From positions 62,001 through 126,000 of the forward strand of contig NZ_NKHK02000002.1 of NCBI RefSeq assembly GCF_002224245.2: DNA of 64,000 bases. Direction: 5' to 3'. Both the position numbers and the translations under genes were made by a program. Below, one piece after another: positions 1 to 64,000 of this stretch. The stretch's first letter is position 1. Each line of letters begins with the position of its first letter. Under the pieces are notes generated by a model that saw only the letters and a list, made by a program, of their open reading frames with translations, did not search any database and had not been told where the DNA came from. This stretch comes from Moraxella sp. VT-16-12. Lineage in GTDB: Bacteria; Pseudomonadota; Gammaproteobacteria; Pseudomonadales; Moraxellaceae.

Positions 1-1
1 T

Positions 2-61
2 ACTGATGGCGTGTACAGTGTCAGCACCCAAGATAATTTCATTTATGAAGCCAAAAAATAA
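2..61 (+). CDS. 3' end of an unidentified protein gene (cut by window edge)
   Basis: Only the last 19 codons are present, ending with TAA at 59-61. The visible tail ends in NFIYEAKK. It is followed twelve bases later by a strong intrinsic terminator, which supports a real gene end. No family can be recognised from so little sequence. Confidence 0.6.
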   Translation, partial: TDGVYSVSTQDNFIYEAKK

Positions 62-72
62 AACCAACAATC

Positions 73-104
73 CCCCAGTCAAATAATGGCTGGGGTTTTT
101 GTTT
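73..104 (+). terminator. Intrinsic terminator
   Basis: A nine-base-pair stem, CCCCAGTCA pairing with TGGCTGGGG (one G-T pair), with loop AATAA, is followed by TTTTTGTTT. It ends the gene entering from the left edge. Confidence 0.85.
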
Positions 105-150
105 GTAGGCATTCATGATATGATAAGACAGTTTTTTATGAGAATGATTT

Positions 151-1110
151 ATGAAAGCAGGCTTATTGGTTGTATCATTTGTGCTTTTTTGTGGTGTATC
201 TTTTGCCCAAGATACTCCCACCCAAGATGATTGGCTTGACCAAAAACATCATGACACTCGCCGTTGGCTTGGGAAAACCGCTCATTACATAGATGACTGG
301 TTTGGCAAACCCAATCCTGATGAGCCTGCTCGTGCTACGGTGCGTGTCATGCTAGATGTTCATGATGATAAATATAATAACACAGCCATCAAACCACGTA
401 TTCGTGCCAAAATCAAACTGCCCACCTTAGAAGACCGTCTAAACGTCCTTATCGGTGATGATAGGCTAGACAATGAACAAGGGGGTGGTATCCATAACGA
501 TGGGCGACTGCACCCTGAACAAGAACACACTTTTGACCGCCAACAAAGTCGCCGTGATAACACGTCTTTGGCACTAAGATGGTCTCGCTTTAAAGACGAT
601 GTTGGCATACAAACCGACATAGATTTGGGGCTGCGTTCTAGTGATGTCTATCTAAGATGGCGTGGCGAAAAACGCTGGACAATGAAAAACACAGGCGGAC
701 GCTTTGAACAAGTATATCGCTATGGCACAAAAAGTGAGCATTATGCTCTAAGCACGCTTGAATTTGACCAACCCAAATCCACTCACCGCACCCTGATGAA
801 TCGCACGCACGTCATCTACACCAATAAAGACCACCAAGAAGACATTGGTTGGAGCAACAGTTTGTACCAACAGCACCATTGGCAAATCCCACTTGGTACT
901 CGTTCATTTAGCTATGGGCTATATGCAGGGGGCGATATTGCAGATGAACACAAATCTAACTTCAACACCTACGGTCCTTATGTCAGCTACCGACAACCAA
1001 TTTGGCGAAAATGGCTATTTATCCAAGGTGATGTTGGTTATTATAATAACAAAGACGACAACAAAGACCATCACATCTCCACCTTTGGGCGTTTAGAGAT
1101 GGTGTTTTAA
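151..1110 (+). CDS. Putative outer-membrane beta-barrel protein, unknown function
   Basis: This 319-residue protein begins with a clear Sec signal peptide, with likely cleavage after SFA near residue 19. The rest is polar, rich in aromatic residues and has no hydrophobic helix. The alternating pattern of the second half and the terminal phenylalanine (EMVF) fit an outer-membrane beta-barrel ending in the usual C-terminal recognition signal for the Bam complex. An acidic and His/Asp-rich stretch lies near residues 100-130. I recognise no family. It sits alone between a terminator and the convergent nadM gene, so the context gives no function. The barrel assignment is inference. Confidence 0.7.
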   Translation: MKAGLLVVSFVLFCGVSFAQDTPTQDDWLDQKHHDTRRWLGKTAHYIDDWFGKPNPDEPARATVRVMLDVHDDKYNNTAIKPRIRAKIKLPTLEDRLNVLIGDDRLDNEQGGGIHNDGRLHPEQEHTFDRQQSRRDNTSLALRWSRFKDDVGIQTDIDLGLRSSDVYLRWRGEKRWTMKNTGGRFEQVYRYGTKSEHYALSTLEFDQPKSTHRTLMNRTHVIYTNKDHQEDIGWSNSLYQQHHWQIPLGTRSFSYGLYAGGDIADEHKSNFNTYGPYVSYRQPIWRKWLFIQGDVGYYNNKDDNKDHHISTFGRLEMVF

Positions 1111-1145
1111 TGCACCTAGCAATACTTCTTGCTTGCTTTTTAACA

Positions 1146-2132
1146 TCACAGTCCTAAGACCTTTAAAATCACACTATGATGGTCTTCAAACATCATTTTG
1201 CCATCAAGTTTACCCAGTGGCAACCAAAAAGCACGACTGGCATCATCGCCCGCCTTTAACGCAGGCAACTCATCACCTGACAACTCAAAATAAAACACCG
1301 TGGTGATGGTTCGTCCACGAGCTGAGCGGTCAGGTGCATCAAAAGTATGTTCAGATTTTAGGGCATTTGGGTCAATCACAAGACCTGTTTCTTCATAAAG
1401 CTCACGCACCACACATTCAAACAGTGTCTCATGTGTATCCAAAAACCCCCCTGCCAATGCATACAAACCATGTCCATAATCACCCCCACGCTCAATCAAT
1501 AAAATATGCCCTGCCTGCACCACCAAAGCATCTGCTGTAACAAATACAGGCGGATAAGGTGCGTGTTGCCATGCTAACTGATACTCAGCAATGTGATTGT
1601 ATTCACGTTGTAGCCTTAAATAATCTTCACTATTTTTAAATTTATCCAAAAATCTTGCAACATTATCAGGTAAATTTTCATCAATCTCCCCACAGTCAAA
1701 ATACCGCTTTCTTATTGGTGTGGCGGATAGATTTTCATAATTTGGTAGGTTCACACAGCCCAAGCTTGGAAATAATGACAAATAATAAGAACTTTTATCT
1801 TTATGATAGCCCACCACACCCACTTTATCATCATCGCCCACCACATGATAAATCAATGCCTGCACTTCTGACAGCCATTTTTGGTCATTGTATAAATTAT
1901 CATCAACAGGCAAACACATGATGCGACATTCATCATCAAACGCCCCCAAAATCATACTTTCACGCTCATCAAAACTAAACGGATTTTTGGTGGTGCGGGG
2001 AGAGTTTGCCGAACCAATGAGCACCAGCACAGTTTTGGCAAGTGTCAAGGCTTGATTGATGACAAATTTATGTCCTTGATGAAAAGGCTGAAAACGACCA
2101 ATAAACACCAAATAATCAAATTCATAAGACAT
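1146..2132 (-). CDS. nadM: Bifunctional NMN adenylyltransferase / Nudix hydrolase
   Basis: It makes NAD from NMN and ATP, and the fused Nudix domain is expected to hydrolyse ADP-ribose or a related dinucleotide. The N-terminal nucleotidyltransferase signature GRFQPFHQGH is at residues 12-21, and the second motif is near SATPIRKR. The C-terminal Nudix box (GGFLDTHETLF with RELYEETG) is near residues 228-250. The length of 328 residues fits the NadM-Nudix fusions of Acinetobacter, Francisella and cyanobacteria. The ATG at 2132 is chosen over a TTG four codons upstream because GGAA lies before it. It is transcribed divergently from nfuA. Confidence 0.93.
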   Translation of the reverse strand: MSYEFDYLVFIGRFQPFHQGHKFVINQALTLAKTVLVLIGSANSPRTTKNPFSFDERESMILGAFDDECRIMCLPVDDNLYNDQKWLSEVQALIYHVVGDDDKVGVVGYHKDKSSYYLSLFPSLGCVNLPNYENLSATPIRKRYFDCGEIDENLPDNVARFLDKFKNSEDYLRLQREYNHIAEYQLAWQHAPYPPVFVTADALVVQAGHILLIERGGDYGHGLYALAGGFLDTHETLFECVVRELYEETGLVIDPNALKSEHTFDAPDRSARGRTITTVFYFELSGDELPALKAGDDASRAFWLPLGKLDGKMMFEDHHSVILKVLGL

Positions 2133-2217
2133 ATTAAATTCCAATATTAATAAAATTAACCTTGATAATCACAAATATGTTACCATAAAAGCATAAATTT
2201 TTTAAAATGAGTGTGTT

Positions 2218-2841
2218 ATGAGCGACCAACAAGACAGCCCCCTAAGCAGCAACATCATCATCACCGAATCTGCCCAAAGCTATTTGGCTGAGCTATTAGC
2301 CAAACAAGACGTAGAAGGCATCGGTGTACGCATCTTTGTAGAATACGCAGGCACACCACGAGCGGAGTGCTGTATGAGCTACTGCCAGCCTGATGAGATT
2401 GATGAAGACGACCTACAAATTACCTATCCTGCCTTTATCGCTCATATTGACGCACCAAGTATTCCTTATTTGCATGATGCGGTGATTGACTACAACAAAG
2501 ACCGTTTTGGTGGACAACTCACATTTAGAGCCCCCAACTCCAAAGTCCCCCAAGTGGGTGAAAATGCCAGCATTGAAGAACGGATTAACTATGTTTTACA
2601 ATCTGAAATTAACCCACAGCTTGCTAGCCACGGTGGTCATGTGGATTTGATTGAAGTTTTTGAAAACGAAGCAGGCAAAACCGCCGTGCTAAAATTTGGT
2701 GGTGGCTGTCAAGGGTGCAGTGCGGTGGACGTAACCTTACGCCAAGGTGTTGAAGTTCAGCTCAAACAGCAAATACCCGAGCTGACACAAGTGATTGATG
2801 AAACCGACCACACCCAAACAGCCAATGCTTATTACAAATAA
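2218..2841 (+). CDS. nfuA: Fe-S cluster carrier/scaffold NfuA
   Basis: NfuA carries [4Fe-4S] clusters to target apoproteins under oxidative stress or iron limitation. The 207-residue protein has an N-terminal degenerate A-type domain (about residues 10-105) and a C-terminal Nfu domain. The Nfu domain has the cluster-binding CxxC at C164 and C167 within GGGCQGCSAVDV. Length and domain order match E. coli NfuA. It is a single-gene unit, with a terminator immediately after the stop codon. Confidence 0.95.
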   Translation: MSDQQDSPLSSNIIITESAQSYLAELLAKQDVEGIGVRIFVEYAGTPRAECCMSYCQPDEIDEDDLQITYPAFIAHIDAPSIPYLHDAVIDYNKDRFGGQLTFRAPNSKVPQVGENASIEERINYVLQSEINPQLASHGGHVDLIEVFENEAGKTAVLKFGGGCQGCSAVDVTLRQGVEVQLKQQIPELTQVIDETDHTQTANAYYK

Positions 2842-2842
2842 C

Positions 2843-2866
2843 AAACCCCCCATTAGGGGGTTTTAA
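2843..2866. terminator. Bidirectional intrinsic terminator between nfuA and the metP operon
   Basis: AAACCCCC pairs with GGGGGTTT around loop CATTA, with a T run on the plus strand and an A run upstream that gives a T run on the minus strand. It lies between the convergent stop codons of nfuA and the small membrane-protein gene. Confidence 0.85.
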
Positions 2867-2869
2867 AAC

Positions 2870-3172
2870 TTAAAACCAAGAATCAGCTGCCATGATGGAC
2901 AGATACAATACAATAAACATTGCCATGAGCATGGGAATGCCCAACACAACAAACCACAGCCAACGATAAATCAGTGCCATTTGCCAACCAAAAATCTCGG
3001 TAACAAACAACCCCATCGCCACTAACCACAACCCAAAATACACCCACCAATATACTTTATCTGCTGTTGGACGCATTTGGGCTGTCAGCCAATCTCTGAT
3101 AACAAAAGCGTAGATGCCTGTTAATAGCATTGGCAACCAAACAGGTGCCAATAACGCCACCATGGTCATCAT
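2870..3172 (-). CDS. Small three-helix membrane protein of unknown function, metPS operon
   Basis: This 100-residue, Trp- and Met-rich protein has three predicted membrane helices (about residues 5-25, 42-62 and 70-94). A good ribosome-binding site (AAAAGGA) precedes two adjacent ATG codons. It starts 12 bases after the metS stop, so it is almost certainly the third gene of the metP-metS operon. I do not recognise the family. An accessory role in the transporter is only suggested by position. Confidence 0.7.
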   Translation of the reverse strand: MMTMVALLAPVWLPMLLTGIYAFVIRDWLTAQMRPTADKVYWWVYFGLWLVAMGLFVTEIFGWQMALIYRWLWFVVLGIPMLMAMFIVLYLSIMAADSWF

Positions 3173-3184
3173 GGCAAAGTCCTT

Positions 3185-3313
3185 TTAATGGTCTGATGGC
3201 ACTTTATCCATGTCAATATCAGGATTTTTAATCAAATGAATCACTGATAGCACCAAGCCACCCCAGATTGCCACCATGGCGACAATCATGACTGTTAATG
3301 CAGTACCATTCAT
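3185..3313 (-). CDS. metS: MetS-like small subunit of a methionine/alanine NSS importer
   Basis: This 42-residue gene is too short for usual gene cut-offs. It has a strong AAGGAG site seven bases before its ATG, and that site overlaps the last codons of metP. The peptide starts MNGTALTVMIVAMVAIW, forms a single membrane helix, and ends in a short charged tail (NPDIDMDKVPSDH). This fits the MetS-type small subunits encoded next to NSS transporters, first described for Corynebacterium glutamicum MetPS. There the small subunit is needed for uptake. Position, size and topology all agree. Confidence 0.85.
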   Translation of the reverse strand: MNGTALTVMIVAMVAIWGGLVLSVIHLIKNPDIDMDKVPSDH

Positions 3314-3316
3314 AAT

Positions 3317-4816
3317 TTACTCCTTATTAAGTTCATGGTGAGACGCATGGGCGGGAGCTTTGGTTAGGATAAATGAGCCAATGGCAAACAGTGCCACCAC
3401 ACCCCAACCAAAAACCATCTGTACCATGACAGGATAACCACCATAGCCATCTTTTAACAATGATTGCAAAGACAGACCCAATGTTACAATCAAAGAAATG
3501 GGCGTGATGACAGTGAGCATAAATACCCAAATCGTTCCCACTTTAAAGCTAGAAATGGCATTGATGTGATTGACCAGTTTTTCCATGATGGGGCGGTTAA
3601 ACCAAGTTACCCAAATGATGGACAAAATCGCACCAAGTACGATGCCAATGTTATTTGCAAAGTAATCAAAAACATCCACAAAGGTAATCGCTGATTTGGT
3701 TGAAAACAAGATAACCGAGATGACTGCTAACACGCCACCAACTACGGTTACAGATTTTTTATGCGACCAGCCAAATTTATCCTTCATTGCTGAGATTGGC
3801 ACTTGGACAATACTTGCCATAGAAGTCAAACCTGCGGCAAATAATGAGCCAAAGAACAACACACCGATGATGGTTCCGGCATTACCCATGGTGGAGATGA
3901 TTTGTGGAAATGCCACAAATGCCAACCCCGGTCCACCTTTGGCAACTTCTTGAACAGGCACATTTGTCGCTGCCGCCATAAAGCCAAGCACCGCAAAAAT
4001 ACCAATACCCGCCAGCACTTCAAAGGACGAGTTAGCAAAACCCACCACCAATCCTGAGCCTGTTAGGTTGGCGTTTTTATTCAAATAAGATGAATAAGTA
4101 ACCATGATACCAAAGCCGATGGATAAAGAGAAAAAGACGTGTCCATAAGCAGCAAGCCACACTTTTGGGTCTGCCATTCTTGCCCAATCAGGGGTAAAAA
4201 AGGCATTTAAACCCACGCTCGCTCCCTCTAAACTTATTGCCTTAACCACCATGATACCAAACATCACAATCAGCAGTGGGATACAGATTTTATTGACCAG
4301 CTCCACGCCTTTACGCACACCACCATACATGATGAACAGCACAATCGCCCATACCACAACCACGCCCATCAACAAATGTGGTACAATGGTAAAGTCAAGT
4401 CCAGAGCCTGCTTGTAAAAATTCTGCTTCAAAAAATTTCCCTGTATCAGTCCCCCACGATTGATTAAAGGCATACAAGGTGTATTGACCCGCCCAAGCCA
4501 GTACGGATGCATAATAAACACCGATGACAGAACACACCAACACTTGCCACCAACCAACGCTCTCAGCGGACTTCACCATACGCCGATATGCAGTAGGCGG
4601 TGCTCCTTTGTACTTTTGACCAACCACATAATCTAAAAACAAAAGCGGAAAACCTGCCGTTGCCAAAGCAATAAGATAAGGGATAAAAAACGCACCGCCC
4701 CCATTTTCATAAGCCGTATAAGGAAAACGCCAAATGTTGCCCAAACCGACTGCCGAACCGACTGCCGCCAAAATAAATCCAGAACGTGCTGACCAACTTT
4801 CTCTTTGAGTTGTCAT
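3317..4816 (-). CDS. metP: Sodium-dependent NSS-family methionine/alanine transporter, large subunit
   Basis: This sodium:neurotransmitter-symporter family permease has 499 residues and about eleven or twelve membrane helices. The family signature GSAVGLGNIWRFPY, which forms the sodium and substrate site in the unwound first helix, lies near residues 19-32. The start at 4816 has AAGGAG five bases upstream, and a GTG two codons earlier is less likely. The adjacent metS gene identifies the subfamily as MetP-like, so methionine and alanine are the likely substrates, although substrate specificity is inferred from context. Confidence 0.9.
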   Translation of the reverse strand: MTTQRESWSARSGFILAAVGSAVGLGNIWRFPYTAYENGGGAFFIPYLIALATAGFPLLFLDYVVGQKYKGAPPTAYRRMVKSAESVGWWQVLVCSVIGVYYASVLAWAGQYTLYAFNQSWGTDTGKFFEAEFLQAGSGLDFTIVPHLLMGVVVVWAIVLFIMYGGVRKGVELVNKICIPLLIVMFGIMVVKAISLEGASVGLNAFFTPDWARMADPKVWLAAYGHVFFSLSIGFGIMVTYSSYLNKNANLTGSGLVVGFANSSFEVLAGIGIFAVLGFMAAATNVPVQEVAKGGPGLAFVAFPQIISTMGNAGTIIGVLFFGSLFAAGLTSMASIVQVPISAMKDKFGWSHKKSVTVVGGVLAVISVILFSTKSAITFVDVFDYFANNIGIVLGAILSIIWVTWFNRPIMEKLVNHINAISSFKVGTIWVFMLTVITPISLIVTLGLSLQSLLKDGYGGYPVMVQMVFGWGVVALFAIGSFILTKAPAHASHHELNKE

Positions 4817-4965
4817 AGCCACTCCTTAATTTTTGTTTATTAATAAGGTTTGTAAAAAATTAAGGTTTGTTTAAAAACAATACCCTACGCCAAATCACTG
4901 GCAATCCCAACAACAAACCTGCAACAATAGTTTGAATTAAGCAATAAAAAAAGTCAAGTGCTTAG

Positions 4966-4997
4966 ATTAAAAAAACCCATAACAATAAGTTATGGGT
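4966..4997 (-). terminator. Intrinsic terminator of the lpxA operon
   Basis: Read on the minus strand, ACCCATAAC pairs perfectly with GTTATGGGT around a five-base loop and is followed by seven T. It lies 18 bases beyond the lpxA stop and marks the end of the envelope cluster. The remaining 4817-4965 is AT-rich and presumably holds the metP promoter; I see no other feature in it. Confidence 0.85.
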
Positions 4998-5014
4998 ATC
5001 TGTTATAATTTGGT

Positions 5015-5788
5015 TTAACGTATCAGTCCACGCTTGCTATTGATGAGTGAATCAATAAAAAATTGCACTTTTGGCTCGTCTGCCACCATCTTTTGAAGCT
5101 CTTTAATGACATCTTCTTTTATCATTTTTGAACGAAACACCAAGCGATAAGCCTCTTCCAAAGCACGTATGGTATCACTCCCCCAACCTTTTCTTCTCAT
5201 GCCTTCTTTGTTTAAGCCATGTACTTTGGTAGGGTTGCCAGAGACAGTAGTAAAGGCACACACGTCTTTAAAAATAATACTCCCCCCAGCAAGCATTGCA
5301 TAATCATCAATCCGACAAAACTGATGAATGCCTGATTGCCCACCAATAATTACATAATTGCCCACATGAGTATGACCAGCAACACCAACATTATTCGCCA
5401 GCACATTATGGTCGCCCACCATACAATCATGAGCAATATGCACATTCGCCATCAGCAGATTATGGTTGCCAACTTTGGTTAAACCACCACCATCTGCCGT
5501 GCCACGATGAAGTGTGCAAGACTCCCGAATGCGATTATCATGACCGATTTGCAAATAAGTCTCTTCGCCCTTAAACTTTAAATCCTGTGGCACTTCACCA
5601 ACGCTGGCAAATTGATAAATCTCGTTTCGTTGTCCAATGGTGGTATTATCGCCCACAACAACGTGTGATTTTAGTATCGTATCATCACCAATAATGCTGT
5701 TTTTACCAATAATACAATATGCCCCAATCTGTGCACTTGGGGCAATCTGTGCACTTGGATCTATGATGGCTGTGGGGTGAATGTTCAT
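5015..5788 (-). CDS. lpxA: UDP-N-acetylglucosamine O-acyltransferase LpxA
   Basis: LpxA catalyses the first step of lipid A synthesis, transferring a hydroxyacyl chain from acyl carrier protein to UDP-GlcNAc in the cytoplasm. The 257-residue protein begins with repeated hexapeptides (for example IDPSAQIAPSAQIGAYC) that form a left-handed beta helix. The catalytic histidine lies in VHIAHDCMVG. The C-terminal helical part is of normal length. Its ATG overlaps the fabZ stop (ATGA), which suggests translational coupling. It is the last gene of the bamA-lpxD-fabZ-lpxA run; lpxB is not adjacent. Confidence 0.97.
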   Translation of the reverse strand: MNIHPTAIIDPSAQIAPSAQIGAYCIIGKNSIIGDDTILKSHVVVGDNTTIGQRNEIYQFASVGEVPQDLKFKGEETYLQIGHDNRIRESCTLHRGTADGGGLTKVGNHNLLMANVHIAHDCMVGDHNVLANNVGVAGHTHVGNYVIIGGQSGIHQFCRIDDYAMLAGGSIIFKDVCAFTTVSGNPTKVHGLNKEGMRRKGWGSDTIRALEEAYRLVFRSKMIKEDVIKELQKMVADEPKVQFFIDSLINSKRGLIR

Positions 5789-6318
5789 GCGTTCACCTTT
5801 TGGCGAGCAATCATAATCTCAGCACCACACGCCAGTTTGCCATCCACATGAGCGGTACATTCAAACTTATAAATCTCACGTTTGGCATTGGCAAGTTTTG
5901 AACGAATCACAAGAGTATCACCTGTGCTGACAAGTTTTTTAAAACGCACTTTATCCACACCTGCAAACAGATACAAATAGCCATCTTCTGATGATTGCCC
6001 TGCACTGACAAAACCCAAAATGCCAGACAGTTGTGCCATTGCTTCTACCATCAATACGCCCGGCATGATGGGGTTATCGGGAAAATGTCCATTAAACAAC
6101 TCTTCATTAATGGTGATATTTTTATACCCTGTAATCCAGTTGTCGGCTGATACCGCCGTAACACGGTCAATCAACATGAATGGATAGCGGTGCGGTAGGT
6201 ATTTTTTGATGGTATGATAATTAAATGGTAAGGTTAAATTTTGAACAGATAAACGTTGATGGTCAGCATCTGTCATCAAATCAAGGTCTAAGGTTGAATT
6301 TGTCATCATCATTCTCAT
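5785..6318 (-). CDS. fabZ: 3-hydroxyacyl-ACP dehydratase FabZ
   Basis: FabZ dehydrates 3-hydroxyacyl-ACP in fatty acid elongation and competes with LpxA and LpxD for hydroxyacyl-ACP. The hot-dog fold signature LPHRYPFMLIDR carries the catalytic histidine. The downstream motif FNGHFPDNPIMPGVLMVE carries the catalytic glutamate helix. The N-terminus is about 25 residues longer than in E. coli FabZ if the first ATG is used. Several nearby ATG codons (6318, 6312, 6309, 6306) and no clear ribosome-binding site leave the exact start open. It lies 9 bases after lpxD. Confidence 0.95.
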   Translation of the reverse strand: MRMMMTNSTLDLDLMTDADHQRLSVQNLTLPFNYHTIKKYLPHRYPFMLIDRVTAVSADNWITGYKNITINEELFNGHFPDNPIMPGVLMVEAMAQLSGILGFVSAGQSSEDGYLYLFAGVDKVRFKKLVSTGDTLVIRSKLANAKREIYKFECTAHVDGKLACGAEIMIARQKVNA

Positions 6319-6327
6319 TTGAAGTGA

Positions 6328-7293
6328 TTATTTTTGTCCGCTTTGACGAAATTTCACGGCAGCCCTACGCCATTCATGTGATGGCATGGCAGACGTGCCT
6401 GATGAATACACGCCAGACTTTTTGATAGAGCCAATCACCATGGTCATGCCTGTCAAAGTAACATCATCACAGATGGTCAAATGCCCTGCAATACCCACCG
6501 CCCCACCAATGATACATCTCGCTCCAATGCGTGTGCTACCTGCAATCCCCACCTTTGATGCAATGGCGGTGCTTTGTCCAATATGAACATTATGGGCAAT
6601 TTGCACCAAGTTGTCAATGATGACATCATCACCAATCACCGTATCGCCCACCGCCCCACGGTCTATGCAGGTGTTTGCACCGATACGTACATGATTGCCA
6701 ATAACCACTTTACCAAGCTGATGGATTTTTTGCCACTTTAAGCCATTTGGTGTGGGATTAGGTGCAAAACCAAAACCTTCTGCACCAATGCTGGCATGAG
6801 TATGCACCTGCACACCATCACCCAACACACAATGATGAGCAATACTCACGTGCGAGCCAATTTGACAATCATCGCCAACTTGCACAAAATCACCAATCAC
6901 CGCATAAGCCCCAATGATGGTATTTTTGCCAATGGTGGCGGTTGGTGAGATGATGGCTGTTGGGTGAATTTTGTTATTGGCACATTCTTGATAGGCAAAC
7001 AAAGAGCTGACGGACGCATACGCCAAATACGCATCTTTAACTATGACAAATGCTGTCTTGGGCAATACTGGCAATTCATCAGCAAATTGTCGAGAAACCA
7101 GTACCACAGCCGCTTGTGTTTTGACCAAATCAGGCAGATATTTGACGTTTGCCAAAAAAGCAAGATGATGATGCTCTGCTTGTGCCAAATCTGCCACACC
7201 ATTAACTTGTAGCAAACATCCCATCAGCTCGTCTTTATTGATGACCGTTTGACAGCACTCAATCGCCTGTATTATTTGTGATAAACCAATCAT
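6328..7293 (-). CDS. lpxD: UDP-3-O-(3-hydroxyacyl)glucosamine N-acyltransferase LpxD
   Basis: LpxD adds the second acyl chain in lipid A synthesis. It has 321 residues: an N-terminal uridine-binding domain (about 1-95), then hexapeptide repeats starting near [14 protein letters not shown]. The catalytic histidine region is [13 protein letters not shown]. The start overlaps the bamA stop (TGATG), so translation is probably coupled directly to bamA. In E. coli the chaperone gene skp lies between these two genes; here it is absent. Confidence 0.97.
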
Positions 7294-9701
7294 CAGAACA
7301 CACTGCCAATTTGAAATTGAACTTTTTCGGTACGGTCGCCTGCTTTATCATTAAGCGGATTGGCATAACTGATAGAAATAGGACCAATCGGCGTGTACCA
7401 TGTAACGCCCGCCCCCACACTATAACGCAAAGTATTATCCTGCTGAATGTAGGTTAAATTTGGATTGGACACATCTAAAACATTGACCTTTTTGCCATCT
7501 AAGTCGCTGGTGTCATATACTTGACCTGCATCAAAGAAAATGACAGGTCGCACTTGATTTGACCAATCGCCCTTGAACGGCACAGGTAAAATCAACTCCG
7601 CCCCAAAAGTTACCAAAGCATTACCGCCAATCTCTTCTCCACGAATGGTGGTTTTATTATTTTTTAGGTAAGCGTAGGCTTGCGACTGTGGTCCTAATGT
7701 TGATGCTTCATAGCCACGCACCGAGCCATAACCGCCAGCATAAAAATTCTCATAAAATGGCAGTTTGTTGCCATAGCCTAAGCGTGTCCAGCCACGCAAA
7801 ATTGTCCCTTTCCACATGGGAAAATAGATATTACCGCGATATATCGCTTTTTGATAAGTATGGTCGCCAAAACCCAAGGTTAAATCAACATTGTGGCTCA
7901 TGCCCTTGGTAGGAAACACAGGCTTATCCAAGCTAGAATAACTCCAACCCAACATACCGCCATAAGTGTTGTATTTATTGGTGAATTGGGCATTATTGTC
8001 CGCGCCAATGATTGCTGTACCGCCATCATCTATGAGCTGTTTGACATTGGCAATGCCCATATAAGCACCGCCACGCACTTTGGTACTGTCTAGAGTAAAA
8101 CCTGCTGATAGGCGTTGGTTTTCATTGATGGGATAACCATAAATCAGCGAGCCACCATAAGAATCCAGCACATAATTGGAGATGTTATTGCTGTCATATT
8201 TGGTCTTACGGTAGTAGGCGTTGATGCTTTGGGAGACGCCATTAACTGTAAAATAAGGGTCAGTCATACCCAAACTGTATGTGTCTCTGGTTTCAGAACG
8301 AGTAAAAGATGCCGTAACACGATTGCCTGTTCCCATAAAGTTGTTTTGGGATAAATCTGCCTGAAACGTGATACCGCCACTTTGTGAGTATCCTGCGGCA
8401 ATGGTAGATGAACCTGATGGCTGTTCTTCTACGGCATAGGTGATGTCCACTTGGTCAGGGCTGTTTGGCACAGGTTTGACATCAATTTTGACGTCCTTAA
8501 AAAATCCTGTTCGCATCAGACGCACTTGTGAAAGTTGAATTTTTTGATTGGATGCCAACGCCCCTTCCAATTGACGCATCTCTCGTCTTAACACTTCATC
8601 CTTGGTCTTAATATTGCCCGTAAAGTTGATACGGCGTACATACACAGGGCGTACAGGGTCTATATAATAATCAATGTCCACCGTGCGTGATACGTCATTA
8701 ATGCGACTGATGGGACGAATTTGTGCATAATAATAGCCATCATCGCCAAACTTAGCGGCAATGGCGTTGGTAGTTTGATCAAGCTCACTTTGAGAGTACA
8801 CTTTGCCTTCGGTAAATTTCACCAAAGCATTTAGCTCATCTGTCCGATAAGTGGGATTGCCCAAAAATTGAATCTTGCCAAAACGATACTGTTCGCCTTC
8901 GGTCATGCTCACTTCAATAAAGACTTTTTGCTTGTCTTCATCAATGTTTAAAATGGCATTATCCACATTAAATCGCACAAAACCATCATTTAAATATTTG
9001 GCTTTGATGGCTTCAAGACTGGCATTTAATTTTTCTTGACTATAACGGTCTGCTTTGGATAAAGGATTGATTTTATTATCTTTTAAGGCGAACTCTTCTT
9101 TTAGCTCTTTATCTTTAAAATGATGATTGCCAATCAGATTAATATCCACAACACGAGCAGGCTTACCTTCAATAAATTTTAGGTCCAATTTCACCCGATT
9201 GCCATCTAGGCGAGTTTGGGTGATTTCAATGTCGCTATTGTAATAGCCTTGTGAGATGTACTGATTTTCAAGCTCACTTTCTAACATTTTTATGGTGGAT
9301 TGTTTGAGTACGCCACCTTTTACCAATCCTGTGCTTTTTAGACCTTGCTCCAAGCCATCTTTGGGAATCAGTTTATTGCCCGTAAAATTTATCTCAGCAA
9401 TCGTAGGACGCTCAGTCAGATGATAGGTCAGTTTTGTGCCTGACACATCTGCTTGTACATTACTAAATTGTTCGGTGGCGTACAAAGCTTCAATGCTACT
9501 GGCAAGCATTTCATCAGTTACGGTTTGACCTTCGCCAATGGGCAAAACCACCTGCAAACTTTCAGGGGTAACACGGCTAAGCCCAACAAAATCAATACTA
9601 TCCGCCACAAAAGTCTCGGCATACGCCCCCACCGACAACGCAGACAATACAGCCATTGTGATTGTTTTTTGTACAAATTTAGAAACTAGATGGTGAGACA
9701 T
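7293..9701 (-). CDS. bamA: Outer-membrane assembly factor BamA
   Basis: BamA is the central beta-barrel of the complex that inserts outer-membrane proteins. The 802-residue protein has a signal peptide ending near AYA (residue 28), five POTRA domains (about 29-430) and a C-terminal 16-strand barrel. The conserved loop-6 motif VRGY is present, and the protein ends in a terminal phenylalanine. A GGAAAA site precedes the ATG at 9701. The 119-base region upstream (9702-9820) is AT-rich with a short hairpin (TTTTGG/CCAAAA at 9758-9774) and may hold a promoter separate from rseP. Confidence 0.97.
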
Positions 9702-9820
9702 AAGTAACTTTTCCAGTGTTTTTGTTAAAATAGTGTTAAATTAAGCTAAAAAGGCAATTTTGGCAAGCCCAAAATGAGATTTTTGTAAAAATTTTTTAAA
9801 ATTTGGTTATTAAATAATCA

Positions 9821-11173
9821 CTAGCCAAACACCCGCATGATGTCGTTACTGATGGCAAGCACCATGACACACAGCAGCAAAACAAACCCCAGTTTAAAAC
9901 TGTTCATCTGCACGCTCTCTGGCATGGGCTTACCCATCAACAGCTCATAAATATAAAACACCAAATGACCGCCATCTAACACAGGTATTGGTAAAAGGTT
10001 TAGCACTGCCAAAGACAAACTAATCAGTCCTGCGGTGGATAAAACTTGTAACCAGCCCATTTGTATGCTGTCTTTGGAAACTTCGGCAATGGTAATCGGT
10101 CCTGACAAATTATCAAGTCCAATCAGCCCTGTCATCATCTTAGCCATGGATTTGACGGTCATGACAGACAGCTCATAAGTTTTTATCACCGACTTATGCA
10201 AGGCTTCTAATGGGGTGTGATTGATGGTTATTTTGTAGTCATCTGGAATGACAATGCTGGTCTCTTTGACCCTTGCTCCGATTTGTCCAACCGTACGGTT
10301 TTCCACTTTTACTGCTCGTGGCATGACTTTAATGTCTAGGTTTTGACCATCTCTGATGATGCCAAACATCAAGGATTTTTCTGGGCTATTTTGAATGATT
10401 TCGGTAGCAGTCAGCCAGTCTGCTATCGGCACGCCATCAATGTGAGTAATGGTGTCGCCTGCTTTTAACCCCATTAATGCCCCTGCACCATCTTTTGTCA
10501 ATGAGCCAATCACAGGTGCTATCACAGGTCGCCAAGGCAAAACACCCAATGCTGTCAAAGGGTCTTTACCCTTATCCGCTCCCTGCATAAAATCAGTGAT
10601 GGCAACATTTGTCTGACCTTTGTCCGTCTCTACCAGCACCACGCCACGCTCACCCATGCGGTCAGCCAAAGCAAAATTAATGCTTTCCCACGTTGGTGTG
10701 CGTTTGTTATCAATGTGAGAAATGGTTTCACCAACCACCAGTCCGCTTGTGCTTGCAGGGCTGTCGCTGACAATCCGCCCAATCTTGGTGCTAAGCTGTT
10801 CGCTTGGCTGTAAAAACAGCACAAAAAATAGCACAATGGCAATCAGAAAATTCATGAGCGGTCCTGCTGCCACGATAGCGATTTTCTTTAAAGGGTGCTG
10901 ATTATTAAACGCCAAATGTCGCTCATGTTCAGCCACTTCCCCTTCTCGCTCATCCAGCATTTTGACATAACCACCCAAAGGAATGGCACAAATGCGATAA
11001 TCAATGCCTGTTTTTGGACTCGTCCAACCAAAAAGCCGTGTGCCAAAACCGATAGAATAAGTTAATACCTTGACCCCACACAGTCGTGCCACGACATAAT
11101 GCCCCCACTCATGCAAAGCAACCAAGGGCGTAAGCACCAATAAAGCCGATAAAAACAGATATAAAGCCGTCAT
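9821..11173 (-). CDS. rseP: Site-2 zinc metalloprotease RseP
   Basis: This is an intramembrane protease that cleaves anti-sigma factors and leftover signal peptides. The zinc motif HEWGH is in the first membrane helix (near residues 21-25), and the second metal-ligand motif LDGGH is in the C-terminal part. Two PDZ domains lie between them. The length of 450 residues is normal. It sits between dxr and bamA in the conserved cdsA-dxr-rseP order and starts 19 bases after dxr, so it is probably in the same operon. Confidence 0.96.
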   Translation of the reverse strand: MTALYLFLSALLVLTPLVALHEWGHYVVARLCGVKVLTYSIGFGTRLFGWTSPKTGIDYRICAIPLGGYVKMLDEREGEVAEHERHLAFNNQHPLKKIAIVAAGPLMNFLIAIVLFFVLFLQPSEQLSTKIGRIVSDSPASTSGLVVGETISHIDNKRTPTWESINFALADRMGERGVVLVETDKGQTNVAITDFMQGADKGKDPLTALGVLPWRPVIAPVIGSLTKDGAGALMGLKAGDTITHIDGVPIADWLTATEIIQNSPEKSLMFGIIRDGQNLDIKVMPRAVKVENRTVGQIGARVKETSIVIPDDYKITINHTPLEALHKSVIKTYELSVMTVKSMAKMMTGLIGLDNLSGPITIAEVSKDSIQMGWLQVLSTAGLISLSLAVLNLLPIPVLDGGHLVFYIYELLMGKPMPESVQMNSFKLGFVLLLCVMVLAISNDIMRVFG

Positions 11174-11192
11174 GCGTTTAGGTTCTCAACTT

Positions 11193-12410
11193 TTACATTG
11201 CTTTTAAATAGATATGCGTCTTGGCTCGCACACGCTCATCAAACAGCAAAATATCATCTATATTATGAAAATTTGTATTAAAATGCGTATGCAACTCACC
11301 ATCATTAAGCACTTTTTCTACCATATCAGCGATGTCAGTTAGGCGGATTTGATGATTTAAAAATGCTGACACCAAAATTTCATTAGAAGCATTTAAGGCG
11401 ATACACGCACCATTGCCTGCTTTGGCGGCTGCACGGGCTAAGTCCAAGGCTTTAAATTTATCTTTGTCAGGGCAGATAAACTCCAAAGCACCAATCTCAA
11501 ATAAATTTAATGGCTTCACGCCATTTGACATACGCTTAGGATAAGCCAAAGCATGAGCGATGGGCGTTTTCATGTCAGGCTCACCCAGCTGAGCAAGCAC
11601 AGAGCCATCTATGTACTCCACCATAGAATGCACGATGCTTTGGGGGTGAATGGCGATTTGAATTTGGCTTTCATCCAGGTTAAATAAATGACACGCCTCA
11701 ATCAGTTCAAGCCCTTTATTCATCATGGTCGCACTATCAATGGAGATTTTTTGTCCCATGTTCCAGTTGGGGTGCTTAACCGCTTGTGCTACCGTTGCAT
11801 TTTGCATATCCACATAAGATTTGTATAAAAAACCACCACCGCTAGCAGTCAGCCAAAGCTGCTTGATGCCAAAATCCGTCTGATGAATGACAACATTATC
11901 CATTTGCACCGCTTGGGGCAAACATTGAAAAATGGCATTATGCTCACTATCAATCGGTAAAATGGTTGCTTTTTGCGTGCGTGCGGTCTGCATGACCAAA
12001 TCACCTGCCATAACAAGGCTTTCTTTATTGGCAAGTAGTACGGTTTTGCCCGCTTTTACCGCCGTCAAAGTGGAGCGTAATCCCGCCGAACCCACAATCC
12101 CAGCAATAATCTTGCCTGATTTTTCATCGCTTGCCAAATCCATCAGCCCTGCTTGACCGCCAACCACATCAATATCCAAGCCTGATGAGCTTAGATGATG
12201 GGCAAATTTATCCACTTTATCAGATGGCACACAGACACGATTTGGGTGAAATTCTGCACACAGCTCAAAAAGTTTGTCAAGCTGAGAAAAACCTGACAAA
12301 GCATGAATTTGCCACTGATGACCCAAACGGCTTTGATGACGGATAATGTCAAGTGTACTACTGCCAATAGAGCCTGTTGCTCCAAGTATGGTGATGATGT
12401 TGGTCGTCAT
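11193..12410 (-). CDS. dxr: 1-deoxy-D-xylulose 5-phosphate reductoisomerase
   Basis: Dxr converts DXP to MEP using NADPH, the first committed step of the non-mevalonate isoprenoid pathway. The NADPH-binding loop GATGSIGSSTLDI is at the N-terminus. The metal and substrate motifs DSEHNAIFQCL, TASGGGF and SIDSATMMNKGLELIEA are intact. The length of 405 residues is typical. Its start codon directly abuts the cdsA stop. The product supplies the isoprenoid used by UppS two genes upstream. Confidence 0.97.
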   Translation of the reverse strand: MTTNIITILGATGSIGSSTLDIIRHQSRLGHQWQIHALSGFSQLDKLFELCAEFHPNRVCVPSDKVDKFAHHLSSSGLDIDVVGGQAGLMDLASDEKSGKIIAGIVGSAGLRSTLTAVKAGKTVLLANKESLVMAGDLVMQTARTQKATILPIDSEHNAIFQCLPQAVQMDNVVIHQTDFGIKQLWLTASGGGFLYKSYVDMQNATVAQAVKHPNWNMGQKISIDSATMMNKGLELIEACHLFNLDESQIQIAIHPQSIVHSMVEYIDGSVLAQLGEPDMKTPIAHALAYPKRMSNGVKPLNLFEIGALEFICPDKDKFKALDLARAAAKAGNGACIALNASNEILVSAFLNHQIRLTDIADMVEKVLNDGELHTHFNTNFHNIDDILLFDERVRAKTHIYLKAM

Positions 12411-13241
12411 TTAAAAAACCCTTGGTAAACTGCCCAATGCGGGTAGCACTTTAATATACACAAGCACCCACACCCCAAGGGCAAACACAGGCGTGGCGGA
12501 TAATAACGAATCTATGCGGTCAAGCACGCCCCCATGCCCCGGTAAGATTGTTCCAGAATCTTTAATCCCTGCACGGCGTTTTAACATGGACTCAAACAAA
12601 TCGCCCAGTACACTTGCCATCACCGTCAGTCCAGATAACCCCAAAAAAGCCATGAGTGCCACACCTGTCAGTTGCAACTCAAAACCCACAGTTATTGCCA
12701 CAAGGGCAGATGTAACAAGACCGCCGATTAGCCCTTCTATGGATTTGTTGGGTGAGACATTGGGAGCAAGTTTGCGTTTGCCAAGTTTTCGCCCCACAAA
12801 ATACGCCCCACTATCAGCACACCACACCAATAAAAACACATACATCAACCACCAAGGCGACACCTGCCACAGACTGTACATGGCGGTAATGCTTGCCGTT
12901 AAGATAATCACCCCCATGATAAACAATCGCCTGCCATACCATTTTTCTTGGGCAGGATAAACAAGCACCCATTTGGTCGCCATCAGCCAAATCCCAAAAG
13001 ACAGCACCCACCATATCAGCCACAGTTGGGGAATAAAAATGCTGCCAAGCGTAATTGCTAATACTAAAGTGATGAACTGTGCAGGCTGTTTATGTTTTGG
13101 CATGAGCTTTGTCCACTCATGAGACGCAATCAACACACCCACTGTCAATAAGGGTAAAAACAAAAATGGCACACGACTTGTAAACATCGCCATTCCCACA
13201 ATAATCACAAGAATAACCGCCGTTTTTATTCGTTGCCACAT
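12411..13241 (-). CDS. cdsA: Phosphatidate cytidylyltransferase CdsA
   Basis: CdsA makes CDP-diacylglycerol from phosphatidic acid and CTP, the branch point of phospholipid synthesis. It is a 276-residue polytopic membrane protein with about eight helices. The C-terminal family signature runs from GDLFESMLKRRAGIKDS through LPGHGGVLDRIDS. It precedes dxr without a gap. The 114 bases upstream, before uppS, contain no terminator I can see. Confidence 0.96.
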   Translation of the reverse strand: MWQRIKTAVILVIIVGMAMFTSRVPFLFLPLLTVGVLIASHEWTKLMPKHKQPAQFITLVLAITLGSIFIPQLWLIWWVLSFGIWLMATKWVLVYPAQEKWYGRRLFIMGVIILTASITAMYSLWQVSPWWLMYVFLLVWCADSGAYFVGRKLGKRKLAPNVSPNKSIEGLIGGLVTSALVAITVGFELQLTGVALMAFLGLSGLTVMASVLGDLFESMLKRRAGIKDSGTILPGHGGVLDRIDSLLSATPVFALGVWVLVYIKVLPALGSLPRVF

Positions 13242-13355
13242 AGATTTTTGCTCTTTTATTGTTTATAAACATTTTGATATTTATAAAATGCCATCAAGCA
13301 GTCATCAGCCATCACTGAGCTAGATTTCTGCCCAAGCTTAACTCATATCAAAAAA

Positions 13356-14099
13356 TCAAATTTGCTCTTGCACCTGTTCGCTGGTCTTGCCAAATCTTCG
13401 TTCACGATTGGCAAAATCATTCATCATCTCATCCAGTTCACATAGGTTAAAATCAGGCCACAGTGTTTGTGTAAAAAACAATTCAGCATAAGCAGACTGC
13501 CACAACAAAAAATTAGAAATGCGATACTCGCCCCCTGTACGAATCAACATATCCACCTGTGGCAAATCCGCCAGCTCCACACATTCACCTAGCCTATCAA
13601 CATCAATGTCATCTGCTGTTAGCTTGCCACGCTGAACATCCAAAAGCAGTTTTTGGCAGGCTTGCACAATGTCCCACCTACCACCATAACTGATGGCAAT
13701 CACCAATGTCATTTTATCAAAATGAGCCGTTTGACTCTCTGCATCCGCCATCAGCATTTGCAATCGCTCATCAAGAGCGTTTCTGTCGCCAATAAAACGC
13801 AGACGGATTTGGTATTTATTCATGCGAGGCAGCTGCTCATGAATGGTGCTTTCAAGAAGTTTCATCAACAATTCAACTTCTTTTTTGGGTCTTGCCCAGT
13901 TTTCAGAGGAAAAGGCAAATACTGTCAAAACCTGCACGCCTTTTGCCACACAATGCTCAACGATGGGGTCAAGTGCATTTTTGCCTGCCAAATGCCCTGC
14001 TCCTGTCGGTAAGGCATGAGCCTTGCCATAGCGGTTATTGCCGTCCATGATGATGGCAATGTGTTTGGGAATCGTGGTGGTGGGTGATGATGTTGGCAT
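13356..14099 (-). CDS. uppS: Undecaprenyl diphosphate synthase
   Basis: UppS elongates farnesyl diphosphate with eight isopentenyl units to give the lipid carrier for peptidoglycan and O-antigen. The 247-residue cis-prenyltransferase has the catalytic-aspartate motif as MDGNNRYGKAH, where most relatives have MDGNGRWA. The other motifs are intact: FSSENWARP, and RTGGEYRISNFLLWQ near the C-terminus. No strong ribosome-binding site precedes the ATG. A terminator upstream after frr suggests it has its own promoter in 14100-14235. Confidence 0.95.
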   Translation of the reverse strand: MPTSSPTTTIPKHIAIIMDGNNRYGKAHALPTGAGHLAGKNALDPIVEHCVAKGVQVLTVFAFSSENWARPKKEVELLMKLLESTIHEQLPRMNKYQIRLRFIGDRNALDERLQMLMADAESQTAHFDKMTLVIAISYGGRWDIVQACQKLLLDVQRGKLTADDIDVDRLGECVELADLPQVDMLIRTGGEYRISNFLLWQSAYAELFFTQTLWPDFNLCELDEMMNDFANRERRFGKTSEQVQEQI

Positions 14100-14235
14100 G
14101 ATGTTGACGTTTGGTTTGGCGAAGGCAAAGAGAATTGATTAAATAAAAGCAATCAGTTTAATACATTGCAACTGTTTGGATGAGTCACCAATCAGCAGTT
14201 TTTAATCAATATTTAATTAAGAACCTAAAAATTAA

Positions 14236-14273
14236 AAAACAAAAAGACCTGCACGCCTAAACGCACAAGTCTT
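14236..14273 (-). terminator. Intrinsic terminator of pyrH-frr
   Basis: On the minus strand a twelve-pair stem with several G-T pairs (AAGACTTGTGCG with CGTGCAGGTCTT) is followed by TTTGTTTTTT. It lies six bases after the frr stop and separates pyrH-frr from uppS. Confidence 0.8.
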
Positions 14274-14278
14274 AATGA

Positions 14279-14833
14279 CTATACTTCCATCAGCTCACTT
14301 TCTTTTTTAGACAAGCGAGTATCAATGGTTTTGATAAAATCGTCAGTCAATTTCTGAATGTCATCAGAAGCACGACGTTCATCGTCTTCACTGACTTCTT
14401 TGTCTTTAACCAGTTTTTTGATGTCGCTCAGCATATCACGACGAACATTACGCACCGACACACGAGCTGATTCGGCATCTGAACGGGCAAGTTTTTGCAT
14501 ATCACGGCGAGTCTCTTCGGTCAAAGCTGGCATTGGCACACGAATCACGTCAGCCGTCATGGGATTTAGTCCCAAATCCGCCTCACGGATTGCTTTGTCC
14601 ACCGCTTGCACCATAGAACGGTCAAAAGGCTGAACCAATAAAGTGCGGCTGTCTTCCACATTAATACTTGCCACTTGGTTTAATGGCATCTCTGAGCCAT
14701 AATAGCTTACCATGACCCCCGATAAAATGCCGGGATGAGCCCGCCCTGTACGCAACTTTGTAAAGGCGTTTTCTAGGGCGTCAAGGGCTTTTTCCATACG
14801 AGCTTTGCCATCTAGTTTAATTTGATTAATCAT
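14279..14833 (-). CDS. frr: Ribosome recycling factor
   Basis: This factor splits post-termination ribosomes together with EF-G. The 184-residue protein has the three-helix-bundle and hinge pattern of the family, including the conserved [11 protein letters not shown] and DPFDRS-like segment (VQPFDRSMV). The ATG has AAGGA eight bases upstream. It lies 27 bases after pyrH, the usual pairing, and ends at a terminator. Confidence 0.97.
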
Positions 14834-14860
14834 AACAATTCCTTAAAATAGCTTATACAA

Positions 14861-15601
14861 TCAGTGATAGACTCTTGTGCCTTCTTTTTCGCCCATCACA
14901 ACATTTAATAAAGCGTTGGGTTTATTCATGTCAAACACCTGCAAAGGCACATTGTGTTCACGGCACAAAGCAATGGCGGTCAAATCCATCACACCCAGTT
15001 TGCGTTCTAGCACCTCATCAAAGGTTAAACTGTCATATTTGACCGCGTCATCATGTACGCTTGGGTCTTTATCATACACGCCATCAACTTTGGTCGCCTT
15101 TAAAATCAGCCCAGCTTCAATCTCAATCCCACGCAGACAGGCCGCTGTATCAGTAGTAAAAAACGGATTGCCTGTACCTGCCACAAAAATGCACACCTCT
15201 CCATTATTTAGATGGCGAATAGCTTCACGACTGGCATAGGGTTCACCTACTGTGGCGATAGACAGGGCGGACATCAGACGAGTTTTGATGTTGCGACGAA
15301 CCAAAGCATCTCTCATGGCAAGACCATTCATGACGGTGGCAAGCATGCCCATTTGGTCGCCAGTTACTCGTCCAACCAAACCTTCTTTTTGTAGGGTACT
15401 ACCACGATAAAGATTGCCACCACCTACCACAATCCCCACTTGAACGCCAAGCCCACGCAAATGAGCGATAGAAAGGCTCATCTGGTCAAGAATGGACGCA
15501 TCAATACCCATATCTTTACCCCCCGCCAAAGCCTCACCAGAGAGCTTTAATAAAATGCGAGAAAATTTTGGGTTTTTATCGTTTGGATTGATGTCGGTCA
15601 T
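14861..15601 (-). CDS. pyrH: UMP kinase
   Basis: PyrH phosphorylates UMP to UDP. The 246-residue amino-acid-kinase-fold protein begins its domain with [11 protein letters not shown] and has the glycine-rich [10 protein letters not shown]. The C-terminal [19 protein letters not shown] is typical. AAGGGG precedes the ATG. In many relatives rpsB-tsf lies upstream; here a porin gene and its terminator lie upstream, so pyrH probably starts from its own promoter in 15602-15689. Confidence 0.97.
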
Positions 15602-15689
15602 GGTTACCCCTTGTAAATTTTTGCAAAATTAGTTAATTTTATCATACTTTTGGGTAAAGTAACAATTTAAAAAGCACCATCACCCCACA

Positions 15690-15720
15690 AAAACAAAAAC
15701 CCACCAAAAGGCAGGTTTTT
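15690..15720 (-). terminator. Intrinsic terminator of the porin gene
   Basis: Read on the minus strand, AAAACCTGCC pairs with GGTGGGTTTT (two G-T pairs) around TTTT, followed by T-rich sequence. It begins 18 bases beyond the porin stop. Confidence 0.85.
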
Positions 15721-15737
15721 GTGGAAGTTAGGGCAAA

Positions 15738-16829
15738 TTAGAATTTGTATTCTAGACCTGCACCTACGCCATAGGCTTTCTCAGTTTGAGTTCCTGTCGC
15801 CTTGTCTTGAAGGTAGGCACCATACAAGTGAGCAGTAGTGGCTTTGTTAAATGAGTACTCAGCACCTGCGACAACACGTTGTCTTTCTACATCCTTAGCA
15901 CCAGCATAATTATCTACAAAATCAAGCTGACCATAAGCTGTCCAAGGTGTTTGAGCAACTTTATACTTACCAGAAACAGTAAAGGCATTTTCGTTATCGT
16001 TAGTATTAAAATCAGTATGTTGATACTGACCCGCAACTGTTAAAGCAGGGTTAATAGCATAAGCACCACTTACACGAACTGCAGATAATTTATCATAAGT
16101 AGTAGTAGTTGTGGTTGTACCTGGAAGCGTTACTTGACCAACAACAGTACTACCATTGGTAACATCAAGAGTTGCACCAGGAACAGTAGAAGTTGTTGAA
16201 TTTGACACACCATTGCTAGCTTTAATATAGGTAACACCAACTTTATAGGGAGCATTTTCAGGCTCATATTTTGCACCCACGCCAAAGGCATCACCATTTA
16301 GGTTGTCAGTAGCACCGTCATTTTCATCAAGAACGTACATACCCATGAACTGCACACCATTGTATTTTGGTGAGAAGTAAGCAAAGGCATTGTTTGCACG
16401 AACGCTTTTGAAATAAGCTTGTACGTCATCACTACCAATAACACCACCTTTGGTTACGTTAGCATAGTTGATGTACTCATCAATTGCTGTTAAGCGACCT
16501 GCCACCAATGTACCTAATTGCTTGTTAGAAAGACCAAGATAGGTATCACGACTTTCCCAGTTGCGGTCTCTGTTTACATCAGTTTCTACACGGTATTCTA
16601 ATTGATAAACCACGTCAGTATTTGCAGTCAGAGCTTCTGAGCCTTTAATACCAATGCGAGAAGCGTTAGAATTTAGTTGACTACGGGTTTCAAGACCGCC
16701 ATTTTTAGCGGCATCATTACCATCTTGGATATCAAGAGATAGGAACACCTTACCATAAACGGTAGGAGCAGCTTGTGCAGCAGTAATAGACAAAGCAGCT
16801 ACGGCTGATGCTAAAAGTAGTTTTTTCAT
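15738..16829 (-). CDS. M35-like general porin
   Basis: This is a trimeric-type outer-membrane porin of 363 residues from the ATG at 16829, which has TGGAGA upstream. A signal peptide of about 20 residues ends at AQA, and the mature protein starts APTVYGKVFLSLD, as in the Gram-negative porin family. The C-terminus ends GLEYKF, the beta-barrel signal. A Ser/Thr-rich stretch in the middle with a run of seven threonines (near residues 240-250) is probably a surface loop and may vary between strains. The similarity to the Moraxella M35 porin is from memory of its N-terminus. Confidence 0.88.
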   Translation of the reverse strand: MKKLLLASAVAALSITAAQAAPTVYGKVFLSLDIQDGNDAAKNGGLETRSQLNSNASRIGIKGSEALTANTDVVYQLEYRVETDVNRDRNWESRDTYLGLSNKQLGTLVAGRLTAIDEYINYANVTKGGVIGSDDVQAYFKSVRANNAFAYFSPKYNGVQFMGMYVLDENDGATDNLNGDAFGVGAKYEPENAPYKVGVTYIKASNGVSNSTTSTVPGATLDVTNGSTVVGQVTLPGTTTTTTTYDKLSAVRVSGAYAINPALTVAGQYQHTDFNTNDNENAFTVSGKYKVAQTPWTAYGQLDFVDNYAGAKDVERQRVVAGAEYSFNKATTAHLYGAYLQDKATGTQTEKAYGVGAGLEYKF

Positions 16830-17266
16830 GGGTTTCTCCACTCATGTTTTGGTGCTATAATCTGCACACAATTGATAATTTCACGATTTTTTTACCAGTA
16901 TGGAACATCTAGGCATCAGCTTTTGAGTCCCTAAGTAAGCCCTAGCCTGTGTATCACGACAGATAAGTTCGCTTACCAAATCCATACCTTGCGTATAGAA
17001 TACCAACTTTGACATATTTTGCAACACCTTTTGTCTGAAAAATTTGTATTTTTTTATAAAAAAATTTTTTTTACTTTATTTATCAATAAGTTAAATATTG
17101 AATTTTTTTAATTTTTTTTGTGATTTTTTGGTAAAAAATCCCAGTATTATAGTATGATTTACACAAAAATAGCTTAATTATTAATCATATAAAAATTTTG
17201 TTACAATTTTGTTGTTATCATCACCAACCAACACCTTTTAAATTTTTATGACGGAGTGCATCAATT
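16830..17266. other. 437-base non-coding region: AT-rich tract plus a structured-looking porin leader
   Basis: 17030-17220 is very AT-rich with long A and T runs and probably holds the miaE promoter; the ribosome-binding site ACGGAG lies before miaE. 16895-16990 is clearly more balanced in composition. On the minus strand it can fold as a closing stem (16981-16987 with 16898-16904, seven perfect pairs), a second stem (16971-16977 with 16934-16940) and a weak third stem (16930-16933 with 16910-16913). This would be a three-way junction in the porin leader. A 34-codon frame, ATG at 16985 on the minus strand, also spans it. Confidence 0.5.
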
Positions 17267-17935
17267 ATGAGCAATTTTTCAACAGATGACGACTTGACAG
17301 CCATCACCACTCGTGCCAAAGCCAAAACTGACATCAGCCACATTCATGCTTTTTTAGGAGCAAAAACGTCTGATAAATGGCTGACTGTTGCCAAAGACAA
17401 CCTACCCTTACTCATGCAAGACCATGCCAACTGTGAAAAAAAGGCGGCAGGCACGGCAATGAATTTGATTTTTCGTTATGAATTTCATCGTGATTTGCAA
17501 GAAAAACTTGCTCAACTTGTGCGTGAAGAAATGCTACATTATGAGCAAGTACTCACCCTGATGACAGAACGTGGGCTGTCATGGTCGCACCTGCCTGCTG
17601 GTCGCTACGCCAAAGGATTACTTAAACACAAACGCACTTGGGAGCCTGCTGGCATGATAGATGTGCTGATTATTGGGGCATTTATTGAAGCTCGCTCTTG
17701 TGAACGCTTTTCAGCATTGGCAGATGTGATTGATGATGAAAAACTATCAAAGTATTATAAATATTTATTAAAATCAGAAAGCCGTCATTATGAAGACTAT
17801 CTTGCCCTAGCTCAATCAGTCTGTGATGAGCCCATAGATGAGCGAGTGGCGTTTTTTCGGCAAGTGGAAGCTGATTTGATAGACAGTCCTGATAGCCAAT
17901 TGCGTTTTCATAGTGGCGTGCCTGACTTTGTGTGA
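17267..17935 (+). CDS. miaE: tRNA 2-methylthio-N6-isopentenyladenosine-37 hydroxylase MiaE
   Basis: MiaE is a non-haem diiron monooxygenase that hydroxylates the isopentenyl group of ms2i6A37 in tRNA. The 222-residue helical protein carries two E-x-x-H motifs. They are REEMLHYEQ near residue 92 and SESRHYEDY near residue 175, and other glutamates (ANCEKKA, FIEARSCE) complete the iron ligands. It stands alone on the plus strand, divergent from the porin, 67 bases before the peroxiredoxin gene. Confidence 0.93.
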   Translation: MSNFSTDDDLTAITTRAKAKTDISHIHAFLGAKTSDKWLTVAKDNLPLLMQDHANCEKKAAGTAMNLIFRYEFHRDLQEKLAQLVREEMLHYEQVLTLMTERGLSWSHLPAGRYAKGLLKHKRTWEPAGMIDVLIIGAFIEARSCERFSALADVIDDEKLSKYYKYLLKSESRHYEDYLALAQSVCDEPIDERVAFFRQVEADLIDSPDSQLRFHSGVPDFV

Positions 17936-18002
17936 ATTTTGCCTAATCAATAAATTTTTTGTATAATGACGATTTAAATTTTGTATCATAAGGAGAAATG
18001 CT

Positions 18003-18752
18003 GTGGCATTTAAAGACATGACTGGGCAACACGTCCCAAACGTAACCTTTCGCACTCGCCAAGGCGACAGTTGGGTAGATGTAACGACCAATGAGCTGTT
18101 TGGTGGCAAAAAAGTTGTGCTATTTAGCTTGCCCGGTGCATTTACCCCCACTTGCTCATCAACGCACTTACCACGCTATAACGAACTGGCTGACGAATTT
18201 AAAAAACTTGGGGTTGATGACATCATCTGCGTGTCGGTCAATGATACCTTTGTCATGAATGCGTGGGCAGCCGACCAAGAATGTGGTAACATCACCGTCA
18301 TTCCTGATGGCAATGGTGAGTTTACAGATGGCATGGGGCGTTTGGTTGGTAAAGAAAATTTGGGCTTTGGCAAGCGTTCATGGCGTTATTCAATGCTTGT
18401 GGACAATGGCGTGATTGTCAAAATCTTTGACGAACCCCAAAAAGATGGCGACCCCTTTGAAGTGTCAGACGCTGATACGATGATTAAGTTTTTAAACCCT
18501 GATTGGCAAGACAAGCCTTCTGTGGCAATCATCTCAAAGGCAGGTTGTCCGTTTTGTATCAAGGCCAAAGAAGCCCTAAGTAATCGTGGTTTGGCGTTTG
18601 AAGAGCTGGTGCTTGGGCGTGATATTACCATGACAGCCGTGCGTGCCATGACAGGGCGTGAAACTGCCCCACAGGTGTTTATTGGCGGTAAGCACATCGG
18701 TGGCTCAGATGACCTAGAAAGCTACCTAACCAGTGGTGAGTGCATACTATAA
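18003..18752 (+). CDS. Hybrid peroxiredoxin-glutaredoxin (PGdx)
   Basis: This is a glutathione-dependent peroxidase with its own reductase domain. Residues 1-165 are a Prx5-type peroxiredoxin with the peroxidatic cysteine C51 in PGAFTPTCSS. Residues 170-249 are a glutaredoxin with CPFC (C182 and C185). This fusion is known from Haemophilus, Neisseria and others. The start is GTG at 18003, seven bases after AAGGAG; the ATG five bases earlier is out of frame. It ends at a shared terminator facing thiI. Confidence 0.94.
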   Translation: MAFKDMTGQHVPNVTFRTRQGDSWVDVTTNELFGGKKVVLFSLPGAFTPTCSSTHLPRYNELADEFKKLGVDDIICVSVNDTFVMNAWAADQECGNITVIPDGNGEFTDGMGRLVGKENLGFGKRSWRYSMLVDNGVIVKIFDEPQKDGDPFEVSDADTMIKFLNPDWQDKPSVAIISKAGCPFCIKAKEALSNRGLAFEELVLGRDITMTAVRAMTGRETAPQVFIGGKHIGGSDDLESYLTSGECIL

Positions 18753-18766
18753 CGGCGGTTGATATC

Positions 18767-18795
18767 AAAAAGAGATGATTGTTCATCTCTTTTTT
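18767..18795. terminator. Bidirectional terminator between the peroxiredoxin gene and thiI
   Basis: AAAAAGAGATGA pairs with TCATCTCTTTTT around TTGT, with T runs readable on both strands. It lies between two convergent stop codons. Confidence 0.88.
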
Positions 18796-18799
18796 GTGC

Positions 18800-20236
18800 T
18801 TAAAGCATTAATACTTTAATGTTATCAAAGCCTTTATCTTGTAAATACACCGCTTGAAGTCCACTCATCACGCCTTTTTTGCAGTACAACAGGTAATTTT
18901 TGGTTTTATCCAATTTGTCAAATTCTGTGGCTAATTTATAAAAAGGAATGTGAATGCTTGGCATGGATAATGGTTCATCATCACGCTCATCAAGCGTACG
19001 AATGTCAATCACAACATCATGTTCACCCACAACGCTCACCATCTGTACATCTGGCGTTTGCGTGGTCTGACTGGGGATTTGGCGAATGTCCATCGTCATC
19101 GCCGTATCAATGGCGTGCTGTAACACCGCAAAATCAAATTTGCTTTCAGTGGCAATGAGCTGATGTTCTAGTGCTTTTACCGTCGGCGATTTTGAAATCA
19201 CCCCACAAAACTCAGGCATGGATTTGGCAATGTCTGCTGTACCAATTTTTTCGGCGGTGCTGATTATCTCTGCTTTGTCTTTGGTGATGAGTGGACGTAA
19301 CACCAGCACATCGCTTGCTTTATCTATCATGGCAAGATTGGTCAAAGTTTGGCTTGCCACCTGCCCGAGTGCTTCACCTGTGATGATTGCCCCAATGCGA
19401 TTTTTATGAGCGATTTGGCTTGCCACACGCATCATCATACGTTTTAGCACCACGCCCATTTGACCATCATCAATCTTGGTCAAAATCTCAGCCACCACGG
19501 GCTCAAAATCTACCGTTGTAAAACGCACTTTGTGTGAACTGCTGTATCGCTCCCATAAAGTATAAGCCAACTGCTTTGTGCCAATCTCATGCGTGCGACC
19601 GCCCATATTAAAAAACAAATAATGCACACGACTGCCACGCCTGATAAACTCATAGCTTGCCACACCCGAATCAAAACCACCAGAGATGAGCGACAGCACG
19701 TCTTCTTGGGTACTCATGGGAAACCCGCCCATACCATCAAAGCGTGCTTTGATAAAAAGCAGTTTATCACGCTCAATCTCAATTTTAACAGTAACATCAG
19801 GATTTTTTAGTTGTACTTTGGCAGACTCTACGGCTTGATTGAGTCCACCACCGACATATTGAGCGATTTGCATGGAATTAAATGGGTGTGTGCCACGGCG
19901 TTTGACACGCACACAAAAACTTTTGTCTTTTATGCTGTCTTTGACTTTTGGCAAAACTTGCACAAAAATATCATGCAAATCCACAAAAACAGACTCTTCC
20001 ACTTGTAAAATGTGGTGAATGCCTGAGATACATTGCATTTTTTGTAATAAATCAGGCTGCCTGCTGACGTCTTTATGACGAACTTCAACATAATCCCAAT
20101 GATGTACCACAGCAACGGTTTCGTCTATGGGTTTTAAGACATGACGCAAATTCCCTGCCAAAACCTTGGTAAAACGCTTACGCACGGTGTCGCTTTTCAT
20201 CATGATTTCAGGGTGGAGCTTGATGATGTATTTCAT
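18800..20236 (-). CDS. thiI: tRNA 4-thiouridine / thiamine thiazole sulfurtransferase ThiI
   Basis: ThiI adenylates and thiolates U8 of tRNA and, in the long form, passes sulfur to thiamine synthesis. The start [15 protein letters not shown] at 20236 matches family N-termini; upstream in-frame starts would give an unusual hydrophobic extension. Domains in order are an N-terminal ferredoxin-like domain, THUMP (about 60-165), PP-loop ATPase with [10 protein letters not shown] (near 185), and a C-terminal rhodanese domain with the persulfide cysteine C452 in LLYCKKG. The presence of the rhodanese domain supports both roles. Confidence 0.95.
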
Positions 20237-20274
20237 ATAAATCATTAACCAAAAGCTGGCTATTATACACCTTT

Positions 20275-20742
20275 TTATAAAAACCGCCCACAACACGCTT
20301 TAAATTTATCGCCACTACCGCACAGACATGGTTGTTTGTTGGTCAGTCTGATGGGTACAGTTGGGTCAAGAAAATACCAAACATCAGCGATTTTAACAAA
20401 CGCTGACAGCTCATCATGAACGCTTTCACCCTGTCCATCATCAAAATACGCTTTAAAATGCACTTGGGCGTGGCTTTTGCCGATTTTGTGATGGCTGATG
20501 ACACTTAGGCGTGTCCAGTTTGTGCTGTTTGCCCATGATTGCAAGGCAGATTTATCAAGCAAATCCTGCTGACTTGGGACGGTGGTTTTGATGATATAAT
20601 CCACATTTTTTAGACAAAATGCCGAAAATCTTGATTGCATCAACGCTTTGGCAGTGGGCGGATAAACATGGTTGGTGTGATAAGGCTGACAGCAATCTGC
20701 ATAAGGCATCTGGGGATTACAAGGGCAAGGATTGTGGGGCAT
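20275..20742 (-). CDS. ychJ: YchJ-family (UPF0225) SEC-C zinc-binding protein
   Basis: This 155-residue protein has cysteine clusters at both ends: [13 protein letters not shown] at the N-terminus and the SEC-C motif [13 protein letters not shown] at the C-terminus. An NTF2-like middle region lies between them. This is the YchJ architecture. Its function is not established; the SEC-C motif binds zinc and in SecA mediates contact with SecB and ribosomes. It lies 38 bases before the thiI start on the same strand and may be co-transcribed with it. Confidence 0.88.
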
Positions 20743-20826
20743 GATTTATCCAAAATAAGTATTTAGCCAGAAATCATCAAGTTAAAACCGTTTTATAAAA
20801 AGTTAAAAACAGCGTAAGCACCCCCA

Positions 20827-23010
20827 TTAATGACAGATTTTATCCAGTAGCATTGCTTGTGCATCATGGACATCATCAACGTGCTGCACCTGATTCCACT
20901 CACCACGCCCATCAAGCTCCCACGCCTGCACATTGTCGTTTAGATAGCTGATAAGCCCATCTTCATAAATCTGTCTAAAAATCTTTTTATCCAAAATCGG
21001 AAATGCCACTTCCACACGATGCAAAAGGTTTCTGTCCATCAAATCTGCGCTAGAACAATAAAGCTTTTCATCGCCATCATTATAAAAATAATACACCCGT
21101 GTGTGCTCCAAAAACCGCCCCACGATAGAACGCACACGAATGTTTTCTGACAGGTCTTTTACCTGTGGGCGCAAACAGCAAATGGAGCGGATAATCAAAT
21201 CAATCTGCACGCCTGCACGACTGGCTTCATAAAGTTTATTAATGATGGCACGCTCGGTGATGGCGTTGCATTTTAGGATAATGCGTCCTTGTTTGCCATT
21301 TTTGACATGATTAATCTCACCATCAATCATACGAATCAGCCCATCATGTAGCGTAAATGGGGCGTGCAGTATCTCATGAGATGGCACAGGTCTACCCATG
21401 CCTGTTAGCTGAGTAAACACACCATGCACATCTTCACAGATTTTTTCATCAGCAGTAAACAGCCCATAATCTGTATAAGCCTTGGCATTACCAGCGTGAT
21501 AGTTGCCTGTGCCTAGATGAGCATAACGGCGGATTTTATCACCTTCACGGCGGACGATGAGCATGAGTTTGGCATGTGTTTTGTAACCAACCACCCCATA
21601 AACCACCACCGCCCCTGCATCTGTGAGCATATTTGCCACGGCGATGTTGCTTGCTTCATCAAATCTGGCACGAAGCTCAATGACCGCGGTAACTTCCTTG
21701 CCGTTTTTGGCTGCTTGACACAAAGCCTGCACAATCTCAGAGTTGGTACCAGAGCGGTAAATGGTTTGCTTAATCGCCAATACATTAGGGTCAGAGCCTG
21801 CTTGCCACAAAAGATTAACCACAGGGTCAAAACGATGATAAGGATGGTGAACCAGCACATCTTGGTTTTTGATGATGTCAAACTTTGAGCGTTTACCTGC
21901 GGTTTTGGCATTTTCCATGCCCAAAAAGGCATCAGGCATGGCGTGATTAAAGGGGGTAAATTTTAGTTCAGGCTTATCAAAACTCACCAACATACGAGTA
22001 AGATTGACAGGTCCATTGACACGGTAAAGCTGACTTTCGTCAAGCTCAAACTCTTTTAATAACAGCTCATACAGCTCTTTTGGACAATTGGTGGTTACTT
22101 CTAGGCGAACCTTGTGTCCAAAACGGCGGTTATCTAGCTCCCCTTCTAAGGCTTTGGCAATGTCATCCACATCATCTGACAAATCAAGGTCAGCATTACG
22201 GGTCAGCCTAAACTGATGACAGCCAGTTACTTTCATGCCCAAAAACAGCTCGCCAACGTGTTCATGAATCACCGCCGACAACATGATGTGGTGTTCTTTA
22301 CCACCCGTCAGCTCATCAGGCAGGCGTATCACACGGGGCAATGAGCGAGGTGCAGGCACGACCGCCAAACTTAAATCTCGCCCAAAAGCATCTTTGCCTT
22401 CTAAGCTAACGATAAAGTTGAGTGATTTATTGACCAGTCTTGGAAATGGGTGAGCAGGGTCAATACTGATGGGCGTCAAAACAGGCAACACTTGATTAAA
22501 AAAGTACTCTTGCATCCATGCTTTTTGGGCATCTGTCAGCTCATGGCGTTTTAGATAGCGAATGTCTGATTTGGCAAGCTGCGGCAAAATGTCTTCATTT
22601 AAAATGCGATACTGCTCTTTGACCGCACGGTGTGCCACTTGACTAATCTCATCTAATAACTCAGAAGGTTTGCGACCATCTAAACTGCTGGTTTTATCGC
22701 CTTGTTTCATCTTTTGGATAAGACCTGCCACACGAATCTCAAAAAATTCGTCCATATTTGACGAAAAAATTGTCAAAAAGAACATACGCTCCAATAACGG
22801 ATAGCGTGGGTTGGTTGCCTGTGCCAGCACTCTGAGCTGAAAACGCAGTGTGGACATATCACGATTGATATAGCACTTTGGTGTAAAGCTGCCTTGTTCG
22901 TCCATCACACAAGACAGTTCATGCAAACCCACAGGGGCAGGCATTTGCCCTAGTACGCTTTGGACGGCCTGATAATCATCGTTTAGGTGGTCTTGGGTGG
23001 TTGTGTTCAT
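20827..23010 (-). CDS. ppk1: Polyphosphate kinase 1
   Basis: Ppk1 makes inorganic polyphosphate from ATP reversibly. Family features are an N-terminal domain starting [17 protein letters not shown], the catalytic histidine region [11 protein letters not shown], and [16 protein letters not shown]. The start at 23010 is chosen because AGGA lies seven bases upstream. It gives 727 residues, while an ATG 27 codons earlier has no ribosome-binding site and adds an unconserved tail. The gene lies 103 bases after mtgA on the same strand, so it may share a transcript with it. Confidence 0.95.
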
Positions 23011-23113
23011 CGTGGTTTCCTGTGTATCTTGTGTATCATATTGCAATGCCTGATAAAGACTTAAACTTAGGGCAGTTTTTTGAAATTTCATCGGTCAATC
23101 CCATCTGACAAGC

Positions 23114-23866
23114 CTATTCTTTTGGTAATGCTGCACTGTCCATACGAGCCAAAATAATGCGTTGTTTGTTACGCAAACGTTGGTTTTGGCGGTTTTTTTG
23201 GTAGTATTTTGGGCGTGGCAAACTACCAATCAACAAAGCGGATTCGGCACGGCTTAATGATTTGGCAGGCTTACCATAATAATGCCATGATGCCGATTCA
23301 ATGCCATAAATGCCTTCGCCAAACTCCACCACATTTAAATACACTTCCAAAATACGTTTTTTTGACCACATCGTTTCCATCATGACCGTAATAATGGCTT
23401 CTTCTGCCTTACGAACATAAGAACGGTGTGATGTCAAAAACAGATTTTTAACCAGCTGTTGGCTGATGGTAGAGCCACCCATAGACACCGCACCTGCTTT
23501 TTCGTTGGCTTTAATGGCTCGCTCCATGCCATCAAAATCAAACCCTTGATGACTGACAAATTTGGCATCTTCACTGACGATGGCGGCTTGCTTAGTGCTT
23601 TTGGCGATTTTATCATAATCCACCCATGTTTGGCGAACTTCTTTGCCTTCCAAGCGGTGCAAGGTCATAAACATGGAATTGGTTACAGGCACATAACGCC
23701 ACACTCCCAACAACAAAGCAATCAGCAAATGAAAACTTAGCACCAACACCAGCACTGGTGCAAGCACATATCGCCACCACCAAGGTGTTTTTTTAGTTGC
23801 TAAGGTGGCAGTTGGGGCAGATTGTGCCTGTTGATTTTTTTTGGCTTTTGCCACTTTTTTACTCAT
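23114..23866 (-). CDS. mtgA: Monofunctional biosynthetic peptidoglycan transglycosylase
   Basis: MtgA is a GT51 glycosyltransferase that polymerises lipid II into glycan strands on the outer face of the inner membrane. The 250-residue protein has a basic Lys/Ala-rich cytoplasmic tail, one membrane helix (about residues 33-55), and the GT51 motifs EDAKFVSHQGFD and GGSTISQQLVKNLFL. There is no penicillin-binding domain. No clear ribosome-binding site is seen, but TATAAT lies close upstream of the ATG, so a very short leader is possible. Confidence 0.95.
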   Translation of the reverse strand: MSKKVAKAKKNQQAQSAPTATLATKKTPWWWRYVLAPVLVLVLSFHLLIALLLGVWRYVPVTNSMFMTLHRLEGKEVRQTWVDYDKIAKSTKQAAIVSEDAKFVSHQGFDFDGMERAIKANEKAGAVSMGGSTISQQLVKNLFLTSHRSYVRKAEEAIITVMMETMWSKKRILEVYLNVVEFGEGIYGIESASWHYYGKPAKSLSRAESALLIGSLPRPKYYQKNRQNQRLRNKQRIILARMDSAALPKE

Positions 23867-24063
23867 AAATGAATTATAATGTGTGATTTTAATCTGATTG
23901 TTTGTTGTGGCATTTAATTAAGCACAATAAGTTTTGACCCACATTCACACCAATAAAAATTAGACAATACCATGTATTATACATCTTTATGGGTCAATCT
24001 CAACCTTTACCGAACCAAAAATAACATTTGCACACTTTTGTGTATCTTTTTATGGTCATCATC

Positions 24064-24432
24064 ATGGATAATAGCAAATTTATCAAATACTTACAACAAT
24101 TATCAACCAACCGTTTTGCTCTAAATGTCCTATCTGGTCATGAGTATCAGGATTTTTTGCACACCTTGCTTGCCCATTTTCATCAGCAAAAGGCAAACCA
24201 GTACTATCTTATTGGCACAGATGGCTGTCATTTATGCGATGACGTCATGACACTTTGTCAGCGTATCGGTCTTAATGTTGCAGCTTTGGAGCTAAGCGAT
24301 GCTGATGATGTGCTGATAGATACGCTTGGGCTGATGATACCGATTTTGGTTACGCCAACAGCCTTGCTCTGCTATCCTTTTGGGGTGATGGATTTGATGG
24401 CGCTACCTGTCATGACCGATAATATGACCTAA
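24064..24432 (+). CDS. Small glutaredoxin/thioredoxin-fold protein with CxxC
   Basis: This 122-residue protein carries a redox-type motif DGCHLCDDV (C55 and C58) followed by a short alpha/beta pattern like a glutaredoxin-family (DUF836-type) fold. The N-terminal 45 residues are an extra helical segment. The start is uncertain: ATG codons at 24052 and 24064 both lack a good ribosome-binding site. It is divergent from mtgA and alone. The specific role is unknown. 24433-24706 is AT-rich non-coding sequence that presumably carries the lldP promoter. Confidence 0.75.
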   Translation: MDNSKFIKYLQQLSTNRFALNVLSGHEYQDFLHTLLAHFHQQKANQYYLIGTDGCHLCDDVMTLCQRIGLNVAALELSDADDVLIDTLGLMIPILVTPTALLCYPFGVMDLMALPVMTDNMT

Positions 24433-24706
24433 ATAATAAAAATAATAATTATCAAATAATAAAATAAATCATTATTAAAATTAAATATCTATTTGAAAAA
24501 TATCATAATTTTATAAAAATTTTTTAGCTATTTTTGGTTTAATTTAGTTTTAATTGTTGCAAAATTTTACAATACTCTATTTATTTTTAGTAAATAAAAC
24601 AGTAAAATCTCGCCTTTGAAACTCATCTGATACATTCACATCATTTGAGACTGATAAACATACATTTCATCACGTTTATTTGCCTGATGGCAAACAAGGA
24701 GTGTTT

Positions 24707-26464
24707 ATGCTTACCTTTTTGGCACTGTTGCCAATTTTGATTGTGTTTTTATTACTGGTGGTCATGCGACTGCCCGCCAAAGTTGCCATGCCTGTGGCGT
24801 ATGTGGCAACCGCCTTATTATCGCTGTTTGTCTGGCAGACTGCTGGCAATCAGGTGGCAGCCGCCACCATTCATGGCGTATTAACCGCCATCAACGTTCT
24901 GTTCATCGTCTTTACGGCAGTATTGCTATTAAATACCCTAAAAGAAAGCGGGGCAATTGTCGCCATTCGTCAGGGCTTTATGGGCATCTCGCCTGACCGC
25001 CGTGTACAAGTCATCATCGTAGCGTGGCTGTTTGGCTCGCTGATTGAAGGCTCAACAGGCTGGGGCACGCCATCAGCGGTTGGTGCACCGCTACTGCTAG
25101 CTCTTGGCTTTCCTGCGATGGCGTGTGTGATGGCGATTTTGATGATTCAATCCACACCTGTCTCCTATGGGGCGGTTGGCACACCCATTCTTATTGGTGT
25201 GCAATCAGGGCTTGAAAATAAAGAAGACGTTGCAGGGGCGATTGCCAACCAAGGCATTGAATTTAGCCAATACATTAACCAAATCGGAGCAAATGTTGCC
25301 TTTGTACACTCCATCGTGGGCTTTTTGATTCCGCTACTAATTTGCTGTTTTTTAACCAGATTTTTTGGAGCAAAACGCTCGTTCCGTCAAGGCTTTGAAG
25401 CCCTACCCTTTGCCATTTTTGCAGGACTTGCCTTTACCATACCCTATTATTTGACTGCCAAATTTGTTGGTCCTGAACTGCCATCTTTGGTGGGTGCGAT
25501 GATTGGTTTGGCGATTGTGGTGCCTGCTGCCAAAATGGGCTTTTTAACCCCCAAAACAACTTTTGATTTTGAGCATCGTGATAACTGGGAAGAAGAGTGG
25601 AAAGGCTCGCTTGCTCCTGCCAACATTGATGTCAATGAAAAAGCCAAATTTGGCGTGTTAAAAGCGTTTTCGCCTTATTTGTTGGTGATTGGCATTTTGA
25701 TTGCCACTCGGACGATTAAACCTTTAAAAGACTGGCTAAATAACAATCTGGTCATCACGTTCAGCAACATCTTAGACACTTCCATTACCAACAAAACTCA
25801 ACTGCTTTACTCACCTGCGGCAACTTTGCTTTTGGTGTCCATCATTTGTATCTTTTTGTTTGGCATGAAAGGCGATGCCATTAAAAAAAGCTGGAAAGAC
25901 TCAGGGATTACCATGCTGGCGGCCGCTCCTGCGTTGCTATTTTCCATACCAATGGTACAGGTGTTCATCAACTCTGGCACGCCTGCTGATGTTGCCGAGC
26001 CAATCCTTGCCATGCCAAAAGTCTTGGCAGCTGGTGCAGCAAGTGTCTTTGCAGGGGCATGGCCACTGGTGTCGCCTTGGATTGGGGCGTTGGGTGCATT
26101 TATCGCAGGCTCTAACACCGTCTCCAACATGATGTTTGCACACTTTCAATGGAGCACTGCCGCTCAAATTGGGCTTGATGCTGTTGGTGCGTCCAAAGTG
26201 GTCTCCCTACAAGCCGTTGGGGGTGCAGCAGGTAACATGATTAGTGTACACAACGTCGTTGCCGCTTGTGCGGTGGTTGGTATGATTAACAAAGAAGGCT
26301 TAATCATTCGCAAAACACTCATCGCCATGACTTATTACTGCGTACAAGCAGGTTTGATTGGTATGGCATTCACCTTTAATCCCACATGGTGGATAGCAGC
26401 GATTATTTGGCCTGTTGTGGTTTTTGGTGGACTTAGTATGTTGGGCAAGGGCAAAAACGCCTAA
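24707..26464 (+). CDS. lldP: L-lactate permease LldP
   Basis: LldP is a lactate/glycolate:proton symporter in the inner membrane. The 585-residue protein has about 13-14 helices and the family segment [19 protein letters not shown] near residue 115. The C-terminal conserved [20 protein letters not shown] is also present. AAGGAG lies six bases before the ATG at 24707, so an upstream in-frame start is rejected. It is followed by a terminator and then lldD, with no lldR regulator gene between or beside them. Confidence 0.95.
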
Positions 26465-26484
26465 TTTTGATTGACCGCCACGTT

Positions 26485-26520
26485 AAAAAGGATTTGTTCA
26501 ATGTGTGCAAATCCTTTTTT
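26485..26520 (+). terminator. Intrinsic terminator after lldP
   Basis: AAAAAGGATTTG pairs perfectly with CAAATCCTTTTT around an eleven-base loop and runs into T. It separates lldP from lldD, so lldD is probably at least partly transcribed from its own promoter. Confidence 0.87.
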
Positions 26521-26549
26521 AGCAAATAACGAACATAATTTACACAGAC

Positions 26550-26579
26550 TTGACAAATGTCATCATAGAGCAATATTCA
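26550..26579 (+). promoter_or_regulatory. Possible lldD promoter
   Basis: A perfect -35 hexamer TTGACA (26550-26555) is followed after 18 bases by TATTCA, a weak -10. It lies between the lldP terminator and lldD, where a promoter is expected. Confidence 0.35.
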
Positions 26580-26635
26580 ACAAACTTCAAAAGTATTGTA
26601 GAATATTTACATTTATCCGAAAATAAGGTGCACTC

Positions 26636-27844
26636 ATGACCGATTTAAGCAAAATGACCGAAATTGAAGATTTACGCCGAGTTGCCCAGCGTAAAGTCCC
26701 CCGTATGTTTTATGATTATGTGGACTCAGGCTCTTGGACACAAACCACCTACCGCAACAACGAAACCGACTTTGACCGCATCAAACTGCGTCAGCGTGTG
26801 CTGGTAGATATGGAAGGTCGCTCGCTTGCCACTCAGATGATAGGGCAAGACGTACATATGCCAGTGGCGATTGCTCCTACGGGTTTTACGGGCATGATGT
26901 GGGCAGATGGCGAGATTCACGCCGCTCGTGCTGCCGAAAAATTTGGCATTCCTTTTTCGCTGTCTACCATGAGTATTTGCTCCATTGAAGATGTGGCTGA
27001 AAACACCACCAAACCTTTTTGGTTTCAGCTCTATGTCATGAAAGACAAAAAATTCATGGAAAACCTAATTCGCCGTGCCAAAGACGCCAAATGTTCAGCA
27101 CTGATTTTGACCGCTGACTTACAGGTGCTTGGACAACGCCACAAAGACATCAAAAACGGTTTGTCAGCACCACCCAAGCCCACACTTGCCAACATCATCA
27201 ACCTAATGACCAAGCCTGAATGGTGCTTTAATATGCTTGGCACAAAACGCCATACCTTTCGTAATATCGTGGGTCATGCCGAAGGTGTGGGCGATTTGTC
27301 CAGTCTGTCATCTTGGACGGCTGAGCAGTTTGACCCCAGCCTAAACTGGGACGATGTGGCACGCATCAAAGAGCTGTGGGGCGGTAAACTCATCATCAAA
27401 GGCATCATGGAGCCAGAAGATGCCATTTTGGCCGCCAAAAGCGGGGCAGATGCGATGGTGATTTCAAACCACGGCGGTCGCCAGCTAGATGGCGCACCAA
27501 GCTCAATCGCCGCCCTATCCGACTGCGTGCAGGCAGTACAAGCCGAAAACTCAAATTGTGAAATCTGGCTAGATAGTGGCATTCGCTCAGGTCAAGACGT
27601 ATTAAAAGCCATCGCCCTAGGGGCAAAAGGCACGATGATTGGGCGTTCATTTTTGTATGGGCTAGGAGCGTATGGCGAAGATGGCGTACGCCGTGCCTTA
27701 GAAATCATCTACAAAGAATGCGACATCACCATGGCGTTTTGTGGTCATACCAACATCAATACCGTTAATACTGACATTTTTGTCAAAGGCACTTATGAAA
27801 ACTTAAAAGTTGCCGACCCGCATGTCAGCCCCATTCGTTGGTAA
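26636..27844 (+). CDS. lldD: FMN-dependent L-lactate dehydrogenase
   Basis: LldD oxidises L-lactate to pyruvate at the membrane and feeds electrons to quinone. The 402-residue protein is a TIM-barrel of the alpha-hydroxyacid oxidase family. The signature SNHGGRQLDGAPSS near residue 280 carries the catalytic histidine and arginine, and LTADLQVLGQRHKD and LDSGIRSGQDVLKA are FMN-site segments. Together with lldP it allows growth on host lactate. Confidence 0.94.
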   Translation: MTDLSKMTEIEDLRRVAQRKVPRMFYDYVDSGSWTQTTYRNNETDFDRIKLRQRVLVDMEGRSLATQMIGQDVHMPVAIAPTGFTGMMWADGEIHAARAAEKFGIPFSLSTMSICSIEDVAENTTKPFWFQLYVMKDKKFMENLIRRAKDAKCSALILTADLQVLGQRHKDIKNGLSAPPKPTLANIINLMTKPEWCFNMLGTKRHTFRNIVGHAEGVGDLSSLSSWTAEQFDPSLNWDDVARIKELWGGKLIIKGIMEPEDAILAAKSGADAMVISNHGGRQLDGAPSSIAALSDCVQAVQAENSNCEIWLDSGIRSGQDVLKAIALGAKGTMIGRSFLYGLGAYGEDGVRRALEIIYKECDITMAFCGHTNINTVNTDIFVKGTYENLKVADPHVSPIRW

Positions 27845-27845
27845 T

Positions 27846-27873
27846 AAAAAACCCAGTCAATGACTGGGTTTTA
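27846..27873. terminator. Bidirectional terminator between lldD and znuD
   Basis: AAAACCCAGT pairs with ACTGGGTTTT around CAATG, directly between two convergent stop codons, with T or A runs on both sides. Confidence 0.88.
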
Positions 27874-27875
27874 TT

Positions 27876-30605
27876 TTAAAACTTGACTGTCAAACCAAGC
27901 GTTACATTACGCCCCATTTGTGGCACATAAGGCAAAAATGAGTTGTGAATATAAATTTTTTCATTGAGCAGGTTATTGGCTCTAAGTGATAAAGTATAAT
28001 CCACATTTTTCCACATATTGTCATAATCCACACCCACATTGAGCAAATTATAGCCTGCCGTTTTATTTTCTACCACTAAGCGTGGCTGCATGGCAAGCGG
28101 ATTGTCTGGATTGACATAATCTTTGATTTCACATTCATCATCATCTCGCTGACAACCAGCCGGTGTACGTAGCTCTGGCTTGATGGCAATGGTAGAAGTA
28201 AAGACACGTTTTTGAGAAAAGATATGGCTAAACTCTAAATTGGCTGACCATTTATCATTTAGATAACCCTGCCAACGAAATCCTAAACGACTCGGCGGAA
28301 TACGTGGTGCATTTGTAGCGGGACGCTCCAACATATCTGTACTTAATTTAGCCGGATACACCAAAACACAAATATCAGGAGCATCTTTGATGTCTTCTTT
28401 ACTACAACTTGGGTCTAATGCCACAGTTGGTGGGGCGACTGGTTGATTTAAAAAGCTGACACACTTACTTAAATCACCACCTCTTAGCAAACATTCACCA
28501 TCAATGCTATCTTCATCTAAAATAGGGTCTTTATCATAAAAGTTTTTACCAATCACGGGTTTTAAAGCACCAATTTTGCCACGCACCATATCACCAAATA
28601 ACGTAAAGCTATGATTAGGATTAAGATGATAAGTTAGTTCACCCTCCAAACCGTAAATCTTAGCAGTAGTTTGATTATAACGGCGTAGATATAAATTGCC
28701 TTCTTTTTCTATATTTTCATTAAAAATATAGTTGTCAAAGTCGCTATAATAACCGCTTGCCTTATAATCAAATTTATTACCTGTATGAGCAATGCCAATC
28801 TCGTAGTTATTAGATTTTTCTTTGGTTAGATTTTTATTACCATGCTCAAATGAACTGGTCGCTAAATGTCTCCCTTGATAATACAACTCCATTGGTGATG
28901 GAATGCGTTCATTATGCGAATAGCTCAGTGATAAACGATGTTTATTTGTCATATCCCACAGTACCGTGGTGGCATAAGAAAAAGCATTTTGCTTGTATGG
29001 GCTTAAATCTGGATGCTGTGGCACATACAGACTTGGTCTAGCTGGATCCTTAAAGTGATTTAAAGCGTGTTGCAACAGATAATCACTATACTCAATGGGG
29101 GTTTTTTGTTTTTCATAACGTGCGGCTGCCTCTAAGGTAATATTACCAAATTTCGCTTGTTCTAACCCAAAAAAGCTCAAGCTTTTGTTTGTGTTTGGTA
29201 CCAATAAATAAGGTCTGTACTGATTGATATTGTCATGTAATGCCTTGTCATAGGCTGCCCCAGATTCAAAATGACTTGGCAACAATACTTCACCTGCACT
29301 AGATTTTTGAGTTTGATATTGCACACCAAAGACGCCTCTTAAACGGCTGGTTGGGGTGTGATAAAACTCCAAACGACTATTGATGCCCTTTTTAGTAAAG
29401 ATAGAACTGGCACTGCCTTTATCTACTGTTGTATCACGCTCAGCGGATTTTTTATTATTGGGATCTTGAACATTACCAGGGTCTTTTTCATCATGATAAT
29501 AATCAGCGTAAGTCAAGCTTAACTTAATTTTATCCAAACCTTTGATGGGATAATTCAGCTCGCCACGCACATCATAACGGTCAGTTTTCATATCAATCCA
29601 AGGACTGTCATGCTCATGATTGATAGGCACACCTGTTGGATTGTTAATGCTAGGTTCATCATGATTGTGCTGACAATGAGTATGTGGATTGTCGTTGATG
29701 TCCTCATCAGTCATCAAATGTGGATAAATGGGAATATAGTAACGCCCAGATCCGTACCAACGAATAAAGTGCTCTTGATTACTATTACAATGAATGTGAC
29801 CTGGAATGCCATATTTGTCTTCACGGCGACTATAAGATGCACCAACAAAGCCCTTATCAGCAACATAAGACACCCCAACAGTTGCCACAGTTGATTTATT
29901 ATCACTACCCGGCAAATAGTCTAAGACCTTATCCGCTTGAAAATGTGGCACTTCATATTCATTAGCACGACGACTCAAACCCTCTACCCTAACAGCAATA
30001 TTTTCACCCACTCCAAAGTTGATACCTGCCGTAACCAGTTTTTCGTCACTGTTGGTATTATAACGCAACATTGCTTCGCCATCAGTTTTTTGCAATACTC
30101 CACCTGCTGGCATCGCTGATGGAATACGACCATCCACCACGTTCACCACCCCTGCCATAGAAGCGGTGCTATATAGTAAAGTGGGAGCACCACGCACCAA
30201 CTCCACTCGCTCTGCCAGTAGGGTATCTGCGGCAACCACATGGTCAGGCGACATGGATGACACATCAATCACGTCTGTGCCATTTTGTAAAATCTTGACG
30301 CGTACGCCATCTTGACCACGAATCACAGGGGCAGATGCACCACCCCCAAAAGGATTACTGTGCACGCCAAGCTCATCGGACAAAGCGTTGCCGAGCGTTG
30401 CCGAGCGATGTTTTAATTTCGCTTTACTCACCGTGGTGTCGCTGGCTTTTTTACTATCTTTAAAGACAAAACCTGAATTGCTTTGTGTGTCTTGCAAAGT
30501 CGCCACCAAGACATCTAGCACCACATTTGGTTCATCTTCTGTCTGTGCCATGGCAGACATGGCAAAGACACTACATATGGCACAAACCAATGGTTTTTTA
30601 ATCAT
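27876..30605 (-). CDS. znuD: ZnuD-type TonB-dependent outer-membrane zinc receptor
   Basis: The start at 30605 gives a clean signal peptide (MIKKPLVCAIC to AMA, about 20 residues) and has GGGGTG upstream; the longer in-frame extension is hydrophobic noise. The plug domain has FGGGASAPVIRGQDG and RVELVRGAPTLLYS. His/Asp-rich loops (HIHCNSNQEHF, HTHCQHNHDEP and YPHLMTDEDINDN) match the zinc-binding loops of Neisseria ZnuD. The protein is 909 residues and ends in VKF, a barrel signal. It should import zinc into the periplasm using TonB. The promoter carries Zur-like sites, which supports zinc control. Confidence 0.92.
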   Translation of the reverse strand: MIKKPLVCAICSVFAMSAMAQTEDEPNVVLDVLVATLQDTQSNSGFVFKDSKKASDTTVSKAKLKHRSATLGNALSDELGVHSNPFGGGASAPVIRGQDGVRVKILQNGTDVIDVSSMSPDHVVAADTLLAERVELVRGAPTLLYSTASMAGVVNVVDGRIPSAMPAGGVLQKTDGEAMLRYNTNSDEKLVTAGINFGVGENIAVRVEGLSRRANEYEVPHFQADKVLDYLPGSDNKSTVATVGVSYVADKGFVGASYSRREDKYGIPGHIHCNSNQEHFIRWYGSGRYYIPIYPHLMTDEDINDNPHTHCQHNHDEPSINNPTGVPINHEHDSPWIDMKTDRYDVRGELNYPIKGLDKIKLSLTYADYYHDEKDPGNVQDPNNKKSAERDTTVDKGSASSIFTKKGINSRLEFYHTPTSRLRGVFGVQYQTQKSSAGEVLLPSHFESGAAYDKALHDNINQYRPYLLVPNTNKSLSFFGLEQAKFGNITLEAAARYEKQKTPIEYSDYLLQHALNHFKDPARPSLYVPQHPDLSPYKQNAFSYATTVLWDMTNKHRLSLSYSHNERIPSPMELYYQGRHLATSSFEHGNKNLTKEKSNNYEIGIAHTGNKFDYKASGYYSDFDNYIFNENIEKEGNLYLRRYNQTTAKIYGLEGELTYHLNPNHSFTLFGDMVRGKIGALKPVIGKNFYDKDPILDEDSIDGECLLRGGDLSKCVSFLNQPVAPPTVALDPSCSKEDIKDAPDICVLVYPAKLSTDMLERPATNAPRIPPSRLGFRWQGYLNDKWSANLEFSHIFSQKRVFTSTIAIKPELRTPAGCQRDDDECEIKDYVNPDNPLAMQPRLVVENKTAGYNLLNVGVDYDNMWKNVDYTLSLRANNLLNEKIYIHNSFLPYVPQMGRNVTLGLTVKF

Positions 30606-30650
30606 ATCACACCCCAAATCCAACAATATAGACAAAATATTAACAAAAAT

Positions 30651-30665
30651 TAGTATACTATAACA
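30651..30665. promoter_or_regulatory. Zur-like operator, promoter-downstream copy
   Basis: On the minus strand this reads TGTTATAGTATACTA. It matches the gammaproteobacterial Zur pattern TGTTATANTATAACA at 12 of the 14 defined positions. It lies about 29 bases centre to centre from a second copy and 46 bases before the znuD start codon. Confidence 0.55.
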
Positions 30666-30679
30666 TATCTTTAAAATTG

Positions 30680-30694
30680 AGTTATTATATAACA
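30680..30694. promoter_or_regulatory. Zur-like operator overlapping the znuD -10 box
   Basis: On the minus strand this reads TGTTATATAATAACT and matches TGTTATANTATAACA at 12 of the 14 defined positions. It covers the predicted -10 hexamer of the znuD promoter, the position expected for a repressor. Confidence 0.6.
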
Positions 30695-30711
30695 TATAAT
30701 TCAAATTGCAA
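30684..30711 (-). promoter_or_regulatory. Predicted znuD promoter
   Basis: On the minus strand TTGCAA (30706-30711) and a perfect TATAAT (30684-30689) are spaced by 16 bases. The -10 lies inside a Zur-like palindrome. Confidence 0.5.
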
Positions 30712-30823
30712 CAAAAACTCCCACTTAATCACTCACAATTTTGACAAACCTCACAAAGGATGATTGATTAAATTTTAAAAATTTATCAATTGACATAAAT
30801 TTGTTATAATTATCCGTTTTTTT

Positions 30824-31555
30824 ATGACAAAACTGACCATGCCAACCACACCACTACGCAATACCCTAATTCCCACCACCGACCCTGCTGCTGGATTACG
30901 TCTGACAGAGATTTTTTATTCTTTGCAAGGCGAAGCTTTAAGCATGGGCTTGCCAACCATTTTTATCCGCCTGACAGGCTGTCCATTGCGTTGCACTTAT
31001 TGTGATACAGTGTATTCTTTCACAGGTGGTGAGCGTCATGGTTTAGATGACATTTTAGCCCACATCGCCCAATACCCCTGCAAACGTGTCTGCATCACTG
31101 GCGGTGAGCCACTTGCCCAGCCAAATGTAATTGCATTGATGCGTTTATTATTGGCACATGGCTATGACGCCTCACTAGAAACATCAGGAGCATTATCGGT
31201 TGCTCATGTTCCACCTGCCATCTCAAAAGTCATGGATTTAAAAAGCCCATCATCAGGCGAGTGTGAACGTAATCTGTGGGAAAATATCAACCACTTAACC
31301 ACTCACGACCAACTCAAAATTGTCATCGCCGACCGCAATGACTACGATTGGGCTAAAACTCAAATAACAACCCATCAACTTGATAAAAAATGTGGGGTCA
31401 TCTGGCTGTCTCCCATGTTTGAGATAGACCCTGACAAAATGGGCGTACCAACCATTGCCACTGATTTGGCTCAGTGGATATTAGATGATGGTTTGCCTGT
31501 GCGTTTTGGGTTGCAGCTGCATAAAATCATCTGGGCGGATGCTCGGGGCAAATAA
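30824..31555 (+). CDS. queE: 7-carboxy-7-deazaguanine synthase QueE
   Basis: QueE is a radical-SAM enzyme that rearranges carboxy-tetrahydropterin to 7-carboxy-7-deazaguanine in the queuosine tRNA modification pathway. The CxxxCxxC cluster motif CPLRCTYC is at C53, C57 and C60. The substrate segment LTEIFYSLQGEA and the SAM-site GGEPL (near residue 95) are present. The length is 243 residues. No ribosome-binding site is evident. Other queuosine genes are not in the window. It is followed 13 bases later by a transporter gene. Confidence 0.94.
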   Translation: MTKLTMPTTPLRNTLIPTTDPAAGLRLTEIFYSLQGEALSMGLPTIFIRLTGCPLRCTYCDTVYSFTGGERHGLDDILAHIAQYPCKRVCITGGEPLAQPNVIALMRLLLAHGYDASLETSGALSVAHVPPAISKVMDLKSPSSGECERNLWENINHLTTHDQLKIVIADRNDYDWAKTQITTHQLDKKCGVIWLSPMFEIDPDKMGVPTIATDLAQWILDDGLPVRFGLQLHKIIWADARGK

Positions 31556-31568
31556 TCAGGAACTTAGC

Positions 31569-32549
31569 ATGTGGCAACTTATCATCTTTGGACTTATAGG
31601 GTCGGCGTTTTTTAGCACATCTTTTGTGCTATATGAACTGATGAGCGTACAAGGTGGACATTGGTTTTGGTCGGCATCGCTACGTTGTTTGTTTATGTGG
31701 CTTTTGTGTACGGTGATGATTTGGATACAAAATGGCTTTAAAATCAGCCCTTTAACAAAACTAATTCGCCTATTTAATCAGCACTTTTTATTTTGGAGTT
31801 TGGCAGGCAGTATTGGACTTGGTACTTATGGCTGGCTTGCCTTTGGGGCGGATTTTGCTCCTGCGTGGGTCATCACTTCCACCTTTTTGTTTACCGTGGT
31901 GGCAAGTTTATTTGTCTTGGCATTTTTTGGACAACGCTTCCGCCCACAAGCCATCGTCTATGCCCTAATCATCTTTTTTGGCATTATTTTGGCAAACTTG
32001 GGTGAAGGCGTATCACGCACAGATGTGGATTTGGGCAGATTGGTGTTATTTGGGGCATTGCCTGCTTTGATGGCGGCGTTTTGCTTTCCCATTGGCAATC
32101 AGCTTTTATGGCAAACAGTACAGCCAACTCGTCCACAAGCCACCAGCTTACGCAATCAACTATTAAAGCGTTTGCCACACATTGATGGTGAGTTATTAAA
32201 AAACCCCTTTCATAAAGTGTGGCTATTATCGGCAGGGTCATTGCCCGCTTGGATTGTCGTTGGCTTGTTTGTTCGCCCACCAACACCGAGCATTTCACAA
32301 ATCAGCATGGCATTTTTGGTGGCGTTATTGGCAGGTGTGTTAGGGACAAGTGTGTTTTTGTATGCTCGGGGACAGGCCAAAAGTGCCAGCATGGTCGCTG
32401 GTGTGGACGCCACCCAAGCTGCTGAGATTATCTTTGCTTTGATTGGGGGTATGATATTGCTTGGCACGCCCCTACCATCTGTGATGAGCAGCATTGGCAT
32501 TGTGATTATCATCACAGGGCTAGGATTGTTTGCCAATTCCAATAAATAA
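31569..32549 (+). CDS. EmrE-family (PF13536-type) multidrug-resistance efflux transporter-like membrane protein
   Basis: This 326-residue protein has about ten membrane helices arranged as two EamA/EmrE-like halves. The N-terminus SAFFSTSFVLYELMS and the tryptophan-rich first helices resemble the single-protein 'multidrug resistance efflux transporter' family. The ATG at 31569 is preferred because upstream in-frame starts lie inside queE. It lies 13 bases after queE and 10 before the next gene, so all three are probably one operon. The substrate is unknown. Confidence 0.78.
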   Translation: MWQLIIFGLIGSAFFSTSFVLYELMSVQGGHWFWSASLRCLFMWLLCTVMIWIQNGFKISPLTKLIRLFNQHFLFWSLAGSIGLGTYGWLAFGADFAPAWVITSTFLFTVVASLFVLAFFGQRFRPQAIVYALIIFFGIILANLGEGVSRTDVDLGRLVLFGALPALMAAFCFPIGNQLLWQTVQPTRPQATSLRNQLLKRLPHIDGELLKNPFHKVWLLSAGSLPAWIVVGLFVRPPTPSISQISMAFLVALLAGVLGTSVFLYARGQAKSASMVAGVDATQAAEIIFALIGGMILLGTPLPSVMSSIGIVIIITGLGLFANSNK

Positions 32550-32559
32550 AAGGAGTGTC

Positions 32560-33204
32560 ATGATTTCATCTTTGGACATCATCACCATATTTGACTTCAT
32601 TGGGGTGATTGCGTGTAGTATTGCTGCCACAATTTTGGCACTACGGACACGCTTTGATTTTCTTGGTTGTATCCTTGTATCCATGGTAAACGCCATTGGT
32701 GGCGGCACGATAAGAGACGTATTTTTGGACAGGCATCCGCTATTTTGGACGACAGAGCTCAGCTATGTCTATGTCATCACCATCACCTCCATCATCACCC
32801 AGTTTGCCATCAACCACTACCAAACCATCAACAAAAAAATAGATTGGCTCATTCGCTTTTTTGATGCCATTGGACTGGCGGCATTTAGCGTGATTGGCTT
32901 AAAAGTTGCTCTTGCTTACCAAATGCACCCACTCATCGCCACACTGATGGCAGTTTTAACCAGCATCGCTGGTGGCATCATGCGAGACATGATTTGCAAC
33001 CAAATCCCCTTGGTGCTACAAAAAGAAATTTATCTGAGCACCAGCATCATCGGTTCGGTGGTGTATTTTGGTTTGGGCAAAGCAGGATTTGATAACAGCC
33101 TTCAAGAGCTTGTCATGCTTGCGGTTATTTTTAGTCTAAGAATGCTGGCACTTAAATACAACTGGAATTTACCGCCTTTGCGTTTTGATTTTAAAAATCA
33201 TTAA
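32560..33204 (+). CDS. TRIC-type (UPF0126, YicG-like) cation channel protein
   Basis: This 214-residue membrane protein has about seven helices in two inverted repeats, each with a glycine-rich motif. These are NAIGGGTIRDVFLDRHP near residue 45 and SIAGGIMRDMICNQIP near residue 135. They are the hallmark of the UPF0126/TRIC family, whose prokaryotic members form trimeric monovalent-cation channels. The ATG at 32560 has AAAGGAG six bases upstream. It is convergent with recJ, leaving only one base between the two stop codons. Confidence 0.9.
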   Translation: MISSLDIITIFDFIGVIACSIAATILALRTRFDFLGCILVSMVNAIGGGTIRDVFLDRHPLFWTTELSYVYVITITSIITQFAINHYQTINKKIDWLIRFFDAIGLAAFSVIGLKVALAYQMHPLIATLMAVLTSIAGGIMRDMICNQIPLVLQKEIYLSTSIIGSVVYFGLGKAGFDNSLQELVMLAVIFSLRMLALKYNWNLPPLRFDFKNH

Positions 33205-33205
33205 T

Positions 33206-35065
33206 TTAGTCAATGGCACACACCGCCAACGCTTTGACAAACAGTTGTAGTTGCTGATTGCCTTGCCATTCGTTGATTTCTAGCGTATACAGCAAATGCA
33301 CTTGACTGGCTCGGTAGTCCCACGCATCGGCATCATAATTAAACCAAATGGCTTCAATCGGATACATCACGCCATCTGCATTTAAAGTCAGTTTTAAATG
33401 TTTGTCCTTTAAAATGCGAAAATTTAGCACATAAAACACGCCATCAAAAGCAGGCAGAGCAAAGCCATTACCCCAAATGCTGACATTTTTTAGCGTTTTG
33501 GCAAATGCCAAGCTAAAATCTTGGGGCAACAGCACCCCATCAGTAAACCGCTCTTCTTCAAACACATCATCGCCAAAACTTTGTACAACTTTGGTAAAGG
33601 CTTGGCTAAATGCACCAAAATCTTTCTTTTTGATGGTCAATCCCCCTGCCATCGCATGACCGCCAAAATGCAAAATCAGCTTAGGGTTGGCAACCGCCAC
33701 CGACTCTATGACATCGCGAATATGCACACCAGCAATGGAGCGGGCTGACCCTTTAATCAAATCATCATCACCCACCTTGTCAGCGTCAGCAGGGGCAAAC
33801 ACCACAGTGGGGCGATGAAGCTGCTCTTTGATACGCCCTGCCACAATACCAATCACCCCTTGATGCCAGTTATCCTGATACAAACTGATGGCTTTGGGCA
33901 AATCGGTATCATGCAAATGCAACTCTTCAATGATACGCCCTGCTTCATCTCGCATTTGATTTTCTACCGCTCGCCGAGACAGATTTAGGCGATTTAACTC
34001 GGTTGCCAAACGATGAGCTTCTTGATAATCATCGGTCAGCAAGCACTCCACACCTGTACGCATATTGTCCATACGTCCAGCAGCATTAATGCGAGGTGCG
34101 ATGGCAAAACCAAAATCATCAGCACCGATTTTATCAAACTGCCTGCCTGCCTGCTCCAAAATCGCTAAAATCCCCACGCAACATTGACCTTGGCGGATTG
34201 CCATCAGTCCATGTGTTACCAAAATGCGGTTATTTTGGTCAAGATGACCCACGTCCGCTATCGTACCAAGTGCCACCAAATCCAGATATTTTGCCACACT
34301 GGTGGTGGATTTGCCTGCTGCTCGGCGAATTTTAGCCACTCGCCCCATCACATAAAACGCTACGCCCACGCCCACCAACGATTTGCTACCAAACGCACAA
34401 TCAAGCTGATTAGGATTGACCACCGCATCAGCAGGGGGGCTTGGTTTGGTAGTCAGATGATGGTCGGTGATGATGACTTGCACGCCAAGTTCATGAGCCT
34501 TTGCCACGCCATCATGACTGGATATGCCATTATCTACCGTGATGATGAGCTGGGGGCGAAATTTCTCCACCCCATAAGCGACAATCTCTGGGGTCAAGCC
34601 ATAGCCAAATTTAAAGCGGTCAGGCACCAAAAATTCCACGTCCGCCCCCATCTCCCTAAGACTACGCACCATCAGCGTGGTGGATGTTGCCCCATCGCAG
34701 TCAAAATCTCCAATGATAAGCATGCGTTTTTTGTCATCAATGGCTTTATCTATGAGATGACTGGCTTTATCTATGCCCAACAAATCCGATGCAGGTAACA
34801 AATAAGATACTGACATATCCAGCATGGACATATCTGCCACACCACGGCACGCAAACAAACGTGCCAAAGTTTGTCCGTAAGCTTGCACCATCTCATCAGG
34901 CACAGGCAGGCTTGGCACTCTTGGGGTAAGTTTTAAGGTTTGGGGTTTAAACTCATTAAATGCTTGATGAAATCCTTGAACTTGCGTGTTTGTTAGGTGT
35001 GATAAGTTTAAATTGGCAAATTTTTGGGGAGTATGCACATCTTCATCTTGTAACGTGTTTGTCAT
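33206..35065 (-). CDS. recJ: Single-stranded-DNA-specific 5'-3' exonuclease RecJ
   Basis: RecJ degrades single-stranded DNA in recombination and mismatch repair. The 619-residue DHH-family protein has DFDCDGATSTTLMVR (near residue 98), VDNGISS and the name-giving DHH in ITDHHLTT. The C-terminal DHHA1 region contains GGHAMAGGLTI. All metal ligands appear intact. AAAGAG lies before the ATG. It is a single gene, with 202 bases of non-coding sequence upstream shared divergently with the next gene. Confidence 0.95.
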   Translation of the reverse strand: MTNTLQDEDVHTPQKFANLNLSHLTNTQVQGFHQAFNEFKPQTLKLTPRVPSLPVPDEMVQAYGQTLARLFACRGVADMSMLDMSVSYLLPASDLLGIDKASHLIDKAIDDKKRMLIIGDFDCDGATSTTLMVRSLREMGADVEFLVPDRFKFGYGLTPEIVAYGVEKFRPQLIITVDNGISSHDGVAKAHELGVQVIITDHHLTTKPSPPADAVVNPNQLDCAFGSKSLVGVGVAFYVMGRVAKIRRAAGKSTTSVAKYLDLVALGTIADVGHLDQNNRILVTHGLMAIRQGQCCVGILAILEQAGRQFDKIGADDFGFAIAPRINAAGRMDNMRTGVECLLTDDYQEAHRLATELNRLNLSRRAVENQMRDEAGRIIEELHLHDTDLPKAISLYQDNWHQGVIGIVAGRIKEQLHRPTVVFAPADADKVGDDDLIKGSARSIAGVHIRDVIESVAVANPKLILHFGGHAMAGGLTIKKKDFGAFSQAFTKVVQSFGDDVFEEERFTDGVLLPQDFSLAFAKTLKNVSIWGNGFALPAFDGVFYVLNFRILKDKHLKLTLNADGVMYPIEAIWFNYDADAWDYRASQVHLLYTLEINEWQGNQQLQLFVKALAVCAID

Positions 35066-35267
35066 ATTATGCTCTTTTTATGTGATTTTTGCGTATTGTA
35101 GCACAGATTAATTTGCAAAATGTTACATTACTTTCTCCAACCATCTTTAACTTGCCAAAGTTTTACACCTACTTACAAAATCGTCTTGCCCATTGATAAA
35201 AAAATCTTTACAATATCCCCTATATCGTTTTATTTATTTAATCCTTAACCCAACTAGGAAGTGATTT

Positions 35268-35735
35268 ATGATTTTAAAACCTACCGCAAAAACCACTGAC
35301 CCCAACCTAAACATTGAACAAGTTCGCCTAGAATGCAAAGAGATGGTCAAATCTCGTGCCAAAATCTCCGCAGGCGTTGCCATCATTCCTGTGCCTTTTT
35401 TGGATGTGGCGATTGATGTTGCCATGCTCTCTAAGCTGTTGCCTGAAATCTCAGCCCGCTTTGGTCTAGAAGATGGCAATCTATCAGAAACTGAACGCCA
35501 ACAAAATCTGACTGACCGCATCATGGCAATCAGTGGACTGGTCGCCACTCGTGGCGTGGTAAACCAAACTGTCAAAGGCTTTGGCACTCGTATTGTTGGC
35601 AAACAAATCGCCAAATACGTCCCACTTGGCGGTCAAATCGTTGCAGGAACCTTAGGTTATATCATTTTTAAAAAAATCGCTGATGACCATATTGAAACCT
35701 GCTACAAAATCGCCAAAGATGCCCGCAAAGTTTAA
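35268..35735 (+). CDS. Small hydrophobic-hairpin protein (DUF697/YcjF-like), unknown function
   Basis: This 155-residue protein has two hydrophobic segments, about residues 30-55 (ISAGVAIIPVPFLDVAIDVAM) in part and 113-133 (YVPLGGQIVAGTLGYIIF) in part. Between them is a charged amphipathic region. The pattern of a hydrophobic first segment ending in PVPFLD and a second with GGQ resembles the DUF697 group of membrane-associated proteins; this is tentative. AGGAAG precedes the ATG. It is a monocistronic unit with its own terminator. Confidence 0.7.
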   Translation: MILKPTAKTTDPNLNIEQVRLECKEMVKSRAKISAGVAIIPVPFLDVAIDVAMLSKLLPEISARFGLEDGNLSETERQQNLTDRIMAISGLVATRGVVNQTVKGFGTRIVGKQIAKYVPLGGQIVAGTLGYIIFKKIADDHIETCYKIAKDARKV

Positions 35736-35741
35736 GCCATC

Positions 35742-35769
35742 AAAACCATGTTATCCGACATGGTTTTTT
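35742..35769 (+). terminator. Intrinsic terminator
   Basis: AAAACCATGT pairs with ACATGGTTTT around TATCCG and continues into TT. It lies six bases after the preceding stop. Confidence 0.88.
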
Positions 35770-35972
35770 ATTATGTTTTTGAATAATAAACATTATCACA
35801 CACAGGCAATTTTCTTACAATTTTTATGAAATTTTTTTAATTTTGGCACCATAAATGCTGTACTTAGGTTTGAGAAAATTTAGCAAAACCGCTAAAATAC
35901 ACTCTTGTGCCAACTTGGTTGGTATGCTCATTATTTAGCCAATTTTTAGCCAAAATATTAAAAGGTTTTCCT

Positions 35973-36296
35973 ATGTCATTTGTTGTTACTGATAACTGCA
36001 TTCTTTGTAAATACACCGACTGCGTAGAAGTTTGCCCTGTGGACTGTTTTTATGAAGGCCCTAATTTTTTGGTCATCAACCCTGATGAGTGCATTGATTG
36101 TGCTTTGTGCGAGCCTGAATGCCCTGCCAATGCCATTTTTTCAGAAGATGAAATCCCCGCAGGTCAAGAAGAGTTTATCCAAATCAATGAAGAATTGTCC
36201 GCGGTTTGGGCAAACATCACTGAGAAAAAAGATGCCCTACCTGACCATGAAAAATGGGACGGCGTGGCAGGCAAAATCCAATATTTAGAACGCTAA
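35973..36296 (+). CDS. fdxA: Seven-iron ferredoxin FdxA
   Basis: This small electron carrier has one [3Fe-4S] and one [4Fe-4S] cluster, like Azotobacter ferredoxin I. The 107-residue protein starts [17 protein letters not shown] and has cysteines at 9, 12, 17, 21, 25, 40, 43, 46 and 50, including the CxxCxxCxxxCP run [12 protein letters not shown]. The ATG at 35973 is preferred over an upstream extension that shows no conservation with ferredoxins. It ends two bases before the lpxB start, so the two are probably co-transcribed. Confidence 0.94.
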
Positions 36297-36298
36297 TC

Positions 36299-37528
36299 AT
36301 GAATAACGCACCACTTACCATCGGCATCATCGCAGGCGAAGTATCAGGCGATGTGTTGGGGGGCGATTTTATGCAAAAAATGAACGCCCTGCACCCAAAT
36401 ATCCGTTGGGTGGGCGTCGGCGGTGTCGCCATGACCGCTCAGGGCTTGTCATCTGTCATAGACATGGGTCGCTTATCGGTCATGGGCATTGGTGAAGTGA
36501 TTAAGCATTTGCCCGACCTATTATCTGCAAAAAAAGAAATTTTATCTGTTTTTAGCCAACATAAAATTGACTTATTTGTCGGCATTGATGCTCCTGATTT
36601 TAATCTGCGTATCGGTCAAGCCCTAAAAAACACCACTCACGCACCCTTTTGCGTGCAGTACGTCAGCCCAAGCGTGTGGGCATGGCGAGAAAATCGCATT
36701 CACACCATTAAAAAAGCCACCGATTTGGTACTGTGCTTATTTCCCTTTGAATTGCCTGTCTATGCCCGTCATCAGCACCCTGCGGTGTGCGTAGGACACC
36801 CTTTATTACACAAACTGTCAGCAGATGTGCGAAAGCATGATGAGATTTTTGGTGAGTTTTTAAAGCGGTTTCATCTCAATCATTTTTATACATCATCAGC
36901 CCATGCTCGCCCCATCTGCGTGATGGCAGGCTCTCGCATCTCAGAAATACAGGCGATTTTACCGCTACTGATTGACAGCATGACCATCTTAGACCAAGAT
37001 GGTGAGTTTGGGTTTATCTTACCTGTGGTAAGTGCCGACCATGCCAACATGGTCAAAGCCATGATAGCTCAGCACGCACCCCACCTACTCCAAAAATGCC
37101 ACATCATCCACGGAAGCAACCAACATGGACTGTCAGTCAGTCAGCACGCCATGAATGCCTGTGAACTGATTTTATTGGCATCAGGCACTGCCACACTAGA
37201 AGCTCTACTACTTCACCGTCCAATGGTGGTGGTCTATAAAGTCAATGCTTTTACCTATGCCATCGCCAAACACCTTGTTAAAATCCCTTATGTCAGTTTG
37301 CCCAATATCCTATCTTATAACCAAACGGGCAAACCCATCGTGCCTGAGTTAATCCAACAAAACGCCACCGCCCAAAGTGTTGCTCATCATGCCAAAAATA
37401 TTTTATCAGATTTGCCCACCACCCAAAAACAGCTTGCTCACACCACCGCCACACTTCGTCAAGCAAGCCACACAAGCCCTGCCCAAGCGGTATTGACGCA
37501 TTTTTTTCAGGCACAAACTGTGCTATAA
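36299..37528 (+). CDS. lpxB: Lipid A disaccharide synthase LpxB
   Basis: LpxB joins UDP-diacylglucosamine and lipid X to form the lipid A disaccharide on the inner-membrane face. The 409-residue GT19 protein begins with IGIIAGEVSGDVLGG and has FVGIDAPDFNLR-like and QYVSPSVWAWRENR motifs. The C-terminal donor site has LASGTATLEALLL. The start at 36299 follows the fdxA stop directly. In many bacteria lpxB lies next to lpxA; here it is about 30 kb away on the other strand. Confidence 0.96.
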   Translation: MNNAPLTIGIIAGEVSGDVLGGDFMQKMNALHPNIRWVGVGGVAMTAQGLSSVIDMGRLSVMGIGEVIKHLPDLLSAKKEILSVFSQHKIDLFVGIDAPDFNLRIGQALKNTTHAPFCVQYVSPSVWAWRENRIHTIKKATDLVLCLFPFELPVYARHQHPAVCVGHPLLHKLSADVRKHDEIFGEFLKRFHLNHFYTSSAHARPICVMAGSRISEIQAILPLLIDSMTILDQDGEFGFILPVVSADHANMVKAMIAQHAPHLLQKCHIIHGSNQHGLSVSQHAMNACELILLASGTATLEALLLHRPMVVVYKVNAFTYAIAKHLVKIPYVSLPNILSYNQTGKPIVPELIQQNATAQSVAHHAKNILSDLPTTQKQLAHTTATLRQASHTSPAQAVLTHFFQAQTVL

Positions 37529-37563
37529 TGGCGAAACTTTTTTGCCTTTTGTCGGAACAACTT

Positions 37564-38235
37564 ATGACAGACACCAAATCTCTTAGCCGTGAGCAAAAAA
37601 AACGGCTTACTCGCCAAGCTTTTTACCATGCCGTGCTTGACCTATGTATGACAGGTCAGTCTTTTAGCTCCATCAGCCTACGTCAAGTAACTCGTGAAGT
37701 GGGCGTTGTGCCTACGGCATTTTATCGTCATTTTGTGGACATGGAAGAGCTGGGCAAATCTTTGGTAGAAGATGAGCTAGGCGATGCACTTGCCACTTTG
37801 CGTGAGCACATGCAGTTTGGTAAAAAACGCACCTTTGAGCGACAAATCGCCAAAAGCGTTCAGCTATTTTTTAAGGCGGTAGACAGTCAGCCCCGCTATT
37901 GGCAGTTTATCGCCAGTGAGCGTTTTGGAGGTTCAGAAGCAGTACGCCAAGCCATCAGCGAACAGATTAAGACCTTTGCCAATGTCATGAGCGAAGATTT
38001 GGCACTACAACCTGCTTTTGCTCATGTCAGCGATGAAGACCGCTATCTTTTGGCAGAAATTGGGGTAAATTTAAGTTTCTCTTGGATTATTGATTGGTTG
38101 GATTTGACCTATTTGCCACAAGGTTCAGAGCCTGCCACCAAGCTCGCCATGCTTCATCGTTGTACTCGCCAAATGCAGATGATACTTTATGGGGCGTACA
38201 ACTGGAAATCTAACGAAGAGACACTCATAGACTAA
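37564..38235 (+). CDS. fabR: TetR-type repressor, FabR-like
   Basis: This 223-residue protein has an N-terminal TetR helix-turn-helix (SISLRQVTREVGVVPTAFYRHF in part, about residues 30-52) and an all-helical ligand domain. The HTH sequence and the GAYNWK-type tail resemble FabR, which represses unsaturated fatty acid genes such as fabA/fabB in response to acyl pools. The ATG at 37564 is 35 bases after lpxB, and an upstream in-frame start overlaps the lpxB end. Position beside lpxB is consistent with a role in envelope lipids. The exact target is inference. Confidence 0.8.
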   Translation: MTDTKSLSREQKKRLTRQAFYHAVLDLCMTGQSFSSISLRQVTREVGVVPTAFYRHFVDMEELGKSLVEDELGDALATLREHMQFGKKRTFERQIAKSVQLFFKAVDSQPRYWQFIASERFGGSEAVRQAISEQIKTFANVMSEDLALQPAFAHVSDEDRYLLAEIGVNLSFSWIIDWLDLTYLPQGSEPATKLAMLHRCTRQMQMILYGAYNWKSNEETLID

Positions 38236-38239
38236 GCTT

Positions 38240-38261
38240 AGCCCCATTTTAGGGGCTTTTT
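38240..38261 (+). terminator. Intrinsic terminator overlapping a convergent gene end
   Basis: AGCCCC pairs with GGGGCT around ATTTTA, followed by TTTT. It ends the fdxA-lpxB-fabR run and overlaps the last codons of the convergent DUF5691 gene. Confidence 0.8.
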
Positions 38262-39727
38262 AACGGCTCTAATAAGGCATTTAACGTCAGCGTTTGTAAT
38301 GCAGGGTCAGTTTTATCCACCCCAAGCTCATATAGGGCATTTAGACAATCTTTGGCGGTGCTTTGATTAACCATCAGTCCCAAAGCCAAAATCTGCTCAC
38401 CAAGACTGCCTGTGTTAATATAACCACCATCTTTTTCTTGCCACTGTTTGATGTTGTGTGCCAATTTTTTATAAGAAGTGGTTACTTGCAACGCCTTAAA
38501 ACCCATATCAAAAGTATCTGGACTAATCCCAATCAAATAAGCAAAATTTTTACCCTTTAAAAAATTTTTATGGGCAAATTCTTGCCTGATGGACAGTGGC
38601 AATCTGGCACGCACCAATCCCCAATAATACAGATGATTTTCCTTCAATACGATTTTTATCAAATCATCGGCAATGTCTTCAAGCTCATCATCGCTAAGCA
38701 GTCCAATCACACGTTCGCTTAACACTTGATTATAAGAGCCATATATGTGGTGTTTGGTATGATGATGAAAATCCCATGCCAAGAAAAATTCCTTTAAAGA
38801 TAAGTTAAATTTTTTGGCAAGGTCAAATAAATTAACTTTTTGTAAATTATCATAACGAGTTTCACGTTGTTTGTTGTTTTTGGTGCTTTTAAAAGCAATG
38901 CCACTTGCCCCAAATTCTAACTCATCAAATAATTCATCAGCAAGCCCATCTTGCTCACCATAAACGCCAAGCCGAGCCAGCAAGCGTTTGGCTTCATCTT
39001 TGACCTTTTGGGAGCGGTCTTTTAACAAACTTTCCAAAAACTCTTTATCATCATCAGACAGCCCCACCGCCAGCACCGCCACCAAATCAAGGCGTTTTTC
39101 GGCAGGCTCTTTGGGGGCAAACTGAGCAATCAAATCAAGGGCAAATTTGGGATTGGTACGCCGCAACTCTTTTAATAAACGCAGACGGCTGGATGGATAC
39201 CACTGCTCCCAATTATCAGCGGTCAATATCTCATCATCAGGCACAACCTGATTATGATAGCCATCGACCCAAGCACACCACGACAAATAATCGCTGGGCA
39301 ATTCACCTTCAAAATACTCATGATAATTTTGGTTACCATCAAGTTTACTTAGCATGAATTTGGGTGGCAGCCACACCGTTGGTGGCACGCTGTATCCACG
39401 CTCATCAATCATCATCAGCGTACGCACCACATAAACCAACTGATTATGTGCCAAAACTTGCCTTGCCAAACGCTGTAAATGACTAGGCAACGCAGGTTTA
39501 TTTAATATTGGCAAAGGCGGTGTGTGTGTCAGTGGGCTGTTTGGTGCTTGATTTATCATCATCTCATCAAACTGCGATAACAATGCAATTTGTGCCAGTG
39601 TGGTGTGTGGCGTAGATAATGCAATCGTGTTTAGCTCTTGGGGCAGATTGTCCGCCATCAAGCCATCATTGCTTATCATCAAACGTGCATAAACATCATC
39701 TATCAGGCGTTTGTCTAGATTTAGCAT
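38249..39727 (-). CDS. DUF5691-family protein, partner of the SWIM gene
   Basis: This 492-residue, largely helical soluble protein resembles the DUF5691 proteins found beside SWIM zinc-finger genes. In the middle it has HEAT-like segments (for example LRLLKELRRTNPKFALDLI, LSDDDKEFLESLLKDRSQKV). No enzyme motif is visible. The ATG at 39727 overlaps the SWIM gene stop (ATGCTAA), so translation is coupled. In other bacteria this pair usually lies with MoxR-type AAA and VWA-domain genes, which are missing here. The biochemical role is unknown. Confidence 0.75.
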   Translation of the reverse strand: MLNLDKRLIDDVYARLMISNDGLMADNLPQELNTIALSTPHTTLAQIALLSQFDEMMINQAPNSPLTHTPPLPILNKPALPSHLQRLARQVLAHNQLVYVVRTLMMIDERGYSVPPTVWLPPKFMLSKLDGNQNYHEYFEGELPSDYLSWCAWVDGYHNQVVPDDEILTADNWEQWYPSSRLRLLKELRRTNPKFALDLIAQFAPKEPAEKRLDLVAVLAVGLSDDDKEFLESLLKDRSQKVKDEAKRLLARLGVYGEQDGLADELFDELEFGASGIAFKSTKNNKQRETRYDNLQKVNLFDLAKKFNLSLKEFFLAWDFHHHTKHHIYGSYNQVLSERVIGLLSDDELEDIADDLIKIVLKENHLYYWGLVRARLPLSIRQEFAHKNFLKGKNFAYLIGISPDTFDMGFKALQVTTSYKKLAHNIKQWQEKDGGYINTGSLGEQILALGLMVNQSTAKDCLNALYELGVDKTDPALQTLTLNALLEPLKSP

Positions 39728-41190
39728 GAAATTAACCCCCATTGACTTTGTACACTCAGCAGCTCGCCTGCCATGCCATCCCACAACACAAAAGCACATA
39801 TGATATCAACACCTTGGATAAGGGCAGGTATTTGGCTGTTTTTTAATAAAACCGTCTCATCATGACCAACATACCAAAACCGCTTGTCCTTGTCTTGACC
39901 AATTTGCCCTGCCCCAAGCACATAAAGCATATCACCCGCCCAAGGCAATTTGGCACGCTGTTTGGCATAAGCGGTGTATAAATCATCATCAGCTTTGGCA
40001 TGACTTAGGTTTTGCACATCAAATTCTTGGGCAGGCTGAATGTTGACATTGGGGTCATAGTACATTTGGCTAGATTGATGAGTGGTCTGCACTGTCTCAA
40101 AAAATGCACGGTAAGGCACAACGCTTGGGTAGTACATCAGTTTGCCCGTCATATAAACACCCAACTGCGGAGTATGTCTGATGCCTGATGTGGGGTGATA
40201 AAAATCTTGCAACATGGCAGTACAAGGTGTCTGCTCGCCATCTTTGTCAGTCATTTTTGCCAAAAAAGTCTCTTGGCTGACAAGACCGTCTCGGCGTGTA
40301 TAAGTACGCTCGCCCACCACTTGCCACACGCCCATCACGCTTAGGGTGTCAGGGCTATTTATCAGCACATCTTTATCTTCGGCTTTGATGATGGTACGGC
40401 GAACATCAGGGTCATCAGGGTTTTGTTGCCATGCTTTTATCAACAAATACCACCGCCCAAACTCACCAAGCACACGATTTATCCGATAGGCTTTGGGCGT
40501 ATTTAATAAAATCGCCGGCAACTCATCCACCATAGATGCCAAGCCACTTGCTTTTGCATCCACCAACCGAGAAGCTCCTTGACGACACCGCTCGTGCATA
40601 TTATCAAAAAACGCACCCAGCCCCAGATGGATTTGGTCATCAAGCCATGTGATAAACTCTTGCAGTCCTGTACTGATTTGTGCGTCCGTATTGGCTTTGG
40701 TGGTTTGGCTGCGTTTTTGGGCAGCAGCTTGTTTTTTGGGGTCGCTGTCTTTGGCTGTTGTGTCGGTGTCAATGTCAGTTAAAGCAATGGATTTTTTGGC
40801 TTTGGGCGTGCTGTCTTGATTGTCAGTTTGGCCGTCGGTTGGGGTGTCTTTTTTGGTCTTTCGTCTTCTGCCTAGCCAATCAGACACCCATTGTGGGGCA
40901 GTCGCTTCAACAAATACAGAGCTGTCTGACACATATCGCCACATCAAAGCTAGGGCGTGTTTACAAGGGAATTTGCGAGATGGGCAAGTGCATTTATAAC
41001 CTGTGTCCGCCACGTCCACCACAACATAATAAGGCTTTGAGCCAGAACCTTGGCATTCCCCCCAAGCGGTGTGTGTGCTTGGGCAAAATCCTTGACCTTG
41101 CCATTTATTTGCTGATAGCAGTTTTTTGGCAGAAGACAAAGATGCTTGGTCTGGGGCAATGTCTTGTATTTTTTGTAAAGATAAGGTCAT
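39721..41190 (-). CDS. SWIM zinc-finger protein
   Basis: This 489-residue protein has an N-terminal SWIM domain, the CxC-x6-CxH motif CTCPSRKFPCKH at C67, C69, C76 and H78. SWIM domains bind DNA or proteins. Residues 110-175 are a low-complexity Lys/Thr/Asp-rich linker (TPTDGQTDNQDSTPKAKK and similar). The C-terminal half is a globular domain without recognised motifs. It leads a two-gene operon with DUF5691 and is divergent, across 224 bases, from the ATP-grasp gene of the ter-like cluster. Confidence 0.82.
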   Translation of the reverse strand: MTLSLQKIQDIAPDQASLSSAKKLLSANKWQGQGFCPSTHTAWGECQGSGSKPYYVVVDVADTGYKCTCPSRKFPCKHALALMWRYVSDSSVFVEATAPQWVSDWLGRRRKTKKDTPTDGQTDNQDSTPKAKKSIALTDIDTDTTAKDSDPKKQAAAQKRSQTTKANTDAQISTGLQEFITWLDDQIHLGLGAFFDNMHERCRQGASRLVDAKASGLASMVDELPAILLNTPKAYRINRVLGEFGRWYLLIKAWQQNPDDPDVRRTIIKAEDKDVLINSPDTLSVMGVWQVVGERTYTRRDGLVSQETFLAKMTDKDGEQTPCTAMLQDFYHPTSGIRHTPQLGVYMTGKLMYYPSVVPYRAFFETVQTTHQSSQMYYDPNVNIQPAQEFDVQNLSHAKADDDLYTAYAKQRAKLPWAGDMLYVLGAGQIGQDKDKRFWYVGHDETVLLKNSQIPALIQGVDIICAFVLWDGMAGELLSVQSQWGLISC

Positions 41191-41216
41191 GATAATCCAC
41201 TATAATATGCCAAATA

Positions 41217-41234
41217 TTTGTCGCAAATGACAAA
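41217..41234. promoter_or_regulatory. Inverted repeat in the SWIM / ATP-grasp divergent promoter region
   Basis: TTTGTC and GACAAA flank a six-base centre (GCAAAT). It lies 27-44 bases upstream of the SWIM gene start, close to a TATTAT -10-like hexamer on the minus strand. It could be an operator for the divergent pair of operons; the rest of 41191-41414 shows no further signal I can support. Confidence 0.35.
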
Positions 41235-41414
41235 ACTGCCTTATTGTAGCTGAATTTAATGGCATTTGAAATAGCAAGCATGAGCCTTTACGCCATTTAG
41301 CTCACATTTAAAACATCTGCTTGCCACGCCAAACACGACAAGCATTCCGCCAAAATCATCACCACAAAACACCCATCTCATGCTAAAATACACCATCTAA
41401 ATTTGGTGATAAAT

Positions 41415-42443
41415 ATGACTTGTACACTTTGGCTTGCCGAAGCCCAATCTAGCTTGCGTGATATGTTGCTGTCTTTACAAAATGCAAAAGACAAACATCG
41501 CTTGCACCTTATCGCAAGCCACCGCCACGACCGCCCAGAAATCCTATCTGTCGCTGACACGGCTATGACTGAGCCTTCTGATGACAGTCGTGTGTCATGG
41601 GTGGTACAAAACGCCATCGCTCACGGCGTATCGGTACTGCTGACAGGACGTAACGGGGCAGATTATGAACGCCATCGTGATGAGCTTGACCGTCATGGCG
41701 TGCGTCTTTTGACAGGGGCGACAAACCGCCAAACCCTACTAGATATTGATGATAAATTTACATTTAGCCAAATTTGCAAAAAACACGACATACCTGTTGC
41801 CCATGCTTGGCGGTTTGATAATTTTGATGAGCTGACCGATTTATTAGCCCAGCACCAAAACACACCGCTGTGCGTCAAGCCTGTGCATGGCATTTTTGCC
41901 GAAGGGTTTTGGGTTTTAGACAATGCTGATGGTGGCACCGACCCTTTTTATCATCTGTATCGCACCGAAACCAAACGCATTCATACCGACCAGTTTGTTT
42001 ATGCTTATCAGCACAGCAAACTTATCAAAGACAAAGCCATGCTTTTGATGCCCTACTTATCAGGACAAGAATACTCTGTTGATGTGGTGTGTGAGCGTGG
42101 CGAAGTGCTGGCAGCCATCACTCGCAAAAAAGTAGGCAGCGTGCAACACATTGGCTATGAGCCAGCCGTCATGGAGATAGTGATACCGCTTATCAAAGCC
42201 TTTGGTTGTGATGGGATTGTCAGCGTACAAACACGTGCTGATGGCGATGGCAATCATCATGTGTTGGAGATTAACACTCGCCCATCAGGGGGCATTGGTT
42301 ATACTGTGCATAGCGGTTTGGATTTGACGGTATTGGGGCTAATGTATTTTGCAGGACTGACCGACAAACCTAGCTTAACAGACAGCATTGCCAGTATCAC
42401 GCCTTGTCAGGTTCGCCCTTTGATGACTTCTGTGATGATTTAA
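41415..42443 (+). CDS. ATP-grasp ligase of a ter-type biosynthetic cluster
   Basis: This 342-residue protein has a short N-terminal alpha/beta domain and an ATP-grasp fold. Visible motifs are the lysine strand LCVKPVHGIFAEGFW (near residue 157), the linker-strand MPYLSGQEYSVDV, and the Mg-binding VLEINTRPSGGIGYT (near residue 293). It resembles the ATP-grasp ligases encoded beside ter genes, which are thought to join an amino or acid group to a phosphoribosyl-derived product. The ATG at 41415 is preferred; an in-frame TTG and GTG lie just upstream. It leads the five-gene run. Confidence 0.85.
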   Translation: MTCTLWLAEAQSSLRDMLLSLQNAKDKHRLHLIASHRHDRPEILSVADTAMTEPSDDSRVSWVVQNAIAHGVSVLLTGRNGADYERHRDELDRHGVRLLTGATNRQTLLDIDDKFTFSQICKKHDIPVAHAWRFDNFDELTDLLAQHQNTPLCVKPVHGIFAEGFWVLDNADGGTDPFYHLYRTETKRIHTDQFVYAYQHSKLIKDKAMLLMPYLSGQEYSVDVVCERGEVLAAITRKKVGSVQHIGYEPAVMEIVIPLIKAFGCDGIVSVQTRADGDGNHHVLEINTRPSGGIGYTVHSGLDLTVLGLMYFAGLTDKPSLTDSIASITPCQVRPLMTSVMI

Positions 42444-42487
42444 TGAATAAAAACGCCCAAAAGCAGGCTTGCCATTAGGAAAAAAAG

Positions 42488-43648
42488 ATGACCACCAAGC
42501 ACCACCGTGTCCACCTAAGCCGTGGCATACTTGATTTGACCTATCAAAGCGACAGTTTTGCCTTAGATGAGCTGCTTGATTTTGCTGAGCGTATCAACCC
42601 AAAACGTGCGTTTTTGTTTGTATCAAAAGTGCTGGGTCGCCACATTCCTGTTGCCCCAAGCAGCATGCGAGCAGCATTTGAAACCTTGGCACATCAAATC
42701 CCTGACCACTTACCAGAGCCGATTTTGGTGGTTGGCATGGCAGAGACGGCGGTTGGGCTGTCGGCAGGCGTTCATCAAACCTTACAAAAACGCTACCCAA
42801 ACGCCCTACTGCTCAACTCCACCCGCCACGCCCAAAACGCCCCACTACTGACGACATTTAGCGAAGAACATAGCCACGCCAGCACACATTTGATATACCA
42901 AAGCGATGATGATGTCATCAATGGGCAACTTTTGGCAAGCAAAACCTTGATTATGGTTGATGATGAAGCCAGTACTGGTAAAACTTGCCAAAACCTTATC
43001 ACCGCCCTTATCCAAGCAGGGCTAAGCCACATACAGCAGGTGCATTTGGCAACGCTGGTGGATTGGTCATTGGCACAAAGCACGCCATCGCTCTTTGATG
43101 ATGTGGCATTTTATCGTCATCATCTGCTGTGTGGCAGTTGGCAATGGACAACCACAAACGACAAAACCGTTACCATGCCTGATGTTGCCACCACCAAAGC
43201 AGGCAGTCAGCCCATTTATCCACTGCCATCATGGGGACGCACACCCACTTTGGATAGCACAACTGGCATAGACAGCTTATGGCAGGCTTTGCCGTTTTCG
43301 CCTGATAAGTTTGTCAGCAAAAAGGTGTTGGTGCTCGGCAGTAACGAATTTGTGTGGCTAGCGTTTTTGGTGGCAGAACGCCTTGAACAAAAAGGGGTAT
43401 CGGTCAAATTTGCGTCCTTGACACGCTCACCCATTGCCCAAGGCACAGCGATACGCCACCGCTTGTCGTTTTATGATAATTATGGGCTGGGCATGACCAA
43501 CTTTGTGTATAATGTGGATTTTGATGAATGGGACTTGGTGGCACTGTGCATAGAGACACCGCCAGATGGCGTAGATGAGCTTTGGCAACACCCCAAAGTC
43601 GCCATCATCAGCCCCTTTTGCTCTGCTAGCCCTTTGGAAAAACTTTGA
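42488..43648 (+). CDS. Phosphoribosyltransferase-TRSP protein of the ter-type cluster
   Basis: The 386-residue protein has an N-terminal PRTase fold (about 20-215) with the PRPP-binding loop TLIMVDDEASTGKT near residues 158-171. The VVGMAETAVGLSAG loop is typical of the PRTase_2 group. The C-terminal part (about 250-386), with KVLVLGSNEFVWLAFLVAE and RSPIAQGTAI, fits the TRSP domain found fused to these PRTases in ter gene neighbourhoods. It should act on PRPP and an unknown base-like substrate. Its stop overlaps the next start (TGATG). Confidence 0.85.
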   Translation: MTTKHHRVHLSRGILDLTYQSDSFALDELLDFAERINPKRAFLFVSKVLGRHIPVAPSSMRAAFETLAHQIPDHLPEPILVVGMAETAVGLSAGVHQTLQKRYPNALLLNSTRHAQNAPLLTTFSEEHSHASTHLIYQSDDDVINGQLLASKTLIMVDDEASTGKTCQNLITALIQAGLSHIQQVHLATLVDWSLAQSTPSLFDDVAFYRHHLLCGSWQWTTTNDKTVTMPDVATTKAGSQPIYPLPSWGRTPTLDSTTGIDSLWQALPFSPDKFVSKKVLVLGSNEFVWLAFLVAERLEQKGVSVKFASLTRSPIAQGTAIRHRLSFYDNYGLGMTNFVYNVDFDEWDLVALCIETPPDGVDELWQHPKVAIISPFCSASPLEKL

Positions 43649-44466
43649 TGTATTATGCTGATTATCTAAGCCAAGCGACCATCAGCCAGCCCTACGCTCT
43701 GATGGATTTGGACGACACCCTGTTTCAAACCAAACGTAAACTGCCTGCCACGGACAAAGTGCTCATTTGTGCCAGTGTCAATAAACAAGGCGAGCCACTA
43801 AGTTTTTTTACACAAAAACAAGCCAGCTTTTTTCATTGGCTGTCTGCCCATACCACGCTCATTCCCATCACCGCCAGAGACACCACCGAAATCCAAAGGG
43901 TCAAACTGCCCTTTGATGATTTTAAAGTTCTTACGCATGGGGCGGTGATTTTAGATAAAGACAATCAGCCCAATCACGCATGGCAAACCCACATCAAACA
44001 AAAGCTCAAAGCCGAGCAAACCACCCTACGCACCATCGCTCGCCTGCTAGATGACATCAATGGCTTTGAAAGTAGCCTACTTGGCAAAACCGCTCTGAGT
44101 ATCACGCCACATACAGAAAATTTTGATGGTGAAAATTTGACGGTTTATTTGGCGGTCAAACATAACCAAAAAAAACATCATGTCTTGGAGACATTGGCAG
44201 AAAGACTGATGTATGAGCTGCCTGATGGGTTTTATGTTCATCACAACGCCAACAATCTGGCGGTTTTGCCTGATTTTGTACACAAACGACACGCCGTCTA
44301 CTTTTTAATGCAAAATCACTTTATCAAAGAGCGACCTGTTTTTGGGTTTGGTGATAGCTTAGCGGATTTGCCGTTTTTAAGACTGCTGGACTGGTATGGC
44401 ACGCCAAACAAAGGACAGCTACATGACAACATTGGACAACTTTTATGGGAAAGCGACCATGAATGA
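43648..44466 (+). CDS. HAD-family hydrolase of the ter-type cluster
   Basis: The 272-residue HAD phosphatase has motif I LMDLDDTLFQ (near residues 17-26) with both catalytic aspartates. Motif II is a threonine in IPITARDT, a lysine follows in the cap or core region, and motif IV is FGFGDSLADLPFL. The arrangement fits a Cof-type small-molecule phosphatase. In a PRTase pathway it would remove the 5' phosphate of a nucleotide-like intermediate; that role is inferred. It is translationally coupled to both neighbours. Confidence 0.85.
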   Translation: MYYADYLSQATISQPYALMDLDDTLFQTKRKLPATDKVLICASVNKQGEPLSFFTQKQASFFHWLSAHTTLIPITARDTTEIQRVKLPFDDFKVLTHGAVILDKDNQPNHAWQTHIKQKLKAEQTTLRTIARLLDDINGFESSLLGKTALSITPHTENFDGENLTVYLAVKHNQKKHHVLETLAERLMYELPDGFYVHHNANNLAVLPDFVHKRHAVYFLMQNHFIKERPVFGFGDSLADLPFLRLLDWYGTPNKGQLHDNIGQLLWESDHE

Positions 44467-45577
44467 TGGATTTAGTGGCAGTTATTTGCCTGATGATGTG
44501 TGTTTTTTATTGACACGCCTAGACAAAGCGGACGTCCAAAGCATTGACCCTGTACAAAAAGAAGCACTCATCCAGTCAGGCAAACGCCATTATTCACAAA
44601 TGCTCACCCTAGAAACGCCCATCAGCGACACTCATCACGCCATTTATCAGCACGCTCTGACAGAATATCTGCCACGCACAGCAGCAGGCATTCATAGACT
44701 GGCACATACGCTGTATGATACCTTTAAATACCAAGATAAGCCTTTGATTTTGGTGAGTTTGGTGCGTGCAGGCGTGCCAGTTGGGGTGCTTTTAAAACGT
44801 GCGTTGAGCGACCCAAACGCATCTTATCATCGTCCTGTCATCCACTATGGTGTCAGTATCATCAGAGATAAAGGCATTGACCAGTTGGCACTGGCACACA
44901 TCACCCAAAAGCACCCTGACTGTCCGATTGTGTTTGTTGATGGCTGGACTGGCAAAGGGGCGATTTTTGGGGAATTAAAACACAGTTTGACACAGTTTTG
45001 TGCGCAGTATCCCCATACCAAAAACCAGCTTTTTCACCAAGGTTGTGATGTCATTCCCTTAGTGGTGCTGTCTGACCCTGCTGGCGTGGCGTGGCTGTCT
45101 GATGGCACAGATGACTGGCTGATTCCTTCATCATTACTAAATAGCACCATCTCTGGCTTGGTGTCTCGCACTTTGTATCGCACAGGTGAGTTTCATGGCT
45201 GTGTGTATTATAATGAATTTACCCACATTGATGAAAGTCTGCGTTTTGTCAATCAAGTAGACGCACACCGACAAACGCTCGGTAAGGCTTGCCTGCTCCC
45301 CACCCAATCATCACCACGTTTTGCCACACGCTCGCTGATTGATAATATCGCCAAAGCCTTTGCCATTGATAATGACAACCGCATCAAACCCACCATCGCC
45401 GAAGCCACGCGTGCCATCATGAGACGACAGCCCCAATGCGTGCTGATTGACACAAACAGCCAGCACAGTGCCGATACATCTCTGCTACGCCATTTGTGTG
45501 AGCAAAAACACATTCCCATTTTGTATCAGGACATTTATCCTTATCAAGCCATGACCATCATCCAAAAACGCAGCTAA
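44459..45577 (+). CDS. StiP-like PRTase_1 protein with C-terminal PELOTA-like domain
   Basis: This 372-residue protein resembles those annotated as 'cysteine protease StiP', whose core is a PRTase-like fold. Phosphate-loop-like segments LVRAGVPVGVLLKRAL (near residue 84) and IVFVDGWTGKGAIFGEL (near residue 140) are visible. The C-terminal 90 residues (about 285-372) form a small alpha/beta domain with IKPTIAEATRAIMRR and a VLID strand, like the PELOTA (L7Ae-type) RNA-binding domain. The true start is the ATG at 44459, which overlaps the HAD stop by eight bases. Whether it is a transferase or a protease is not settled by sequence. Confidence 0.82.
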   Translation: MNDGFSGSYLPDDVCFLLTRLDKADVQSIDPVQKEALIQSGKRHYSQMLTLETPISDTHHAIYQHALTEYLPRTAAGIHRLAHTLYDTFKYQDKPLILVSLVRAGVPVGVLLKRALSDPNASYHRPVIHYGVSIIRDKGIDQLALAHITQKHPDCPIVFVDGWTGKGAIFGELKHSLTQFCAQYPHTKNQLFHQGCDVIPLVVLSDPAGVAWLSDGTDDWLIPSSLLNSTISGLVSRTLYRTGEFHGCVYYNEFTHIDESLRFVNQVDAHRQTLGKACLLPTQSSPRFATRSLIDNIAKAFAIDNDNRIKPTIAEATRAIMRRQPQCVLIDTNSQHSADTSLLRHLCEQKHIPILYQDIYPYQAMTIIQKRS

Positions 45578-45589
45578 GGAAAGTTTGCC

Positions 45590-46546
45590 ATGACCCCAAT
45601 TATCAATCTACCTAGCCATCGCATCAGTGCTTTACCGCCCCCACGTTTGCACCCTTATCATCTGGGGGCAAGTTTGTACATGCCTGCCACTCGCACAGAC
45701 ATTTGGCAAATCATCACTCGCCAAAAAATCCCCACCATTCACAGTATCATCATCTGCCTAGAAGACGCTGTGCATGAAGCGGATTTGCCCGTTGCTCTTG
45801 ATAACATCAAAACTTTGCTACAAACTTGGCATGACAGCCCACCAAAAAATCGCCCCTTGGTGTTTATCCGACCACGCCACGCCAATATGCTAAGACAACT
45901 AAGTGAGTTTGTGCACATTGATTATATCGATGGTTTTGTTTTGCCCAAAGTGGACATGGTCAGCCTTGCTGATTGGCGATATGCCTGTCAAAATCTCAGC
46001 AAGGCACATTTTATCATGCCAACTTTGGAGACGGCTTTGGTGTTTGGGGCAACCCATAATCAGGAGCTGGCGATGGCACTAAGTGAAGGTTTTGACCAAG
46101 AGATTTTGGCGGTGCGTGTTGGTGGCAATGATTTGTTGGCGTGTTTGCGTATGCGGCGACTACCCAACGTTACTTTATACCAATCACCCCTAGGCACGCT
46201 GCTGTACCGTTTGCTTGGGATTTTTGTGCCACATGGTTTTTATTTGTCATCGCCTGTTTTTGAGTATTTGGATAAGCCTGAGTTGTTTAAGCAAGAACTG
46301 TGTCAAGATGTGGCACTTGGTTTGGTCGGCAAAACCGTCATTCACCCCAGCCAAATTGATACGGTGATTCAAGCCTTTAAAGTAAGTAGCACCGATTATG
46401 CCCAAGCCTGTGCCATCTTATCCAAAGATGCCAAAGCGGTCTTTAAACAAGACAACACCATGTTAGAGCCTGCCACCCATCAGGCGTGGGCAAGGCAAGT
46501 GATGGCTCGTAAAGACGTGTTTGGGCTGGTGGCGTCAAATCCGTAG
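45590..46546 (+). CDS. CitE-like HpcH/HpaI aldolase/citrate-lyase family protein of the ter-type cluster
   Basis: This 318-residue TIM-barrel lyase-like protein has the conserved IICLEDAVHEAD (metal and substrate acid residues near 57-68). RPRHAN and LAVRVGGNDLLA are also visible, and HPSQID lies near the C-terminus, all as in CitE/malyl-CoA lyase relatives. It is the last gene of the five, 12 bases after the StiP-like gene, with AAGGAAAG upstream. In the ter-linked set this enzyme is proposed to make or break a C-C bond in the metabolite. A terminator follows. Confidence 0.84.
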   Translation: MTPIINLPSHRISALPPPRLHPYHLGASLYMPATRTDIWQIITRQKIPTIHSIIICLEDAVHEADLPVALDNIKTLLQTWHDSPPKNRPLVFIRPRHANMLRQLSEFVHIDYIDGFVLPKVDMVSLADWRYACQNLSKAHFIMPTLETALVFGATHNQELAMALSEGFDQEILAVRVGGNDLLACLRMRRLPNVTLYQSPLGTLLYRLLGIFVPHGFYLSSPVFEYLDKPELFKQELCQDVALGLVGKTVIHPSQIDTVIQAFKVSSTDYAQACAILSKDAKAVFKQDNTMLEPATHQAWARQVMARKDVFGLVASNP

Positions 46547-46602
46547 TTAAATGTTTGTTAGGGTTTAAGCATTTAAATAGCATTATCAACGTCTTTGATT
46601 TT

Positions 46603-46630
46603 AAATGCAAGTTTTGTCTTGCATTTTTTT
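46603..46630 (+). terminator. Intrinsic terminator of the ter-type cluster
   Basis: AAATGCAAG pairs with CTTGCATTT around TTTTGT and continues into TTTT. It closes the 41415-46546 operon. Confidence 0.87.
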
Positions 46631-46755
46631 ATTGTCCAAAAACTTTGGTTACCAAGCCAATATTTATGTATAAAAATAGACGTGTGTTTGTTATTTTGAT
46701 AAGATAGATGATTATCAGTAAACACAAGTTTTGGTAAAAAATAAGGGGGTAACCA

Positions 46756-47229
46756 ATGATGCTTTTTAGTAGTACACGTCTGATGGTTTTAGGTTTATCC
46801 GTATTTGCTTTATCCGCTTGTACCAATTTTTATTGCGACCATTGTAAATCCCCAAGCGACCATCGCAAAGAAGCCATCGCTTATCAAAAACTTGCTCGCA
46901 TCACCAACGCACCGATACGAGCAGACGCCGAGATTGACTATATCAGCACCGATTTAATCACCAAAGACGATGGTGTGATGTTGATTGCTGATAAATACAA
47001 TACTGTCAATCCCAAAATACAAGGCTTTGTTTATTATCAAGGGGCGTTTGTCAATCCCATGCCCATCACCACCCCAAAAGGTGAACGCTATCTGCTTGAT
47101 TTTCGTTATGAAAGTGGTCAAACATGGGGTGGTATTTATCTTTTGACCCATGACGGCAACGCCACTGACCCCAGATTTGCTCCCAGAAAAATCGGAAGTT
47201 TTCAACGAGTGGCTACTCCCAGCCACTAA
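46756..47229 (+). CDS. Small lipoprotein of unknown function
   Basis: This 157-residue protein has a lipoprotein signal peptide: hydrophobic residues 5-20 followed by the lipobox LSAC, with the acylated cysteine at residue 22. The mature part starts TNFYCDHCKSPSDH, with two further cysteines close together. It is otherwise polar with beta-strand-like segments and no recognised family. AAGGGGG precedes two adjacent ATG codons. It stands alone between two terminators. Confidence 0.75.
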   Translation: MMLFSSTRLMVLGLSVFALSACTNFYCDHCKSPSDHRKEAIAYQKLARITNAPIRADAEIDYISTDLITKDDGVMLIADKYNTVNPKIQGFVYYQGAFVNPMPITTPKGERYLLDFRYESGQTWGGIYLLTHDGNATDPRFAPRKIGSFQRVATPSH

Positions 47230-47267
47230 ACCAAAACATTCACACATTTGTTTGATTTTATGCACTC

Positions 47268-47293
47268 AAAACCAGCTTTTCGGTTGGTTTTTT
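47268..47293 (+). terminator. Intrinsic terminator after the lipoprotein gene
   Basis: AAAACCAGC pairs with GTTGGTTTT (one G-T pair) around TTTTCG and continues into TT. Confidence 0.82.
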
Positions 47294-47406
47294 GTCATTC
47301 ATTTTTGACTAATTCCCAAAGCGAATAATGATTTACCGTTTTTATGATAGGCTTTTTTGCCAATCACTTTTACAATACATCATCTTTTGTTGTATTTAGG
47401 ACAGCC

Positions 47407-48477
47407 ATGAAAACCGCCATTTTACCCTTAGCTTTGACCGTATCCGCGTTTGCTTTGACCGCCTGTGGTAACAGCGAGCCAAGCAAAGCCAATGACACCA
47501 AAGCCACCACAAAAAATCAGGTAGAGCTACTGAACGTCTCTTATGACGTGGCACGAGATTTTTATAAAGACTACAACCCCATTTTTGTAGAGCATTATAA
47601 GACTGTCAATCCTGACATCACCATCAACATCAAACAATCGCACGGCGGGTCATCCAAGCAAGCCCTATCCGTCAAAAACGGACTAGAAGCGGACGTGGTA
47701 ACCATGAACCAAGGCTCAGACATTGAGTTACTTGCTGACAGTCAGCTGGTGGATGGTAAGTGGCGACAAGCGTTTGCCAATAACGCCATTCCTTTTACCA
47801 GTACCATCGTTTTTTTGGTGCGAGATGGCAACCCTAAAAATATCAAAGATTGGTCAGACCTTACCACAAAAGGTACGGACATTGTCATCGCTAACCCCAA
47901 AACCACTGGTAACGGTCGTTATGCCTTTTTGGGGGCGTATGGCTATGGCCTGCACACCTTTAACAAAGACGAAAAGCAAACCCAAGCGTTTGTTAAAGAT
48001 TTGCTAGGCAACGTCAAAGTCTTTGAAAATGGCGGACGAGCAGCGACCACCACTTTTGCCCAACGCGGTATTGGCGATGTGCTCATCACCTTTGAAAACG
48101 AAGCCAACGTCATCAAAGAAAAATTTGGCAACGTACAAATCATCTACCCAAGCTACACCGTCAATGCCGAAAACCCCGTGGCGGTGGTCAATGCCGTCAG
48201 CGACAAAAAAGGCACTACCGATGTGGCTCGTGCTTACCTAGATTATCTGTATAGCGACCAAGGTCAGGAGCTGGCAGTCAAATATTTCTTGCGTCCAAGC
48301 AATGCCGACATACTCGCCAAACATCAAGACAAATTCCCCGCCATGCAGACCTTTTTTCCCAATGACGTCTTTGGCGATTGGAAATCCATCATGGACACCT
48401 ACTTTAAAGAAGGGGGCGTGTACGACAAATTGGCGGTGGATGCACAAGGCAAAGTCGCTCCTGCTGATAAAAAATAA
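47407..48477 (+). CDS. Sulfate/thiosulfate ABC transporter substrate-binding lipoprotein (Sbp/CysP type)
   Basis: This 356-residue protein delivers sulfate or thiosulfate to the CysTWA importer. The family segments LLNVSYDVARDFYKDYN and QSHGGSSKQALSV (sulfate-binding loop) are clear. The N-terminus is a lipoprotein signal with lipobox LTAC rather than the soluble periplasmic signal of the E. coli proteins. The ATG at 47407 is chosen since the upstream in-frame stretch precedes the signal peptide. Whether it prefers sulfate or thiosulfate cannot be told here. Confidence 0.93.
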   Translation: MKTAILPLALTVSAFALTACGNSEPSKANDTKATTKNQVELLNVSYDVARDFYKDYNPIFVEHYKTVNPDITINIKQSHGGSSKQALSVKNGLEADVVTMNQGSDIELLADSQLVDGKWRQAFANNAIPFTSTIVFLVRDGNPKNIKDWSDLTTKGTDIVIANPKTTGNGRYAFLGAYGYGLHTFNKDEKQTQAFVKDLLGNVKVFENGGRAATTTFAQRGIGDVLITFENEANVIKEKFGNVQIIYPSYTVNAENPVAVVNAVSDKKGTTDVARAYLDYLYSDQGQELAVKYFLRPSNADILAKHQDKFPAMQTFFPNDVFGDWKSIMDTYFKEGGVYDKLAVDAQGKVAPADKK

Positions 48478-48491
48478 TCCATATTTACCAC

Positions 48492-48520
48492 AAAAAGTCG
48501 GACAAAGGTTCGGCTTTTTT
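48492..48520 (+). terminator. Terminator between the binding protein and cysT
   Basis: A stem with A run, AAAAAGTCG pairing with CGGCTTTTT (one G-T pair) and further inner pairs, is followed by T-rich sequence. It probably lowers expression of the permease genes relative to the abundant binding protein. Confidence 0.75.
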
Positions 48521-48629
48521 ATTTTTTAATCTCACAAATCCCAAAAAAGAAAAAGTATATTCTGTTTTATCCATACCATAATCAGCCCAATCTTTTAAAA
48601 TAGCCTAAATTTTTGATAAAAAGAACGCC

Positions 48630-49514
48630 ATGACTGCACACACTTCCTTGCAATTACCCCCCAACAAAAAAAGACGCATCATGCCTTTTTTTGGGTTAAG
48701 TCTTGGTATCAGCGTGTTTTCGTTGTCATTACTTGTGGCACTGCCCTTTGTGATGATGATTTTGACCACGCTGGACATGGGGTTATCTGACATCATCAAC
48801 ACCATCAAAGAGCCACAGGTCTTTTTTGCCATCAAACTGTCGCTGTCTATGGCGATTTTGGCAACTTTAACCAACCTTATCTTTGGCACACTCATCGCTT
48901 GGGTGTTGGTGCGTTATGAGTTTTGGGGTAAATCCTTTATCAATGCTTTGGTGGATTTGCCCTTTGCCTTACCAACCGCCGTTACTGGCATTGCCCTTGC
49001 CACATTATACGCACCTAATGGCGTGTTTGGGCAGATTTTTGCTAAATTGGGCGTGGCTTTGGCAGGTGAACCCATCAAAATCGCCTTTACGCCGATTGGC
49101 ATTTGGCTGGCGTTGGTGGTGGTAAGTTTTCCTTTTATTGTGCGAGCGGTGCAGCCTGTGCTTGCTGAGCTGTCAGTAGAATTTGAAGAAGCTGCTGCTG
49201 TCATGGGAGCAAATCGGCTGACCACATTTATCAAAGTGATTTTGCCTGAGATTGCCCCTGCCATGCTGATTGGGGCAGGCATGATGTTTGCTCGGGCGAC
49301 AGGCGAGTATGGCTCGGTGATTTTTATTGCAGGTAACATTCCCATGCAATCTGAAATTTTACCACTTATCATCGTCTCAAAATTGGAGCAGTTTGATGTG
49401 GCAGGAGCGTCTTGTGTGGCACTATTTATGCTACTTGTGTCGCTAGTTGTGTTGTTTGCCATTAACTTTGCCCAATGGAAATTGTCAGCACGGCTTGGGG
49501 CAAAGACCAATTAA
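48630..49514 (+). CDS. cysT: Sulfate/thiosulfate ABC transporter permease CysT
   Basis: This is an inner-membrane permease subunit with six membrane helices in 294 residues. The FALPTAVTGIALATLYA segment and the ABC-coupling EAA loop (EFEEAAAVMGANRLTTFIKV in part) are typical of CysT/CysU. It follows the binding-protein gene after a terminator and precedes cysW by 47 bases. Confidence 0.94.
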   Translation: MTAHTSLQLPPNKKRRIMPFFGLSLGISVFSLSLLVALPFVMMILTTLDMGLSDIINTIKEPQVFFAIKLSLSMAILATLTNLIFGTLIAWVLVRYEFWGKSFINALVDLPFALPTAVTGIALATLYAPNGVFGQIFAKLGVALAGEPIKIAFTPIGIWLALVVVSFPFIVRAVQPVLAELSVEFEEAAAVMGANRLTTFIKVILPEIAPAMLIGAGMMFARATGEYGSVIFIAGNIPMQSEILPLIIVSKLEQFDVAGASCVALFMLLVSLVVLFAINFAQWKLSARLGAKTN

Positions 49515-49561
49515 ACTCATCATTTCACATCAATCCCTAAATTTATCTTTTTGGAAAAAAC

Positions 49562-50410
49562 ATGGCAACACACTCCACTTACAACTATCAAGCTCACCCT
49601 GCCACGTCCGATAAAACTTGGGTCAAATGGACATTGATTGGTGTGGCAGTGGCGTTTATGGTCATCATGCTGGTCGTACCACTGATGGCGGTGTTTTATG
49701 AAGCCCTAAAAGATGGCTGGGGGGCATATATCTTGGCACTGACCGACCCTGATGCTCGCCACGCCATTAAGCTCACACTCATCACCACCGCCATCGTTCT
49801 GCCCATCAACATCATCATTGGTGTGGCACTGGCGTACTTGATTACTCGTCATAAATTTAAAGGCAAATTTATCATCACCACCTTGCTTGATTTGCCCTTT
49901 GCGGTATCGCCTGTGGTGGCAGGCTTGATGTTTGTGCTGCTGTTTGGGGCAAATACGCTCATCGGTGGGTTTTTTGAAGGCTTGGGAATAAAGATTATCT
50001 TTGCCACCACAGGCATTGTGCTTGCCACCTTGTTTGTTACCTTTCCTTTTATTGCTCGTGAGATTATTCCACTCATGCAGTCCATTGGCGACAGCGAAGA
50101 AGAAGCGGCTTTGACCCTTGGTGCAAGCGGCTGGCAGATGTTTTGGCACGTTACTTTACCCAACATCAAATGGGCACTGTTATATGGCATTATCCTAACC
50201 AATGCTCGTGCCATGGGCGAATTTGGGGCGGTGAGCGTGGTGTCAGGACATATCCGTGGGCAGACCAATACCATGCCACTGATGATTGAGATTGCTTATA
50301 ATGAATACGCCTTTACCACCGCCTTTGCCCTGTCTAGCATTTTGGCATTGTTGGCACTCATCACCCTAGCTGTGCAACAACTGATGAGCCGTAAAACCCA
50401 TCAACGCTGA
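49562..50410 (+). CDS. cysW: Sulfate/thiosulfate ABC transporter permease CysW
   Basis: This is the second permease subunit, 282 residues, six helices. It has the FAVSPVVAGLMFVLLFG segment and the EAA loop SEEEAALTLGASGWQMFW typical of CysW. GGAAAAAAC precedes the ATG. The gene lies 23 bases before cysA. Confidence 0.94.
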   Translation: MATHSTYNYQAHPATSDKTWVKWTLIGVAVAFMVIMLVVPLMAVFYEALKDGWGAYILALTDPDARHAIKLTLITTAIVLPINIIIGVALAYLITRHKFKGKFIITTLLDLPFAVSPVVAGLMFVLLFGANTLIGGFFEGLGIKIIFATTGIVLATLFVTFPFIAREIIPLMQSIGDSEEEAALTLGASGWQMFWHVTLPNIKWALLYGIILTNARAMGEFGAVSVVSGHIRGQTNTMPLMIEIAYNEYAFTTAFALSSILALLALITLAVQQLMSRKTHQR

Positions 50411-50433
50411 TACTTATTTAAATTGGAAAACAC

Positions 50434-51153
50434 ATGAGCATTGACATTCACAACATTCATAAACATTTTGGCGATTTTACTGCCCTAAACAACATCAGTT
50501 TCACCGTCAATACAGGAGAGCTTGCTACCTTGCTTGGTCCTTCTGGCTGTGGTAAAACCACCCTACTGCGGATTATCGCAGGGCTTGAAACTGCTGACAC
50601 AGGACGCATTTTGTTTGATGGCACAGACGTAACCGATACGCCAGTACAAAAACGTGGCATTGGCTTTGTTTTTCAAAACTACGCCCTATTTCGCCACAAA
50701 ACCGTCGCTCAAAACATCGCCTTTGGTTTAGAGCTATTGCCCAAAGACAAACGCCCCACAAAAGAGCAAACCACCAAGCGAGTGGCAGAGCTGTTAGAGC
50801 TTATCCAACTGCCCCACACCAAAGACCGCTATCCTCATGAGCTGTCAGGTGGACAAAGACAACGTATTGCCCTAGCACGAGCCATCGCCACCAACCCCAA
50901 GCTACTACTACTTGATGAGCCTTTTGGGGCGTTGGATGCCAAGGTGCGTAAAGAGCTACGCACGTCCTTAAAGGACATTCAAAAAGAGATTGGCATCACC
51001 TCCATCATGGTAACCCATGACCAAGAAGAAGCGGTGGCAGTGTCTGATAAAGTCGTCATCATGAATCATGGTATCATAGAACAAATCGGCAAACCTGATG
51101 AACTGTTTGCTCGCCCCAATAGTGATTTTGTGGTGGATTTTTTGGGTTTGTAA
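50434..51153 (+). CDS. cysA: Sulfate/thiosulfate ABC transporter ATP-binding protein CysA, short form
   Basis: This is the ATPase subunit. Walker [10 protein letters not shown], the signature [14 protein letters not shown] and Walker [13 protein letters not shown] with H-loop MVTHDQEE are all intact, so the nucleotide-binding domain should work. At 239 residues it stops right after the domain (FVVDFLGL). The roughly 110-residue C-terminal TOBE-type domain of E. coli CysA (about 365 residues) is absent. No remnant is visible in the 61 bases before the next gene. Confidence 0.93.
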
Positions 51154-51214
51154 AACCGCCAAGCCATCATAAAACCATAAATTATGCTAAAATAGCCCTT
51201 TTATCTTGATTACC

Positions 51215-51823
51215 ATGACTCACACACTTGTTATCATTATTATGACAGTGATTGTCAGCTTGCTGGCTTGGCAATCGCCTGCTTTTTTAAACCGTCTTGT
51301 TTTTGACCCTTTGATGGTTAAAAAAGGGCAAATTGACCGTTTTATCACTTATGGTTTTATCCACGCCCACGGCTGGCATTTGTTTTTTAATATGTTTACG
51401 CTGTTTTTCTTTGGGCAAGCCATTGAACGGCTGTATATTGCCAAATTTGGCTATTTGGGATTTTTGGGTTTTTATGTGGCCGCCATCATCTTTTCTGTAT
51501 TGCCTGATTTTATCAAAAGTGGCAACGGACACACTCGTACGGTCTTATTGGGGGCATCAGGGGGCGTATCGGCAGTGCTGTTTGCCTTTGTACTGCTTGC
51601 TCCGTGGCAACTAATTTACTTTTTTGCCGTCATTCCTGTGCCTGCCATCATCTTTGCCATTTTATATGTGGCGTACAGCATTTATGCCTACAAAAAGGGC
51701 AATGACAATATCGGACATTTGGCACACATGGCAGGAGCGGTGTTTGGTGTGGTAGCAACCATCGCCATAGAACCTGCCTTGTTGTTGCATTTTATTGGAG
51801 AGCTACTTAACCCTAAATTTTAA
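51215..51823 (+). CDS. Rhomboid-family intramembrane serine protease
   Basis: This 202-residue membrane protein has six helices. The catalytic serine motif GASGGVSAVLF is in helix 4 and the catalytic histidine is in GHLAHMAGAVFG in helix 6. The loop-1 HAHGWHLFFNMF segment carries the HxxxN motif. It is likely a compact bacterial rhomboid that cleaves membrane proteins within or near the bilayer. The substrate is unknown. Its end overlaps the convergent aminopeptidase gene by 11 bases. Confidence 0.9.
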   Translation: MTHTLVIIIMTVIVSLLAWQSPAFLNRLVFDPLMVKKGQIDRFITYGFIHAHGWHLFFNMFTLFFFGQAIERLYIAKFGYLGFLGFYVAAIIFSVLPDFIKSGNGHTRTVLLGASGGVSAVLFAFVLLAPWQLIYFFAVIPVPAIIFAILYVAYSIYAYKKGNDNIGHLAHMAGAVFGVVATIAIEPALLLHFIGELLNPKF

Positions 51824-53591
51824 TTGGTTGAGTGCGAGCGGTTAGCCATGCTTTTGCCCGAGCTGACAGATGACCAACAAGCTCATCATACACCTGTTGA
51901 TGATAAGCATTCAGCCACGCTTTTTCATCATTATCCAACAGATGTGGCAAAATCAAACGCTCATCAAATGGGCAAAGTGTCAATGTCTCAAAACACAAAA
52001 ACTCCCCAAACTCACTATCAGGGGCAGGCTTGACCGCCATCAAGTTTTCAAGGCGAATGCCCCATTTATCCTGCCGATAAAGCCCCGGCTCATTGCTGCT
52101 TATCATGCCCACCTGCAAGGCTCGTTCAGGTGTCTGTGGTGCGGTGTAGGAGATGGCTTGCGGACCTTCATGGACATTTAAAAAATAACCCACCCCATGA
52201 CCTGTACCATGCCCATAATCCTTACCCACCGCCCACAGTTTTGCTCGTGCCACAATGTCTATCTGCGGTGATGGCAAATCTTTGGGAAAATGGGCGACTG
52301 CTAGGGCGATATGGGCTTTTAATACCTGGGTGATGTCTGTTTTTTGTTCATCAGTAATATGCCCAACCCCCACCATGCGAGTAATGTCGGTTGTGCCGTT
52401 GTGATATTGAGCGCCTGAGTCTATCAACAAAAGTCCATCACCCACCAAATACGCAAATCGCTCAGGCGTGGCTTTGTAATGCACAATCGCCCCATTTGCT
52501 CCAAAGCCTGCAATGGTATCAAAACTTGGGCTGACATAATGTGCCTGCTGACTGCGATAATAAGTCAGCCTATCTGCAACATCAAGCTCACTGACCATCT
52601 CTCCACGCTCTAAGCACTCATCAAGCTCAGCAAAAAACTCACACAACGCCACGCCGTCTTGACGCATGGCGTTTTTGATGTGGCTGATGTCTTGGGGGGA
52701 TTTGATGGCTTTTAACAAAGTACTGGGGTTCATGGCATATTTGATATTGTCTTTATTAAATGATGACAAAGTACCGACAGCGACTTTATTGGGGTCAATC
52801 AGCAGCACACCTTGTTTGTTACATATCGCTTGTTGTACATCATCATAGGGAGCAACATCAATGCCCGCCTGTGCCAAGGCGGTAAGTGCGGAGCTGGTCA
52901 GTTTATGACCATCTACAAATAAAGTAGTCTCATCTTGACCAATCAATAAATGAGCCAAAAACACAGGATTAAATGCCACGTCCGAGCCACGCAAATTGGT
53001 CAGCCAAGCAATGTCATCTAGGCTTGAAATCAAATGCCAATCCGCTCCTAGCTGTTGTATCTGCTGACGCACCTGTTGCAGTTTGTCTTTTGCTGATGTG
53101 TCCACAAAACGCGTGTCATGCACCACAACATCAGCACAAGGCAATGGCGGGCGAAACTGCCACACTTGCCCCACCACATCCATGTCAATAAATACAAAAA
53201 CATCAGCCAACATCTTTTGTAAACGTTCATAGTACGCCAACGAAAACACCGCCTTATCTATGGCAAGCGTTGGTTTTTGAACACCTGTAAAATGCTCTAA
53301 CAAAAACTCTGCTATGTCTGTATCTTGTCCTTGCTTTTTTAGGACAATGCCAGTACCACCAAGCTCAATCTCTGCTTGTACCCAGTAGCGACTGTCCGTC
53401 CACAATCCTGCAAAATCTGCCGTCATCACCAACACGCCTGCCGACCCTGTAAAGCCTGATAACCATTTGCGAGTTTGCCAATGCTCAGGCAGATATTCGG
53501 ATAAATGCGGGTCGGACGTTGGCACAATGATGACGTCTATGTTTTGGCTTTGCATATACTGTCTGACGGCGGATATTCTTTGTTTTATCAT
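51813..53591 (-). CDS. pepP: Xaa-Pro aminopeptidase (M24B, long aminopeptidase P type)
   Basis: This enzyme cleaves N-terminal residues before proline. The 592-residue protein has two creatinase-like N-terminal domains (about 1-310) and a C-terminal pita-bread metallopeptidase domain. Metal ligands are visible in LIDSGAQYHNGTTDITR (two Asp), GHGTGHGVGYFLNVHEG (His) and SNEPGLYRQDKWGIRLEN (two Glu). The size fits the long, eukaryotic-like aminopeptidase P group. It starts two bases after the epmB stop, so the two are probably one operon. Confidence 0.92.
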   Translation of the reverse strand: MIKQRISAVRQYMQSQNIDVIIVPTSDPHLSEYLPEHWQTRKWLSGFTGSAGVLVMTADFAGLWTDSRYWVQAEIELGGTGIVLKKQGQDTDIAEFLLEHFTGVQKPTLAIDKAVFSLAYYERLQKMLADVFVFIDMDVVGQVWQFRPPLPCADVVVHDTRFVDTSAKDKLQQVRQQIQQLGADWHLISSLDDIAWLTNLRGSDVAFNPVFLAHLLIGQDETTLFVDGHKLTSSALTALAQAGIDVAPYDDVQQAICNKQGVLLIDPNKVAVGTLSSFNKDNIKYAMNPSTLLKAIKSPQDISHIKNAMRQDGVALCEFFAELDECLERGEMVSELDVADRLTYYRSQQAHYVSPSFDTIAGFGANGAIVHYKATPERFAYLVGDGLLLIDSGAQYHNGTTDITRMVGVGHITDEQKTDITQVLKAHIALAVAHFPKDLPSPQIDIVARAKLWAVGKDYGHGTGHGVGYFLNVHEGPQAISYTAPQTPERALQVGMISSNEPGLYRQDKWGIRLENLMAVKPAPDSEFGEFLCFETLTLCPFDERLILPHLLDNDEKAWLNAYHQQVYDELVGHLSARAKAWLTARTQPIKI

Positions 53592-53593
53592 AA

Positions 53594-54616
53594 CTAATCC
53601 TTGATGGCTGTTTTGGTGATTTGGTAAATATCAATGGGTGTTTTATAGGGTTTGCCTGCCACTTCCTGCACCAGCTTTGGCACAAGATAACCAGACAAAC
53701 GTTCAAGCATACCCCAATAAAGTCCTATGGCGTGCTGTATGTCAATGTCAAAATGAGCCGACCCTGCCACTTTATCCAAAATATGCAAATAATAAGGCAG
53801 CACCCCCATCTTAAACAATGCCCAACTCAGCTGACAAAGTGTCTCTATTTTGTCATTCACCCCTTTTAATAACACTGATTGATTTAACAGCACCACACCA
53901 TTATTTTTAAGAACTTGGCATTTTTGAGCTAAGATGTCATCTATCTCTTGGGCGTGGTTGATGTGTAGCACCATGACGATGTGTTTTGGGCTTGATGAAA
54001 GTATCTGCACCAGTTCATCATCAATGCGATTTGGCAATATGGCAGGCATTCTGGTATGAATGCGGATTGTGTTGATGGCATCAATATCAGACACCATGTC
54101 AATCCATGCTTTAATGCGGCGATTGTTTAGGCTTAATGGGTCGCCCCCACTAAATATCACTTCATTAATGTTACTATCCTGTTTGATGTACTCGCCGATA
54201 ACCGCCATCTCATCAGAGCTCGGCAAATTTGCCCCATAATCAAAATGCTGACGAAAACAATAACGACAATGCACGGCACACGCTCCTGTAAGCGTGATTA
54301 AAGCTCGGTTTTGGTATTTGTGTATCAAACCCTTAATGGGATTATGGTTATTTTCATCAAGGGGGTCAGTCGTATAACCCATCACTGTCAAGCTTTCAGC
54401 AACATCGGGCAATATTTGTAAAAGTAGCGGGTCGTTTGGGTCGCCCTTTTTTATTTTATTGACAAAAGCGTGTGGCACTCGCAGGGGGAATTTTTTTGGC
54501 TGATGATGATTGGCAGGCACAGGCAACTCTAACAACTCATATAAAGTTGCCACATCGCTCACCGCACAGGACAGCTCTTGTTGCCAGTTTGGGGTATTAA
54601 AAAAAATGTCGCTCAT
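53594..54616 (-). CDS. epmB: EF-P lysine 2,3-aminomutase EpmB
   Basis: EpmB is a radical-SAM, PLP-dependent enzyme that makes (R)-beta-lysine for attachment to elongation factor P. The 340-residue protein has the CxxxCxxC cluster in CAVHCRYCFRQHF and downstream PLP-lysine and substrate segments (VEVIFSGGDPLS-like EVIFSGGDPLSLNN). It is divergent from efp, its final target, across about 100 bases. The attaching enzyme EpmA is not in the window. The start at 54616 is an ATG; a TTG three codons upstream is less likely. Confidence 0.94.
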   Translation of the reverse strand: MSDIFFNTPNWQQELSCAVSDVATLYELLELPVPANHHQPKKFPLRVPHAFVNKIKKGDPNDPLLLQILPDVAESLTVMGYTTDPLDENNHNPIKGLIHKYQNRALITLTGACAVHCRYCFRQHFDYGANLPSSDEMAVIGEYIKQDSNINEVIFSGGDPLSLNNRRIKAWIDMVSDIDAINTIRIHTRMPAILPNRIDDELVQILSSSPKHIVMVLHINHAQEIDDILAQKCQVLKNNGVVLLNQSVLLKGVNDKIETLCQLSWALFKMGVLPYYLHILDKVAGSAHFDIDIQHAIGLYWGMLERLSGYLVPKLVQEVAGKPYKTPIDIYQITKTAIKD

Positions 54617-54618
54617 TT

Positions 54619-54649
54619 TTGACAAAGTTAGGAAATTTTAAGGTATAAT
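54619..54649 (+). promoter_or_regulatory. Predicted efp promoter
   Basis: A perfect TTGACA (54619-54624) and a perfect TATAAT (54644-54649) are separated by 19 bases. The leader to the efp ATG would be about 58 bases. Confidence 0.55.
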
Positions 54650-54714
54650 AAATGGTTAAACTGCGTCATTATAACGCATTTTGCTTTTTTATTTTTATTT
54701 TTAAGGTAATTTTC

Positions 54715-55284
54715 ATGGCAAGCTTTTCTACCAATGATTTCAAAGCAGGCTTAAAAGTCATGCTTGATGGCAACCCCTGCTCCATCTTAGAAAACGAATA
54801 CGTCAAACCCGGTAAAGGTCAAGCCTTTAACCGTGTCAAACTACGCAACCTAAAAACAGGCAAAGTCCTAGAACAAACCTTTAAATCAGGCGACACCTTA
54901 GAAGGGGCAGACGTGGTAGATACCGAAATGAACTATCTGTACAACGATGGTGAGTTTTGGCATTTTATGCACCCTGAGACTTTTGAGCAGCTACAAGCCG
55001 ACAAAACCGCCATGGGAGACGCTGCTCAGTGGCTCAAAGAAAACTCTAACGCCCTTTGCACCATCACGCTCTTTAATGGTGCTCCCCTATCAGTAACACC
55101 GCCTAACTTCGTTGAGCTACAAATCGTAGAGACCGACCCCGGTGTGCGTGGTGATACTTCTGGCGGTGGTGGTAAACCTGCCCGCTTAGAGACAGGTGCA
55201 GTAGTGCGTGTACCACTTTTTGTACAACAAGAAGAAATCGTCAAAGTAGATACCCGTACAGGCGAATATCTAGGTCGTGTATAA
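54715..55284 (+). CDS. efp: Elongation factor P
   Basis: EF-P relieves ribosome stalling at polyproline stretches. The 189-residue protein has three beta-barrel domains. The modified lysine is K34 in the loop VKPGKGQA, the form used by the EpmA/EpmB pathway. The ATG at 54715 has AAGG upstream and gives the family start [10 protein letters not shown]. It is divergent from epmB, and a terminator follows. Confidence 0.97.
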
Positions 55285-55306
55285 GCCAGATATTTCCCAC
55301 TCATCA

Positions 55307-55338
55307 AAAAAGACAATCCATTTGGATTGTCTTTTTTA
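55307..55338. terminator. Bidirectional terminator between efp and the channel gene
   Basis: AAAAAGACAATCC pairs perfectly with GGATTGTCTTTTT around ATTT, between the convergent stop codons. Confidence 0.92.
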
Positions 55339-55360
55339 TGGCTGATGACAACATCACAGA

Positions 55361-56911
55361 CTACTTGACATCGCCCAAGTCATCTTTATCAAGCACAGCT
55401 TTTTGGGCGACATCAGTGATTGTGCTTTCTGATTTGTCATCAGACAAAACAGCCTTGTTGTCGCTTTGGGCTTCTAGTTTGTCTTGCAGACGTGCCAAAT
55501 AACGTGCGGCAGCTTCTCGCCCACCCAAACCAAATGCCAAGGCAAACGCCACCGCCACCGAGCCAAGCGTTAAACCAAAAGCAAGGTTTACGATACTATC
55601 AGCGATGCCCATCGCTTTTAGACCCATCGCCAGCACCAGCCCAATAATCAGCGTACGCACAATGTTAGCAATGCATTTGCTCTGCCCCGAACGCTCAATC
55701 ACACCACAAACCACGCCAGAGAGCCAAAAACCAACCACCAAAATGACCGCCCCAAGGACAATCTGACCACCAAAGTGGATAAAGGTTGTTACGATGTCGC
55801 TGATTTGTACAAAGCCCAAAACATCAGCCGCCGCCACAGACGCAAACAACATGGCAAAAAAGATGATGCCACAGCGAACCAAGCCTGATACGCTTTGATT
55901 ACCCAAAGCATCTTGTACGCCTAATTTGGCAGGCAAACCATCTATTTGGGTGCTTTGTAGCAGTCCCTTGACAATGTCCGCCACCATACGCACGACAAAA
56001 TATGTTACCACCAAAATCGCCACCGCCGTAAAGATGTTCGGCAAAGTGGTTAAAATTTTATCCAACATATTGGTGGCAGGTCGGCTGATGGCTTCTATTT
56101 TTAAGGCATCAAGCGATGCAATGGTAAAAGGAATGATAATCAGCAAAAACACCAAAGAGCCTGCAATGTTTGGCAAGCTGTTTTTTTCGCTGATGCCTGC
56201 TTTGGTGGCAAGGGCTTGAACATTTAAAGAACCCACCAAGCTGATAACGATGCCTTTAACCACTTTTGCCACCACAAAGCCCACAAAGAAAATCACGCTG
56301 GCAATAAACAGATTTGGCACAAAGGCAAAAATCTTATCCATCATATTGGCAAGTGGTGCAAACAGTCCTGTCAGACCAAGCCGACCCAACACCATCGTCA
56401 AGACCACGAGCAAAATTAGCCAATATACCACATCACTTATCGTGCCACTCATAGGCTTGACAGAAGCTTCATTGGCAAGCTTTTCATCTAAGCTGGTTTT
56501 ATTCAAGGCGGTCAAAGTCGCATTTTTTGCCACGATTGCTGCCACCCAACCAATCACCGCCACCGCCGTTGCTGCCAATAAATTAGGCACAAAAAGTAGC
56601 ACTTGATTTATCATGTTGGCAAAAGGCGTTGAAATGGCGTTAAGATTGAGCTGATTTAAAGCAGCAGACACCGCAATGATAAAAACAAACCAAAACACAA
56701 TCTTACCAAGCAGACTTTGTAAGTCATAATTTTTGCCTGTTTGATGGCTCATTTTTTGGTTTAGGTTCATGTTGGTTAATGCTTTTTTGGTAAATGAACC
56801 CAAAATAAGTGCGGCAAAATACCCCAATAAAAAGATGATAATTGCCCCAATCACCGAGCCTATCGGACTTGACAGATAGTGATTAACGACAGGGAAGAAA
56901 TGTGGGTTCAT
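55361..56911 (-). CDS. Mechanosensitive-channel family protein with TM-helix repeats
   Basis: This 516-residue membrane protein is built from about four copies of a two-helix TM_helix unit (PF05552-type). Each copy carries a related motif: ANMINQVLLFVPNL, ANMMDKIFAFVPNL and TNMLDKILTTLPNI. The last unit ends in LAFGLGGREAAARYLARL, the conserved channel segment of this family. The charged C-terminal tail is rich in Asp and Lys. The ATG at 56911 has GGAG upstream. It probably acts as an osmotic-stress channel; no soluble MscS beta domain is visible. Confidence 0.85.
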   Translation of the reverse strand: MNPHFFPVVNHYLSSPIGSVIGAIIIFLLGYFAALILGSFTKKALTNMNLNQKMSHQTGKNYDLQSLLGKIVFWFVFIIAVSAALNQLNLNAISTPFANMINQVLLFVPNLLAATAVAVIGWVAAIVAKNATLTALNKTSLDEKLANEASVKPMSGTISDVVYWLILLVVLTMVLGRLGLTGLFAPLANMMDKIFAFVPNLFIASVIFFVGFVVAKVVKGIVISLVGSLNVQALATKAGISEKNSLPNIAGSLVFLLIIIPFTIASLDALKIEAISRPATNMLDKILTTLPNIFTAVAILVVTYFVVRMVADIVKGLLQSTQIDGLPAKLGVQDALGNQSVSGLVRCGIIFFAMLFASVAAADVLGFVQISDIVTTFIHFGGQIVLGAVILVVGFWLSGVVCGVIERSGQSKCIANIVRTLIIGLVLAMGLKAMGIADSIVNLAFGLTLGSVAVAFALAFGLGGREAAARYLARLQDKLEAQSDNKAVLSDDKSESTITDVAQKAVLDKDDLGDVK

Positions 56912-57201
56912 GAAAACTCCTTCATCATAAGAACCAAAACTAAATTTCATTATACCCAAAATACCCACCCATCACAAACCCATAGCGTAACAGTCTTGTT
57001 ACATTTACCCCACAACTGTCTTGATATAACGCATTTTTTATCAATGACTTATCTTGCTATGATGGCAAATGGCATTTATCTTGACCACAAACAGCAACAA
57101 TACTGTCATCAAAAAAGACGTAAATACATATTTGTTTACAAAGTAATTACTTGTTATCCAAACTAATGATACCACCAATCATATTACCAAATGTGTCCAA
57201 C
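56912..57201. other. Non-coding region upstream of the channel gene
   Basis: About 290 bases with no gene I can support. It presumably contains the channel-gene promoter on the minus strand. A plus-strand frame of about 95 codons crosses it but starts inside the channel gene and has no ribosome-binding site. Confidence 0.6.
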
Positions 57202-57226
57202 AAAAAACCCAACCGAAGCTGGGTTT
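57202..57226 (-). terminator. Intrinsic terminator of the pyrB operon
   Basis: On the minus strand AAACCCAGC pairs with GTTGGGTTT (one G-T pair) around TTCG, a stable tetraloop, and is followed by TTT. It lies 16 bases after the last gene. Confidence 0.87.
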
Positions 57227-57242
57227 AATAAAATCTGATGGT

Positions 57243-58409
57243 TTATTTAAAAAATACTTGTTCTACCTTACCTGTCAATGTCTCACCAATAAACGGCGTG
57301 TTTTTGCCGGCTGATAGTATGGTGTCTTTATTGACTGTCCAAGTATGATTTGGGTCAATCAGCACCGCCCCACCGATTTTTTCATAGTCAGTTATGCTTG
57401 CGATTTTGGCAGGATTGAGACACACTTTTTCAACCAACTGCTCAACGGTTAAAACGCCATCTGCCACCAATTTACAGCCCAATGACACAAAAGTATCAAA
57501 ATTGCTAATCCCTGCACTGCTTTCAGCAAAGGGGGCTTGTTTTGAGCTGGACGACAGTGGCTCGTGATGACTACAAATGGCATCAATCGTACCGTCTTGT
57601 AGACCCTTGATTAAGGCTTGTTGGTCGGTGTTGGAGCGTAGCGGTGGCAATACATAGGCATTGACGTTGTAGCCTTCTATGTCATCATCGGTCAGATGAA
57701 GCTGATGCATGGCGACATCGCAAGTAATCGGTAAGCCCTTTTGTTTTGCCCAAGCAATCAGCTCCACAGACGTGCGACAAGTAATCTGACTAAAATGTGC
57801 TGATATGCCTGTTTCTTCCACCATCAAAATTTGCTTGGATAAAGCGATGGTCTCAGCAAGCCAAGGAATCCCCTGCAAGCCATGAAAAGACGCAATATAA
57901 CCATCATGTGCCACACCGCCTTTTGATAGACTCGGTTCATCAGGATAAAAAAACACTTTTAGCCCAAAGGTTGCGGCGTATTCTAGGGTACGCAGCATCA
58001 CCAAATCATTGTCAAAGCCAGCCGCCACGTTACTCACCGCAATCGCTCCGCCTTGTTTAAGTCCTGCTAAATTGGCAGGCTGTTTGCCTTGTAGCCCTTG
58101 GGTCAATGCACCAATAATATGCAGATGAATGCCACCATCCGCCCACGCTTTTTCACGCAAGCCTTTTAATAGTGAGCCGTTTTCTAGCACAGGATTGGTA
58201 TCAGGGGGCAACACCACATGCAAAATGCCATTTTGGCGTGCCGCTCGTCCTTCACTTGCTAGCGTGCCATGCGACTGATGACCCGGCTCACGCAAACGAC
58301 CGCACAAATCCACGATGGGCGGTATCAGCCATTTACCATCAGTATTGATATCGCTTAACTTATCATCAAATTGGGGCTGTTGCCAAGTGGGGGGGAGTAG
58401 GTTTTTCAT
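57243..58409 (-). CDS. pyrX: Inactive-type dihydroorotase homologue (PyrX/PyrC'), partner of PyrB
   Basis: The 388-residue protein has the fold and many segments of dihydroorotase (for example VDLCGRLREPGH, GIPWLAETIALSKQ and ICSHHEPLSSSS). However, the metal motif DxHxHxR is replaced by VDLCGRLRE, so both metal-binding histidines are missing. In Pseudomonas the analogous pyrC' product is inactive and needed to assemble aspartate transcarbamoylase. The same structural role is likely here, since it lies in the pyrB transcription unit. A run of seven C lies near its start on the coding strand. Confidence 0.87.
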   Translation of the reverse strand: MKNLLPPTWQQPQFDDKLSDINTDGKWLIPPIVDLCGRLREPGHQSHGTLASEGRAARQNGILHVVLPPDTNPVLENGSLLKGLREKAWADGGIHLHIIGALTQGLQGKQPANLAGLKQGGAIAVSNVAAGFDNDLVMLRTLEYAATFGLKVFFYPDEPSLSKGGVAHDGYIASFHGLQGIPWLAETIALSKQILMVEETGISAHFSQITCRTSVELIAWAKQKGLPITCDVAMHQLHLTDDDIEGYNVNAYVLPPLRSNTDQQALIKGLQDGTIDAICSHHEPLSSSSKQAPFAESSAGISNFDTFVSLGCKLVADGVLTVEQLVEKVCLNPAKIASITDYEKIGGAVLIDPNHTWTVNKDTILSAGKNTPFIGETLTGKVEQVFFK

Positions 58410-58428
58410 ATTGCTGTCCTAATCACAT

Positions 58429-58986
58429 TTATGTCAATTTGCACGCTTTTTCAACGCCTTTTTTACAAGCCTGCCCATAATAATGCTTGGCTTGCTTGCT
58501 ATCTTTATTCACACCCAGCCCCTTTTCATACATCAGAGCAAGATTAAATTGTGCATCTGCATCACCTTGGCTGGCAGATTTGGTGTACCATTCAACTGCT
58601 TGCTTATCGTCTTGGGGTACACCTAAACCTTGTCTATACATCACACCAAGGTTAAATTGTGCTTTTTCATCTCCTTGATTGGCAGATTTAATATACCATT
58701 GAAACGCTTGCTTATCGTCTTGGGGAACGCCTTGACCTTTTTCATACATCACACCAAGGTTGTTTTGTGCTTTTGCATGACCTTGATTAGCAGCTTTGGT
58801 GTACCATTCGTGAGCTTTTTGGTGGTCTTGGGGTACGCCTAAACCTTTTCCATAAATCCGAGCAAGATTAAATTGTGCATCTGCATCACCCTGATTAGCT
58901 TTTTGGGTCAAGACAGTTATATCGGTTGCCCATGCAGCAGCAGATATGACAAGGGCGAATGTAAATATTATCAGTTTTTTTAACAT
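58429..58986 (-). CDS. Sel1-repeat protein, secreted
   Basis: The 185-residue protein has a signal peptide of about 20 residues ending at AWA, then four Sel1-like repeats of 36 residues. The repeats have ADAQFNLARIYGKG, AKAQNNLGVMYEKG, EKAQFNLGVMYRQG and ADAQFNLALMYEKG. Sel1 repeats form alpha/alpha solenoids for protein contacts. The ATG at 58986 has AGGAGA upstream. It interrupts the pyrB-pyrX pair and is probably a periplasmic scaffold or an immunity-type protein; function is not known. Confidence 0.85.
   Translation of the reverse strand: MLKKLIIFTFALVISAAAWATDITVLTQKANQGDADAQFNLARIYGKGLGVPQDHQKAHEWYTKAANQGHAKAQNNLGVMYEKGQGVPQDDKQAFQWYIKSANQGDEKAQFNLGVMYRQGLGVPQDDKQAVEWYTKSASQGDADAQFNLALMYEKGLGVNKDSKQAKHYYGQACKKGVEKACKLT
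58521..58917 (-). repeat. Four tandem 108-base repeats encoding Sel1 units
   Basis: Related 108-base units recur with a shared core (CCAAGGTTAAATTGTGC and close variants) at about 58525, 58633, 58741 and 58849. They follow the 36-residue protein repeats and could recombine to change copy number. Confidence 0.7.
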
Positions 58987-59018
58987 CACAATTTCTCCTA
59001 TAAAACAACCAACATAAA

Positions 59019-59210
59019 TCAAGTAGTACCCACAAACACCAACAACTCCACCAAAGACGCTGGCACTTGTGGGAATTTGGCGGTTAATTTGGCGATATCA
59101 TCAGCACTTGCTCCATGAATGCGACTTTTAAAATCTTGCCACAACGCCTGACCGCCGTGCTTGTCATAAGCCAGCTCCAAGCCAGTCAAATAATCTTGGA
59201 CAACGCCCAT
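59019..59210 (-). pseudogene. Truncated SUKH (SMI1/KNR4)-like gene fragment
   Basis: The 63-residue product starts one base after the pyrB stop, with GCAGGG upstream. It runs GVVQDYLTGLELAYDKHGG and ends TAKFPQVPASLVELLVFVGTT. The end resembles the start of the SUKH domain (P-x-S-L-x-E-L-L), which normally continues for 100 or more residues. Here it stops before the core, and the Sel1 gene begins right after. It looks like a gene cut off by replacement of its 3' part; a short functional protein cannot be excluded. Confidence 0.55.
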
Positions 59211-59211
59211 C

Positions 59212-60216
59212 TTATTTTCCCTGCCCACGCATCGCCAGTGCCATCACCGCCATACGCACCGCGATGCCATTATTGACCTGTTTTAAAATCACCGATTGCT
59301 CGCCATCCGCCACGCTTGATGCGATTTCTACGCCACGGTTCATGGGACCCGGATGCATGACTAGGGCGTTGGGCTTGGCAAGTGCCACACGGCTATCTGT
59401 AATGCCATACATTTTAAAATATTCGCTGGTGGACGGTAAAAGCGGTGAGCCAATTCGCTCATTTTGAATACGCAAACCGATAATCACATCCACATCAGCC
59501 ACGCCTTTATCAATGTCTTCAAACACACGCACCCCATAACGACTAATGCCTTTGGGTAACAGTGTCTTGGGAGCGATGACACGAATGTCTTTGACACCCA
59601 AAGTCGTCAATGCTGAGATGTTTGAGCGTGCCACACGGCTGTGTTTGATGTCGCCAATAATCGCTACTGATAGCTCATCAAAAGATTTATTATCCCTTAG
59701 ACACAACTCTCTGTGAATGGTCAGCATATCTAGCATGGCTTGGGTGGGGTGAGCGTGCCAGCCATCACCGCCATTGATGATGGCAACATTTGGTGTAACA
59801 TGGCTTGCCATAAAGTGAGCTGCCCCACTGGCACTATGACGCACCACAAACATATCAGCACTCATCGCTTCTAAATTCCACAGCGTATCACGCAAAGTCT
59901 CGCCTTTATTGGTGCTAGAACGGGCAATGTCTAAGTTTAGCACGTTTGCCCCAAGGCGTTTTTGAGCCGCTTCAAAGGTGGTGCGAGTGCGAGTAGAGTT
60001 TTCAAAAAACAAATTCATCACCGTTTTGCCAACCAACTCATCGGTGTTAATCAGTCGCCCTTCTTTATCAAAATAGCCCATCGCCTTGTCAATGATGTTT
60101 TCAAGCTGAGTGCGATTTAGCCCTTCCACACCCAAAAAATGACGGATAGTACCGTCATTATTAAGTTGGGGCAAAGACATGGAGTGATTTAGGCGAGTGG
60201 CAATGGTGGTGTGCAT
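59212..60216 (-). CDS. pyrB: Aspartate transcarbamoylase catalytic chain
   Basis: PyrB condenses carbamoyl phosphate and aspartate in pyrimidine synthesis. The 334-residue protein has [13 protein letters not shown] (carbamoyl-phosphate site), HPTQAMLDM and the later LRIQNER and [10 protein letters not shown] segments. The ATG at 60216 has AGGACA seven bases upstream and gives the length of the Pseudomonas-type class, which depends on PyrX-like partners. A regulatory chain PyrI is not present nearby. Confidence 0.95.
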
Positions 60217-60459
60217 GGCGTGTCCTGATGATTTAACAGTAAAAAACAAATTAGTTAATTTTAGCAAATTTTGATGATTTTGGGAATGATGATAAACATT
60301 TTTATCTTTGAAAAAATCATAAAAATTAACAAATTGATTTTAAAAAAACATCGTCATTAACCCAAAAAATTTATGAAATAAATTCATCTTTATCTTGGTT
60401 TTATTCATTTTAAACATCAAAAACTTTGTTATAATAACGCTTTTATCTTGGAAAAGCTC

Positions 60460-61470
60460 ATGTATGACCTTGTCGCCATTGGCAATGCCTTAGTGGACAC
60501 CGAATTTAAACTCACCGATGACATACTCACCCAGACCACGCTTGCTAAGGGCAACATGACCCTTGCCGACTCACAAACACAATCTGTCTTATTTGATGTA
60601 TTGGAGCATCACGGCTTAACTCCAAGCAAACAAGCAGGTGGTGGCTCAGCAGGTAACACGGTGGCGTGCTTTGCAGCCTTGGGTGGGCAGGCGTTTTATC
60701 ATTGCCGAGTGGGAGATGATGGCTTTGGTGAGTTTTATCTGTCCGACATGGCAAACATGGGTGTGGCGATAAACGGCACAAAATCCCAAGTAAAAGGCAC
60801 AACAGGCTCATGTGTGGTGCTTGTAACCGATGATGGCGAACGCACCATGCAAACCAATTTGGCAGTCAGTAGCGAGATTGATGACAGCAATGTGGATTTT
60901 GACAGTTTAAAGGGAGCAAAAGTGCTGTACTTAGAAGGCTATCTTGCCATGTCGCCAAACGCCCAATTTGCCATATCCAAACTTTGCCAAACCGCCAAAG
61001 CCCAAGGGGTCAAAATAGCCGTAAGCTTTGCCGACCCTGCGGTCATCAAATTTGCCAAAGATGGGGTGATTGCATGGCTAAAAGATGGTGTGGACATGAT
61101 ATTTTGCAACATGGACGAAGCCAAACTTTTTGCCAATACAGACAATGACAACAAAGCCGTAGAAGCCCTATTACAGCACACCAGTCTTGCGGTGGTTACC
61201 AATGGTGCCAATCCGACCACCATCGGCAAAAAAGATGGCGATATTTGCCAATACCCCGTACCATCTGCCAATGTGATAGACACCAATGGGGCAGGCGATA
61301 ACTTTGCAGGGGCGTTTTTGTATGGTTGGTCTTTGGGGCTTGATGATGGCTCATGCGTGGCATTAGCAGGCAGTGTGGCAAGCCGTGTGGTGAGCCAGTT
61401 TGGGGCAAGACTGTCCAAATCAGACTACCAAACACTCAAAGCACAAGTTTTAGCCCATAAAGATGACTAA
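60460..61470 (+). CDS. PfkB-family carbohydrate kinase, adenosine-kinase-like
   Basis: This 336-residue ribokinase-fold enzyme has an N-terminal AIGNALVDTEF, a GGSAGNTVACFAALGG substrate loop and the C-terminal signature DTNGAGDNFAGAFLYG with catalytic aspartate. The overall pattern resembles the bacterial adenosine or sugar kinases of the PfkB family; the substrate is unknown. The ATG at 60460 follows GGAAAAG. It overlaps the next gene by eight bases and is divergent from pyrB. Confidence 0.88.
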   Translation: MYDLVAIGNALVDTEFKLTDDILTQTTLAKGNMTLADSQTQSVLFDVLEHHGLTPSKQAGGGSAGNTVACFAALGGQAFYHCRVGDDGFGEFYLSDMANMGVAINGTKSQVKGTTGSCVVLVTDDGERTMQTNLAVSSEIDDSNVDFDSLKGAKVLYLEGYLAMSPNAQFAISKLCQTAKAQGVKIAVSFADPAVIKFAKDGVIAWLKDGVDMIFCNMDEAKLFANTDNDNKAVEALLQHTSLAVVTNGANPTTIGKKDGDICQYPVPSANVIDTNGAGDNFAGAFLYGWSLGLDDGSCVALAGSVASRVVSQFGARLSKSDYQTLKAQVLAHKDD

Positions 61471-62089
61471 GACATCGCTTTATTTTATTCGTCATGGCGA
61501 AAGTCTTGCCAATGCAGGCGGTGCTCCCCTGCCCAATGCTGACATACCTTTGACCGATAAGGGACATCAGCAAGCCTTACACCGCCTAAAACAGTGGCAG
61601 ACTCTTGGCATTAGCCCAAGCAGCATCTATCACTCTGATATGTGTCGCACCAAACAAACCGCCTTGCCCTTTTGTACCCATTATGACATACAAGCACGTC
61701 CGCTTGGGCTACTAAACGAGCTAAATACGCTTGCGTTTGAACACATCAAAGACATCAGCACAGACGCACGCCGTCAAATGAATGCCCATTGGTGGCAGAT
61801 GGCAGAGCTTGACCATAAAGATGGGATTGGTGCAGACAGTTTTAGGGAGTTTTTGGACAGAGTGGACAGCTTTATCAGTCAGATTCATCAGTTTGATGAT
61901 AATACGCTGTTTTTTGGGCATGGGATTTGGCTTGGGCTTTTTGGCTATCGGCTGATGAATTTGCCCATACGTCATCATGATGACATTCGCCGATTTCGGC
62001 AATATCAGACCAGCCTACCCATGCACAACACCGCACTGTATCGCCTAGATGTGCAAAATACCACCAAAAGCCTTGTATGGATGGACTAA
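61463..62089 (+). CDS. Histidine phosphatase family protein
   Basis: The 208-residue phosphoglycerate-mutase-like protein has the catalytic RHG motif in LYFIRHGESLANAGG (residues 7-21) and the second histidine in LFFGHGIWLGLF. Substrate is unknown; this family covers phosphatases and mutases. It overlaps the PfkB kinase gene, so the two are translationally linked. Its end overlaps convergent rsmE by four bases. Confidence 0.88.
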   Translation: MTKTSLYFIRHGESLANAGGAPLPNADIPLTDKGHQQALHRLKQWQTLGISPSSIYHSDMCRTKQTALPFCTHYDIQARPLGLLNELNTLAFEHIKDISTDARRQMNAHWWQMAELDHKDGIGADSFREFLDRVDSFISQIHQFDDNTLFFGHGIWLGLFGYRLMNLPIRHHDDIRRFRQYQTSLPMHNTALYRLDVQNTTKSLVWMD

Positions 62090-62799
62090 ATCCACCGCCC
62101 AAGCACGGCATTGACCGCAGTTTCTGTTCTTAAAATGCGTGTGCCAAAAGTTACCGCTTGTACGCCCACGCTCTTTAACAAATCAATCTCATAAGGCACA
62201 AAACCCCCTTCTGCTCCAATGATGATGATGTCTGGCAAAGGGTTTTGAACCATAAATTCACCAAAATTATCATCAGCATAAGGGTGAAACACAAGGGCGG
62301 TTTTGTTTTGCATAAGCGATGGCAGTTCATCTTGAACAAAAGGCTTAAAACGTTTGGCAAAGACAATCTTAGGAGCGATGGTATCCACGCCCTGCTGTAA
62401 TCCTTCTTGTACAAACTCATCAAGGCGAGCCAACAGTGGCGACCCCCAATAGCTTTTATCAGTACGCACGCTGTTTAGCAGTACAATGTTATCCACACCA
62501 AAAGCCGTCATGTCCATCACCAGTCGCCTAAGCACCTTAGGGCGTGGCAGAGCCAATATCACAGTCAAGCCCAGTTTGGGCGGTGGTGGTGTGTTCAAGC
62601 AAACATCAGTTAACACACACTTTTCATCAGTGAGCTGCTCAATTTTTCCTACACCCAAATACCCACCAAATTCAGCGATTTTTAAGGTATCACCAATGCG
62701 CGCCTTTAATACAGTACGAATATGATTGAGTTGGGCGGGGTCTGTGATGATGGCAAAATGGTCAGCAAAAGCACTTTTGGGCAAAAGTATGGTGTTCAT
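62086..62799 (-). CDS. rsmE: 16S rRNA m3U1498 methyltransferase RsmE
   Basis: RsmE methylates U1498 of 16S rRNA. The 237-residue SPOUT enzyme has an N-terminal PUA-like domain and a C-terminal knotted domain with VILALPRPKVLRRLV, IGAEGGFVPYEIDLL and FGTRILRTETAVNAVLG, the SAM-binding knot. It starts one base after the waaA stop codon, so the two are co-transcribed. Confidence 0.94.
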   Translation of the reverse strand: MNTILLPKSAFADHFAIITDPAQLNHIRTVLKARIGDTLKIAEFGGYLGVGKIEQLTDEKCVLTDVCLNTPPPPKLGLTVILALPRPKVLRRLVMDMTAFGVDNIVLLNSVRTDKSYWGSPLLARLDEFVQEGLQQGVDTIAPKIVFAKRFKPFVQDELPSLMQNKTALVFHPYADDNFGEFMVQNPLPDIIIIGAEGGFVPYEIDLLKSVGVQAVTFGTRILRTETAVNAVLGRWI

Positions 62800-62800
62800 G

Positions 62801-64000
62801 TTATTGACTGGCTTGTTTGGTTAATAAGGCGTGCATCATGGCAAATTGCTGTTTGTCTGCTTGCCTGCGTTCATCGGCAAGCTGTTTGCCTTGCTCGCCT
62901 GCGTTTTTGGCAGAATTTGGGTCATCTAGCCAAAACTTTAAGACATCAAATAACTCAGATTCATCATCACTTTGCACCTGCACCAATGCCTGCACGCCCA
63001 CCAAATCCGCCACGATTTCGGCACAATTTTTGACATATCGCCCCATGATGATGGGCTTGGCAACACGAGCAGGCTCAATGGGATTGTGTCCGCCTTTATC
63101 CACAAATGACCCACCCACCACCGCCACATCACACAACCCATACCACGCCATCAGCTCGCCCATGCTGTCTGCCAAATACACTTGCGTGCTATCTTGTATG
63201 TCGGTTTGGCTTCGTCTGTGATAAATAAAATCTTGGCACAGCTTTGCCACGTCATCAAATCGCTCAGGGTGGCGTGGTACAAGAATCAGCAAAGCATTTG
63301 GCAAATGTGTCAGCAGTCGTTGATGTACCGCCAAAGCAAGCGACTCTTCGCCATCATGCGTGCTTGCCATAACCCACACAGGGCGATGACCCAAAGTGGT
63401 TTTATGCAAAAATGGCTGATTGGTTGCACTGCTCCATTTTAAAGAATGTGCCAATTTCACCTTATCATTATCCGCCCCAAGTGCGATAAAATTGGCATGA
63501 CTTTGAGCGTCTTGGGCGATGATGAGCGACAAATTTGCCATCATACTTTGGCTTAATCTGGCAAACTTACGATAACCATCAAAAGAGTTGTCAGTCAGGC
63601 GAGCATTTGCCATAACACTGGTGATGCCCTTACTTGCAAGTAAGTACAGCATATTTGCCCAAAGCTCTGTCTCCACAAACACCGCCATCACAGGTCGAAC
63701 GTGCGACAAAAACCGTTGTAACACCGCCACATCGTCCACTGGCACAAAGCTGTGTTGCACCGTTTTACCCAACCTGTCAGTAAAAAGCGTCTTAGCACGA
63801 GCAAAGCCTGTTTGTGTGGTGCTGGTTATCCACAAATGATAGTCATCATCTAACAGCAGTTTTAATAAAGGATAAGCGGTATTTAGCTCACCCAATGACA
63901 CCGCATGACACCAAATCACGCCTTTATCCGATTTGGCTAAGGGCAAATAATGATGACCAAAACGCTCCGCCATTTCACGCTCATAATAGGGCAATTTGTC
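62801..64000 (-). CDS. waaA: Kdo transferase WaaA (KdtA), 5' end beyond the window
   Basis: This enzyme attaches Kdo residues to lipid IVA in the inner core of lipopolysaccharide/lipooligosaccharide. 399 residues are visible, starting within the N-terminal region (LPYYEREMAERFGHHYL). The segments IWCHAVSLGELNTAYPLL, FVETELWANMLYLL and SFVDKGGHNPIEPA are diagnostic. No start codon is in the window: the frame is open to the edge, and the missing part should be a short N-terminal membrane anchor. It is followed one base later by rsmE. Confidence 0.94.
   Translation of the reverse strand, partial: DKLPYYEREMAERFGHHYLPLAKSDKGVIWCHAVSLGELNTAYPLLKLLLDDDYHLWITSTTQTGFARAKTLFTDRLGKTVQHSFVPVDDVAVLQRFLSHVRPVMAVFVETELWANMLYLLASKGITSVMANARLTDNSFDGYRKFARLSQSMMANLSLIIAQDAQSHANFIALGADNDKVKLAHSLKWSSATNQPFLHKTTLGHRPVWVMASTHDGEESLALAVHQRLLTHLPNALLILVPRHPERFDDVAKLCQDFIYHRRSQTDIQDSTQVYLADSMGELMAWYGLCDVAVVGGSFVDKGGHNPIEPARVAKPIIMGRYVKNCAEIVADLVGVQALVQVQSDDESELFDVLKFWLDDPNSAKNAGEQGKQLADERRQADKQQFAMMHALLTKQASQ

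Follow-up and report, generated by a model that had tools for sequence, protein, structure and literature searches.

A Ter-associated biosynthetic module was reportedly predicted by Anantharaman, Iyer and Aravind in 2012. In work on jumbo phages, Ter is described as nucleoside/nucleotide biosynthesis (PRTases and HAD) combined with TerB/TerD sensors and TerC (PMC7824862). The ter region of Klebsiella has a two-part layout, with the biosynthetic part lying opposite terZABCDEF, and the supply of terZ-F in trans confers tellurite resistance on E. coli, hence the module is dispensable for such resistance (PMC8115787). The Klebsiella terC gene in turn affects zinc, manganese and phage resistance (PMC12054061). 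Experimental studies of the five enzymes of the module did not turn up in literature searches.

The window analysed here is a 64-kb stretch of DNA (G000:C22:62001-126000) from a 2.15-Mb draft genome that is 99.99% complete. It carries an operon whose five families and gene order are those of the Klebsiella plasmid pKP22-Vir (NZ_CP154296), and the operon's proteins are about 34-45% identical to Klebsiella and Pseudomonas plasmid proteins. However, on the Klebsiella plasmid the module is divergent from the adjoining ter, whereas here module and ter are located on different contigs, and TerB and TerA, searched by tblastn with the Klebsiella proteins, were not seen in the ter locus of this genome (contig C55). 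The closest linked relatives are found in Psychrobacter, with the five genes about 50-60% identical and in the same order, with a trypsin-like gene inserted in some; in Psychrobacter and other Moraxellaceae loci ter is linked within about 10-15 kb, unlike here. The module itself is known already; here it is unlinked from ter, and its chemistry is predicted.

The operon consists of five co-directional intact ORFs on the plus strand at 41415-46546, each scoring above the curated Pfam cut-off for its named family. The original prediction of a Ter-type biosynthetic set is thus borne out, with PRTase_2-TRSP, StiP-PELOTA_1 and C-C_Bond_Lyase all matching where PRTase_2/TRSP, PRTase_1/PELOTA and CitE-like families had been proposed. 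The features are as follows:

41380-41390, plus strand: candidate extended -10 element ATGCTAAAATA upstream of the operon, a consensus match in a conserved block aligned with congeneric loci L019 and L020
41415-42443, plus strand: ATP-grasp ligase (ATPgrasp_Ter, PF15632), Pfam 116 bits against a cut-off of 29.1
42488-43648, plus strand: PRTase_2-TRSP phosphoribosyltransferase, Pfam PRTase_2 185.6 against 28.8 and TRSP 59 against 25
43648-44466, plus strand: HAD-IIB/Cof-like phosphatase, Pfam Hydrolase_3 29.4 bits against a cut-off of 20.9
44459-45577, plus strand: StiP (type I PRTase-like)-PELOTA_1, Pfam StiP 272.5 against 28.7 and PELOTA_1 74.4 against 25
45590-46546, plus strand: CitE/HpcH-like C-C bond lyase (C-C_Bond_Lyase, PF15617), Pfam 322.5 against a cut-off of 28.4
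46603-46626, plus strand: intrinsic-terminator-like hairpin at the operon end, a consensus match with a 9-pair stem followed by the T run TTTTATTGTC

The ATP-grasp and PRTase_2 genes are separated by 44 bp, the PRTase_2 stop and the HAD start overlap as TGATG (HAD start ATG at 43648, alternative TTG at 43645), the HAD and StiP genes overlap by 8 bp if StiP begins at ATG 44459, and 12 bp lie between the StiP and the CitE-like lyase genes. ATG 44459 is the likely StiP start, near that of the Klebsiella protein, within an ORF that opens at 44396. As read from the sequence, this spacing is that of a single operon. The claim that the genes are expressed as a unit is supported by these tight gaps and overlaps, while the shared terminator is a consensus match and not a measured transcript. 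The order ATPgrasp-PRTase_2-HAD-StiP-CitE was found to be conserved upon comparison with Klebsiella and with other Moraxellaceae genera, in some of which a gene is inserted or the ATP-grasp gene is displaced. A search of the five proteins against NCBIfam gave sub-threshold matches only, and PADLOC run on seven proteins gave no match. The GC content of the operon is 47.4% versus 43.9% for the window, and the neighbours sampled across the window (Omp85, M50 protease, LpxD, ThiI, polyphosphate kinase and RecJ) are of ordinary chromosomal kinds, hence no obvious mobile element carries the operon. The neighbours named originally are present on the 5' side as a divergent SWIM/DUF5691 pair (window 38249-41190), which shares its upstream region with the operon, and on the 3' side as a small lipoprotein-like ORF with no Pfam match; the sulfate-transporter-like genes that follow were named by reading the sequence. 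The SWIM/DUF5691 pair also stands beside the operon in the two congeners examined and is absent from this position in other genera; it was rejected as a component of the system, as it adjoins the module in the window's genus only.

Own-genome searches with family models revealed that the genome is not devoid of ter. Within the 64-kb window no TerD was found, as observed originally, but genome-wide there are six matches to TerD (PF02342), five in the first 12 kb of contig C55, where they share a ter locus with TerC, and an orphan on C33:

C55:634-11721: own ter locus with terD, terC (DUF475/TerC), terD, terF (TerD-vWA), AIM24, terD, LemA, M48 peptidase, trypsin-like, NYN-OST-HTH-TerD

The module on C22 is therefore not adjacent to ter, and the same genome carries six TerD matches, TerC and TerF; C22 and C55 are separate contigs of a draft assembly, which fix no distance. 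The cluster that had been described as free-standing is physically unlinked from ter, but terD, terC and terF are retained elsewhere in the genome, which is most of what had been named originally as refuting it. No match to TelA (PF05816), a frequent but inconstant partner whose absence was not taken as defining for the module, was obtained in this genome. Near the C55 ter locus there is also a DUF4132/DUF7737 gene. The orphan TerD-like gene (L008 9047-9748, G000:C33) adjoins a membrane protein gene, and lone weak TerD matches of similar strength are present in many genomes of the genus without canonical ter. Common control of the two loci, the other half of that refuting condition, may exist but is not established by a crude operator search, as visual alignment and a k-mer test of the module and ter upstream regions gave no convincing shared operator. 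An 18-mer with a score below all 100 Markov shuffles is not claimed as such, because the sequences are homologous within each group, and shorter words were unremarkable.

Co-inheritance of module and ter was observed among 149 Moraxellaceae genomes, with canonical TerD defined as E below 1e-60. PRTase_2 was above cut-off in 59 of the 149, and all 59 carry canonical TerD, unlinked ones included, while the 83 genomes that lack canonical TerD all lack PRTase_2 too. Canonical TerD was present in seven of the 90 genomes without PRTase_2, two of the seven being incomplete assemblies. Of 397 genomes sampled across the phylum, 15 have StiP above cut-off, and 13 of these have TerD versus 19 of the 382 others; the two StiP genomes without TerD are G339 and G499. 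Fisher tests on such counts are extreme, but their P-values should not be read at face value because the genomes are related and the counts are not independent events. Among 80 loci fetched with the StiP profile, 72 have ter genes at most 10 kb away; the remaining eight comprise five with TerD elsewhere in the genome, one from Moraxella boevrei with a scattered arrangement, and two from TerD-less genomes. As candidate ter-less loci, L056, L061, L063, L072 and L091 were rejected, since their genomes carry TerD, and L066 (Moraxella boevrei) was rejected, since its genome has TerD.

The locus in the window is thus probably the standard five-enzyme Ter-associated module in an operon of its own, unlinked from ter on another contig, with both loci acting in trans. 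The pathway is relocated, not released from ter. Counting against a reading in trans are the seven Moraxellaceae with canonical ter and no PRTase_2, and the operator search. The suggestion that the cluster is free-standing and separates the metabolite from tellurite resistance is not supported, as ter is in the same genome and the module never occurs without canonical TerD among the Moraxellaceae sampled.

A related alternative is that in this clade the operon functions on its own, and that it separated from ter because the metabolite acquired a new use. In favour of this are the physical unlinking seen in two genera and the ter-less reduced cassettes of Rhizobium, Mesorhizobium and Paraburkholderia, given which part of the chemistry can do without ter. 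However, it is improbable given that canonical TerD is kept in each of the 59 module-bearing Moraxellaceae, including every unlinked one, and that this locus has kept all five enzymes, in contrast to the ter-less cassettes, which lack a nearby ATP-grasp or CitE.

These reduced cassettes lie outside the window and are the nearest to the free-standing version hoped for originally. In bean-nodulating Rhizobium (R. etli p42d) and in Mesorhizobium amorphae, two PRTases and a HAD of families common with the operon are found, whereas the operon here has all five. The three-gene cassette PRTase_2-TRSP, StiP-PELOTA and HAD was located at L039 8643-11899, L097 7062-10478 and L134 13753-17009 (R. etli p42d), and carriers of PRTase_2, StiP and HAD include Mesorhizobium amorphae (L097), Paraburkholderia mimosarum (L085, a short contig), G339 and G499. 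The cassette occurs in Rhizobium and Mesorhizobium symbionts and probably in Paraburkholderia symbionts too. No TerD was found in those genomes tested that carry it, nor ATP-grasp or CitE beside it in the fetched neighbourhoods. The StiP of G339 is 100% identical to that on the R. etli symbiosis plasmid p42d and matches 33 plasmids at 99% or more, for most of which Phaseolus vulgaris is the listed host. The p42d cassette is flanked by a tyrosinase gene on one side and by type III secretion genes on the other. A minimal core of two PRTases and a HAD phosphatase is suggested by the ter-less rhizobial cassette. Tentatively, and with the balance leaning somewhat the other way, this core may be a self-contained system for a nucleoside-like metabolite independent of ter, whose full form acts with ter in trans and whose reduced ter-free form was recruited onto the symbiosis plasmids of bacteria that nodulate legumes, in R. 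etli close to type III secretion genes.

Comparison of Moraxellaceae neighbourhoods, as had been proposed, placed the module beside ter in most module-bearing genera (groups g5, g8, g9, which is Psychrobacter by inference, g10, g12 and g15) and unlinked from it in the window's genus g1 (G000, G025 and G103) and in g7. The relatives G006 and G033 have module and terD on the same contig, at a distance of hundreds of kilobases. The g7 genomes G050 and G056 have PRTase_2 alone, HAD-StiP-CitE together and ATP-grasp elsewhere, with every part kept; in G056, ATP-grasp is next to terC, HAD-StiP-CitE is about 36 kb off and PRTase_2 about 105 kb off. This ATP-grasp gene lies directly 5' of terC on the same strand (L135, G056:C2:848000-862000). 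In genus g5 (L036 and L037; G004 and G020), the best ATP-grasp match lies amid ter genes, and the other four module genes are several kb away. A tree of PRTase_2, StiP and CitE, with few taxa and a weak root, groups g1 with G050/G056 and G006/G033/G042 with Psychrobacter, from which linkage would have been lost at least two times, or lost once and then regained.

That the operon is a decaying, functionless remnant in this genome is very improbable: its distribution in genus g1 is patchy, with PRTase_2 above cut-off in only three sampled genomes, G000 among them, but none of the five frames is disrupted, their catalytic motifs are conserved, and two congeners share the locus at 58-96% protein identity. 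The ATP-grasp motif EINTRPSGG is at 42267-42293, with E285, N287 and R289 invariant in a 20-sequence alignment. PRTase_2 has a PRPP loop of classical form, VDDEASTGKT, at 42956-42985, with D158, D159, E160, T163, G164 and T166 invariant in a 34-sequence alignment, and its AlphaFold model (pLDDT 89.9) has APRT, XPRT and PyrR as best PDB matches by Foldseek. HAD contains DLDDTLFQT and GFGDSLADL, whose catalytic residues are invariant in a 4-sequence alignment. The CitE-like lyase carries putative metal-site motifs PTLETA and GGNDL, with E147 and D181 invariant in a 28-sequence alignment, and its profile matches CitE and malyl-CoA lyase structures. Sequence profiles of PRTase_2 and StiP retrieved no solved PDB relatives.

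StiP contains a PP-loop-like SLVRAGVPVG and a PRPP-loop-like FVDGWTGKGA, largely invariant in a 35-sequence alignment, and its AlphaFold model (pLDDT 90.9) resembles HGPRT in the N-domain and L7Ae in the C-domain (Foldseek). The TM-scores to HGPRT are low, 0.2-0.25 by query length and about 0.4 by target, hence it is the PRPP-like loop in combination with the fold that supports the PRTase assignment. The PRPP-like loop is degenerate, with DG in place of the two acidic residues of classical PRTases, which makes catalysis by StiP uncertain. The predicted models support a type I phosphoribosyltransferase fold for both PRTase_2 and StiP. Least probable of all is that StiP is a cysteine protease and the operon partly proteolytic, as product names in Pfam and plasmid records and the trypsin-like genes adjoining the module in some relatives might suggest, since no catalytic cysteine is evident, with no Cys invariant among the 35 StiP sequences, and HGPRT and L7Ae head the structural matches, none of the 50 listed being a cysteine protease, which argues that the current database name is misleading.

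For the relocated module acting with ter in trans, PRTase_2-TRSP and StiP-PELOTA would attach PRPP-derived ribose 5-phosphate to a base-like acceptor, HAD would strip the phosphate to yield a nucleoside-like product, and the ATP-grasp ligase and the CitE-like lyase, in either direction of the latter, would build or trim an acyl/aminoacyl part. TerD/TerF with the TerC membrane complex would sense or use the product as a stress signal or cofactor. In lineages where module and ter occupy separate loci, each with an operon of its own, clean single-locus deletions are possible. At the end of the genome's own ter locus (L007 634-2112, G000:C55), a protein that fuses an NYN nuclease, OST-HTH/LOTUS and TerD is encoded, which suggests an RNA-processing output of the Ter system.
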